36,539 nucleotides of DNA, taken from a virus. The translations under genes and the position numbers were made by a program. Shown here piece after piece: positions 1 to 36,539 of the stretch. The stretch spans positions 1-36,539 of the IMG/VR virus record IMGVR_UViG_3300025687_000016; one strand, written 5' to 3'. The notes beneath the pieces were generated by a model that was not told the DNA's origin, ran no database searches, and saw only the letters and a list, made by a program, of their open reading frames with translations. How positions within the stretch are numbered: position 1 is the stretch's first letter; the number at the start of each line of letters is the position of its first letter.

Positions 1-85
1 TGCGTTCTACACGCAGGATGGCGGCACCACCTACTACGGCTTCCAAGCTGGGGATGCGATGGCATGAGCATTGCGAGGCTGATGC
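1..85. repeat. Terminal direct repeat (left copy), circular-contig overlap
   Basis: These 85 bases are identical to the last 85 bases of the window. The overlap spans the end of one tail gene and the start of the next and is coding throughout. This is what a circular or circularly permuted genome looks like after linear assembly, rather than a true short terminal repeat. The unique length is 36454 bp. Confidence 0.95.
2..67 (+). CDS. 3' end of the tail protein gene that begins at 35916
   Basis: This is a partial reading frame of 21 codons plus stop, ending with residues GDAMA and TGA at 65-67. It is the same sequence as the end of the 201-residue tail protein at 35916-36521. The fragment exists only because the circular genome was opened here. 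The stop overlaps the next start as ATGA (64-67). Confidence 0.9.
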   Translation, partial: AFYTQDGGTTYYGFQAGDAMA

Positions 86-894
86 AGCAAGCGGCGGCTG
101 GTGTGCCGACTGGTGGCGGGGTTGTCTGGACCGACCCTGACCTAGCTAATGCGTCGTATGACAGCGTTAGCTTTAGCGTGTCTGGGCAGGATGGGACGCC
201 TGTTGGTGTATCTTTTTCAGATGACGGAACAAAAATGTTCTTAATGGGCCTGTCAACAGATAATGTTTATCAATACACGTTAAGCACTGCATGGGATGTA
301 AGTTCTGCGTCTTACGACAGTGTTTCGTTTTCTGTGACTCAATTTGCTACGCAGTATAATATTTCATTCAAATCTGACGGGACTGAGATGTATATAATTG
401 GTGGGGCTGTGGTTGGTCAGTATGGCCTAAGCACAGCTTGGGATTTATCTTCCGCATCGCACAGCTACACTTTAAATATTTCCTCCCAAACATCTGTTGG
501 CCTCGGCGCGTTTGTTTCTTATGACGGCAATAATTTGTATGTAGCAGAGGCAGGAAGTGACAGTATTTTGCAGTATAGCCTATCCACCGCCTATGATTTA
601 TCCTCAGCCTCGTATGTTAGAGCGCTTTCTGTGGGGTCTCAAGAAACCATACCGCGAATGGTATATTTCTCACCTGACGGGACTTCTTTTTTCCTTATCG
701 GCAGCGGCGGCGATGAGGTTAATGAATACTCATTAAGCACAGCTTGGGATATTTCCTCCGCATCCCACGTTAGAGCTTTTTCAGTAAGTTCTCAGGCGAC
801 AAACCCTCTTGGCTTTACATTTAAGACTGACGGCTCAAAAATGTATGTGGTGGATCAAGCCACTACAAACATCTACCAATACTCAACCGCATAG
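64..894 (+). CDS. Tail protein with beta-propeller-like repeats (putative fibre or adhesin)
   Basis: The protein has 276 residues. After a short N-terminal stretch it carries about five repeats of roughly 48 residues. Each contains a Y-S-L-S-T-A-W-D-I-S-S-A-S segment, then F-S-V-S-S-Q, then a strand such as F-S-P-D-G-T-x-M-Y. This spacing looks like the blades of an NHL/WD-type beta-propeller (inference). It lies in the tail-fibre cassette, its ATG overlaps the stop of the preceding tail gene, and the phage_tail_APC-type gene follows at once, so a receptor- or glycan-binding role is likely. The codons are clearly richer in A and T than in neighbouring head genes, which suggests recent exchange. 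The exact function is unknown. Confidence 0.72.
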   Translation: MSIARLMQQAAAGVPTGGGVVWTDPDLANASYDSVSFSVSGQDGTPVGVSFSDDGTKMFLMGLSTDNVYQYTLSTAWDVSSASYDSVSFSVTQFATQYNISFKSDGTEMYIIGGAVVGQYGLSTAWDLSSASHSYTLNISSQTSVGLGAFVSYDGNNLYVAEAGSDSILQYSLSTAYDLSSASYVRALSVGSQETIPRMVYFSPDGTSFFLIGSGGDEVNEYSLSTAWDISSASHVRAFSVSSQATNPLGFTFKTDGSKMYVVDQATTNIYQYSTA

Positions 895-902
895 GATCAA
901 CC

Positions 903-1403
903 ATGCTGCTAGTCAAAACCACAAACGGACAGGTAGAGCAATTCCCTTACACGCTCGGAGACCTTCGCCGTGATAACCCGCAGACCAGCTTCCCCAAGAA
1001 GATCGGTGATGCAATCCTCGCCAGCTACGGCATCTTCCATGTAATGCCTGACCCGCAGCCTGACCATGATCCGCTGGTGCAGACTGTCGTGCGAGATGCA
1101 GAGCCGCATCGAGAAACTCGGATCAAGCAGGCGGACGATCTGGAACCTGCTGACGTAGCCGTGGGCGACAGCTATGAGACTGGCCGCTGGGCGATTGGCT
1201 ACACTGTCGCCAACAAGCCGCTGGATCAGGCAGAGCAGGCGGTGCGTAACCAGCGTGATCGACTGCTGTCGGATAGCGACTGGCGCGCCCTGAGCGACAA
1301 CACGCTGTCGCCAGCTTGGGCATCGTATCGTCAGGCGCTTCGTGATATAACGGGGCAGGCGGGCTTCCCGTATGCTGTGACTTGGCCAACTAAGCCGGAG
1401 TAA
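903..1403 (+). CDS. Tail fibre-associated protein with Phage_tail_APC-like C-terminus
   Basis: The protein has 166 residues. The C-terminal ~55 residues carry the pattern R-x-x-R-D-x-L-L-x-x-S-D-W ... W-x-x-Y-R-Q-A-L-R-D-I ... G-F-P-x-x-V-x-W-P-x-x-P, typical of Phage_tail_APC (attachment protein chaperone) domains beside fibre genes. The N-terminal half begins with a strand-rich segment ending Y-G-I-F-H-V, also typical of these small proteins. It probably helps fold or assemble the neighbouring adhesin. It starts 8 bases after the propeller gene. The last nine codons are almost repeated in a 17-codon remnant at 3815-3868, a possible recombination scar. Confidence 0.75.
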   Translation: MLLVKTTNGQVEQFPYTLGDLRRDNPQTSFPKKIGDAILASYGIFHVMPDPQPDHDPLVQTVVRDAEPHRETRIKQADDLEPADVAVGDSYETGRWAIGYTVANKPLDQAEQAVRNQRDRLLSDSDWRALSDNTLSPAWASYRQALRDITGQAGFPYAVTWPTKPE

Positions 1404-1406
1404 CCG

Positions 1407-2378
1407 ATGCTAGGCTTTCACCCTCTCGCCTCTGCCCCGCTTGGCGATGATGGGGTTTTGGCCCAAAACTTTGTAGACGCCGCCGCAGTTGTTTCCTGCG
1501 CTGCTACTGTCAGCGCGACGGCTGAAGTTGCGCAGTATGTAGACGCCGCCGCGACTGCCGCTTGCGCTGCTACTGTCAGCGCAACGGCCTTCGCCACAAG
1601 ATCTGCCGCCGCGACTGCCGCTTGCGCTGCGACTGTCACGGCCGCTGCCGGCATCAACCAGCCTGCCTCTGCCACAGCCTCCTGCGCCGCGACTGTCACG
1701 GCTGCGGCGCAGGTCGTGCAGTTTATTAATGCCGCTGCGGCTGTATCGTGCACATCCAGTGCCACGGCTGCTGCAGAGGTTGTTCAGTTCGTCAGCGCGG
1801 CAGCCGTTGCGAGCTGCGCTGCGACTGTCACGGCTGATGTCATCCGCATTCGGCAGGGCGCCTCACTGGTAAGTTGCTCTGCGACTGTCAGCGCAACGGC
1901 TGGTGTCAATCAGCCGGCTGCGGCAACTGTGTCTTGCGCCGCGACTGTAACTGCCAGCGCGCGCAACGTCAGGACGGCAGACGCGGCCGCGTCATGCGCT
2001 GCGACCGTCACGGCTTCGGCGGATCGGCTCAAGGACGGTGCGGCGGCCGCAAGCTGCGCGGCCACTGTCACTGCCGCGGCAAAGCGCACGCGGAATGTTG
2101 TTAGCCTGGTGCAGCCGGCCGCAACTGTCAGCGCGTCTGCGCAGCTTGAGGCTGTTGGCGCCGCCACGGCGGCTTGCGCTGTGGTTGTGTCGGTTGACTT
2201 CACGCGGACGACAAAGGGCGCGGCTTTGGTTTCGTGCGCCAGCAGCGCAACCGCCAGCGCGCGCTATAAGTGGGAGACCCAGCCGGACACCGGCGAGACA
2301 TGGGTCGAGCAATCTGATACAAGTGAAATCTGGACGCCGCAAAGCGATACGGCGGAAACCTGGACGGAGGCCGCGTAA
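1407..2378 (+). CDS. Ala-rich protein with 13 Cys-punctuated repeats (putative tail fibre component)
   Basis: The protein has 323 residues. From about residue 30 to 287 it is a tandem array of units of about 20 or 22 residues, each beginning with a variant of S-C-A-A-T-V-T-A. Cys occupies the second position in nearly every unit; one unit reads Q-P-A-A-T-V. A short C-terminal array of about 10-residue units follows, W-x-x-Q-x-D-T-x-E-x. Even unit lengths and alternating small and beta-branched residues suggest a stacked beta-fold (inference). I do not recognise a family. Its place between the APC-type protein and another repeat-rich fibre protein argues for a virion surface fibre. Its stop overlaps the next start (TAATG). 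Confidence 0.7.
   Translation: MLGFHPLASAPLGDDGVLAQNFVDAAAVVSCAATVSATAEVAQYVDAAATAACAATVSATAFATRSAAATAACAATVTAAAGINQPASATASCAATVTAAAQVVQFINAAAAVSCTSSATAAAEVVQFVSAAAVASCAATVTADVIRIRQGASLVSCSATVSATAGVNQPAAATVSCAATVTASARNVRTADAAASCAATVTASADRLKDGAAAASCAATVTAAAKRTRNVVSLVQPAATVSASAQLEAVGAATAACAVVVSVDFTRTTKGAALVSCASSATASARYKWETQPDTGETWVEQSDTSEIWTPQSDTAETWTEAA
1494..2268 (+). repeat. Coding tandem repeat, 60- and 66-bp units
   Basis: About 13 imperfect units encode the S-C-A-A-T-V-T-A motif. At DNA level the conserved core is TGCGCYGCNACTGTCA. Units differ by multiples of 6 bp, so residue parity is kept. The array produces long spurious open frames on the opposite strand. Confidence 0.85.
2271..2375 (+). 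repeat. Coding repeat, ~30-bp units (W-x-x-Q-x-D-T)
   Basis: Three and a half units of about ten codons encode W-x-x-Q-[PS]-D-T-[GSA]-E at the C-terminus of the Ala-rich repeat protein. They resemble short linker or trimerisation repeats in phage fibre proteins, but no function can be read from them. Confidence 0.7.
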
Positions 2379-2929
2379 TGGCTACGACGACTACTTACAG
2401 CCTCGAGAAGCCGACAGTCGGCGGCTCGGAAAATACTTGGGGCACCGACTGGAACAACAACGCCGACAAGATTGACGATCTGCTCGACGGCACCACCGCC
2501 ATCAAGCCAAACCTTGACGAGGGGTTGTGGGAAGTCGGCGGGGTGGCGGTTACGGCAACCGCAGCCGAGTTGAACATTCTGGACGGTGTGACGGCCAGCA
2601 CGGCGGAGCTGAATATCCTTGACGGGGTGACGGCTACCACTGCGGAGCTGAACATTCTGGATGGCGTGACGGCTACCGCTGCGGAAATCAACTTGCTTGA
2701 TGGCTCCGTGGCGAACACTGTAGTAAACGACAAGGCTGTTGTTTACGGCTCATCTGGTGAGGTCCAAGCGGTTACTGTCCAAGCGGTAACCATCGATCTT
2801 GGAGACTGGACCATTTCGCAATCTGGCTCTGACTTGAAGTTCTCCTACGGTGGTGTTGCCAGATTTAAATTGACTTCCACAGGCGATCTTACTGTTGAAG
2901 GAAACATCACTGCGTATGGGAGCGCATAA
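2378..2929 (+). CDS. Tail fibre protein with AELNILDGVT repeats
   Basis: The protein has 183 residues. It starts with a segment mentioning G-S-E-N-T-W-G-T-D-W-N-N-N-A-D-K, common at the start of phage fibre proteins. From about residue 60 to 108 it has four copies of A-[EST]-A-E-[LI]-N-[IL]-L-D-G, a repeat frequent in tail fibres of marine and freshwater phages. The C-terminal part is strand-rich. It overlaps the preceding stop by one base (TAATG), which suggests coupled translation within the fibre cassette. Role in host attachment is inferred from family and position. Confidence 0.8.
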   Translation: MATTTTYSLEKPTVGGSENTWGTDWNNNADKIDDLLDGTTAIKPNLDEGLWEVGGVAVTATAAELNILDGVTASTAELNILDGVTATTAELNILDGVTATAAEINLLDGSVANTVVNDKAVVYGSSGEVQAVTVQAVTIDLGDWTISQSGSDLKFSYGGVARFKLTSTGDLTVEGNITAYGSA

Positions 2930-2932
2930 ATT

Positions 2933-3805
2933 ATGGCCCTGCCGAGTTCCGGCGCAATCGCGCTTTCTGATATTCAGACTGAGTTTGGCGGCGTAAACCC
3001 CATCTCTATCAGTGAGTATTACAGAGGAACAAGTGTTGGGCTTGTGACCTTCACCAACGACACAAACTCCAATGCCAACATCCCTACGTCTCCCGGTAGC
3101 ACAATCTCTTGGAGCAACTTTTATGGCGCCAAAGTTGGATACCCTACCATTGTTGACAAGACTAACAAGGCCACTGGCGGCACAGGATCGCCACTGTCCA
3201 TAACAGTGCCTGCATCAAGACAGTCTGGAGACATTCTGCTTCTTGTGTCCGCGCACTCCTATTACAATTTTGATTACCCCTCTGGTTATGGCCCTACGCC
3301 TACTACTGGATGGACTAGAATATACGACTTGACTGCTAAGGATGACTTTGAAAGCCCTAACTTTGTGGCTTGGTGGAAAGTTTCTGACGGAACAGAGACA
3401 AGCGTTTCCTACACCACGTCTGGCTCAAGCAATAACTCCACATGTGCGGCAGTTTTTGTCATCAGGGGTGTCAACACAACAACACCGTTTCAAAGCACGG
3501 CTGCCATAACGAGGGCATATAACACAACAAGCACTATTAGTTTCGGCAGCGTCACGCCAAGCTACAAGGGTGGTTTGCTTCTGTGTCTTGCTGCCCAAGG
3601 TAGCACTGGCGCCATTACAACAGCGGGCGTCACACAGAATATCAGCAACTTTTCAGCAAGCGACTACAGGGATATACGTCTTGCATATGGCACATACCCC
3701 GTTGGAACAGCACAAAGTATCGGCTCCGCGTTTACCCCTTCCTCTTGGGGGGGCAGCTCCGCACACGCGGCGGTATCGTTTTCACTTTTGATACAACCAA
3801 AGTAG
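2933..3805 (+). CDS. Tail protein, putative fibre or tip
   Basis: The protein has 290 residues. The N-terminus (L-P-S-S-G-A-I-A-L-S-D-I-Q-T-E-F-G-G) followed by I-S-I-S-E-Y-Y-R-G and later I-S-W-S-N-F-Y-G-A is a known N-terminal module of phage tail proteins. The remaining ~220 residues are Ser/Thr/Gly-rich and strand-like, with no motif I can name. Base composition is noticeably AT-richer than head genes, like the propeller gene at 64, which fits a horizontally exchanged receptor-binding module. It is the last complete gene of the fibre cassette. Confidence 0.72.
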   Translation: MALPSSGAIALSDIQTEFGGVNPISISEYYRGTSVGLVTFTNDTNSNANIPTSPGSTISWSNFYGAKVGYPTIVDKTNKATGGTGSPLSITVPASRQSGDILLLVSAHSYYNFDYPSGYGPTPTTGWTRIYDLTAKDDFESPNFVAWWKVSDGTETSVSYTTSGSSNNSTCAAVFVIRGVNTTTPFQSTAAITRAYNTTSTISFGSVTPSYKGGLLLCLAAQGSTGAITTAGVTQNISNFSASDYRDIRLAYGTYPVGTAQSIGSAFTPSSWGGSSAHAAVSFSLLIQPK

Positions 3806-3814
3806 GTCGGCGTC

Positions 3815-3868
3815 ATGAGTAGCATTGTGTTAAAACCAGATGTGACTTGGCCAGCCAAACCGGAGTAA
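3815..3868 (+). pseudogene. 17-codon remnant resembling the end of the APC-type gene
   Basis: This short open frame starts with ATG at 3815 and ends V-T-W-P-A-K-P-E-stop. The last eight codons nearly match the end of the APC-like gene (V-T-W-P-T-K-P-E at 1377-1403), and the following bases also agree (CGGAGTAA, then CCGATGC). It looks like the leftover C-terminus of a second APC gene whose body was lost when the fibre cassette was exchanged. It could instead be a translated mini-ORF with no function. Confidence 0.5.
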
Positions 3869-3872
3869 GCCG

Positions 3873-5348
3873 ATGCCACTGATCCCGCTCAAAATCCCGC
3901 CGGGTGTCTACCGCAACGGCACCGATCTAGAGAGTTCTGGCCGCTGGCGGGATGCCTCGCTGGTCCGCTGGCGCAACGGCAGCCTGCGCCCAGTTGGCGG
4001 CTGGCGCGTGCGGAAGGAAAACGCATTCGGCGGCGTCACGCGCGGGATGCACTCGTGGCAGGAAAACAGCGGCAGCCGCTGGGTTGCGGCAGGCTCGCAC
4101 GACAGCCTGTATGTGATGACAAGCGGGAACACCGTCACAGACATCACGCCCGCGACGCTGTCGGCTGGTAATGTGGACGCAACGCTCAACACCGGCTATG
4201 GCGGCGCGTTCTACGGCTTTGGGTTTTACGGCAACCCCACCGTCGGGTCTAGCATTTACGCCGAGGCGACAACTTGGAGCCTCGACAACTGGGGCGAATA
4301 TCTTGTGGCCTGCAATCCGCAGGATGGCGTGATCTGGGAGTGGCAGTTGAATACTGCCAACAACGCTGCGGCTGTTGCGAATGCGCCGGTAGACAATCTC
4401 GGCATCGTCGTGACCGAGGAGCGGTTTCTGTTTGCCCTTGGCGCTGGCGGCGATCCGCGCAAGGTGCAGTGGTCGGATCGGGAAGATAACACGACCTGGA
4501 CGCCTGCCGCGACAAACGAGGCCGGCGACATCACGCTGCAGGGCAGCGGACAGATCATGGCTGGCATCAGGACGCGCGGGCAGACGCTGATCCTGACGGA
4601 TCAGGACGCGCACGCGGCGGTGTATCAGGGTCCGCCCTTTGTCTACGGCTTTGAGCGCGTCGGAACGGCCTGCGGCTTGGTCGCGCGTAAGGCGGTCGCG
4701 TCGGTTGACCAGGGCGTGTTCTGGATGGGCCGTAACGCCTTCCACTACTATGACGGCTCCACAGTCCGAGAGCTTCCATGCGAGGTCCATGACTACATCT
4801 TTGGCGACATCAACAACGCGCAGATCAGCAAGGCTTGGGCGCTTTCCTTCGGCACCGAGGGTGAGGTCTGGTGGTTTTATCCGTCCAGCGCATCGCTCGA
4901 GTGTGATCGGTATGTGGTCTACGACTACAAGGCCAACTACTGGGTGATCGGCACGCTGGCCCGCAGCTCCGGCATTCCGCGCGGCGTGTTCCAATACCCG
5001 ATGATGGTGGACACCGGAAACGAGCTTTACGAGCACGAGGTCGGCTTCAACTACGACAGCGCCAGCATCTTTGCTGAGAGCGGCCCGATCAGCCTGGGCA
5101 ACGGTGATCAGGTCATGCAAGTTACCGACTTGATCCCTGACGAGCAGACGCAGGGCCAAGTGACAACCACATTCAAGACCCGTTTCCACCCAAATGACAC
5201 CGAGCGGTCGTATGGGCCATACACGATGGCCAACCCGACCAGCGTCAGATTTACCGGGCGGCAGGTGCGAATGCGGATCAACGGCACGGCCGCAGACTGG
5301 CGCGTGGGCGTCATGCGGGTTGACGCTAAGCCCGGTGGCCAGCGGTGA
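3873..5348 (+). CDS. Tail nozzle/stabilisation-type protein (putative)
   Basis: The protein has 491 residues and starts with M-P-L-I-P-L-K-I-P-P-G-V-Y-R-N-G-T-D, then G-R-W-R-D-A-S-L-V-R-W-R-N-G-x-L-R-P-V-G-G-W. This opening is typical of the large strand-rich tail proteins of podoviruses that form the nozzle below the neck (P22 gp10/T7 gp12 role). The body alternates strands and Trp/Tyr-rich turns, consistent with a propeller-like ring subunit. Position between fibre genes and ejection proteins supports a core tail role. Assignment is by length, opening motif and context rather than a definitive domain match. Confidence 0.65.
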   Translation: MPLIPLKIPPGVYRNGTDLESSGRWRDASLVRWRNGSLRPVGGWRVRKENAFGGVTRGMHSWQENSGSRWVAAGSHDSLYVMTSGNTVTDITPATLSAGNVDATLNTGYGGAFYGFGFYGNPTVGSSIYAEATTWSLDNWGEYLVACNPQDGVIWEWQLNTANNAAAVANAPVDNLGIVVTEERFLFALGAGGDPRKVQWSDREDNTTWTPAATNEAGDITLQGSGQIMAGIRTRGQTLILTDQDAHAAVYQGPPFVYGFERVGTACGLVARKAVASVDQGVFWMGRNAFHYYDGSTVRELPCEVHDYIFGDINNAQISKAWALSFGTEGEVWWFYPSSASLECDRYVVYDYKANYWVIGTLARSSGIPRGVFQYPMMVDTGNELYEHEVGFNYDSASIFAESGPISLGNGDQVMQVTDLIPDEQTQGQVTTTFKTRFHPNDTERSYGPYTMANPTSVRFTGRQVRMRINGTAADWRVGVMRVDAKPGGQR

Positions 5349-6010
5349 CGGTTCCGGTCGTCAGCCCTGACCTGCGCGTGTGGGCGGAAACTCTGCGCCG
5401 CTATCTGGCGTTGACGCGCAGCCAGCTCGCGGCTTTGACATCCGGCACTGCCTCGGCCGGCGATGACGGCACGCTGCTTTGGGACCGTGAGAACAAGTAT
5501 CCGGTCGTGTCGATTGACGGCGAGTGGCGGCAGCTTGTGGTTGCCAATGGCTTTGCGTTTTTGACGCAGGATAATGATGTTACGGCCGCAGCATCCGACA
5601 CCGGATATGCGATTGTCTTCGACACGCCGCCGGCTGGCTATGCGGACGGCATCAGCCTCGGCGCCTCGCCCAACCAAAGCCGGATTATCTTTGAGGAAGG
5701 CGGGCTGTATTACCTGACGTTCACGGCGCAGGTCTTCAGCACAAATTCGTCGCAGTCTGACTTTTACTTTTGGCCGAAACTAAACGGCACCGACGTGCCG
5801 GAAGGCGCAACACTGGCCAGCACTCACAACAACGGGCAGACCATGCCAATCACAAAGGGCGCGATATTTAGCGTGAGCGCCGGAGACTATCTTGAGGCCT
5901 ATTGGGCGACCGGCTCACACACAGACAGCTATCTAAAGGCGTTTGCGGCGACGGCGTTTGCGCCCGCTACCCCGTCTGTGTCTTTGTCGATCACGAGGAT
6001 CAGGGCGTGA
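5345..6010 (+). CDS. Tail-associated protein with C-terminal jelly-roll-like domain
   Basis: The protein has 221 residues and starts with GTG at 5345, overlapping the stop of the nozzle-like gene. Residues 1-75 form an Ala/Leu-rich helical segment followed by a W-x-x-L strand pair. Residues ~95-215 have the alternating strand pattern of C1q/TNF-like jelly rolls (G-L-Y-Y-L-T-F-T-A-Q-V, then K-G-A-I-F-S-V-S-A-G-D-Y-L-E-A-Y-W). Such domains occur in phage head decorations and tail appendages. Function is inferred only. Confidence 0.6.
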   Translation: MTVPVVSPDLRVWAETLRRYLALTRSQLAALTSGTASAGDDGTLLWDRENKYPVVSIDGEWRQLVVANGFAFLTQDNDVTAAASDTGYAIVFDTPPAGYADGISLGASPNQSRIIFEEGGLYYLTFTAQVFSTNSSQSDFYFWPKLNGTDVPEGATLASTHNNGQTMPITKGAIFSVSAGDYLEAYWATGSHTDSYLKAFAATAFAPATPSVSLSITRIRA

Positions 6011-6372
6011 GTTTGTTTGACGAGCTGCACCGCTGCCGCGGCTGGATTGAGGACGCGCTGGAATACTCTGGCGGCACTCACATCTTTGAGGACGTGGCGC
6101 GTGATGTTCTGGCTGGTCGGATGCAGTTGTGGCCTGCGCCAAGGGGGTGCGCCGTCACCGAGATCGTGGTATATCCAAGAAAGAAGGTTTTACACGTCTT
6201 TCTGGCCGGCGGCGAAATGGACCAACTGATCGAGATGATTGACAGCGCAGCATCTTGGGGACGGGCGCAGGGTTGCTCGGGGATGACGATGGCCGGCCGG
6301 CACGGGTGGGCCAGGGTGCTAGGCAAGCAGGGCTGGCGGCCTGTCATGACGGTTATGGAGCGAGGTATCTGA
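6007..6372 (+). CDS. Conserved virion-region protein of unknown function
   Basis: The protein has 121 residues with a GTG start at 6007 that overlaps the upstream TGA. It contains G-G-T-H-x-x-x-D-V, a Q-L-W-P segment, V-T-E-I-x-x-Y-P, L-x-V-F-L-A-G-G-E and G-R-x-G-W-x-R-V-L. That set looks like a small alpha/beta fold, perhaps a reduced GNAT-like domain, found beside tail and ejection genes in podoviruses. No catalytic assignment can be made. It precedes the first ejection-protein gene by one base. Confidence 0.6.
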   Translation: MSLFDELHRCRGWIEDALEYSGGTHIFEDVARDVLAGRMQLWPAPRGCAVTEIVVYPRKKVLHVFLAGGEMDQLIEMIDSAASWGRAQGCSGMTMAGRHGWARVLGKQGWRPVMTVMERGI

Positions 6373-6373
6373 T

Positions 6374-7057
6374 ATGAGCGGCGGCAAGGGCGGTTCGACA
6401 AGTTCAAGCGTGCAGATCCCGCAGTGGGCAGAGGATGCGGCGCGCGCTAATCTGGCTCGTGCGGACCAACTAGCGCAGATCGGCTTTGTGCCTGAGACGG
6501 CGGCACTGCCGACGATTGCGGCATTCTCGCCCGCGCAGGAGGCAGCCTTCCAGGGCACCAACCTAATGGCCTCGGCCTTCGGGATGCCGGTTGCGGCTGG
6601 CACTGGGATGCCTGCGCCGACGGAATATGCGGGCGGCATCCGCGGCTACTCGGCGGCGCCGCTGTATGAGGCTGCGATTGCAGATCTGGCAGCTTCTCGG
6701 CCGGGGCAGTATGCGGCATTGCAGGCGCCGTTTATCGACCCGTTCACGGGCGCTGCGCCAGGCGCTCCGTTTGGGGCGGCGATTGCGCCGGCTGCTGCGG
6801 CTGCCCCTACAATGGGGCAGCAGATGTATGGTGGCGGCAGCGATGACAACTATTCGCCCTTCTACGGCGACGGCGGATCATTCGCCAGCTCTGCCCTTTC
6901 GGCGGCGCTGCCTGGCGGGGTGAACAATCCGAGCCAGTTTGGCGCGAATGTGCGCGATGTTTTCGGCATTGGCGGGACTGGCGACGTTGCCAATGCGCCT
7001 CGCCCGCCTTCCCGGCCTGAGGAACGTGAAGGCTCCAGCATGGGGAGTGGTAAATAA
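6374..7057 (+). CDS. Putative internal virion / ejection protein
   Basis: The protein has 227 residues, rich in Ala, Gly and Pro, with low-complexity centre and a charged C-terminus (R-P-P-S-R-P-E-E-R). The opening M-S-G-G-K-G-G-S-T-S-S-S followed by I-P-x-W is common in phage proteins located between tail and portal genes. Such proteins are commonly packaged and ejected with DNA. Its last base overlaps the next ATG (TAATG). Confidence 0.55.
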   Translation: MSGGKGGSTSSSVQIPQWAEDAARANLARADQLAQIGFVPETAALPTIAAFSPAQEAAFQGTNLMASAFGMPVAAGTGMPAPTEYAGGIRGYSAAPLYEAAIADLAASRPGQYAALQAPFIDPFTGAAPGAPFGAAIAPAAAAAPTMGQQMYGGGSDDNYSPFYGDGGSFASSALSAALPGGVNNPSQFGANVRDVFGIGGTGDVANAPRPPSRPEEREGSSMGSGK

Positions 7058-7719
7058 TGGCAGGTGCAGCAAATCCGGCGATGACGCAGCCCAACGTATA
7101 CGGGCAGGCATCGCAAGCATATCAGGGCGCGCTGGGCGGGACGGTTGCAGCAGGCCAGATGCCAGACATCGCGGCCTTCCAGAACCCCTACACGCAGCAG
7201 GTCATTGAGCGCACGCAGGCCGACATCGAGCGGCAGCGTCAGATGGCCGCCAACCAGCTCGGCGCGCAGGCATCGGCCGCGCGTGCTTTCGGTGGATCGC
7301 GGCAGGGCGTGGCGGAAGGCGTTCTTGGCGGTGAATACGCTCGGATGGCTGGCGACATTGCCGCGCAGCAGCGTCAGGCAGGCTTCAATACGGCTCTGGG
7401 GGCTGCGCAGCAGCAGCGCGGGCAGCAGCTAGCAGCGGCTGGCCAGCTCGGCAACTTGGCGCAAACTGGCTTCGGCTTCGGGCAGGCAATCCAGGGCCAG
7501 CAGATGCAGCAGGGCGCGATGCAGCAGGCGCTGCAGCAGGCGCTGATCGACGCGGCGCGTGGGCAGTATGCCGGATTTACTGGCGCACCGCAGCAGTCGC
7601 TGGCGCTTCCGCTGCAGGCTCTGGGCGCTGCGCCAATCCCGCAGACCACAACGCAAACGCGGCAGCCGGGTCTGTTTGACTATCTGACAGCCGCCGCAAA
7701 ATTTGCTTCTGGTTTCTAA
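7057..7719 (+). CDS. Putative DNA ejection protein, Gln/Ala-rich
   Basis: The protein has 220 residues. It contains F-Q-N-P-Y-T-Q-Q-V-I-E-R-T-Q-A-D-I-E-R-Q, then N-Q-L-G-A-Q-A-S-A-A-R-A-F-G-G-S-R-Q, a pattern widely seen in phage internal proteins. Residues ~95-170 are dominated by Gln and Ala and probably form amphipathic helices. It lies between another ejection candidate and the transglycosylase-bearing protein, so a role in the trans-periplasmic ejection channel is likely (inference). Confidence 0.62.
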   Translation: MAGAANPAMTQPNVYGQASQAYQGALGGTVAAGQMPDIAAFQNPYTQQVIERTQADIERQRQMAANQLGAQASAARAFGGSRQGVAEGVLGGEYARMAGDIAAQQRQAGFNTALGAAQQQRGQQLAAAGQLGNLAQTGFGFGQAIQGQQMQQGAMQQALQQALIDAARGQYAGFTGAPQQSLALPLQALGAAPIPQTTTQTRQPGLFDYLTAAAKFASGF

Positions 7720-7720
7720 T

Positions 7721-9280
7721 ATGGCGACATACCCCCAATACTTTCAGCTAGGCCAGAACCTGCCCAAGACGGTGGGTGGGCCGCTGCCTATTGGGACGCC
7801 AGACTATATCATCAAGATGCTGGAGGCGGCCGGCGTCCAGCCTGCCCCCGCCTATAGCCAAGCAAGGCCGGTGCCGATGCCCGTTGTCCGGGCGGCGGAA
7901 GCCATTAGATCGATTGAGAGCAGCAACAACTATCGGGCGCTCGGACCGACAATCGACGATCCAAACAGCATGTATTACGGCGACCGAGCATATGGCGCCT
8001 ACCAAGTTATGGGCAAGAATATCGGGCCGTGGACACGAGAGGTTCTTGGCAAGGAAATGACGCCGGAAGAATTTCTGGCTGACAGGGCGGCTCAGGACAA
8101 GGTTTTTCAGGCAAAGTTCGGCCAGAGCTTCTACAAGCATGGAAACCTTGAGGATGCCGCGAGCACTTGGTTTACGGGGCAGCCGCTATCGCGCGGGGCC
8201 GGGCGTTCTGATACACTCGGCACCACGGGGTCGGAATACGTTGATCGGTTTTTGAAGGCGCTGCCAAGCGAAGAAGGTGATCCGATGGATATTAGGAACA
8301 TGGCCGCGCTGCAGCCTGCACAACCGCAGCCCGCGCAACCGCAGCAATCTCGGATGGCTGGTCTTTTGTCTGACCCTGCCCTGCTTGAAAACCTCGCGCT
8401 GGCCTTCAATACGCTGCGCATGACGCCTGACGAAAACCTCGCAACCGTGATCCGCGGGCGGCAGGAGCGTCGGGCTGACACCGCAACGCGCAACCGCACC
8501 ATCGAGTTCTTGCGGCAGCGCGGCCGCGAGGACCTGGCGGCGGCTGTTGAGAGCGGCGCGATTGATGCCAAGACGGCGGCGGCGCAGGTTTTTGCAAAGC
8601 CTGAAATGCAGCAGAACTATGAGTTCCTAGTCGCACATGGAGTGAAGCCTGAAAAGGCGCTGCAGGCTGTTCGGTCTGGGACGACCATAAACATGCCTGG
8701 CGCTCCAACGATCGGCACAATCCCCCCAGGATACCAAGCCATCCAAGATCCTGCGACTGGTGAATATCAGTATAAGCCTATTCCCGGCGGCCCCGTTGAG
8801 GCGGGAGAAAAGACGGAAGCAGAGCGAAAAGCAACGGCCGAGGCTACGGCGCTGAATAGCATTGCGTTGATCGACAGCGTTCTCGGCGATCCCAACCTTG
8901 GGGCAATAACCGGAATGGTCCAAGGGCGGCTGCCGCCAATGACGCAGGTCGGCACAGACTTGAATGTCAAAATTGAGCAGCTCCAGGGCCAAGCATTCCT
9001 GCAGGCGTTTGAGTCGCTGAAGGGCGGCGGGGCCATCACGGAGCGTGAAGGCATCGCCGCTCAAAACGCAATCGCACGACTGAACCGCGCACAAAGCGAG
9101 GAAGCCTTTAGAGATGCTCTTGTCGAATTGCGCACCATCGTGCAGCGCGGTTTGGGGCGGATTGTGCCGCAGCAAGGTGCCGGCGCTGGCGCGCCAGATT
9201 TTAGCACGATGTCAGACGAGGAGTTGCGGGCGTATATTGCAGAGCAAGATGCCCGCATTCAGCAACTTAGGGGGCAGTGA
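7721..9280 (+). CDS. Internal virion protein with lytic transglycosylase-like domain
   Basis: The protein has 519 residues; ATG at 7721 directly follows the upstream TAA. Residues ~60-155 match the SLT-like fold: catalytic Glu66 in R-S-I-E-S-S-N-N-Y, then Y-G-D-R-A-Y-G-A-Y-Q-V-M and D-x-A-S-T-W-F-T-G. This domain would open a local hole in peptidoglycan during DNA ejection. The rest is helical and Gln/Ala-rich, typical of ejection channel proteins, and includes A-A-Q-V-F-A-K-P. The 3' end overlaps the next gene by TGATG. The virion location is inferred from position among ejection genes rather than the lysis cassette. Confidence 0.75.
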   Translation: MATYPQYFQLGQNLPKTVGGPLPIGTPDYIIKMLEAAGVQPAPAYSQARPVPMPVVRAAEAIRSIESSNNYRALGPTIDDPNSMYYGDRAYGAYQVMGKNIGPWTREVLGKEMTPEEFLADRAAQDKVFQAKFGQSFYKHGNLEDAASTWFTGQPLSRGAGRSDTLGTTGSEYVDRFLKALPSEEGDPMDIRNMAALQPAQPQPAQPQQSRMAGLLSDPALLENLALAFNTLRMTPDENLATVIRGRQERRADTATRNRTIEFLRQRGREDLAAAVESGAIDAKTAAAQVFAKPEMQQNYEFLVAHGVKPEKALQAVRSGTTINMPGAPTIGTIPPGYQAIQDPATGEYQYKPIPGGPVEAGEKTEAERKATAEATALNSIALIDSVLGDPNLGAITGMVQGRLPPMTQVGTDLNVKIEQLQGQAFLQAFESLKGGGAITEREGIAAQNAIARLNRAQSEEAFRDALVELRTIVQRGLGRIVPQQGAGAGAPDFSTMSDEELRAYIAEQDARIQQLRGQ

Positions 9281-11172
9281 TGGCTGACAGGGAAACTGTA
9301 GCACTGCAGCAAGCACTGCTTGAGCGCGCGCGTCGTGAGCTTGAGAAGCGAGCGGAACCAGCAACGCAGCGCCTCCGCTCTGCCGCGCAAGGCCTTACAT
9401 TCGGCACTGCCGACGAGATTGAGGCGCGCGCCCGGTCGCTTGCAACGGGGCGGCCTTACCAAGAAGTTCTGGACGAAATCCGCGGCGGGCTGAAGGCATA
9501 TCGGGAAGCCAGACCAGTTGAAGCTATCGGCGCAGAAATGGCTGGCGCAGTCGCCCCCGGCTTGCTGTCTGGCGGCGCTGGCTTCGTCGGAACCGGCGCG
9601 CGGCTTCTGCCGCGTGTAGGCCGCGCTGCGATGGTCGGCGCAACAGAGGGTGGCGCCTATGCCTTTGGCACCGGGGAAGGCAGCTTTGGCGAGCGCATGG
9701 CCCGCGTTCCGGGCGGCGCCATCGCTGGCGGCATTGCCGCGCCAGTAATGGGCGAAGCAGCAAGGCTTGCAATGCGGCCTGCGCAAGCGGTCATTGACAT
9801 CGCTCGCCGCCGCCTCGGCGGTCGCGGCGGTGCTGCGGTTGAGGCAGAGTTGCAGCGGCTTCAGCAGGAAAGCGGCAAGACGGTTGACGAAATCGTGCAA
9901 GACATCGCCAGCGGCCGCATCATGGCTGAGAATGCTACGCTGCGCGATGCAGTTCGCGCGTATCGTGCGGCTGGTGGCGAGGGGGCCACAACCCTTCAGC
10001 AGGCAATGACGCGCCGGCCGCAACAAACGCGCGAAGAGGCTATGTCAGAAATCCAGCGTTATCTTTCAGACGTTGGCGACGAAAACGTGATGCGCGGCGT
10101 GCGCCGTAGCGAAGCAGAGGCAAAAGCAGCCGAGCGCGCGGCCTATGCAGGTTTTGAAGGCCGGCCGGCACCGGCAGAGGTTGTCGATGCTCTGGGCGAG
10201 GCGCTGCGTCGAGTTCCAAGTGCTGCGGATGAAGTTGCTACAATGCTACGCGCGCAGACCGGGCAAAGCCCGTTCTTTAATGTGCTTGAGGACGGCACGA
10301 TTGAGTTCACTCGCACCCCTACGCTCATGGAAGCCGAGCGTGTGCGCCGCGCAATCGCCAACCGGGCAACGCAGCTTTACCGCAGCAGCCAAGGCGGTGC
10401 GGGCGAGGCGGTTGCTGACGTTGGCGGTGGGCTGCGCGAAGCGATTGACATTTCCGTGCCAGAAATGGCCGCAACGCGCGCGCAGGCTGCCACGACACGA
10501 GTTGCACGCGATAGCTTTGAGAGCGGGCGCACGATCTTCGGCAAGTCGTCAGATGACATCGAAATTGAGTTTGAGCGGGTGTCAGGCGCGGGCGACGAAG
10601 CGGTGCGTTCGTTCCGCGCTGGCGTAATGGATGCGCTGCGGCGGCGGATGGAGACCGGCACGCGCAAGAGCATGATGGGCCGCCTGGCAGACCCTGACAC
10701 GAAAGAAGGGCGCATCTTGCGCACGGTATTCCCGCAGGATGAATTGCCGTCAGTGCTGGCACAGATCGAGCGCGCCGCAGAAAGCCAAGCGGCATCATCG
10801 GCAATCATGGGCGGATCGCCAACGGCGATAACGGCGCAGCAGCTCACCCGCCAGGGCGCTAATATCGGCGCGGAAGACATCAGCGCCGTTATGAGCGGCG
10901 ACATCGTTGGCATCGCACGCACGGCCAACAAGCTGGTCAGGAGCGCGGTGGAAGGCCTGACTGACGCGCAGCGCAAGCGCATCGTTGATATACTTGTGTC
11001 GGAAGACCCCAATGTGGTTCGCCGTGCGCTTCAGGACGAAAGCGGTATGGCTGCTTTCCAAAGCGCCGTTGAAAATGCGATAATGCGCACGACTGCCGGG
11101 ATGCGGCGCGGCGCTGTCGTTCCGGCCGCAGGCGTTGGCGGGGAAGTAACCGGCGGCCTTCTGGCTCAGTGA
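9280..11172 (+). CDS. Large internal virion / ejection protein
   Basis: The protein has 630 residues; ATG at 9280 overlaps the preceding TGA. Residues ~85-165 are Gly/Ala-rich (A-G-A-V-A-P-G-L-L-S-G-G-A-G and A-G-G-I-A-A-P-V-M-G) and could insert into a membrane. The remainder is predicted long helices with many Arg and Glu. This combination is typical of the largest podovirus ejection proteins, which form a channel across the host envelope. There is no enzyme motif that I can see. It sits just upstream of the portal gene. Confidence 0.62.
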   Translation: MADRETVALQQALLERARRELEKRAEPATQRLRSAAQGLTFGTADEIEARARSLATGRPYQEVLDEIRGGLKAYREARPVEAIGAEMAGAVAPGLLSGGAGFVGTGARLLPRVGRAAMVGATEGGAYAFGTGEGSFGERMARVPGGAIAGGIAAPVMGEAARLAMRPAQAVIDIARRRLGGRGGAAVEAELQRLQQESGKTVDEIVQDIASGRIMAENATLRDAVRAYRAAGGEGATTLQQAMTRRPQQTREEAMSEIQRYLSDVGDENVMRGVRRSEAEAKAAERAAYAGFEGRPAPAEVVDALGEALRRVPSAADEVATMLRAQTGQSPFFNVLEDGTIEFTRTPTLMEAERVRRAIANRATQLYRSSQGGAGEAVADVGGGLREAIDISVPEMAATRAQAATTRVARDSFESGRTIFGKSSDDIEIEFERVSGAGDEAVRSFRAGVMDALRRRMETGTRKSMMGRLADPDTKEGRILRTVFPQDELPSVLAQIERAAESQAASSAIMGGSPTAITAQQLTRQGANIGAEDISAVMSGDIVGIARTANKLVRSAVEGLTDAQRKRIVDILVSEDPNVVRRALQDESGMAAFQSAVENAIMRTTAGMRRGAVVPAAGVGGEVTGGLLAQ

Positions 11173-11179
11173 GGTAAAG

Positions 11180-13330
11180 ATGGAAGAAGAAATCGACATC
11201 CTGCTTGGCGTAGAGCCTGAAGACGAGACCGAGGAATACGAAGGCCCGCAGGCTCTCAGCATGGACGACATCGAGAGCATCGTCAGCCGCGCGGTGGATG
11301 AGGCTGTTGATTTCGTTGAGAGCGACATCGCGCCAAACCGCATCAAGTCGCAAGATTACTACGACGGCGAGGTGGATCTGGGCTACGAGACCGGCCGCAG
11401 CAAGGTTGTCGCAACGCGCGTGCGTGATACTGTTCGGGCCATCAAGCCGAGCCTCATGCGCATCTTCCTGTCATCGGCCCGCTTCGTTGAATACATCCCG
11501 CGCGGCCCAGAGGATGTGCCGTTTGCCGAGCAGGCCACAGAATACATGCATTGGAAGTTCCAAGAGCTTGGCGGCTTCCGACTGCTGTCTGATGTCTTCC
11601 ACGACGCGCTGGTAAAGAAGACCGGCGTGATGAAGGTCTACTGGGAAGACGTTGACACGTCCAAGATCTACACATTTAGCAACCTGAATGACTTGCAGTA
11701 TCAGGCACTCATCCTTGACCCTGACGTTGAGGTGATCGAACACAGCCAGACCATTGAGCAGTCAGAGGTCATGGCCGACGGCATGGACGTTGTGCAGCCG
11801 CCCGTCAGCACGCACGACATGAAGATCATCAAGCGCAGCAGCCGCGGCGAAATGCGCGTCGTCAGCGTGCCGCCCGAGGAGTTCTTTATCGACCGCAACG
11901 CCCGGTCGATTGATGACTGCTACATCTGCGGCCACCGGACAGACATGCGCGCCGGCGACTTGATCGCCATGGGCTATGACCCTGAGATTGTCCGCAGCCT
12001 TGACAGCTCGTCGGACCAGTTGATTGCGACCGAGGAAAACGAGGCGCGGCGCGGCTACGCGACCAACATCGACGAGACTGAAGACCCGGCCGATCCGTCG
12101 ATGCTGAAAGTCATGGTGACGGAAGCCTACATGCGGATGGACGTTGAGGGCACTGGCGTTCCGATGCTCTACCGCATCGTGCTTGGCGGCTCGCGCTATG
12201 AGCTGCTTGAGGTTGAGCCGGCCGACGAAATCCCCTTCGCCATCTTCGAAATCGACCCAGAGCCGCACACATTCTTCGGCAAGTCGGTCGCCGATCTGAT
12301 CCGCGAGGACCAAGACGCCGCAACGGCCATCCTGCGCGGCATCCTCGACAATGTGGCTATGGTCAACAACCCGCGCCTGGCTGCCGTGGACGGCCAGGTG
12401 AACATTGACGACCTGATGAACAACGAGATCGGCGCGATTGTTCGGATGCGCGCGCCAGGCATGGTGCAGCCGCTGGAGGTGCCGTTTAGCGCAGGCCAGA
12501 CGCTCGGCGCGCTAAACTACATGGACAACCAGATCGAGATGAAGACGGGCGTCAGCCGCGCGTCTATGGGTCTCGATCCTGACGCGCTGCAGTCCACCAC
12601 CAAGGCGGCCGTCACAGCCACTGTGCAGGCCGCTGCGGGGCAGGTAGAGACAATGGCACGCAACCTTGCCGAGGGCGGGATGCGGCGCCTGTTCGGCCTC
12701 ATGCTGCGCCTGATGGTGAAGCACGCGGACGGCGAGCAGGTGATGCGCTTGAACGGCATGTTCCAGCCGGTTGACCCGCGCGTCTGGAACACCAGCATGG
12801 ATGTGTCGGTGAATGTCGGCCTCGGCACCGGGCGCGAGGAAGAAAAGGCTGCGGCGTATCGTGAGATCATCGCGCTGCAGACGCAGATCTATCAGACTTA
12901 TGGGCCGAGCAACGGCATGGTCACGATGACTAACATCCGCAACACCATTGGCGACATGCTGGCCAGCGCAGGCATCCGCAACTCGGATCGCTACTTTGCG
13001 CCCATGAACCCGCAGACGGAAATGATGCTGCAGATGCAGGCTGCTCAGGCCGCGCAAGCCGCGCAGGGCCAGGGCGGTCAGGCTGACCCGAATGCGGCTT
13101 ACCTGCAGGCCGAGCAGATGAAGGCTTCGGCGCGCGTGCAGGCTGACATGATGAAGACGCAGCTCGACGCGCAGAAGATGATGCTGGAAGACGACCGCAA
13201 GCGCGATGAGATGGCGCAGGATCTAGCCATTAGGGGCGCCGATCTGCTTGGCAAGTATGGCATCCAGCTCAATGAGCAGGCGATCCGCGCCGAGCAGGAT
13301 CGGCAGCGCATGGCGATGGGTGTGCGCTGA
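11180..13330 (+). CDS. Portal protein
   Basis: The protein has 716 residues, about the size of P22-type portals. The acidic N-terminus leads into I-K-S-Q-D-Y-Y-D-G-E and then V-R-D-T-V-R-A-I-K-P-S-L-M-R-I-F, characteristic of portals of this podovirus group. The central part includes G-F-E/P-A-D-E-I-P-F-A-I-F-E-I-like wing segments and M-E-T-M-A-R-N-L-A-E-G-G-M-R-R-L. The C-terminus is a Gln/Ala/Met coiled region that would form the barrel. It forms the dodecameric DNA gate of the head. A GAGGTAAAG ribosome site precedes the ATG. It overlaps the next small gene by TGATG. Confidence 0.85.
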   Translation: MEEEIDILLGVEPEDETEEYEGPQALSMDDIESIVSRAVDEAVDFVESDIAPNRIKSQDYYDGEVDLGYETGRSKVVATRVRDTVRAIKPSLMRIFLSSARFVEYIPRGPEDVPFAEQATEYMHWKFQELGGFRLLSDVFHDALVKKTGVMKVYWEDVDTSKIYTFSNLNDLQYQALILDPDVEVIEHSQTIEQSEVMADGMDVVQPPVSTHDMKIIKRSSRGEMRVVSVPPEEFFIDRNARSIDDCYICGHRTDMRAGDLIAMGYDPEIVRSLDSSSDQLIATEENEARRGYATNIDETEDPADPSMLKVMVTEAYMRMDVEGTGVPMLYRIVLGGSRYELLEVEPADEIPFAIFEIDPEPHTFFGKSVADLIREDQDAATAILRGILDNVAMVNNPRLAAVDGQVNIDDLMNNEIGAIVRMRAPGMVQPLEVPFSAGQTLGALNYMDNQIEMKTGVSRASMGLDPDALQSTTKAAVTATVQAAAGQVETMARNLAEGGMRRLFGLMLRLMVKHADGEQVMRLNGMFQPVDPRVWNTSMDVSVNVGLGTGREEEKAAAYREIIALQTQIYQTYGPSNGMVTMTNIRNTIGDMLASAGIRNSDRYFAPMNPQTEMMLQMQAAQAAQAAQGQGGQADPNAAYLQAEQMKASARVQADMMKTQLDAQKMMLEDDRKRDEMAQDLAIRGADLLGKYGIQLNEQAIRAEQDRQRMAMGVR

Positions 13331-13560
13331 TGGACAAGATGCAGCGCGCGAAGACGGCGGAAGTGCTGCTTCGTGACCCCGTTTTACTGGAGGCCTTCGA
13401 TCTGGTAAAACAGACCCAGATTGGGGTGTTCGAATACCCCAATTCCTCGCAAGAGGATATTATGGAAGCGCACCGGATGGTCCGGGCGCTGGCGCTACTA
13501 GAGAACCAGCTCACCTCATTCGTTGTGGATGGGAAGCTACTTGAAAAGCGCAGTAAGTAA
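13330..13560 (+). CDS. Small conserved protein between portal and scaffold
   Basis: The protein has 76 residues, mostly helical, with E-A-F-D-L-V-K-Q-T-Q-I-G-V-F-E-Y-P-N-S and L-A-L-L-E-N-Q-L. It is translated from an ATG overlapping the portal stop (TGATG), so expression is probably coupled to the portal. Position suggests an assembly role. No family function is known to me. Confidence 0.7.
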   Translation: MDKMQRAKTAEVLLRDPVLLEAFDLVKQTQIGVFEYPNSSQEDIMEAHRMVRALALLENQLTSFVVDGKLLEKRSK

Positions 13561-13571
13561 GGATCAGCACC

Positions 13572-14546
13572 GTGGCCACCACGACTGACAAAGCGATGAC
13601 TATCGAGGACGCTGCAGGCCTCTTGTTGCAGCCAGAGGAAGTTGTCGAAGATCAAGCCGAGGAGCTTGAGGAAGCCGAAGCCGACGAGGCGGAGGCCGAA
13701 GAACTTTCGTCTGATGAGGCGGAAGAAGACGCTGATGAAGAAGTCAGCGAGACGGATGACGACGAGGCGACAGCGGAAGAAGCCGCTGATGAGGACGCGA
13801 ACCTGATCCCCGTCAAAATTGACGGCAAGATCGAAATGTGGACCCTTGATCAGCTAAAGCAGAGTGCCGCCGGCCAAGGTTACATCCAACAGCAGATGCG
13901 GGAAGTCGCAGAGGTCAAGAAACAGGCTTCTGATGTCTACCAGCAACTGCTGCAAGAGCGTCAAGCATTGGCGCAGATGTATCAGCAACTCAGCAGCGGC
14001 GAGGTGCCTTTGACCCCGCCAAAGCCGCCGTCAAGGGATATGCTCAACTCCGATCCAATCGGCTACATGGAAGCCCGCGCACGCTACGAAGAAGACGCGC
14101 AGGCTTATCAGGCCAACATGGTGAAGATGCAGCAGCTTCAGCAGCAGCAGGAACAGGTGAACGCGCGAGCGCGTCAAGCCTACCTGCAAGAGCAGATGCA
14201 GCTTCTGCAGCAGTCTATCCCTGAATTTGCAGACAAGAAGACTGGCACCGCCGTGCGCGACCAGATCATTCGAACTGCTAATGAGGCGTATGGGTTTGAT
14301 CCCAATGAGTTGGCAGGCGTTTCAGATCATCGGCATGTTCGGGTGCTGTATGACGCCATGCGCTACCGGCAAATGATGGCCGAGCGTAAGGGTGCAGAAC
14401 AGCAGAAAGTTGCTAAGGCCCGCCCAGTTGTGAAGCCGGGTGCTCAGGTCAAGCAAGACCCGACGCGCCAAGCGAAGAAGCGCCAAATGGCTAACGCGAA
14501 GAAAACCGGCAAAGTCGAAGACTTTGTTGACCTGCTTTTTAGTTGA
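13572..14546 (+). CDS. Capsid scaffolding protein
   Basis: The protein has 324 residues with a GTG start after an AAGGATC site. Residues ~20-80 are extremely acidic (runs of E, D, A). Residues 100-230 are Gln-rich and likely coiled coil. The C-terminal ~70 residues are basic (Q-A-K-K-R-Q-M-A-N-A-K-K-T-G-K) and end F-V-D-L-L-F-S. Acidic N-terminus, coiled-coil body and basic C-terminal capsid-binding region, located directly upstream of the major capsid gene, are the hallmarks of a podovirus scaffold. Confidence 0.85.
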   Translation: MATTTDKAMTIEDAAGLLLQPEEVVEDQAEELEEAEADEAEAEELSSDEAEEDADEEVSETDDDEATAEEAADEDANLIPVKIDGKIEMWTLDQLKQSAAGQGYIQQQMREVAEVKKQASDVYQQLLQERQALAQMYQQLSSGEVPLTPPKPPSRDMLNSDPIGYMEARARYEEDAQAYQANMVKMQQLQQQQEQVNARARQAYLQEQMQLLQQSIPEFADKKTGTAVRDQIIRTANEAYGFDPNELAGVSDHRHVRVLYDAMRYRQMMAERKGAEQQKVAKARPVVKPGAQVKQDPTRQAKKRQMANAKKTGKVEDFVDLLFS

Positions 14547-14558
14547 TAGGAGGCCGAT

Positions 14559-15515
14559 ATGGCACAACCGACCAATACCTTCGACTCGTATGATGCAAGA
14601 GGCATCCGCGAGGATCTTGAGAACATTATCTACGACGTGTCCCCCGAGGAGACGCCGTTCTACACTGCCTGCGCCAAGGTGAAGGCAACCAACACGCTGC
14701 ACGAGTGGCAGACCGACGCTCTGCGCTCGTCGGCCGACAACAAGCACGTTGAAGGCGACGACACCGTTGCGGAGGCCCGCGCGGCCACTTCGCGTCTGGG
14801 CAACTACACCCAGATCTTCAAGAACGCGGTCGTCATTCCTGGCACCGACGATGGCCTGAACAAAGCCGGTCGCGCACGCGAAATGGCCTATCAGGTTCTA
14901 AAGATTGCCAAGGAGCAGAAGCTCGACATCGAGAAGGCTCTGTTTGCCAACAACGCTCGCGTTGCCGGCAACTCGTCCACCGCTCGTGAGCTGGCTGGTG
15001 CGCCCGCATGGCTCATCAGCAACACGTCGTTTGGCGCCAACGAGGGTGCAGACCCGACTGGCGACGGCACCGACGCTCGCACCGACGAGACCACGACCCT
15101 GCTCGACTTCACCCAGGCCCGCTTCGACAGCGTGATGCAGTCGATCTGGGTCGCTGGTGGCAAGCCGGACAGCGTTTACCTGTCGGCCTTCCAGATGAAC
15201 GAGGCTCTGGGCTTTGTTGGTAACAACAACCAGCGCTCGAACATCCGCGCAGAAGGCGAGCGTGTCATCAAGCACATGGCTGTCTACGTCACGCCCTGGG
15301 GCACGGTGGAGTTTAAACCTTCGCGCGAGAACCGCGGCCGCGACGTGTTCATCATGCAGGATGACATGTGGGCTGTCGGCGTCCTGCGCGCGACCAAGAA
15401 CGAGGAACTGGCCAAGACCGGCGACAACATGAAGCGCCAGGTCGTCACCGAGCTGACCCTCGTCTGCCGCAACGAGGCGGCGTCTGGCGGTGTGTTCGAC
15501 TGCACCACCTCGTAA
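14559..15515 (+). CDS. Major capsid protein (SU10-like, HK97 fold)
   Basis: The protein has 318 residues, preceded by a strong TAGGAGG site. The opening T-F-D-S-Y-D-A-R-G-I-R-E-D-L-E-N-I-I-Y-D, then S-P-E-E-T-P-F-Y and later E-W-Q-T-D-A-L and A-R-A-A-T-S-R-L-G-N-Y-T-Q-I, match the SU10-type capsid family (DUF5309), which has the HK97 fold. G-A-P-A-W-L-I-S-N and W-G-T-V-E-F-K-P are also family features. It assembles the icosahedral shell. The gene is followed by a stable terminator-like hairpin. Confidence 0.92.
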   Translation: MAQPTNTFDSYDARGIREDLENIIYDVSPEETPFYTACAKVKATNTLHEWQTDALRSSADNKHVEGDDTVAEARAATSRLGNYTQIFKNAVVIPGTDDGLNKAGRAREMAYQVLKIAKEQKLDIEKALFANNARVAGNSSTARELAGAPAWLISNTSFGANEGADPTGDGTDARTDETTTLLDFTQARFDSVMQSIWVAGGKPDSVYLSAFQMNEALGFVGNNNQRSNIRAEGERVIKHMAVYVTPWGTVEFKPSRENRGRDVFIMQDDMWAVGVLRATKNEELAKTGDNMKRQVVTELTLVCRNEAASGGVFDCTTS

Positions 15516-15522
15516 TGATAGA

Positions 15523-15546
15523 GAGGGCGGCTTTCGGGCCGCCCTC
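15523..15546 (+). terminator. Hairpin after major capsid gene
   Basis: A perfect 9-bp stem GAGGGCGGC/GCCGCCCTC closes a six-base loop (TTTCGG) eight bases downstream of the capsid stop. No long T-tract follows, so it may be a weak terminator or an RNA-stabilising 3' hairpin that keeps capsid mRNA abundant. Confidence 0.7.
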
Positions 15547-15557
15547 AACCTATCCAC

Positions 15558-15944
15558 ATGGCAGAATATCTGGTAACCTGTGACAGCATCTTTCGCGCCG
15601 GCATTCGCTACCGCCGCGGGCAAGTGATGCGGATGCACGAAGACACTGCGGCGGCGATGCGTAACGCCTACCCGCAACTGACCTTTGAGGAAGTCCATGA
15701 CGACCAAGATCGCGGAGCAAGTATTCGAGGACGACGGCAAGTTGATCGTGAAGGAAACGCACGACTTCACGCCGGTCATCGAGAAAGCCAAGCAGCTAAA
15801 CCGGAACACGGACGGCAGCTTCGGGGAGAGCAAGTTGGTGGGCTTGATCCCAATGAAGCTGTGGGCGGAGTGGGCCAAGGAGGCCGGCGTAAGCGCGGGC
15901 GACCAAGGCGCAATGCGGGAAATCGTAGCCCGCAAAATGAATGA
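15558..15944 (+). CDS. Small protein, probably frameshifted or read-through at its 3' end
   Basis: The frame gives 128 residues, but only the first ~46 look natural (M-A-E-Y-L-V-T-C-D-S-I-F-R-A-G-I-R-Y-R-R and later T-F-E-E-V). The remaining ~80 residues are low complexity and overlap the well-supported gene at 15697 in another frame. One extra base just before the ATG at 15697 would create a stop overlapping that ATG, a coupling used repeatedly in this genome. I therefore read this as a ~48-residue gene with a one-base loss near 15690-15697, or a sequencing error there. Confidence 0.55.
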   Translation: MAEYLVTCDSIFRAGIRYRRGQVMRMHEDTAAAMRNAYPQLTFEEVHDDQDRGASIRGRRQVDREGNARLHAGHRESQAAKPEHGRQLRGEQVGGLDPNEAVGGVGQGGRRKRGRPRRNAGNRSPQNE

Positions 15945-15987
15945 TCCAGATTTCGCGCTGCTGCGCGTTTGGGAAGGCAAGTATTAA
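15697..15987 (+). CDS. Conserved small virion-region protein
   Basis: The protein has 96 residues; the ATG at 15697 follows a GAGGAAG site. It has F-x-D-D-G-K-L-I-V-K-E-T-H-D-F, a L-I-P-M-K-L-W-A-E-W-A-K-E-A segment and N-D-P-D-F-A-L-L-R-V-W-E-G-K-Y. Proteins of this kind often follow the major capsid gene in podoviruses. The function is unknown. It lies just upstream of the lysis-associated membrane proteins. Confidence 0.75.
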   Translation: MTTKIAEQVFEDDGKLIVKETHDFTPVIEKAKQLNRNTDGSFGESKLVGLIPMKLWAEWAKEAGVSAGDQGAMREIVARKMNDPDFALLRVWEGKY

Positions 15988-15999
15988 GGGTGCTGCGTG

Positions 16000-16224
16000 A
16001 TGGAAATGCTTGAAACATTCATGAAGTGGATCGTTGCGCCAGTCACCGCGTTTGTGTGGTTGCTTCATCGCACGCAACAACAACAGACTACTGACATCGC
16101 AGTTCTCCGCGCCACCATGAACGAGCAGAAACTGGCCCACGACCGCGAGATTAAAGAGATTAGAGAGAGCTTTACGCGCGTGATGTCGAAGCTCGACACC
16201 ATCGAGCAGGCCTTGCGGAAGTGA
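16000..16224 (+). CDS. Small membrane protein with coiled coil (XhlA/holin-accessory-like)
   Basis: The protein has 74 residues from ATG 16000 (a GTG three bases earlier is also in frame). Residues ~8-23 (W-I-V-A-P-V-T-A-F-V-W-L-L) form one hydrophobic segment; residues 28-74 are charged heptads likely to coil. This resembles XhlA-type lysis accessory proteins. It is the first gene of the lysis module, with a second membrane protein and endolysin nearby. Activity is not proven by sequence alone. Confidence 0.6.
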   Translation: MEMLETFMKWIVAPVTAFVWLLHRTQQQQTTDIAVLRATMNEQKLAHDREIKEIRESFTRVMSKLDTIEQALRK

Positions 16225-16228
16225 CACG

Positions 16229-16702
16229 TTGGACCCCGTTACAATCATAGCCACCGCCAGCGCGGCGTATAATGCGCTGCGAAAAGGCATCGCGGTCGGG
16301 CGTGAATTGCAAGATATGGGGTCACAGCTCGCCACCTGGGCAGGCGCTGTTTCAGACCTAGAGTTCTTGGCCAAGAAGGCTGAAGACCCCCCGTGGTGGC
16401 GGAGCATCGGCGGATCGGTGCAGGCTGAGGCTGTCGAGATATTCGCGGCCAAGAAGAAGATTGAGGCCCAGCGGGCAGAGCTGAAGCAGTTCGTGCAATT
16501 TAGCTACGGCCAATCGGGCTGGGAAGAATTGCTGCGGATCGAAGGTCAGGTGCGCAAGCAGCGTCAGCAAACAGCCCACAAGCAAGCCGAGATGAAAGAG
16601 CTGGGCATCACGATTATCCTAGCATTTCTGGCGGTGGCCGGTGGAATTGCAGGGTTGTCACTTTTGGTCTTCATCCTTTGGTCAATGCAGGAAGCGCGAT
16701 GA
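16229..16702 (+). CDS. Tail-anchored protein of the lysis region, unknown function
   Basis: The protein has 157 residues from a TTG start (D-P-V-T-I-I-A-T-A-S-A-A-Y-N). The middle is helical and charged (R-K-Q-R-Q-Q-T-A-H-K-Q-A-E). Residues ~125-150 are one strong hydrophobic helix (I-T-I-I-L-A-F-L-A-V-A-G-G-I-A-G-L), so it is probably tail-anchored in the inner membrane with an N-terminal cytoplasmic domain. It lies between an XhlA-like protein and a holin-like protein. It could be a holin partner or structural. No family name is certain. Confidence 0.55.
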   Translation: MDPVTIIATASAAYNALRKGIAVGRELQDMGSQLATWAGAVSDLEFLAKKAEDPPWWRSIGGSVQAEAVEIFAAKKKIEAQRAELKQFVQFSYGQSGWEELLRIEGQVRKQRQQTAHKQAEMKELGITIILAFLAVAGGIAGLSLLVFILWSMQEAR

Positions 16703-16914
16703 ACGAATATATCCCCGACAAGGCGGCCTACCAGAGCAACCGCCGCCGCATGGCCTGGGCGGCGCTGCTCATGATGATCGTCTCAACCGGCGCGGTGATC
16801 CACGATCCCGCCCGGATGGCGCAGGCCGACGCGGTTCTAATGATGATGTATGGCAGCTTGTCGGCGCTGGTTGGCGCCTACTTCGGCTTTGCCAACACGG
16901 GGCAGGGAAAGTGA
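16699..16914 (+). CDS. Putative holin
   Basis: The protein has 71 residues; its ATG overlaps the preceding stop (ATGA). Two hydrophobic segments are visible, at ~18-35 (M-A-W-A-A-L-L-M-M-I-V-S-T-G-A-V-I) and ~46-66 (V-L-M-M-M-Y-G-S-L-S-A-L-V-G-A-Y-F), separated by a short charged turn. Size and topology fit a class II holin that would form inner-membrane lesions for endolysin release. It is followed immediately by a u-spanin-like lipoprotein and then endolysin. Confidence 0.65.
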   Translation: MNEYIPDKAAYQSNRRRMAWAALLMMIVSTGAVIHDPARMAQADAVLMMMYGSLSALVGAYFGFANTGQGK

Positions 16915-17237
16915 AACTTGCCGCCTCTCTGGCGCTCTGCGTGGCTCTGGCGGGGTGCTCCAGCCTGCCGCTCGGGCTGCTGGGCGGTGGCGGGCCAAAC
17001 GTGGCCGCAAATACGCAGGTCGGCAAAGAGAACCGGCAGGCAGTATCGTCAATGGAGTTTGGTGATACCGCAGGCCGAGACATCGTCAGCAAGGAGCTTG
17101 AGGCTGGCCCGGTCGAAAGTCTCAACATCACCAACCAAGACATTCCGCCCTGGGTCATCCTGCTGATGCTGCTTGGCTGGCTGGCGCCAAGCCCCGGCGA
17201 GATCGGGCGAGGGATTTACAAGCTGTTAAGAGGGTAA
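16911..17237 (+). CDS. u-spanin-like lipoprotein
   Basis: The protein has 108 residues from GTG 16911. It begins with a lipoprotein signal and lipobox L-A-G-C (Cys16). After a periplasmic stretch of ~60 residues it ends in a single hydrophobic helix at ~79-92 (P-P-W-V-I-L-L-M-L-L-G-W-L-A) and a short basic tail. An outer-membrane lipid anchor plus C-terminal inner-membrane helix in one protein is the layout of unimolecular spanins such as T1 gp11, which fuse the two membranes at lysis. Position between holin-like and endolysin genes supports this. Confidence 0.7.
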   Translation: MKLAASLALCVALAGCSSLPLGLLGGGGPNVAANTQVGKENRQAVSSMEFGDTAGRDIVSKELEAGPVESLNITNQDIPPWVILLMLLGWLAPSPGEIGRGIYKLLRG

Positions 17238-17238
17238 C

Positions 17239-17757
17239 ATGCGTGAGAATTTTGAGCACTGCCTGAAGATGTTGCTGGAGCACGAGGGCGGCTTCGTCAA
17301 CCACCCCAAAGACCCAGGCGGCATGACCAACTTGGGCGTCACCAAGGCAGTCTACGAAACCTACCTGCGGCGCGGCGTGACTGAGCAGGAAATGCGGGCG
17401 CTGACGGCGGAAGATGTCGCCCCGCTCTACAAGCAGAAATACTGGGACCGAGTGCGCGGTGACGACCTGCCGAGCGGTGTTGACTGGTCGGTGTTTGACT
17501 GGGCCGTGAACAGCGGCACTGGCCGAGCGGCCAAGGCGCTGCAGCGGGCAGTCGGCGCGACAGTGGACGGGGCAATCGGACCCGCCACCCTGCGCGCCGT
17601 GGCAGACCACGAGCCTGTGGAGATCGTCCACCGCATCTACTACGCGCGCAAGCACTTCTACGAAAACCTGAGCACCTTTGAAACCTTCGGCAAGGGCTGG
17701 ACGCGGCGCAACAGCGAGACGCTGGAGCAGGCGTTAAGAATGGCGGCAGGCACATGA
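17239..17757 (+). CDS. Endolysin, GH108 N-acetylmuramidase-type
   Basis: The protein has 172 residues. The catalytic motif is E16-G-G-F/x-x-x-x-x-x-D25-P-G-G, followed by N-L-G-V-T-K, the GH108 lysozyme signature. Residues ~95-160 match the peptidoglycan-binding PG_binding_3 domain (A-L-Q-R-A-V-G-A-T-V-D-G-A-I-G-P-A-T-L). It would cut the glycan strands of the host wall at lysis. There is no signal peptide, so it relies on the holin. Its end overlaps the next gene (ATGA). Confidence 0.9.
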   Translation: MRENFEHCLKMLLEHEGGFVNHPKDPGGMTNLGVTKAVYETYLRRGVTEQEMRALTAEDVAPLYKQKYWDRVRGDDLPSGVDWSVFDWAVNSGTGRAAKALQRAVGATVDGAIGPATLRAVADHEPVEIVHRIYYARKHFYENLSTFETFGKGWTRRNSETLEQALRMAAGT

Positions 17758-18794
17758 GGGGCGCAGCCAAGAGCCATATCGACGAGATCATGGCGCTGTA
17801 TGATGAGCTGGGCAGCATCCGCGCGACTGCCAGAGCGATGGGCGTGAACTACACCGGCGTGCGTGATCGGATCACGCGCGAGCTGGCACGGCGGCAGGCG
17901 GAGCAAGATCTGGAGGTCGCAGGCTACCAGCTCGATCCGACGAACAAGACGCCAGAGGAAGCGTGGAAGGCCCATAAACAGGTATTTGAGCGCAGGGTCG
18001 GCAAGTCGATTGGCCACTACGAGCGCACGATCCGGCGGCACGGGCCGTTCGTGATTTTCCACGCGACCGACGAACACGTTGACGATGACGCATCGGCCCT
18101 GATGGTCCTCGAGGCCGACATCCGCGCGTCGCACGACATGAATGCCATCATGTGCCACGGCGGCGATCTACTCAACAACTGGCCCGTGGCTGGCAAACTT
18201 GCGAAGCAGTGGGCAGAGCAAGCCTGCACGCTGCCAGACGCCCTGCTGCGGGCGCAGCACTTCATCGAGATGTTCAAGCCTGACGTTTGGGTGGACGGCA
18301 ACCACGAGGAGATGAACCCCTACCTCATCAATTTGTTCGAGACGTGGATGCCGGACAACGTGATCCGCGACTACTGGCGCTGCAACTTCGTCGTGGAAAC
18401 GCCAGAGCGTGACATTCGCGTGTCGCTGTCTCACAAGTTCGCCAAGGGGTCGTCATGGTTCCACGGCCTGCACGGCCACATCCGCGAGACGCTGCAATCT
18501 GACGAGCGCGACCTGTATATGGACGGCCACTACCATCAAGCCGCGACCATGTATTACCACCTGCCAGAGCGGTCGCACTCCTGCCTTCTGGTCGCGTCTG
18601 CGGGCTACAAAATGGTGGACAAGTGGGCAACTAGAATTAGTCGCGGCGGCAAGTTGCCACACCTACCTGGGCGCGCGCACTGGATCGTCTGCGATCCGTT
18701 TGCCGATCCCGGCGCGCAGGTGTGTCATGCGTTTGAGCAGCCGCAGCTTGCCGAGGCGTTTTTCAATACGCTGCAAAATCTGAGGGAAGTCTGA
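17754..18794 (+). CDS. Calcineurin-like metallophosphoesterase with N-terminal HTH segment
   Basis: The protein has 346 residues. Residues ~5-45 look like a helix-turn-helix (A-L-Y-D-E-L-G-S-I-R-A-T-A-R-A-M-G-V). Residues 100-270 carry the metallophosphoesterase metal-site motifs: D106-E-H108, G-G-D138, G-N183-H-E185, H227, and G-H259-Y-H261. It may process nucleic acids or nucleotides at packaging or late infection. It is translated from an ATG overlapping the endolysin stop. Similar HTH-phosphoesterase proteins occur in many phages, but their substrate is not established. Confidence 0.82.
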   Translation: MRGAAKSHIDEIMALYDELGSIRATARAMGVNYTGVRDRITRELARRQAEQDLEVAGYQLDPTNKTPEEAWKAHKQVFERRVGKSIGHYERTIRRHGPFVIFHATDEHVDDDASALMVLEADIRASHDMNAIMCHGGDLLNNWPVAGKLAKQWAEQACTLPDALLRAQHFIEMFKPDVWVDGNHEEMNPYLINLFETWMPDNVIRDYWRCNFVVETPERDIRVSLSHKFAKGSSWFHGLHGHIRETLQSDERDLYMDGHYHQAATMYYHLPERSHSCLLVASAGYKMVDKWATRISRGGKLPHLPGRAHWIVCDPFADPGAQVCHAFEQPQLAEAFFNTLQNLREV

Positions 18795-18988
18795 TGTCAG
18801 ATATTCAATACGATGAATGCGACTGGCGCATGGAACGTGACGGCGAGCTGGTGCTGTCCAAGAACGACGAGGACATCGTGGTGCTGCGCCTGTCGCCAGA
18901 GCAGCAGATGGCGATGGCTACTGTTCTGACTGCCGCGGCAATGCGCCAGATCTATCCGCCCCGCCCTGCAAATACCTCCGCAGCGTAG
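18794..18988 (+). CDS. Small acidic protein, unknown function
   Basis: The protein has 64 residues with a TGATG overlap to the phosphoesterase gene. It is acidic (D-E-C-D-W-R-M-E-R-D-G-E-L) and then has a short helix (S-P-E-Q-Q-M-A-M-A-T-V-L). Its 3' end overlaps by about 70 bases the convergent leftward gene at 18918-19259, so the two operons meet tail to tail here with no terminator visible. Confidence 0.65.
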   Translation: MSDIQYDECDWRMERDGELVLSKNDEDIVVLRLSPEQQMAMATVLTAAAMRQIYPPRPANTSAA

Positions 18989-19259
18989 AGCGGTCTATCC
19001 CCAGCTCTTTGGCGGCTGCGCTGACAGACCGAAACTCAAGCGGGCCGATCTTCACTGGCTTCGCGTTGGACCGGTGGTGCTGGTCGTGCCTCCCGCGCCC
19101 AAGGCCAGCGTGATCGGCGCGGCCACGGGCGACGAGGTTGTTGATCGTGCGGTGCGAGACGCCTAGCGCCCTGCCGGCCGCCCTGGCGTCCTCGTAGACC
19201 ACGCCGCGGATCATCACCGGCAGCGCGCCCTTGCCCTCCTGCTTCATACGTCCTGCCAT
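18918..19259 (-). CDS. Protein with two NUMOD-like DNA-binding helix-turn-helix motifs
   Basis: The protein has 113 residues. Two similar segments, V-Y-E-D-A-R-A-A-G-R-A-L-G-V-S-H-R-T-I-N-N-L-V and F-R-S-V-S-A-A-A-K-E-L-G-I-D-R-S-T-L-R-R-Y-L, are HTH units like those attached to homing endonucleases (NUMOD1 type). No nuclease domain is present. It is the last gene of the leftward operon. It may be a regulator or the relic of a homing endonuclease tail. Confidence 0.68.
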   Translation of the reverse strand: MAGRMKQEGKGALPVMIRGVVYEDARAAGRALGVSHRTINNLVARGRADHAGLGRGRHDQHHRSNAKPVKIGPLEFRSVSAAAKELGIDRSTLRRYLQGGADRSGALPRQSEQ

Positions 19260-19432
19260 GGGTCAGGCTTCCGCGGCTTTATCTCTGCGATGACCTTCAC
19301 ATTCGGCTCTAGCTGCAGCACGCGGGTCGCGGCCTTTTCCCACAGCTTTTCCCAGTGATCCCGCTCCTCGCGCAGGCGCGCGTTTTCTTTCTTCAGGGCT
19401 TCCAGCTCGTCTTGCCAGTTCCACTTAGCCAT
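19244..19432 (-). CDS. Small coiled-coil protein
   Basis: The protein has 62 residues from ATG 19432, overlapping the upstream stop (TGATG). Residues 8-40 are charged heptads (E-L-E-A-L-K-K-E-N-A-R-L-R-E-E-R) likely to coil, followed by K-V-I-A-E-I-K-P-R-K-P-D-P-W. No family is recognised. Confidence 0.65.
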   Translation of the reverse strand: MAKWNWQDELEALKKENARLREERDHWEKLWEKAATRVLQLEPNVKVIAEIKPRKPDPWQDV

Positions 19433-19599
19433 CACGCCTCTCCTTTCGGCCAGTAGTAGTTGCAGTTTTCACCCTCCTCGGGCAGCCCCACGAACCATGC
19501 CTGCATATACTCGCTCGCCTTCGTGCCGCTGGCAGGGTTCCGGTAGCACTTGGCCTTGAGCGGGCAGGTCTCGCTGCCGCACATGCTTATGTCAGGCAT
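19432..19599 (-). CDS. Small Cys-rich protein, possible zinc-binding
   Basis: The protein has 55 residues: M-P-D-I-S-M-C-G-x-E-T-C-P-L-K-A-K-C-Y-R-N-P-A-S-G-T and then Y-M-Q-A-W-F-V-G-L-P-E-E-G-E-N-C-N-Y-Y-W. Four Cys residues in C-x4-C-x5-C ... C spacing suggest metal binding. Similar small phage proteins with this opening are common, but their role is unknown. It overlaps both neighbours by one to three bases. Confidence 0.7.
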   Translation of the reverse strand: MPDISMCGSETCPLKAKCYRNPASGTKASEYMQAWFVGLPEEGENCNYYWPKGEA

Positions 19600-19925
19600 C
19601 ATTTATCTCCATCGAGAAACTGCGCTGGGTCTAGGGCGCGGATGTCCTCCCTCGCAAGCAACACCATACTTTTTGCGGCTTTCTGTGTCTTGAGCGGCAA
19701 GTATTTTGTGCCTGTGCTATCCATTACGTCGTAGTCCTGTATGATCGTAGAGCAAACTTTCGCCGCCCCCTCTAGCGCCCTCTTCACGGCGGCTTCGATC
19801 TGGGCGCGCACAACGTCCTCGCGGATATAGGTCTGTGGCGGCTCATCTTGGCGAACTGTGTAAGCAATCTCTTTGTCGCTCACTACGTCCAAATGCACCT
19901 CGCCTTGTTCAAGTGCGTCACTCAT
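19599..19925 (-). CDS. Hypothetical early protein
   Basis: The protein has 108 residues. It has a Val/Asp-rich start, then R-E-D-V-V-R-A-Q-I-E-A-A-V-K-R-A-L-E-G-A-A-K-V-C, an amphipathic helix pattern frequent in small phage early proteins, and finishes R-E-D-I-R-A-L-D. An AGGAGACAAGAC site precedes the ATG. Unknown function. Confidence 0.7.
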   Translation of the reverse strand: MSDALEQGEVHLDVVSDKEIAYTVRQDEPPQTYIREDVVRAQIEAAVKRALEGAAKVCSTIIQDYDVMDSTGTKYLPLKTQKAAKSMVLLAREDIRALDPAQFLDGDK

Positions 19926-20065
19926 GTCTTGTCTCCTAAAACGATGTAGATATTCACTGGCGATGGCTTGGGGCGGCGTTCAATGTAAGACCAATGCGGG
20001 CCAAGGCGCACATTGAACCAGCGCCGAAACAGCAGCGCAAACCAGATCGGGACAGGGATTTTCAA
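19922..20065 (-). CDS. Tiny membrane-tending protein, TTG start
   Basis: The frame gives 47 residues from TTG 20065, with a GAGGAG site upstream. The opening K-I-P-V-P-I-W-F-A-L-L-F-R-R-W-F is hydrophobic with a positive flank, followed by a basic, Pro-rich part ending in G-D-K-T. Its start overlaps the previous stop (TTGA) and its stop overlaps the next ATG (ATGA), which supports real translation. The function is unknown. Confidence 0.55.
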   Translation of the reverse strand: MKIPVPIWFALLFRRWFNVRLGPHWSYIERRPKPSPVNIYIVLGDKT

Positions 20066-20217
20066 TGCGGGCACTCCTCACCTCTCTCCCACCAGCGGTC
20101 AATCGGCGGCTGCCGCTTCGGCGGCTGTTCCAGCGGCGCCGCGTCGGGCGTCCTGATGCCGATTTGCTTTAGCTCTTCCTCCAGCCACTTTGGCATTGGC
20201 TCGTCGTAGGTCGCCAT
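20062..20217 (-). CDS. Small Pro/Glu-rich protein
   Basis: The protein has 51 residues, with a strong AGGAGG site before its ATG at 20217. It reads M-A-T-Y-D-E-P-M-P-K-W-L-E-E-E-L-K-Q-I-G and ends R-W-W-E-R-G-E-E-C-P-H. Composition is natural rather than shadow-like. It overlaps a competing frame (20099-20284). Confidence 0.6.
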   Translation of the reverse strand: MATYDEPMPKWLEEELKQIGIRTPDAAPLEQPPKRQPPIDRWWERGEECPH

Positions 20218-20284
20218 TGTTCATCCTCCTAAACACAGCCGTGAAGGCCTCAATAATCGCCCGCTCTATCTGCTGCTCTGTCAC
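20099..20284 (-). CDS. Possible small protein overlapping 20062-20217 in another frame
   Basis: From GTG 20284, with GGGAG upstream, the first ~22 residues look genuine (T-E-Q-Q-I-E-R-A-I-I-E-A-F-T-A-V-F-R-R-M). The remaining ~40 are Arg/Ala low complexity and coincide with the better-supported 51-residue gene. It may be a short gene whose stop was lost, or a chance frame. Confidence 0.35.
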   Translation of the reverse strand: MTEQQIERAIIEAFTAVFRRMNNGDLRRANAKVAGGRAKANRHQDARRGAAGTAAEAAAAD

Positions 20285-20423
20285 GTTGGATCTCCCGCTT
20301 AACAACGTCAATAAGGTTCTGTAGCTCGCGCGCCCGCTCCTTGTTCCAGGGCGACTTCGCGTCAAGCTCGATGATCTGCGCCACGCGCTTCATGCGCTCC
20401 AGCGTTGCGTCAATCCCAGTCAT
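20250..20423 (-). CDS. Small helical protein
   Basis: The protein has 57 residues from ATG 20423: M-T-G-I-D-A-T-L-E-R-M-K-R-V-A-Q-I-I-E-L-D, then W-N-K-E-R-A-R-E-L-Q-N-L-I-D-V-V-K-R-E-I. This suggests a two-helix hairpin. It overlaps the end of the preceding gene by 14 bases. Unknown function. Confidence 0.6.
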   Translation of the reverse strand: MTGIDATLERMKRVAQIIELDAKSPWNKERARELQNLIDVVKREIQRDRAADRAGDY

Positions 20424-20700
20424 GGGCGCGCTCCTCAATCGTTTCGATCATCGTGCGGATCGCCCAAGCGGTGCAATCCTCGGCGGGCTTGCCGGGGACG
20501 ATCTGCCACACGCGGAAGTCGGTTGCGTCTGGCTCGTATGGTTCGTCGGCCCAAGCGTCGATCATGACCTCAATCACGTCATCTTCGCTGGTGACGAAGC
20601 CATCGCCAATGTCGCCCCATGTGCCTTCTGGCGCGCAGAAAGAACCTTGAAAGCGGTGGTGAACGATGAAGAATGTTTCTGGGTAGGGTGCTGGTTTCAT
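20410..20700 (-). CDS. Hypothetical early protein
   Basis: The protein has 96 residues from ATG 20700, which overlaps the preceding stop as ATGA (a GTG 12 bases upstream is an alternative). It contains E-T-F-F-I-V-H-H-R-F-Q-G-S-F and D-D-V-I-E-V-M-I-D-A-W-A-D-E-P. The pattern is an alpha/beta fold with many acidic residues. No family recognised. Confidence 0.7.
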   Translation of the reverse strand: MKPAPYPETFFIVHHRFQGSFCAPEGTWGDIGDGFVTSEDDVIEVMIDAWADEPYEPDATDFRVWQIVPGKPAEDCTAWAIRTMIETIEERAHDWD

Positions 20701-21014
20701 TTCCGTTTCCACTCCGTTTGCCGCTCACTGACGCGGCGGCTGACCACTAGGCCGTCAACTTCCATCCGCCGCAGCACGTCACGCACAGCTTTGTAGTAGA
20801 CGCCGGAGTGCTCGCAAATCCACGGCTGGCTCTTGTATTCGTTGCGCGGCAAGACCTTCAGGATCGCCTCGATCCTCGGCTTCACGCCGGCGTCAAACCG
20901 TGTGCGCGCACCCGCCTTGTTCTTGTCCAAGTTGTTCTCCGGCAGGCCAGGACGATGCCCCTCGGCCCAAGCCTGCTTGCGCATCGCCGCGCCAATCAAT
21001 TCCTCATATGTCAT
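20697..21014 (-). CDS. Winged-helix-like DNA-binding protein (putative)
   Basis: The protein has 105 residues from ATG 21014 (M-T-Y-E-E-L-I-G-A-A-M-R-K). Residues ~50-105 fit a winged helix: E-A-I-L-K-V-L-P-R-N-E-Y, then Y-Y-K-A-V-R-D-V-L-R-R-M-E-V-D-G-L-V-V-S-R-R-V-S with a basic C-terminus (W-K-R-K). The start lies inside the end of the previous gene, an overlap typical of this operon. It may regulate the early genes. Confidence 0.65.
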   Translation of the reverse strand: MTYEELIGAAMRKQAWAEGHRPGLPENNLDKNKAGARTRFDAGVKPRIEAILKVLPRNEYKSQPWICEHSGVYYKAVRDVLRRMEVDGLVVSRRVSERQTEWKRK

Positions 21015-21255
21015 CTGCGAAACCGCTCTTACGAACCGCGATGATGTTAAACGTGCCCCGGCCCATGACCATGTCGGCAGGCTTCTGCTCGCGCTGGTGG
21101 TGGACATCAATCAGCCGCATCTTCTGCAGCCGGCGCACCTCGGCGCGCAGCGGGTCTGGCAGGGCGCTGTAGCCAATTACATTGCTGGCCACCACGATCT
21201 TGCTGCCGACTGAGGCACTCTTTACGGCAGCCTTTAGCTTTGAGACTGTAAGCAT
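21004..21255 (-). CDS. Winged-helix-like small protein (putative)
   Basis: The protein has 83 residues after a GAGGGAAAC site. The segment A-L-P-D-P-L-R-A-E-V-R-R-L-Q-K-M-R-L-I-D-V-H-H-Q suggests a helix followed by a wing, as in small DNA-binding proteins. It precedes another winged-helix candidate with an 11-base overlap, so the pair may be paralogues or partners. Function unknown. Confidence 0.6.
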   Translation of the reverse strand: MLTVSKLKAAVKSASVGSKIVVASNVIGYSALPDPLRAEVRRLQKMRLIDVHHQREQKPADMVMGRGTFNIIAVRKSGFADDI

Positions 21256-21262
21256 GTTTCCC

Positions 21263-21334
21263 TCACAGACAGTAGATGACGAGGATGCCGCAGGTGAAGA
21301 TGGTGAAGCCTATGGCGTCTAGGATGAATGTCAT
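21263..21334 (-). CDS. 23-residue membrane peptide
   Basis: A 24-codon frame encodes M-T-F-I-L-D-A-I-G-F-T-I-F-T-C-G-I-L-V-I then three more residues. Almost the entire peptide is one hydrophobic helix. An AAGGAGACC site lies directly before its ATG, as strong as that of any gene here. The next ATG follows the stop by only 7 bases. It would insert in the inner membrane and could disturb host processes or act in exclusion. That is inference. Confidence 0.6.
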   Translation of the reverse strand: MTFILDAIGFTIFTCGILVIYCL

Positions 21335-21390
21335 GGTGGTCTCCTTGGTTGGGGTGGTGAGGGCCGAAGCCCCCGGTTGTCAGGTGTGTG

Positions 21391-21588
21391 TCAGTTGACA
21401 CCACGCAGGCGTGGCACGAACACCTCACCGAGGTGGTCGGCATCGTGGTCGGCGGTCGTGATTCCATAGAGTCGATCCTCGCCGGTCCCATCGTAGTGCT
21501 CGCGCAGCAGGGCGAGCGCCTCGTTGGCATTCGTTGCATTTCCGATATTGATGCCATCGCGCGGGTTGATGCTGTCAAATACTTTCAT
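21391..21588 (-). CDS. First gene of the leftward operon, unknown small protein
   Basis: The protein has 65 residues from ATG 21588, after a near-perfect AAGGAGG site (upstream TTG and GTG codons in frame lack this site). It reads M-K-V-F-D-S-I-N-P-R-D-G-I-N, then N-E-A-L-A-L-L-R-E-H-Y-D-G and D-H-D-A-D-H-L-G-E-V-F-V-P-R-L. It looks like a compact alpha/beta protein. As first gene after the leftward promoter it would be made very early. No family recognised. Confidence 0.72.
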   Translation of the reverse strand: MKVFDSINPRDGINIGNATNANEALALLREHYDGTGEDRLYGITTADHDADHLGEVFVPRLRGVN

Positions 21589-21627
21589 CTGTCTGTCCTC
21601 CTTGGTTGGTCTTATCTTCTGCACCAA

Positions 21628-21656
21628 CTATTGCATATACGCAAAACACCCGTCAA
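21628..21656 (-). promoter_or_regulatory. Leftward early promoter
   Basis: On the - strand, TTGACG (21656-21651) and CAATAG (21633-21628) are separated by 17 bases and lie about 40 bases upstream of the strong ribosome site of the first leftward gene. One operator dyad (21631-21644) overlaps the -10 element and another (21665-21678) lies upstream of the -35. This arrangement is typical of a repressible sigma70-type promoter. Confidence 0.6.
21631..21644. promoter_or_regulatory. Operator-like dyad O1 (TTGCA-TATA-CGCAA)
   Basis: Nine of ten half-site bases match the consensus TTGCG-N4-CGCAA. It overlaps the -10 region of the leftward promoter, where bound repressor would block transcription. 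Confidence 0.55.
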
Positions 21657-21664
21657 CCCACAAA

Positions 21665-21678
21665 ATGCACAAACGCAA
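21665..21678. promoter_or_regulatory. Operator-like dyad O2 (ATGCA-CAAA-CGCAA)
   Basis: Eight of ten half-site bases match the consensus. It lies just upstream of the leftward -35 box and 34 bp from O1, which could allow cooperative binding. Confidence 0.42.
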
Positions 21679-21696
21679 ACTTTTTGCTTGCCGCAA

Positions 21697-21970
21697 CATT
21701 CTGCGGCGTTAGTTTTGTCTGAGCCGCCCTGTGGTGGTGCTGCTACGGCTGTATGGGAGTCCAGCCGCCGAGCGCCGGGAGCGCCAGCAGCACCTCCAGA
21801 GCGCGGCCGTGGTATCAATCGGTTGTCAGATGACCCGCATGGACCGCTTCTTGCCTGCGCCACAGCCCGAAGCTGGCCGCGCTCAACTGGTCCGTCCTCT
21901 CCTGCGGACACCACGCCGGTTCCTCCCCCGGCACAACTGGACCGGCGCCGCAACGCGCCGGTCTTTTTTT
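21697..21970 (+). ncRNA. Candidate structured RNA ending in an intrinsic terminator
   Basis: About 240 bases between the leftward promoter and the terminator hold no convincing gene. They contain nested inverted repeats: GGTGCTGCT pairs with AGCAGCACC, and inside it CGGCTG pairs with CAGCCG. A 6-bp hairpin (GCCGCA/TGCGGC) lies at the left edge. The rightward terminator at 21940 has no upstream rightward protein gene to serve, so a short RNA made from here is a simple explanation. A weak TTGCCG-N16-TAGTTT promoter is possible at about 21688-21715. Alternatives are a decayed gene or a terminator guarding against read-through. Confidence 0.35.
21940..21970 (+). terminator. Strong rho-independent terminator
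   Basis: A perfect 9-bp stem GACCGGCGC/GCGCCGGTC with loop CGCAAC is followed directly by seven T residues. It lies only five bases upstream of the rightward early promoter, so it would isolate that promoter from upstream transcription. Confidence 0.9.
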
Positions 21971-21975
21971 ATCGC

Positions 21976-22005
21976 TTGACATTGCGCCTCCGCAAAGCGT
22001 AGCGT
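21976..22005 (+). promoter_or_regulatory. Rightward early promoter
   Basis: A perfect -35 box TTGACA (21976-21981) is followed, 18 bases later, by a weak -10 (TAGCGT). Dyad O3 fills the spacer and dyad O4 overlaps the -10. A poor -10 inside operators suggests activation or tight repression. Transcription would begin about 20 bases before the HTH gene at 22031. Confidence 0.55.
21982..21995. promoter_or_regulatory. Operator-like dyad O3 (TTGCG-CCTC-CGCAA)
   Basis: A perfect 5+5 inverted repeat with a 4-base centre lies between the -35 and -10 of the rightward promoter. It defines the consensus for the other three sites in the control region. Confidence 0.65.
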
Positions 22006-22013
22006 TGGCGCAA
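22000..22013. promoter_or_regulatory. Operator-like dyad O4 (TAGCG-TTGG-CGCAA)
   Basis: Nine of ten half-site bases match the consensus. It starts 18 bp after O3 and overlaps the -10 and start region of the rightward promoter. Confidence 0.5.
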
Positions 22014-22030
22014 ATCACAACGAGGGTAGC

Positions 22031-22204
22031 ATGGTCTACACGATAACAGAGCTGAAAAGCGTCCTCGACGGTCGGCCGCTGAAGGAAATTGCAGAGCATA
22101 CAGGCATCCACCACACGACGCTCTGGCGGCTGTGGCGCGGGCAGCAGGAAGCCCGCGAAGGCACGCTGGTCAAGCTGACCGACTTCGTGCAGGGGCGCGG
22201 GTGA
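22031..22204 (+). CDS. Small helix-turn-helix protein (Cro-like candidate regulator)
   Basis: The protein has 57 residues. Residues ~15-35 form a helix-turn-helix: R-P-L-K-E-I-A-E-H-T-G-I-H-H-T-T-L-W-R-L-W-R-G, as in Cro/CI-type proteins. It is the first gene of the rightward operon, right behind four operator-like dyads, so autoregulation and repression of the leftward promoter are likely (inference). A GAGGG site precedes the ATG, and the stop overlaps the methyltransferase ATG (TGATG). Confidence 0.75.
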   Translation: MVYTITELKSVLDGRPLKEIAEHTGIHHTTLWRLWRGQQEAREGTLVKLTDFVQGRG

Positions 22205-23550
22205 TGGTCGCCTACTACAACGAGATCGACAAGAACGCGGCGGCATGGCTGCGCGAGCTTATCAAGCAGGGCCACATTGCGCCGGGAGACGTGGATGAAC
22301 GAGACATTCGGGACATCAAGCCAACTGAGCTGGCTGGATATGCTCAGTGCCACTTCTTCGCAGGGATCGGCGGCTGGAGCCTCGCCCTGCGCCTCGCAGG
22401 ATGGCCAGACGACCGTCCTGTTTGGACGGGATCATGCCCTTGCCAGCCTTTCAGCGCGGCAGGCGCAAGAGGCGGGATGTCTGATGAGCGGCACCTCTGG
22501 CCGCACTGGCACCACCTCATCAGCCAGTGCCGCCCTGCAACAGTCTTTGGCGAGCAAGTTGCAAGCAAAGACGGCCTCGGCTGGCTCGACCTTGTATCGG
22601 CTGACATGGAAGCAACGGGATACGCCTTCGCGGCAGAAGATATATGCGCTGCGGGCGTCGGCGCCCCGCACATCAGACAGCGCCTCTGGTTTGTCGGGCT
22701 GGAACACCCCCAGAGCAACGGACGGGACCAACGGCGGACCCAATCAATCGGGCGGGGCGTTGCCAGCGGATGCGGCGCTCTCGGGCTGGCCGACGCCGAT
22801 AGTGAACGACACAACGGGATCAACACACTGCTACAACGGCAAGAACCCGGACGGGACAAACAAGATCGCGTTGAAACTGCCGGGAGCGGCGAAGCTTGCA
22901 GGCCCAGCCCGACTAACGGCTTCTGGGGAGATGCTGACTGGCTCTACTGCCGGGATGGAAAGTGGCGGCCAGTTGAACCCGCTTCACAGCGCATGGCTAA
23001 TGGGTTATCCTTGTGTTTGGGATCAATGCGCGGAGCGTGCATTGGCGAACAAGAGGAACCGTTAAATGCCAAGGAAGCCATTAGATTTGGGCGCAAAGCC
23101 TTGCAAGTGCTGCGGGGATTTGATGACCCGGAAGCGTTTTGGCTCTCGGTTGGAGGACGCATCGGCTTTCCGCAAGCGACGTTTCTGCTCGCTGTCATGT
23201 GCAAATACTCGCGGGAATTGGGGATCATCACCGACAGCGAAACGTCGTGCGGCGAACAAGATGGCCAAGCCTTTTTGCGAGCGTTGCGGGGACGCGCATC
23301 ACAAACTTCACGTTCACCACAAGGATCAGAATGTTCAGAACAATTCACTAAAGAACTTGGAGACGCTTTGTCCAAGTTGTCACAAGATAGCGCACAACAC
23401 AGGGAACTTATGACATCTTTGGCAAGCTACACGGCTGGGCCTCTGGCGCAAGGAACCAGCAACAGAGTGGGACGACTGCGCGGTTACGGCAATGCCATCG
23501 TCCCGCAAGTCGCGGCAACGTGGATCGAAGCAGTGATGGAGTGCGCATGA
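22204..23550 (+). CDS. DNA cytosine-5 methyltransferase with a large insertion before motif X
   Basis: The protein has 448 residues from ATG 22204 (overlap TGATG with the HTH gene; the longer frame start at 22132 is unnecessary). Motif I is F52-A-G-I-G-G, motif IV G-S-C-P-C80-Q-P-F with catalytic Cys80, motif VI G-E117-Q-V, motif VIII P-H-I-R-Q-R, and motif X G427-Y-G-N-A-I-V-P-Q. All are intact, so it is probably active and protects phage DNA or alters host methylation. Phage enzymes of this type usually have about 280-330 residues. The excess of ~150 residues lies between the W-R-P-V-E-P segment and motif X, exactly where another frame encodes an HNH protein. The frame stays open through it. 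Confidence 0.85.
22295..23065 (+). CDS. Frame-2 ORF nested in the methyltransferase gene
   Basis: The frame encodes 256 residues from ATG 22295, with GGGAG eight bases upstream. It is Ser/Ala/Thr-rich in the first half, has [20 protein letters not shown] and [10 protein letters not shown], and ends with [16 protein letters not shown] then W-D-Q-C-A. That ending matches small phage proteins often deposited beside methyltransferase genes. Much of that similarity can arise because both frames share the same DNA, so it may be a conserved shadow. However, it has its own stop, start and ribosome site, and the stop abuts the HNH start (TAAATG). Confidence 0.45.
23066..23413 (+). CDS. HNH endonuclease nested in the methyltransferase gene
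   Basis: The protein has 115 residues. It has two zinc-ribbon-like Cys pairs (C-K-C-C near residue 14 and C-S-L-S-C near 44), then C-E-R-C-G, the HNH core H-V-H-H-K-D-Q-N with [10 protein letters not shown], and C-P-S-C-H-K-I-A-H. This is a canonical HNH homing-type nuclease. The ATG follows directly after the frame-2 stop, with AAGAGGAAC upstream. It lies entirely inside the frame-1 methyltransferase ORF, so it is read in a different frame from its host gene. It may nick DNA and spread the insertion. Confidence 0.82.
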   Translation: MPRKPLDLGAKPCKCCGDLMTRKRFGSRLEDASAFRKRRFCSLSCANTRGNWGSSPTAKRRAANKMAKPFCERCGDAHHKLHVHHKDQNVQNNSLKNLETLCPSCHKIAHNTGNL

Positions 23551-23885
23551 TGGGCGGCAAGGCATCACGCGACAAGGGCGCCAGCTACGAGCGCGAGATC
23601 GTCAACTGGCACAAGGCACGCGGCGTGCCGGCCGAGCGCATCCCGCTGTCTGGGGCCGTGAAGGGCAACTACGCCGGCGACCTGAAGATCGGGCCGACGC
23701 TGGGGCTGGTGGCAGAGTGCAAGCGCCGCGCCCGCGGCTTCGGCACGCTCTACGCTGCTTTGGAGCAAGACAACAGCGACCTGCTGTTCGTCAGAGACGA
23801 CCGCAAGGAAACCTTGGTAGTGCTGCCGCTGCAGACCTACGAGGCAATTTTGGACTGGTTGAAGTGGACCAAAGGAGAGGAATGA
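23547..23885 (+). CDS. PD-(D/E)XK nuclease, Holliday-junction-resolvase-like (putative)
   Basis: The protein has 112 residues from ATG 23547, overlapping the methyltransferase stop (ATGA). It has S-R-D-K-G-A-S-Y-E-R-E-I-V, then P-L-S-G-A-x-x-G-N-Y-A-G-D-L-K and L-V-A-E-C-K-R-R-A. The E ... G-D ... E-x-K pattern is that of small PD-(D/E)XK phage nucleases. It would resolve or trim branched replication products. Its end overlaps the next gene (ATGATG). Confidence 0.75.
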   Translation: MMGGKASRDKGASYEREIVNWHKARGVPAERIPLSGAVKGNYAGDLKIGPTLGLVAECKRRARGFGTLYAALEQDNSDLLFVRDDRKETLVVLPLQTYEAILDWLKWTKGEE

Positions 23886-24127
23886 TGCAAGTTGAAACCA
23901 TACGCCGTGCGATCGGCCAAATCTCGGACGCAGCCGACATGCTGGAAGCCGCCCTGCGCCGTGCGCAGGATCTGCTGCAAGATGATGAATGCCCGAAGCC
24001 CTATGAGCAGTGGGACGAATACGCCGAGCAGGCAGGCTTTGCGGCTGGCGAGATCAACTGCGGCGATTTTGGGCAGCAAGTGACCGCCACAATCGACGCG
24101 CTTGAGCTGCTGGCGCGGGAGGTGTGA
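23882..24127 (+). CDS. Small helical early protein
   Basis: The protein has 81 residues from ATG 23882, overlapping the nuclease stop. It reads V-E-T-I-R-R-A-I-G-Q-I-S-D-A-A-D-M-L-E-A-A-L, then E-Q-W-D-E-Y-A-E-Q-A-G-F and A-T-I-D-A-L-E-L-L-A-R-E-V. It is almost wholly alpha-helical. The function is unknown. It is followed by a similarly sized gene of related layout. Confidence 0.65.
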   Translation: MMQVETIRRAIGQISDAADMLEAALRRAQDLLQDDECPKPYEQWDEYAEQAGFAAGEINCGDFGQQVTATIDALELLAREV

Positions 24128-24128
24128 G

Positions 24129-24365
24129 ATGGGTTGGGAAGAAGCATTCGACGCATTCGAGAGCCTGTATCGCGCGCGAGATGAAATGCAGTCGGCGCTA
24201 ATCAGCGCCCGCCGCGTCCTGCGCAAGGCAACCGCCTCTGAATATTGGTGGGCCGAAGCAGGCTACAAGGCTGCTGAAAGCCTGCTGACCCAAGACGAAG
24301 ACGAGCGGCTGCAGGATGTAATCGACGCGCTCGATGACCTTTGGACGGAGCTGAAAGATGGCTAA
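24129..24365 (+). CDS. Small acidic helical early protein
   Basis: The protein has 78 residues from ATG 24129: M-G-W-E-E-A-F-D-A-F-E-S-L-Y-R-A-R-D-E-M, then Y-W-W-A-E-A-G-Y-K-A-A-E-S-L-L. Layout is like the gene before it, perhaps a partner. It overlaps the exonuclease gene by eight bases. Confidence 0.65.
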   Translation: MGWEEAFDAFESLYRARDEMQSALISARRVLRKATASEYWWAEAGYKAAESLLTQDEDERLQDVIDALDDLWTELKDG

Positions 24366-25113
24366 CGGCTTCGAAAAGCACGGCATCGACCACCTAAGCG
24401 CGTCCAGCTTGAATTTGTGGACTAACGATCCGGCTCTCTGGGTCATGCAATATCTGCACGGTAAGCGGACCCCGATGGGGCCAGCCGCGTGGCGCGGCAT
24501 ATGCATCGAGGACGCCTTGGTGCAGGTAAAGCTGGGCAAAATGTCGCTGACCGACGCCTACGACTACGCCGAGAAAAAATTTGACACACGGTATATGTTT
24601 GGCGACCAGGACAGCACGCGCGAGCGGGCCAACCTGCGGCCGATGCTGGCCGAGGCAGACCTCGCGCTTACTGAGTTCGGTAAGCCAGAGTTTCCCGAGG
24701 AAGGCCAAGAGAAGGTCAGCATCACCGCCAGGGGCGACGACTGGTCGATCCCGGTGATCGGCTACCTCGACCTGGTGTTTCCGCAGTATGGCGTTGTCAT
24801 TGATCTGAAAACGACAACGCGCATCCCCTCGGTGATGTCGCCAGAACACCAGCTTCAGCGCGCCATCTATGCTAGAGCGAAGGGCGGCAACATGGCGGTT
24901 AAGTTCCTTTACGTTTCCGGTAAGAAACACGCCATTTTAGAGGACGGCGATCCGGCTCAGATCCTCGCTCAGGCGAAAATCCAGATCGGGCGCATGGAGG
25001 CCTTCCTGCGCCACACCGACAAAGACACCGCCAGGCAGATCGTGCCGGTCAACCCAAACAGCTACTACTGGCGCGGCGCGGAAGACCTGCGCAAAGAATT
25101 TTACGGCGTCTGA
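24358..25113 (+). CDS. Cas4/RecB-like PD-(D/E)XK exonuclease
   Basis: The protein has 251 residues. Core motifs: W-R-G-I-C-I-E-D-A-L near residue 45 (motif I), G-Y-L-D-L-V-F near 138 and V-V-I-D-L-K-T-T near 148 (catalytic D...DxK), then H-Q-L-Q-R-A-I-Y-A near 165 (the QxxxY motif). This is the PDDEXK_1 family found in RecB and Cas4 and in many phage recombination or DNA-degradation modules. It precedes an SSB-like gene, which suggests a phage recombination-repair pair even though no annealing protein is visible. No Fe-S Cys cluster is evident. Confidence 0.8.
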   Translation: MANGFEKHGIDHLSASSLNLWTNDPALWVMQYLHGKRTPMGPAAWRGICIEDALVQVKLGKMSLTDAYDYAEKKFDTRYMFGDQDSTRERANLRPMLAEADLALTEFGKPEFPEEGQEKVSITARGDDWSIPVIGYLDLVFPQYGVVIDLKTTTRIPSVMSPEHQLQRAIYARAKGGNMAVKFLYVSGKKHAILEDGDPAQILAQAKIQIGRMEAFLRHTDKDTARQIVPVNPNSYYWRGAEDLRKEFYGV

Positions 25114-25127
25114 TCCGTAAATCCGCA

Positions 25128-25144
25128 GCCGGTCGGTCACCGGC
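25128..25144 (+). other. Intergenic hairpin before the SSB-like gene
   Basis: GCCGGT and ACCGGC pair across CGGTC, 21 bases upstream of the SSB-like ATG. The motif ACCGGCGC also occurs in the hairpins at 21940 and 26066, hinting at a shared RNA signal or terminator core. There is no T-tract. Confidence 0.45.
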
Positions 25145-25165
25145 GCAACAAGACAAGAGGTCAAA

Positions 25166-25798
25166 ATGTTTCAACTAGACACTGGTAGCCAAGGTGGTGA
25201 AGGCCCGTGGGTGGCGTGGAGCGCCCGCGGCACTCTCGACGGGACTGTTCCCGCAAAGTCATTCTTCATGCGCGAGGGATCGACGAAGACGCAGATCGAC
25301 GCATTCGCCAAGGGCGTCGTCCTCGACATCCACGCGCTCAAGACAGGTTGGCAGCGTAGCGACGGCACGCCCGGACAAGCCCCAGAATGGCGGTGGAACC
25401 CGTCGCCCGCGCAGATGATGGCCAGCCCCGGCGACGATTGGAAGAAGGGGTTCAGCGTGCGCTGCGCCCTGGGTGGCGGGCAGACGGCCGTGTGGGAGCA
25501 GTCGGGCGCCGCAGTCTGGGATGCGCTGGTTGGCCTCGTGCCCGCCCTGCAGCAGGCGCCAGACAGCACCAGCCTGCCGCTCGTGCGCCTGACATCGACC
25601 AAAGTGCAGCAGTTCAAGAAGGGCAGCACGATCACCCCCGTGCTTGAGGTCGTGAAGTGGGTGCCGAGGCCCGACTGCCTCAAGGAGGGCATCGCGGCAG
25701 GCTTCGCCGCAGAGCCAGCCCCGGCGCCAGCGCCCAAGGCCGCTCCGCAGCCCGCACCAGCACCACAGCCGGTGATGGAAGATGACCTTGAGTTCTGA
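25166..25798 (+). CDS. Single-stranded DNA-binding-like protein
   Basis: The protein has 210 residues. Residues ~1-175 have strand pairs with aromatic residues (G-P-W-V-A-W-S-A-R-G-T, F-F-M-R, G-F-S-V-R-C) consistent with an OB fold. Residues ~180-203 form a Pro/Ala-rich linker, followed by an acidic C-terminus E-D-D-L-E-F, closely resembling the protein-binding tip of SSB (D-D-D-I-P-F). Position between a Cas4-like nuclease and the primase-helicase supports a DNA-replication role. An AGAGG site precedes the ATG. Confidence 0.75.
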   Translation: MFQLDTGSQGGEGPWVAWSARGTLDGTVPAKSFFMREGSTKTQIDAFAKGVVLDIHALKTGWQRSDGTPGQAPEWRWNPSPAQMMASPGDDWKKGFSVRCALGGGQTAVWEQSGAAVWDALVGLVPALQQAPDSTSLPLVRLTSTKVQQFKKGSTITPVLEVVKWVPRPDCLKEGIAAGFAAEPAPAPAPKAAPQPAPAPQPVMEDDLEF

Positions 25799-26057
25799 AG
25801 AGGAGCGGAAGCTCAAGGTGATCTGCCAAGCGGCAGAAGATGCCAGCGGCATGACATTCAAGATGTTTGAGTTCTGCGGAGATCCAGACATCGACGGCTT
25901 TCTGCGCGGCCTCACGCTCCTGGTGGTGCTGACGGGCAACCTCTTGGAAAACACGCCAGAGGATCTGACGGACGAGCATGTAGATGACCTGTGGGATCTG
26001 ATCTGCGACATTACCGACCAGATGCCGTGGAGGCGAGCAAATTACGCCGTCAACTGA
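25782..26057 (+). CDS. Small acidic early protein
   Basis: The protein has 91 residues, overlapping the SSB-like gene by 17 bases. It has many Asp and Glu residues (E-D-L-T-D-E-H-V-D-D-L-W-D-L-I-C-D), and a hydrophobic helix (F-L-R-G-L-T-L-L-V-V-L-T-G-N-L-L). Overlap suggests coupled translation with SSB. The function is unknown. An 8-bp hairpin follows. Confidence 0.65.
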   Translation: MTLSSEEERKLKVICQAAEDASGMTFKMFEFCGDPDIDGFLRGLTLLVVLTGNLLENTPEDLTDEHVDDLWDLICDITDQMPWRRANYAVN

Positions 26058-26065
26058 CAACGGCA

Positions 26066-26085
26066 GGCGCCGGGCAACCGGCGCC
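26066..26085 (+). other. Stable hairpin with GCAA loop before primase-helicase
   Basis: GGCGCCGG pairs with CCGGCGCC across a GCAA tetraloop of GNRA type. Eight GC pairs make it very stable. It sits 24 bases before the primase-helicase ATG without a T-tract, so it could tune mRNA processing or translation rather than end transcription. Confidence 0.7.
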
Positions 26086-26108
26086 GCCAGACACATTCGG
26101 AGGGCGCC

Positions 26109-28304
26109 ATGACGGCAACACAACTGCAGCCAGATCAGAACACAATCAAAAACTTTCTGGCGGAACTGACGAAACATTGGCACGAGCTGGGCGAAGACGC
26201 CGAGCTAGAAATCCGGTGCCTATTCCCAGGCAAGCAGCCGCACGCGGCGCGCTTTGCCGCCACCGACATCGGGCTAGAACTGGCAGCCGATCACGCCGAG
26301 GTGATGAACGGCCACAAGCTCAACGTCTACGCAGTCATTAACCCGCTGCGGCCAGGCATCCAGGCAGGCAAGGCGGCCACGGATGATGACGTGCTGGCCG
26401 CTCGATACGTCTTCGCAGACGCGGACGACAGCACCGGCATGACAAACGTCCTGCGCTTCGCCGGCCCGAAGTTCACGATGAGCGTGAAGACGGGCAGCAA
26501 CCCGACGACGCGCGGCCACGTTTACTGGGAACTCGAAGACTGGTGCCGCAACCTGCAGGCGTGGCGCGGCGTGCAGTCGGCCATCGCCGCCAGCCTCAAG
26601 ACAGACCCAGTGGTTATTAACCCAAGCCGCATCATGCGCGTGGCGGGCACCGTGTCCTGGCCGACCGAAAAGAAAGTAGCCAAGGGCTACGTTCCCGAAT
26701 TGGTAACTTTTCGCACAGAGTTTTCTGACGACCGAGATCCAGTGCCCTTCGACCGCCTGATGCACGTATTCAAAGCAGCCGCGCCGCTCGATGTATCACG
26801 GCATGATACGCCCGCCATTCAGATCGACCTCGGGCAGCAGGCGATGGACCGAGCCATGGCAGAGGCCGACGTTCTGGCGGGCAACAACTGGCACCACAAC
26901 GTCGTGCGTTTGGTCGGCTCTTACGTCTCCCGCGGCCTGACAGACGCCGAGATTCACAACCTGACAGACCGATTTACCCTGCAGGGCTACACCGTAGAAG
27001 ACACCCGGCGCGAGGTGCAGACCGCCATCGACGGCGCCAGGGCGAAGGGCTGGACGCCGCAGGAGGCGCCGATAGCGCAGCAGATGCGGGAGCAGATACC
27101 GCAGCAAAAACAAGAGCCTGCGGCAGAGACCATAGAAGATGTGCGAGAAGAAAAAGAGGACTGGCCGACGCCGGTCAGGCAGTTCAACCCGGCCGAGTTG
27201 CCGCGCCGGCGCTGGGTTTATAGCAACTCATACATCCGGCAATACCTGACAGTCACGGCATCCGCCGGCGGCATCGGTAAGACCAGCCTGACGCTGGCCG
27301 AGGCTATCGCAATCGCCACCGGGCAGGACATCCTAAGAGAGCCGGTGCGCGAGCAAACCAATGTCTGGGTTATCAATCTCGAAGACCCTCGATCGGAAAT
27401 GGAGCTGCGCCTCGCAAGCTTAATGCAGCACTACAACATCAAGCACGAAGACATTGCGGGCAAACTGTTTTTGGACGGCGAGGATGACATCGAGATCACA
27501 CTGGCCGCCGAGACAAGAGACGGCATTCTCAGGAACGACGCGTTGCTTGACCACATGGTGTCAAAAATCCGACAGCACAGCATCGGCTGCGTCATCGTTG
27601 ACCCTTTCGTATCAACTCACGCAGTCAACGAGAATAGTAATGTGCAGGTGCAGCAGGTGGTCGCCATGCTGCGCAGGCTGGCACGCGACACAGACTGCGC
27701 AGTCCACCTCGTCCATCACGTCAGAAAAGGCAACGGGGACGACGCGACAGTAGACAGCATCCGAGGCGCAAACGCCCTGATCGGCGCAGCTAGAGCGGCC
27801 CGCGTCATCAACCGAGTATCTGTGGACGATGCCATGAAACTCGGCTTCGAGGAGCACGAGGCGACCGGGATATTTCGCATAGACGACGCCAAGGCAAACC
27901 TCGCAGCCCCGGCGGAAAGGGCAGTCCACATGCGGACGATCGGCGTGCAGATCGCAAACGGGGAATACGTCGGCACCGTCACGCCGATCAAGCTGCCAGA
28001 TCTGTTCGAGGGCATCACGGCCGAGGCGGCGATGAGGGCGCAGCGGATCGTCGGCAAGGCAGCCGAAGACAGGCCGCTCAGAGAGAGCCAGCAAGCCAAG
28101 CAGTGGGTCGGCCACGCGCTCGCAGAGCTGCTCGGCATCGACACAGAAGACAAGGCCGGCAAGGCCCGCATGGCTGGCATCATCAAGCAGTGGGTCAAGA
28201 CAAAAGTTTTGGCAGTCGAGCAAGAGCACGACGCAAGAACTGGCAGAGACATCAAGATCGTCACGGTGGGCGACTGGATACACCGTGAGGAGGCGGGCCT
28301 GTGA
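26109..28304 (+). CDS. Primase-helicase (AEP-type primase plus RepA-like ATPase)
   Basis: The protein has 731 residues. N-terminal part: Y-V-F-A-D-A-D-D near residue 100 (acidic catalytic motif of archaeo-eukaryotic primases), T-R-G-H-V-Y-W near 140 and D-P-V-V-I-N-P-S-R-I-M-R-V-A-G-T near 170, the AEP/RepB-primase pattern. C-terminal part: Walker A S-A-G-G-I-G-K-T-S near 384-392, Walker B C-V-I-V-D-P-F near 495-500, H-L-V-H-H-V-R-K-G and R-G-A-N-A-L-I-G-A-A-R-A-A-R, as in RepA/AAA_25 hexameric helicases. The end is a likely winged helix. It probably starts replication at the adjacent iteron-rich region (inference). Confidence 0.85.
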   Translation: MTATQLQPDQNTIKNFLAELTKHWHELGEDAELEIRCLFPGKQPHAARFAATDIGLELAADHAEVMNGHKLNVYAVINPLRPGIQAGKAATDDDVLAARYVFADADDSTGMTNVLRFAGPKFTMSVKTGSNPTTRGHVYWELEDWCRNLQAWRGVQSAIAASLKTDPVVINPSRIMRVAGTVSWPTEKKVAKGYVPELVTFRTEFSDDRDPVPFDRLMHVFKAAAPLDVSRHDTPAIQIDLGQQAMDRAMAEADVLAGNNWHHNVVRLVGSYVSRGLTDAEIHNLTDRFTLQGYTVEDTRREVQTAIDGARAKGWTPQEAPIAQQMREQIPQQKQEPAAETIEDVREEKEDWPTPVRQFNPAELPRRRWVYSNSYIRQYLTVTASAGGIGKTSLTLAEAIAIATGQDILREPVREQTNVWVINLEDPRSEMELRLASLMQHYNIKHEDIAGKLFLDGEDDIEITLAAETRDGILRNDALLDHMVSKIRQHSIGCVIVDPFVSTHAVNENSNVQVQQVVAMLRRLARDTDCAVHLVHHVRKGNGDDATVDSIRGANALIGAARAARVINRVSVDDAMKLGFEEHEATGIFRIDDAKANLAAPAERAVHMRTIGVQIANGEYVGTVTPIKLPDLFEGITAEAAMRAQRIVGKAAEDRPLRESQQAKQWVGHALAELLGIDTEDKAGKARMAGIIKQWVKTKVLAVEQEHDARTGRDIKIVTVGDWIHREEAGL

Positions 28305-28343
28305 TACCGTCAGAGAGGGAGACCAACCCAGAAAGGAAACCAA

Positions 28344-28541
28344 ATGTTCACTCTAGCAGTCTTGCTCTGCGGCACCATGCAGTGCGTATCAGCAACGTCA
28401 GGAACGACGCACGACACCGAGGCGGCGTGCAAACTGGAGGCAGAGGCGCTCAGGGCGCGCGGCCTGCAGCTCATAGATCGGGGGCAAATCGAGCCACACA
28501 CATTCGACTATCAGTGCATCAAGTGGGGCCGAAAACTGTAA
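28344..28541 (+). CDS. Small secreted or periplasmic protein
   Basis: The protein has 65 residues, after an AGAAAGGAAACC site. It has a short hydrophobic start M-F-T-L-A-V-L-L-C-G-T-M-Q-C-V-S-A that could be a signal peptide, then a mature part with A-C-K-L-E-A-E-A and Y-Q-C-I-K-W-G. Three Cys residues could pair in the periplasm. Function unknown; small exported phage proteins are sometimes exclusion factors (speculation). Confidence 0.62.
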   Translation: MFTLAVLLCGTMQCVSATSGTTHDTEAACKLEAEALRARGLQLIDRGQIEPHTFDYQCIKWGRKL

Positions 28542-28713
28542 GAAATGACGATCCACACCTGCGCGAAATAGGTGTGGATTTGGTGTGGATGGGTGTGGAT
28601 CAGAACTGCCAAAACCACATCCACCACACCACCCCTATATGGGGTGGGGTGTGGTGTGGTGGTAGATCGGCGGTGTGGGAGTGTGGGTGTGGATGCGGTG
28701 TGGGAGATAGGTC
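28542..28713. other. Candidate replication origin: GGTGTGGAT iterons and GT-rich hairpin
   Basis: Four direct copies of GGTGTGGAT (28571-28579, 28582-28590, 28592-28600, 28686-28694) plus one inverted (28551-28559) lie just after the primase-helicase and its small neighbour. The core TGTGGAT matches seven of nine bases of the DnaA box (TTATCCACA on the other strand). The first two sites form a perfect 10-bp inverted repeat around a nine-base loop. At 28617-28663 CCACC/GGTGG-type arms flank ACCCC-TATAT-GGGGT. This region has no gene and is GT-rich, as in iteron-type origins. Confidence 0.6.
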
Positions 28714-29295
28714 GTGACAGAGGGTAAGGCTAAGAGGCCGCGCAGGCAGAAGAAGGCAGATCGGATGATCTACCCTGGGGCTTCGGCTACGGACATTCGG
28801 TGCGACTATGCGCTCGCGCCGTTTGATCGCCTCGCCAACGAGATGGACCACAAGTGGGGCATCGACAGGCTCGTGGAGCTGGTGCCGCCGGAGATGGCTG
28901 AGAGATATGGCAGCGCCATGGCCAAGCTCAATGAGGCCATCGACAGCGGGGATGCCGAGCAGGTCACGCTGCGGGCGGGCGTCTGCATACGGGGGCTGCA
29001 GGCAATGGATCGTAAGGCCACCGAGTTGGGCGCGCAGCCAGCGTCAGACGAGCTGTGGCTCGTGCAGGCAGACGGCCGGCAGTTCGGGCTGCTGCGCGAC
29101 GATAGGGGCTGGCAGCGCGCGCTCGAGCGGCATCCAGGCATCACGCTGCTGACCGAGCGTGAGATGGTCATGGCGATTGAGGCGTGGCAGAAGACGCAGG
29201 CAGCGCAGATGGTGCTGGCAGTCAAAGACGCATTCCCGGGCGCTGCCGTTCAGGCAGCCAAGGACGACAACCTACAGGACGAGATACCATGGTAA
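28714..29295 (+). CDS. Early protein with SSB-like acidic C-terminal tip
   Basis: The protein has 193 residues from GTG 28714 (GGAG upstream). The first ~20 residues are very basic (K-A-K-R-P-R-R-Q-K-K), and the middle has a compact helical domain (L-V-E-L-V-P-P-E-M-A-E-R-Y and L-R-A-G-V-C-I-R-G-L-Q-A-M). The protein ends D-N-L-Q-D-E-I-P-W, resembling the SSB tail. It could use the tail to compete for host SSB partners, or the likeness may be chance. I do not know a family. Confidence 0.65.
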   Translation: MTEGKAKRPRRQKKADRMIYPGASATDIRCDYALAPFDRLANEMDHKWGIDRLVELVPPEMAERYGSAMAKLNEAIDSGDAEQVTLRAGVCIRGLQAMDRKATELGAQPASDELWLVQADGRQFGLLRDDRGWQRALERHPGITLLTEREMVMAIEAWQKTQAAQMVLAVKDAFPGAAVQAAKDDNLQDEIPW

Positions 29296-29654
29296 GCAGA
29301 TCAGACATTCTGGACACCGCGAAGACATACGTCACGAAAGATCGGGCGGCGACACACGGTGATGCCGAGGATAACTTCCGGCGTATCGCCGCGCTGTGGA
29401 ATGCCTACCTGGAGCCAGAGGCGCCAATCAGCTCGGCAGACGTGGCGGTGATGATGACGCTGCTAAAGGTTGCGCGCATCGCGTCCAACGAGGGCAACGC
29501 AGACAACTGGATCGATGGGGCCGGATACCTGGCCTGCGGAGGTGAGATTGCCACAGAGCGCGTGGGAGCGGGCGCAGAGGCGTTCCGGTTGGCGCGGCAG
29601 GTGGACGCCGAGGATGAGGAGATGGGCTTCTATGAGGCCTCTCAGCGCCTCTGA
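29289..29654 (+). CDS. DUF6378-family protein
   Basis: The protein has 121 residues from ATG 29289 inside the preceding gene end. It has A-K-T-Y-V-T-K-D-R-A-A-T-H-G-D-A, then N-F-R-R-I-A-A-L-W-N-A-Y-L, D-V-A-V-M-M-T-L-L-K-V-A-R and D-N-W-I-D-G-A-G-Y-L-A-C, the signature of DUF6378 proteins common in phages. The fold is helical. The biochemical role is unknown, with a nucleotide-pool link suggested only by the D-x-x-x-M-x-x-L-K style motif. It is the last gene of the rightward operon. Confidence 0.75.
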   Translation: MVSRSDILDTAKTYVTKDRAATHGDAEDNFRRIAALWNAYLEPEAPISSADVAVMMTLLKVARIASNEGNADNWIDGAGYLACGGEIATERVGAGAEAFRLARQVDAEDEEMGFYEASQRL

Positions 29655-30034
29655 GGGGGCGCCACGCAGACACGGCGTGGGTCGCCTGCGCGCCCGCGCG
29701 CGTAGCGGCATAGGTCCAGTCTCGCAAGCGTTTTAAGTCCAGAGCGTTGCGGCGTCGGCATAGCTCGGCGGTATTATGCAGACCAGATTTGTAAGTCATT
29801 GATATTGCTAGGCAGGGCTGTATGCATAGTCGTGATTACCGGAGTTATGCGCTTAACGGCAGCGCCAGACTGGCCGGAAATCGGCCAGACCCCCCCCCGG
29901 CCCTGGGCCGGCGGCGGGGGCGGCTGTCTCAGAACGTGACAGACATACGCCTTCCAAAATTTTTGCAACTCCCCCATTGCCAAATCTGCCAATAAGCCAT
30001 AACGTAAATACGCAAACCCAAGGAGAACCAGCCA
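29655..30034. other. Gene-free region with hairpins and C9 tract, before terminase module
   Basis: No convincing gene lies in these 380 bases. Features: a hairpin CTGGCCG/CGGCCAG (29870-29888) around GAAAT, a run of nine C (29890-29898), a quasi-palindrome CCGGCCC-T-GGGCCGG (29897-29911), an AAAATTTTTG block (29956-29965) and a weak promoter-like TTGCCA-N17-TAACGT (29977-30005). An A/T-rich segment around 29787-29811 resembles sequences near integration sites, but no integrase exists here. The C-tract and A/T block recur before the small terminase, so packaging-site elements are a possible reading. Confidence 0.5.
29977..30005 (+). promoter_or_regulatory. Possible late promoter
   Basis: TTGCCA and TAACGT are separated by 17 bases, 30 bases upstream of the HNH start. 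Five of six bases match the -35 consensus and three of six the -10. It is the only candidate in this gap that could drive the late genes, but the -10 is weak. Confidence 0.32.
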
Positions 30035-30655
30035 ATGCGCCAGACCTGCCAGAACCACCCTGACCGCCCTGCCGCCGCGCGGGGCATGTGCATTACCTGC
30101 TACACGCGCGACCGCCGGCGCCGCTTGGCCGGTGCGTCGTTTGTTGGTCGTCGTCCGACTGGCCGCAATGACGCGATTGCGTTGCGCTGTGTTGACGACT
30201 GGCTCGATGCCTTTTGGGCGAAGGTGGACACGTCGTGCGAGAGCGGCTGCCACGAGTGGCAGGCTGGCTGCAATAACGCCGGCTACGGTATCTTCCATGT
30301 GGCGGACGCGACGTTGCTGGCTCATCGGCTTTCGTATGCCTTGGCGACTGGGCAGACGGACGCGCAGGTTGTTATGCATGTGTGCGATAATCCGAAGTGC
30401 GTGAACCCGGCGCACTTGCGCGGTGGCAGCTATGCGGACAACATGGCCGACATGGACGCCAAGGGTCGGCGCAATGTCACGCCGAAGGTTGGGGCGCACT
30501 TGCGGGATCGTGTGTCGCATCCTCGGGCCAAGGCGGTTGTCGGCCCGGCTGGTCAGTTTGCCAGCGCGACGCTGGCTGCGGAGCGTGTGGGGGTCAATGA
30601 TCGGACCATGCGGGCGTGGTGCGGTGCTGGGTTGCACGGCTGGTCGTATGTCTGA
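30035..30655 (+). CDS. HNH endonuclease upstream of terminase
   Basis: The protein has 206 residues. The N-terminus has C-x-N-H-P ... R-G-M-C-x-x-C, a small zinc site. Residues ~70-150 are the HNH_3 domain: C-H-E-W-Q-A-G, G-Y-G-I-F-H-V, A-H-R-L-S-Y-A-L, V-M-H-V-C-D-N-P-K-C-V-N-P-A-H-L and D-N-M-A-D-M-D-A-K-G-R. The C-terminal segment ends with a small HTH (A-A-E-R-V-G-V-N-D-R-T-M-R). HNH proteins adjacent to terminase may assist cos cleavage, or be homing nucleases. AAGGAGAACC precedes the ATG. C-tract/AT-block pairs flank the gene on both sides. Confidence 0.85.
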   Translation: MRQTCQNHPDRPAAARGMCITCYTRDRRRRLAGASFVGRRPTGRNDAIALRCVDDWLDAFWAKVDTSCESGCHEWQAGCNNAGYGIFHVADATLLAHRLSYALATGQTDAQVVMHVCDNPKCVNPAHLRGGSYADNMADMDAKGRRNVTPKVGAHLRDRVSHPRAKAVVGPAGQFASATLAAERVGVNDRTMRAWCGAGLHGWSYV

Positions 30656-30734
30656 CCCCCCCCACCCCCCACCTTGCAAAACCGCAATGCCTGCTCTAAA
30701 TTTTTGAAAATTCTTGCACCCCGAGGAGGACAAG
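30656..30734. other. C-tract and A/T block before small terminase
   Basis: Eight C, an A and six C (30656-30670) are followed by AAATTTTTGAAAATTC (30698-30713) and TTGCACCCC. The same sequence order occurs upstream of the HNH gene. The segment could hold a packaging or cos-like element, or an HNH target duplication. The ribosome site GAGGAGGACAAG of the small terminase ends it. Confidence 0.5.
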
Positions 30735-31220
30735 ATGCCAGGACGCCCGTTGGCTCGGATCATCAAGCCCATCGAGGCCTTAGCGGCTGAGCAGGGTCTG
30801 AGCGGCCCAGAATTCGTGTATGACTGGATTGCCGGCGGCGGGACGATCACGAGCCTGGCCGAGAAGATCGGCACGCAGCGCGAGCATTTGAGCCGCAACC
30901 TGAACAAGTATCCCGAGTATGCCTCGATCATGGAAGCTGCGCGCAAGATTGCCGCGGATGCCTTGGTTGAGGAAAGCAAGCACCTGATTGACGCGATTGC
31001 CGAGGAAGCCAAGACGAATGAGGCTGCGCGGTTTTCTGACCGGGTGCGCACGGTGGAATTGCAGGCCAATCAGCGCAAGTTCATGGCGGCGAGCTACAAT
31101 CAGGATCGGTATGGGAACAAGCCGTCTGCTGTGACGATCAACTTGGGGGACTTGCACTTGGAGGCCTTGCGGAAGGTGCGTGTGTCGCCCGAGCGTGTGA
31201 TCGAGCACGACGATGAGTAA
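30735..31220 (+). CDS. terS: Terminase small subunit
   Basis: The protein has 161 residues. N-terminal third carries an HTH-like segment: A-G-G-G-T-I-T-S-L-A-E-K-I-G-T-Q-R-E-H-L-S-R-N-L. Residues ~60-125 are long helices with A-A-D-A-L-V-E-E-S-K-H-L, matching the oligomerisation core of small terminases (the helical pattern around D-R-V-R-T-V-E-L-Q-A-N-Q-R-K-F-M). It binds the packaging site and recruits the large subunit. Its stop lies inside the large-subunit start (8-base overlap), as is usual for this pair. Confidence 0.82.
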   Translation: MPGRPLARIIKPIEALAAEQGLSGPEFVYDWIAGGGTITSLAEKIGTQREHLSRNLNKYPEYASIMEAARKIAADALVEESKHLIDAIAEEAKTNEAARFSDRVRTVELQANQRKFMAASYNQDRYGNKPSAVTINLGDLHLEALRKVRVSPERVIEHDDE

Positions 31221-32607
31221 CCCCTTCGAGGAGTTCGTCCAGATCTACGCGAAGGAGCCGGTTCGGTTTGTCCGTGAAGTTTTGGGCGCTGATCCTTTGC
31301 CGTATCAGGCGGCCTTGATGATGGACGTGGTGAACGGCGAGCGGAAGCTGTCGGTGCGGTCTGGCCACGGCACTGGCAAATCTAGCTGTGCCAGCTGGAT
31401 CATGCTGCACTATTTGCTGTTCAACTACCCGTGCAAGGTGATTGTCACGGCGCCGACCAGCGGGCAGTTGTTTGACGCGCTGTTTGCGGAGCTGAAGCGC
31501 TGGATTGGCGAGATGCCGCCGAATTTGCAGCAGTTGCTGACGGTGAAATCGGACCGGGTTGAGTTATCGGCCGCGGCGGCTGAAGCGTTTATCTCGGCCA
31601 GGACATCGAGGGCGGAGACGCCGGAGGCGCTGGCTGGGGTTCACAGCGAGCATGTGTTGCTGGTGGTTGACGAAGCCTCGGCCGTGCCGGAGCCGGTGTT
31701 TGAGGCGGCGGCTGGCTCTATGTCTGGTCACACGGCCACAACGCTGCTGCTGTCGAACCCGACGCGGACGAGCGGCACGTTCTTTGAGACGCACAACCGG
31801 CTTCGGGATAGCTGGAAGACGTATCGCTGGAGCTGCATTGACAGCCCGCTGGTCAGCGATGAGTTCGTTGACGAGATGCGGGAGCGTTATGGCGCGGAGA
31901 GCAATGCGTTCAAGGTTCGGGTGCTGGGTGACTTCCCGGCGTCTGACGATGACGTGCTGATCCCGTATCACTTGATTGACGACGCGACGAAGCGTGACAT
32001 TGAGGTGGACGTGGGCGCTGCGGCTGTCTGGGGCCTGGACCCTGCGCGGTTTGGTTCTGACCGGACGGCGCTGTGCAAGCGCGTGGGTTCGGTGGTGACT
32101 GAGGTCACGAGTTGGCGCCAGTTGGACACGATGGCGACGGTTGGGCGTGTGAAGGCGGAGTTTGATGCTTTGCCGCCGAGCCTGCGGCCGCGCGAGATTA
32201 TGGTGGACAGCATTGGGATTGGCGCGGGCGTTGTGGATCGTCTGCGTGAGCTGGGCTTGCCGGTGCGCGGTGTGAACGTGGCGGAAAGCCCGAGCATGGG
32301 GCAGACTTATGCGAATTTGCGGGCTGAGTTGTGGAACAAGACGAAGGGCTGGCTTGAGGGTCGGTCGTGCAAGATCCCCGAGGATGAGCAGTTGATCGCG
32401 GAGCTGGCAGCGGTGCGTTATACGTTCACGAGTGCGGGCAAGCTGCAGATCGAGAGCAAGGAGCGGATGAAGGCGCGCGGGTTGCCGTCGCCTGACTTGG
32501 CGGATGCTTTGGTCTTGACGATGGCGGGCGATGCGGCGACTGCGATGGGCTTGGGCGGCTTGAGCTGGCAGAAGCCTTTGCGCCGTAATTTACGCGGGAT
32601 CGCTTAG
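31213..32607 (+). CDS. terL: Terminase large subunit
   Basis: The protein has 464 residues. ATPase part: Walker A S-G-H-G-T-G-K-S at 50-57, Walker B L-L-V-V-D153-E154-A-S, coupling motif S-N-P-T-R near 180. Nuclease part (RNase H-like): D276 in W-G-L-D-P-A-R-F-G-S-D, D-S-I-G-I-G-A-G-V-V-D-R-L near 335, and P-D428-L-A-D431-A-L near the end. All active residues are in place, so it should both pump and cut DNA. Close to the size of HK97/P22-like large terminases. Confidence 0.95.
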   Translation: MSNPFEEFVQIYAKEPVRFVREVLGADPLPYQAALMMDVVNGERKLSVRSGHGTGKSSCASWIMLHYLLFNYPCKVIVTAPTSGQLFDALFAELKRWIGEMPPNLQQLLTVKSDRVELSAAAAEAFISARTSRAETPEALAGVHSEHVLLVVDEASAVPEPVFEAAAGSMSGHTATTLLLSNPTRTSGTFFETHNRLRDSWKTYRWSCIDSPLVSDEFVDEMRERYGAESNAFKVRVLGDFPASDDDVLIPYHLIDDATKRDIEVDVGAAAVWGLDPARFGSDRTALCKRVGSVVTEVTSWRQLDTMATVGRVKAEFDALPPSLRPREIMVDSIGIGAGVVDRLRELGLPVRGVNVAESPSMGQTYANLRAELWNKTKGWLEGRSCKIPEDEQLIAELAAVRYTFTSAGKLQIESKERMKARGLPSPDLADALVLTMAGDAATAMGLGGLSWQKPLRRNLRGIA

Positions 32608-32615
32608 GTGGTATA

Positions 32616-32629
32616 AACCTCGTGAGGTT
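32616..32629 (+). other. Small hairpin between terminase and ART gene
   Basis: AACCTC and GAGGTT flank GT just after the terminase stop. With four unpaired central bases it forms a weak hairpin. It is probably not a terminator because no T-tract follows, although TATAAA just upstream could be a promoter -10. Confidence 0.3.
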
Positions 32630-32645
32630 CTTACGGGGTTAAGGC

Positions 32646-34193
32646 ATGGCTGACGGCATTTTCGACTTCTTCGGCCCGGAAGCTGGTCAGGCACGGCGGC
32701 GTCGGCTCAGTGAGCTTGGCGCTGACGCGATGTATTACATTCCGCCAGAGCTGCGCGGGCTGATTGAGATGCTGGGCGAGGCGAACCCGGTTTCGGGTGT
32801 CGGCCGCGCCGGCCAGGCTGCGCAGGAGCTGGTCGCGCCTGGCGTTGCGCCGCTGGATCGAGTTGGCGCTGGCGGGCGGATGTTGTCTGAGATGGCTGGG
32901 GTTGTGGCGCCAGCTATGGTTGCCAGCCGTGCGGCGATGCCTGCGGCGCAGGCTATTCAGGAAGGGCTGATGGGCTTTTCGGCTGGCGCGCAGGATGTAG
33001 GCCGCGCGGTTGTGGATCGTTTGAACCAGCCGGGGCCGATGCCGACTGTGTATAGCAATCCGATTATGCGCGACCGCCCCGGCATTACGGCCTATCACGG
33101 CAGCCCGCATGATTTTGACCGCTTCAGCATGGAGAAGATCGGCACTGGCGAGGGTGCGCAAGCTTACGGGCATGGGCTTTATTTTGCTGAGAATGAAGGC
33201 GTTGCGCGGGGGTATCGGGATGCGCTTTCGCGTCCATATTATGCCCTAGATGACGGCTCAAAAGCCGCTGAAAAATATGGCGCTGATGTTATTGACATTT
33301 TTGAAAGATCTGGCGGCGATCCGAAAGACATGAGGGATACCATCGCGCGGATTAGGTCAATCGTGCAAAGAAATTTGGACGATTTCGGAGTAAGTGATGC
33401 ATCTCAGCTTCAGCCTCAGTTCTATGGTGATTTATCCTCAACGACCATCGAGTTTGCCAATCGTGCTGACAATCTTGAAAAGTTGATAAATTCAGGTGAT
33501 GTCAGGTTGGTTGACCCCGGCTCCATGTATGAGGTCCGCATCAACGCCAACCCCGAGGACTTCCTTGATTGGGACAAGCCGCTGAGTGAGCAGCCGCAGA
33601 AGGTGCGGGAGGCAGTCAATGACATCTCCCCCGTGAAAGTGTTCCATAGCAGGTTGAATGACGAATACCGTGCATACTTGGAGGGTCAAGGCGGCATTTT
33701 GGCGTCATACAGTGATAAAAACCGAGATGAGGCCGTGAGGCGGGCTATGGACTCTCTTACAGGTGAAAATATCGTGCGTAGCGATGTTCCGTCTGTGATC
33801 GCAAGCAAATTGCGCGAAGCTGGCATACCCGGCATCAAATACCTTGACGCCGGATCGCGCTATACGCTTGAAAACTTGCCTGACAACATCATCACAAGCG
33901 AGGCCCGGCAGTTTTTAGATCAGGCTGGTGGAGACCCGGAAAAAGCTCTTTCATTATTCAACCAGAGCAACCCGATAGACCGATGGGCTTCAAGTGAACG
34001 CGACGAAGTAGCGAAGGTGATTAAATCAGCGAAGAAGACTGCAACCCGCAACTATGTCGTCATTGATGATCGTTTGATTGATATTGTGCGCAAGTATGGC
34101 ATTGCCGCTGCGGCTGCTATGCTGGGTGTGAGCCAAGCCGATTTGGCGCAAGCGATGGAACAGCAACCGCAGCCGCAAGGGCTTCTGGAGTAA
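32646..34193 (+). CDS. Putative ADP-ribosyltransferase (ART-PolyVal-like), probably virion-associated
   Basis: The protein has 515 residues. Residues 1-140 are an Ala/Gly-rich helical region like an internal virion protein. Residues ~148-485 match ART domains seen in phage polyvalent proteins: A-Y150-H151-G-S-P-H-D-F-D-R-F, G-T-G-E-G-A-Q-A-Y-G-H-G-L-Y179-F-A-E, and N-Y-V-V-I-D474-D-R-L-I-D-I-V near the end (H-Y-D/E-type catalytic set). G-I-P-G-I-K-Y-L-D is also typical. It may be packaged and ejected to modify host proteins, as T4 Alt does. The middle of the gene is AT-richer than its flanks. Confidence 0.68.
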   Translation: MADGIFDFFGPEAGQARRRRLSELGADAMYYIPPELRGLIEMLGEANPVSGVGRAGQAAQELVAPGVAPLDRVGAGGRMLSEMAGVVAPAMVASRAAMPAAQAIQEGLMGFSAGAQDVGRAVVDRLNQPGPMPTVYSNPIMRDRPGITAYHGSPHDFDRFSMEKIGTGEGAQAYGHGLYFAENEGVARGYRDALSRPYYALDDGSKAAEKYGADVIDIFERSGGDPKDMRDTIARIRSIVQRNLDDFGVSDASQLQPQFYGDLSSTTIEFANRADNLEKLINSGDVRLVDPGSMYEVRINANPEDFLDWDKPLSEQPQKVREAVNDISPVKVFHSRLNDEYRAYLEGQGGILASYSDKNRDEAVRRAMDSLTGENIVRSDVPSVIASKLREAGIPGIKYLDAGSRYTLENLPDNIITSEARQFLDQAGGDPEKALSLFNQSNPIDRWASSERDEVAKVIKSAKKTATRNYVVIDDRLIDIVRKYGIAAAAAMLGVSQADLAQAMEQQPQPQGLLE

Positions 34194-34198
34194 CGCAC

Positions 34199-34339
34199 AT
34201 GCCCCTCAAGAAAGGCTACAGCAAGAAGACCGTCAGCCAGAACATCAAGACTGAGATGAAGGCTGGCAAGCCGCAGAAGCAGGCGGTTGCGATTGCCTTG
34301 GACGTTGCGCGCCGCGCGAAGAAGAAGGCGAAGAAGTAA
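34199..34339 (+). CDS. Very small basic protein (DUF6496-like)
   Basis: The protein has 46 residues: M-P-L-K-K-G-Y-S-K-K-T-V-S-Q-N-I-K-T-E and A-G-K-P-Q-K-Q-A-V-A-I-A-L-D-V-A-R-R, ending K-K-A-K-K. This pattern is a widespread phage family near terminase or capsid genes (DUF6496). Strongly basic, so DNA contact is likely. The stop overlaps the next ATG (TAATG). Confidence 0.8.
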   Translation: MPLKKGYSKKTVSQNIKTEMKAGKPQKQAVAIALDVARRAKKKAKK

Positions 34340-34497
34340 TGAAATCAGGGCTTTATGCAAACATCCACGCCAAGCGCGAGCGCATCAAGGCTGGCAGTGG
34401 TGAGAAAATGCGCAAGCCTGGCGCGAAGGGTGCGCCGACTGCGAAGGCGTTTAAGCAAGCGGCCAAGACGGCCAAGCCGAAGGGAAAGCAGAAATGA
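34339..34497 (+). CDS. Very small Lys-rich protein
   Basis: The protein has 52 residues, M-K-S-G-L-Y-A-N-I-H-A-K-R-E-R-I-K-A-G-S-G then M-R-K-P-G-A-K-G-A-P-T-A-K-A-F. The opening is found in many phage genomes between structural genes. Highly basic and without Cys. Overlaps upstream by TAATG and downstream by ATGA. Confidence 0.8.
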   Translation: MKSGLYANIHAKRERIKAGSGEKMRKPGAKGAPTAKAFKQAAKTAKPKGKQK

Positions 34498-34634
34498 AGA
34501 CATATGATCGTGCGATGAAGAAGGGTGCCAAGGCGCCGGATCGTGCCATGAAGCCTGGCCTGACGCTGTGCAAGAATTGCCCGACGCCGAGCAAGTGCCG
34601 CGCGGCTGGGCGGTGCCTGAAGGCAGGCAAGTAA
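34494..34634 (+). CDS. Very small Cys/Lys-rich protein, possible zinc knuckle
   Basis: The protein has 46 residues. Two D-R-A-M-K segments precede C26-K-N-C29-P-T-P-S-K-C35-R-A-A-G-R-C41. Four Cys with C-x2-C-x5-C-x5-C spacing may bind zinc. Overlaps both neighbours (ATGA, TAATG), so it belongs to a coupled series. Confidence 0.7.
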   Translation: MKTYDRAMKKGAKAPDRAMKPGLTLCKNCPTPSKCRAAGRCLKAGK

Positions 34635-34894
34635 TGGCCAGTGACCCTCGCCTAGCAAAGGCCGGCGTTTCAGGGTATAACAAGCCTAAGCGGACGCCGA
34701 GCCACCCGACCAAGTCTCACGTTGTCGTTGCGAAGTCTGGCGATGAGGTGAAGACGATCAGGTTCGGGCAGCAAGGTGTGAAGGGTTCGCCTGACGGGTC
34801 TGCCAGGAACAAGGCGTTCAAGGCCCGCCACGCGAAGAACATTGCCAAGGGCAAAATGTCTGCGGCTTATTGGGCTGATAAGGTGAAGTGGTAA
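34634..34894 (+). CDS. Small basic conserved phage protein
   Basis: The protein has 86 residues from ATG 34634: L-A-K-A-G-V-S-G-Y-N-K-P-K-R-T-P-S-H-P, V-K-T-I-R-F-G-Q-Q-G-V-K-G-S and A-R-H-A-K-N-I-A-K-G-K-M-S-A-A-Y-W-A-D-K-V-K-W. This is a widely conserved phage family near the neck genes. Probable strand-rich nucleic-acid-binding protein (inference). TAATG junctions on both sides. Confidence 0.8.
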   Translation: MASDPRLAKAGVSGYNKPKRTPSHPTKSHVVVAKSGDEVKTIRFGQQGVKGSPDGSARNKAFKARHAKNIAKGKMSAAYWADKVKW

Positions 34895-35517
34895 TGGCAA
34901 TCACGACTTACAGCGAGCTGCAGACGGCGGTGGCGGATTTCGTCAACCGCGACGATCTTGCGTCGATTGTGCCGACGTTCATCAGCCTGGCCGAGGCGGA
35001 CCTGCAGCGCCGGGTGCGTCACTGGCGCATGGAGAAGCGGTCCAGTGCCGAGCTGGACGCGCAGTATGCGGTGGTGCCGAATGACTGGGTTGAGACGATC
35101 CGGTTCTATCTGACGGACGGCGAGACATCGCCGCTTGAGCTGATTAGCCAGCCGGAGCTTCTGGACCGCAAGCGCAAGCGCGGCGCCACGGCTGGCCGGC
35201 CTGCCTACTACGTCATGACTGGCTCGCAGTTTGAGTTCTTCCCGGTGCCGGATGACACCTACAACGGCGAGCTGCTGTATTACGCCAAGATCCCGGCGCT
35301 GTCGGTGAGCAATACGTCCAACTGGCTGTTGGCAGACAGCCCGGATGCTTATTTGTATGGGGCGCTGGTTCACAGCGCGCCTTACTTGAAGGATGACGCG
35401 CGCATTCAGGTCTGGGCCGCGTTGTATCAGTCGGCAATCGACAATCTAAACGGCGCCTCCGACCGGGCGCGTCATAGCGGCACTGGCCTGCGTATGAAAG
35501 TGAGAGGACTATCATGA
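34894..35517 (+). CDS. Head-tail adaptor protein (SU10 adaptor-like)
   Basis: The protein has 207 residues. The start A-I-T-T-Y-S-E-L-Q-T-A-V-A-D-F-V-N-R-D-D-L and I-P/V-P-T-F-I-S-L-A-E-A-D-L-Q-R-R-V-R match the adaptor/neck family of SU10-type podoviruses. Residues 140-185 contain L-L-Y-Y-A-K-I-P-A-L and D-A-Y-L-Y-G-A-L-V-H-S-A-P-Y-L, common in these ring proteins. It would form the ring below the portal. The stop overlaps the next ATG. Confidence 0.82.
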   Translation: MAITTYSELQTAVADFVNRDDLASIVPTFISLAEADLQRRVRHWRMEKRSSAELDAQYAVVPNDWVETIRFYLTDGETSPLELISQPELLDRKRKRGATAGRPAYYVMTGSQFEFFPVPDDTYNGELLYYAKIPALSVSNTSNWLLADSPDAYLYGALVHSAPYLKDDARIQVWAALYQSAIDNLNGASDRARHSGTGLRMKVRGLS

Positions 35518-35894
35518 GCTTTTCCAACGAGTTTGAGACGCGCGTCCTGCAGTGGACGTTCACGACTGGATCACCGACCCGGCCGACGGCCTGGTATGTG
35601 GCGCTGTTCACGGATGATCCGACCGATGCCGGCACCGGCACCGAGGTGTCTGGCGGATCGTATGCTCGGACTTCCGTGACGTTCACGGTTTCTGGCGACA
35701 CGGCATCGAACAGCGGCGCGGTTGAGTTCCCCGAGGCCACCGGCTCGTGGGGCACCATCACGCACATCGGCATTTACGACGCCTCGACCAGCGGCAACCT
35801 GATTGCCCATGCGGCTCTGACGGCTTCCAAGGCGATTGCGTCGGGCGACATCCTGCGCTTCCCGATCGGCGACATTGACGTGACGCTGGCCTAA
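35514..35894 (+). CDS. Tail-associated protein (Gp80-like)
   Basis: The protein has 126 residues: S-F-S-N-E-F-E-T-R-V-L-Q-W-T-F, then P-T-A-W-Y-V-A-L-F-T-D-D-P-T-D-A-G-T-G-T-E and Y-A-R-T-S-V-T-F-T, S-W-G-T-I-T-H-I-G-I-Y-D. This matches a strand-rich phage tail family often annotated as tail fibre or Gp80. It overlaps the adaptor gene by four bases. Role inferred from family and neighbours. Confidence 0.75.
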   Translation: MSFSNEFETRVLQWTFTTGSPTRPTAWYVALFTDDPTDAGTGTEVSGGSYARTSVTFTVSGDTASNSGAVEFPEATGSWGTITHIGIYDASTSGNLIAHAALTASKAIASGDILRFPIGDIDVTLA

Positions 35895-35915
35895 TAGCTC
35901 AACGGAGGCGCGGCT

Positions 35916-36521
35916 ATGGTTGTTCTCGTAAACCGTGCCAAGGTTGGCACTGCCACGACCGGAACCGGGACGATCACCCTCGGTTCTGCGGAAAGCGGCT
36001 ATCAGACGTTCGCTGACGCTGGCGTGACTGATGGTCAGGTGGTGCGCTATGTGATCGAGGACGGCACGGACTGGGAGATCGGCAGCGGCACCTACACCGC
36101 CTCTGGCACCACCCTGACCCGCACTGTCAGCGAGAGCAGCAATAGTGATGCGGCGATCAACCTTAGCGGATCGGCTGTGGTGTATGTCTCGGCTACTGAT
36201 GCTGATTTTCGAGAGGAAACAGTAGGCACAATCGCATCCAGCACGCTCGACCTGTCTTCTGGCAACGTGTTCTCGGACGCACCCTCTGCCAACGTGACCT
36301 ATGTGTTCAGCAACCCGCCCGCCTCTGGCACTGCCTACGGCTTCACGCTCAAGGTGACGCCTTCTGCGACCGTGACTGTGACTTGGCCTGCCTCGGTTGA
36401 CTGGGCTGGTGGAACGGCTCCTGACGCACCTGCCAGCGGCGAGACGGATGTGTATGCGTTCTACACGCAGGATGGCGGCACCACCTACTACGGCTTCCAA
36501 GCTGGGGATGCGATGGCATGA
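35916..36521 (+). CDS. Tail fibre or neck-appendage protein, crosses the window joint
   Basis: The protein has 201 residues after a GGAGG site. Residues 1-85 contain [28 protein letters not shown] and [13 protein letters not shown], a common N-terminal module of phage tail fibres. The second half is Ser/Thr-rich strands ending in [10 protein letters not shown]. It ends inside the terminal overlap, and the next gene begins there too. Confidence 0.78.
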
Positions 36522-36539
36522 GCATTGCGAGGCTGATGC
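36455..36539. repeat. Terminal direct repeat (right copy)
   Basis: Identical to bases 1-85. Its presence at the window end shows that the sequence closes on itself. Confidence 0.95.
36518..36539 (+). CDS. 5' end of the propeller-type tail gene (duplicate of 64-85)
   Basis: Seven codons of the gene at 64-894 reappear in the terminal overlap. On a circular map they are the same gene, overlapping the preceding stop as ATGA. Confidence 0.9.

Follow-up and report, generated by a model that had tools for sequence, protein, structure and literature searches.

A likely homing-type HNH gene nested out of frame in a phage C5-cytosine methyltransferase gene, at a junction shared with a third overlapping gene

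A phage C5-cytosine DNA methyltransferase gene has been found to contain, in its +1 frame, an HNH endonuclease gene, inserted at a site where a further gene, called ORF-A here, also overlaps the methyltransferase. The locus lies in the window, i.e., the whole analyzed stretch of 36,539 nucleotides (positions 1 to 36,539 of IMG/VR virus record IMGVR_UViG_3300025687_000016), a contig of phage origin which also encodes a terminase, a primase/helicase and structural proteins. We consider it likely that this locus is a frame-transparent homing-type element. Its features, all located on the same strand, are the following.

22204..23550, + strand: C5-cytosine DNA methyltransferase, the host gene (448 aa; PF00145, phrog_363; conserved motifs, with 150 additional codons before motif X)
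22295..23065, + strand: ORF-A (256 aa), overprinted in the methyltransferase +1 frame (phrog_1008/phrog_31772; a TTG start at 22277 is possible)
22972..23037, + strand: 5' copy of a duplicated 22-codon junction; ORF-A frame kept (LNPxxSxWLMGYPxxWDxC), methyltransferase frame degenerate
23018..23033, + strand: best-preserved part of the duplication, 5' copy, TGGGATCAATGCGCGG
23051..23058, + strand: Shine-Dalgarno-like site of the HNH gene, AAGAGGAA, with 9 nt between GAGG and ATG
23063..23068, + strand: TAAATG, the ORF-A stop followed by the HNH start in the same frame
23066..23413, + strand: HNH endonuclease (115 aa; PF01844), an N-terminal Zn-ribbon (CxxC...CSLSC) followed by the HNH core (CERCG...)
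23422..23487, + strand: 3' copy of that junction, at an offset of exactly 450 nt; methyltransferase frame kept, ORF-A frame degenerate
23468..23483, + strand: 3' counterpart, TGGGACGACTGCGCGG, 13/16 identical at a spacing of 450; presumably part of the target site, it encodes the start of motif X
23547..23885, + strand: PDDEXK / Holliday-junction-resolvase-like gene, a neighbor outside the element whose start overlaps the methyltransferase stop by 4 nt

The methyltransferase matches both PF00145 (E 1.2e-13) and phrog_363 (7e-83). From the letters alone, a sequence-only reading had proposed that the enzyme keeps motifs I, IV, VI, VIII and X and carries some 150 extra codons before the last of them, coinciding with the HNH gene. 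Motifs I (FFAGIGGW), IV (PCQPFSAAG), VI (GEQV), VIII (QRLWFVG) and X (GNAIVPQVA) indeed all fall in invariant or conserved columns, while the distance from CRDGKxRP (CRDGKWRP in the window) to the GN of motif X is 172 codons in the window versus 22 in 58 empty-site relatives (43 distinct junction sequences). The excess is thus exactly 150 codons, and the +1 frame of this added stretch encodes the HNH protein. The same 58 relatives are the homologues which that reading had suggested looking for, lacking about 450 bp between the W-R-P-V-E-P segment and motif X. Clean pairs of occupied and empty sites were obtained at the DNA level by comparing two occupied loci, L008 and L010, with the empty locus L122, and a Staphylococcus phage allele devoid of the insert is 525 nt (3x175) shorter, this pair aligning poorly through the variable region. 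Taken together with the absence of host-frame stops reported below, these comparisons largely uphold the proposal that an HNH gene landed in the methyltransferase gene in another frame. Presence of the insert is patchy, most relatives carrying the methyltransferase alone: among the best 80 IMG/VR methyltransferase relatives, an insert of the window's size was found in three (L099, L100 and L106). Depending on the methyltransferase subfamily, the insertion point precedes motif X, precedes motif IX or falls between the two. The AlphaFold2 model of the methyltransferase (mean pLDDT 43) is too poor to place the linker as a surface loop or to judge its tolerance.

The HNH gene is in the methyltransferase +1 register (862 mod 3 = 1) and its product scores above the cut-off of PF01844. 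Its AlphaFold2 model has a mean pLDDT of 86.5 and, among 33 HNH homologues, residues H84, H85, N92, N93, N97, H106 and H110, along with the Zn cysteines, are invariant or nearly so. A fold search with this model returned weak HNH matches only, including 4h9d, 6ghc and 1u3e, none at E<=0.001. The translations agree with the arrangement first read from the sequence, namely a 256-residue ORF in frame 2, a TAAATG junction and then an HNH gene with its own ribosome site, AAGAGGAA preceding the start codon. Such ribosome sites recur in the family: 30 of 38 HNH starts, versus 23% of control ATGs, are preceded at a suitable distance by an anti-Shine-Dalgarno match of 4 nt or more, as are 22 of the 28 HNH starts for which a single start is possible. 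Stop/start junctions like TAAATG are found in many relatives, and translational coupling of ORF-A and HNH is possible. Outside phages, a plasmid search gave no match, bacterial genomes yielded short HNH-core matches only, and 385 genomes of one bacterial class, searched without a positive control, contained no match at E<=1e-15.

Evidence that the host frame is under selection to remain open was provided by permutation of synonymous HNH codons. Across 38 clusters of nested HNH genes, no host-frame stop was observed against 154±9 expected (minimum 125 in 2000 shuffles), in agreement with the earlier proposal that the host frame stayed open. The third frame, used as a control, contained 140 stops against 127 expected and hence no depletion; the contrast between the two frames has a Fisher p of about 5e-45. 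In the window alone, the methyltransferase frame was open in only 0.3% of synonymous HNH shuffles (P 0.003). Conversely, HNH genes that are not nested do contain stops in the corresponding frame: eight in L029, two in L072, and at least one in most of 73 more distant HNH loci. Chance overlap of the frames is rejected by these permutation tests. Within the insert, 51% of the differences between similar HNH genes fall at HNH codon position 3, and the host frame and the unused frame differ little in amino acid identity: the values are 0.40 and 0.39, respectively, for pairs with 60-75% nucleotide identity, and 0.73 and 0.69 for those with 75-97%. It follows that the HNH protein is conserved, while the host frame essentially need only stay open. 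The idea that the HNH coding sequence doubles as a linker of the methyltransferase was therefore right, with no amino acid constraint in the host frame. We also rejected a reading of the long frame-1 stretch as an ancient, conserved domain of the methyltransferase, as it is no better conserved than the unused frame.

ORF-A, which the sequence-only reading had listed simply as a 256-residue ORF, proved to be a real, conserved and widespread overprinted gene. Its frame is uninterrupted in all relatives whose junction could be read and, upon permutation of methyltransferase codons in 19 diverged methyltransferases, it contained no stop against 40±4 expected, whereas the other frame of the same genes contained 139 against 143 expected. 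ORF-A was found by tblastn in 198 phage records, and the record of Xanthomonas phage PhiXhv-5 annotates both the methyltransferase and ORF-A. Since ORF-A overlaps the methyltransferase, the insertion site was already double-coding in the window and in most related hosts.

This double coding is reflected in the junctions of the insert. The extra 150 codons are flanked by TGGGATCAATGCGCGG and TGGGACGACTGCGCGG, which form an imperfect 16-bp direct repeat 450 nt apart and belong to the longer 22-codon duplication. When scored against empty-site profiles, the 5' copy gives 46.6 bits in the ORF-A frame and 5.7 in the methyltransferase frame, while the 3' copy gives 30.4 bits in the methyltransferase frame and 4.4 in the ORF-A frame. 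The same partition, 5' copy for ORF-A and 3' copy for the methyltransferase, was observed in 30 of 30 distinct occupied junctions, which indicates that the first copy supplies the end of ORF-A, the HNH gene comes next and the second copy is where the methyltransferase resumes. Judging from these sequences, the duplication would let both overlapping genes keep an intact end; it needs more than the simple copying of double-strand-break repair. In another C5 methyltransferase subfamily (L035, L037, L052 and L066), an end of the 'LNPxWVExLMGFPxGW' type lies just 5' of the HNH gene.

The architecture is recurrent. Considering the window, two cultured phages and the loci gathered from an alignment of the first HNH relatives, 77 of 79 related HNH genes are wholly or largely inside a longer ORF and in one shared register; because these loci were collected with nested HNHs as seed, the proportion describes this HNH subfamily and not HNH genes in general. 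Clustered at 70% identity, 38 of 40 clusters are nested, with a locus GC content of 33-67%. A methyltransferase match is present in about 70 of the host ORFs, and Pfam analysis of eight further hosts assigned six to PF00145 and one to a terminase intein (L094), one being without a match. The cultured carriers are Komagataeibacter phage phiKX1 (L001) and Staphylococcus phage CUB-EPI_14 (L002), the latter AT-rich (locus 33% GC) and with a different methyltransferase. In the phiKX1 annotation, ORF-A and a C-terminal fragment are listed, and both the full methyltransferase and the nested HNH are missing; in that of CUB-EPI_14, the methyltransferase is listed and the nested HNH is missing.

Other hosts were also encountered. 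Inteins of terminase large subunits hold out-of-frame HNH genes in L094 (host ORF 2228-4966), L231, L233, L234, L238 and L240, and the Pfam Intein_splicing match extends, in the frame of the host, across the stretch that encodes the HNH; for L240, the intein match is below the Pfam cut-off and there is no terminase match. L015 and L017 were judged to be intein hosts solely from their intein-like '...HN|C' ends. An HNH gene is likewise out of frame within an N6/N4 DNA methyltransferase (PF01555) at L220:3101-4291, so the element class is not limited to C5 enzymes.

Comparison of close relatives gives indications of movement. In L007-L011, the HNH genes are identical, and sequences are 100% identical from about 350 nt before the HNH gene (about 100 nt for L008) to 400 nt past its start, while the 5' part of the methyltransferase is only 76-92% identical in comparisons with L010 and L011; in L010, the 3' flank beyond the identical tract is unrelated. 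Such identical tracts in diverged methyltransferases suggest recent transfer and fit gene conversion or homing, although ordinary phage recombination could also have produced them. HNH and host identities correlate (r=0.53), which means that vertical descent contributes as well. Separately, the methyltransferases of L008 and of L007/L009 are identical outside a replaced variable region located about 150-450 nt before the HNH gene, a pattern suggesting that the target-recognition region was swapped.

Based on these observations, the following mechanism can be proposed. A short HNH gene with its own ribosome site would enter the conserved 3' portion of a phage C5 methyltransferase gene, the added length being a multiple of three bases. 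It would be maintained there in the +1 frame, with selection purging all stops from the host frame. The methyltransferase would then be translated through the insert, gaining about 150 residues of unconstrained linker, and would presumably remain active despite the interruption. Where ORF-A is present, the insert carries a diverged duplicate of the junction: ORF-A would terminate within the 5' copy, its stop giving way to the start of the HNH gene, and the methyltransferase would pick up again, at motif X, within the 3' copy. All three products would be made. The HNH enzyme would probably cut the uninterrupted site (around TGGGACGACTGCGCGGTTACGGCAATGCC) in insert-free methyltransferase genes, and repair of this cut would copy the insert across, which would amount to homing.

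Alternative explanations have to be weighed against this homing-type scenario. The insertion could be a relic or a domesticated element, in which the HNH no longer homes but persists as a protein of the phage, or in which the added stretch now serves methyltransferase function. The moderate correlation between HNH and host identities and the persistence of HNH-positive methyltransferases with diverged HNHs are compatible with this possibility, which we nevertheless consider unlikely: purifying selection acts on the HNH frame, whose Zn and catalytic positions show little or no variation among the 33 homologues, the linker frame is devoid of amino acid constraint, presence is patchy and tracts are recently identical. 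It is somewhat more doubtful still that the locus is a nested restriction-modification module, with the HNH restricting or nicking DNA and the surrounding methyltransferase protecting the phage. Hosts are overwhelmingly DNA methyltransferases, and nicking and modification-dependent HNH enzymes figure among the weak fold matches (4h9d, 6ghc). However, closely similar HNHs reside in methyltransferases with different variable regions (L007/L008) and of different subfamilies, most relatives have the methyltransferase without HNH, one HNH member resides in the terminase intein of L094, and the insertion site is a conserved coding motif.

A self-splicing intron or a degenerate intein carrying the HNH, with splicing restoring the host protein, appears very improbable. 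The insert 5' end does resemble its 3' flank, a feature discussed as intron-like for another out-of-frame HNH, that of the ShiLan domain (PMC11855218), but this resemblance is explained by the partitioned duplication of overlapping genes, and the stop-free host frame that selection maintains would be needless for an intron. Moreover, no intron match was obtained in an Rfam scan of positions 21800-23900 with E up to 1 and, in the methyltransferase protein, Pfam matched DNA_methylase alone, no intein or splicing (Hint) domain being found. Finally, the high-GC window does have many spurious long ORFs, which would be in line with chance open frames or a sequencing frameshift; such an artefact is scarcely conceivable given that the architecture recurs in cultured phages (phiKX1, CUB-EPI_14) and in dozens of independent contigs, and it is contradicted by the permutation tests.

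The homing-type reading places the window next to a kind of element that is already known, of which it represents, judging from sequence comparison, an independent family. 'Hidden' out-of-frame HNHs have been described in mycobacteriophage DNA methylases as the ShiLan domain (Gosselin et al., 2023, PMC9957025; Arsenault, Gosselin and Gogarten, 2025, PMC11855218) and also in PMC12613952. In both ShiLan and the window, a phage DNA methylase gene with an uninterrupted frame holds a zinc-finger HNH in a different frame, the distribution is patchy, intron and intein signatures are absent and the 3' flank is copied at the start of the insert. The two differ in register (methylase +2 for the ShiLan HNH, L098, and +1 for the window) and in Pfam family (HNH_3 and HNH, respectively). 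Since a two-sequence BLASTP between the two HNHs gave E 0.074 without aligning the HNH cores, homology is undetectable and they are the same kind of element from separate families. Ribosome sites are present in the window family, whereas the ShiLan authors found none and proposed leaderless initiation (PMC11855218). Unlike ShiLan, the window HNH follows a third overlapping gene, ORF-A, with a duplication split between frames; for ShiLan, the resemblance of the insert start to the 3' flank is reported, and an account by partitioned duplication is absent from that paper (PMC11855218). Pacc40 gp60 similarly has an out-of-frame HNH-like ORF inside a phage methylase gene but is set apart by the paper's description, with a different methylase and insert and an HNH assignment called less certain (PMC11855218). 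Intron-encoded and free-standing HNH homing endonucleases such as I-HmuI likewise have an HNH core and occupy conserved coding sites in phage genes. I-HmuI (1u3e) is a weak fold match and, in contrast to intron-encoded HNHs, the window host frame would be read through, with no intron. Among protein families, phrog_363 and phrog_1008 correspond to the window methyltransferase and ORF-A, but these profiles describe neither the overlap nor the HNH, and records call one gene, the other or both. In the open-licence literature, no earlier description of the triple overlap or of the partitioned duplication was found.

Collectively, these data make it probable that the mobile genes of phages include a broad class of frame-transparent HNH elements, located out of frame in host ORFs kept open by selection, which have entered C5 methyltransferases, the N6/N4 methyltransferase of L220 and terminase inteins (L094, L231, L233, L234, L238 and L240, and L015 and L017 by sequence). 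Where ORF-A is present, insertion would split a double-coding junction by duplication, one copy serving each frame, thus giving three overlapping genes. Splicing is what conceals a mobile endonuclease within introns and inteins, whereas in the present class the concealment appears to lie in the coding itself, and the mobile gene apparently spreads while its host gene stays intact. The examples of the 2025 report came from mycobacteriophages and had no recognizable ribosome sites (PMC11855218); an unrelated HNH family now does likewise in dozens of phages, to which the stop test, the empty sites and cultured examples have been added. The duplication shows how two overlapping genes both survive an insertion, and hidden homing becomes directly testable. 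Nested genes such as the HNHs of phiKX1 and CUB-EPI_14 are missed by annotation pipelines.

Several loci depart from the common arrangement. At L211:3028-4359, an HNH gene is nested in a register other than the usual one, within a 444-aa host ORF without a Pfam match. Among the intein-nested HNHs, L231 and L240 are in a ShiLan-like register and the others in that of the window family. The frames appear exchanged relative to the window in L069, L070, L089 and L039, where an ORF-A-like 'WPTP...LNPxxxxxLMGxPxxW' segment is found in the very ORF that contains the HNH in the usual register. The LNPxxVEWLMGFP-type end of ORF-A resembles the C-terminal segment found in frame in the host ORF of L069, and in L069 and L089 motif X is located downstream within the ORF holding the HNH.
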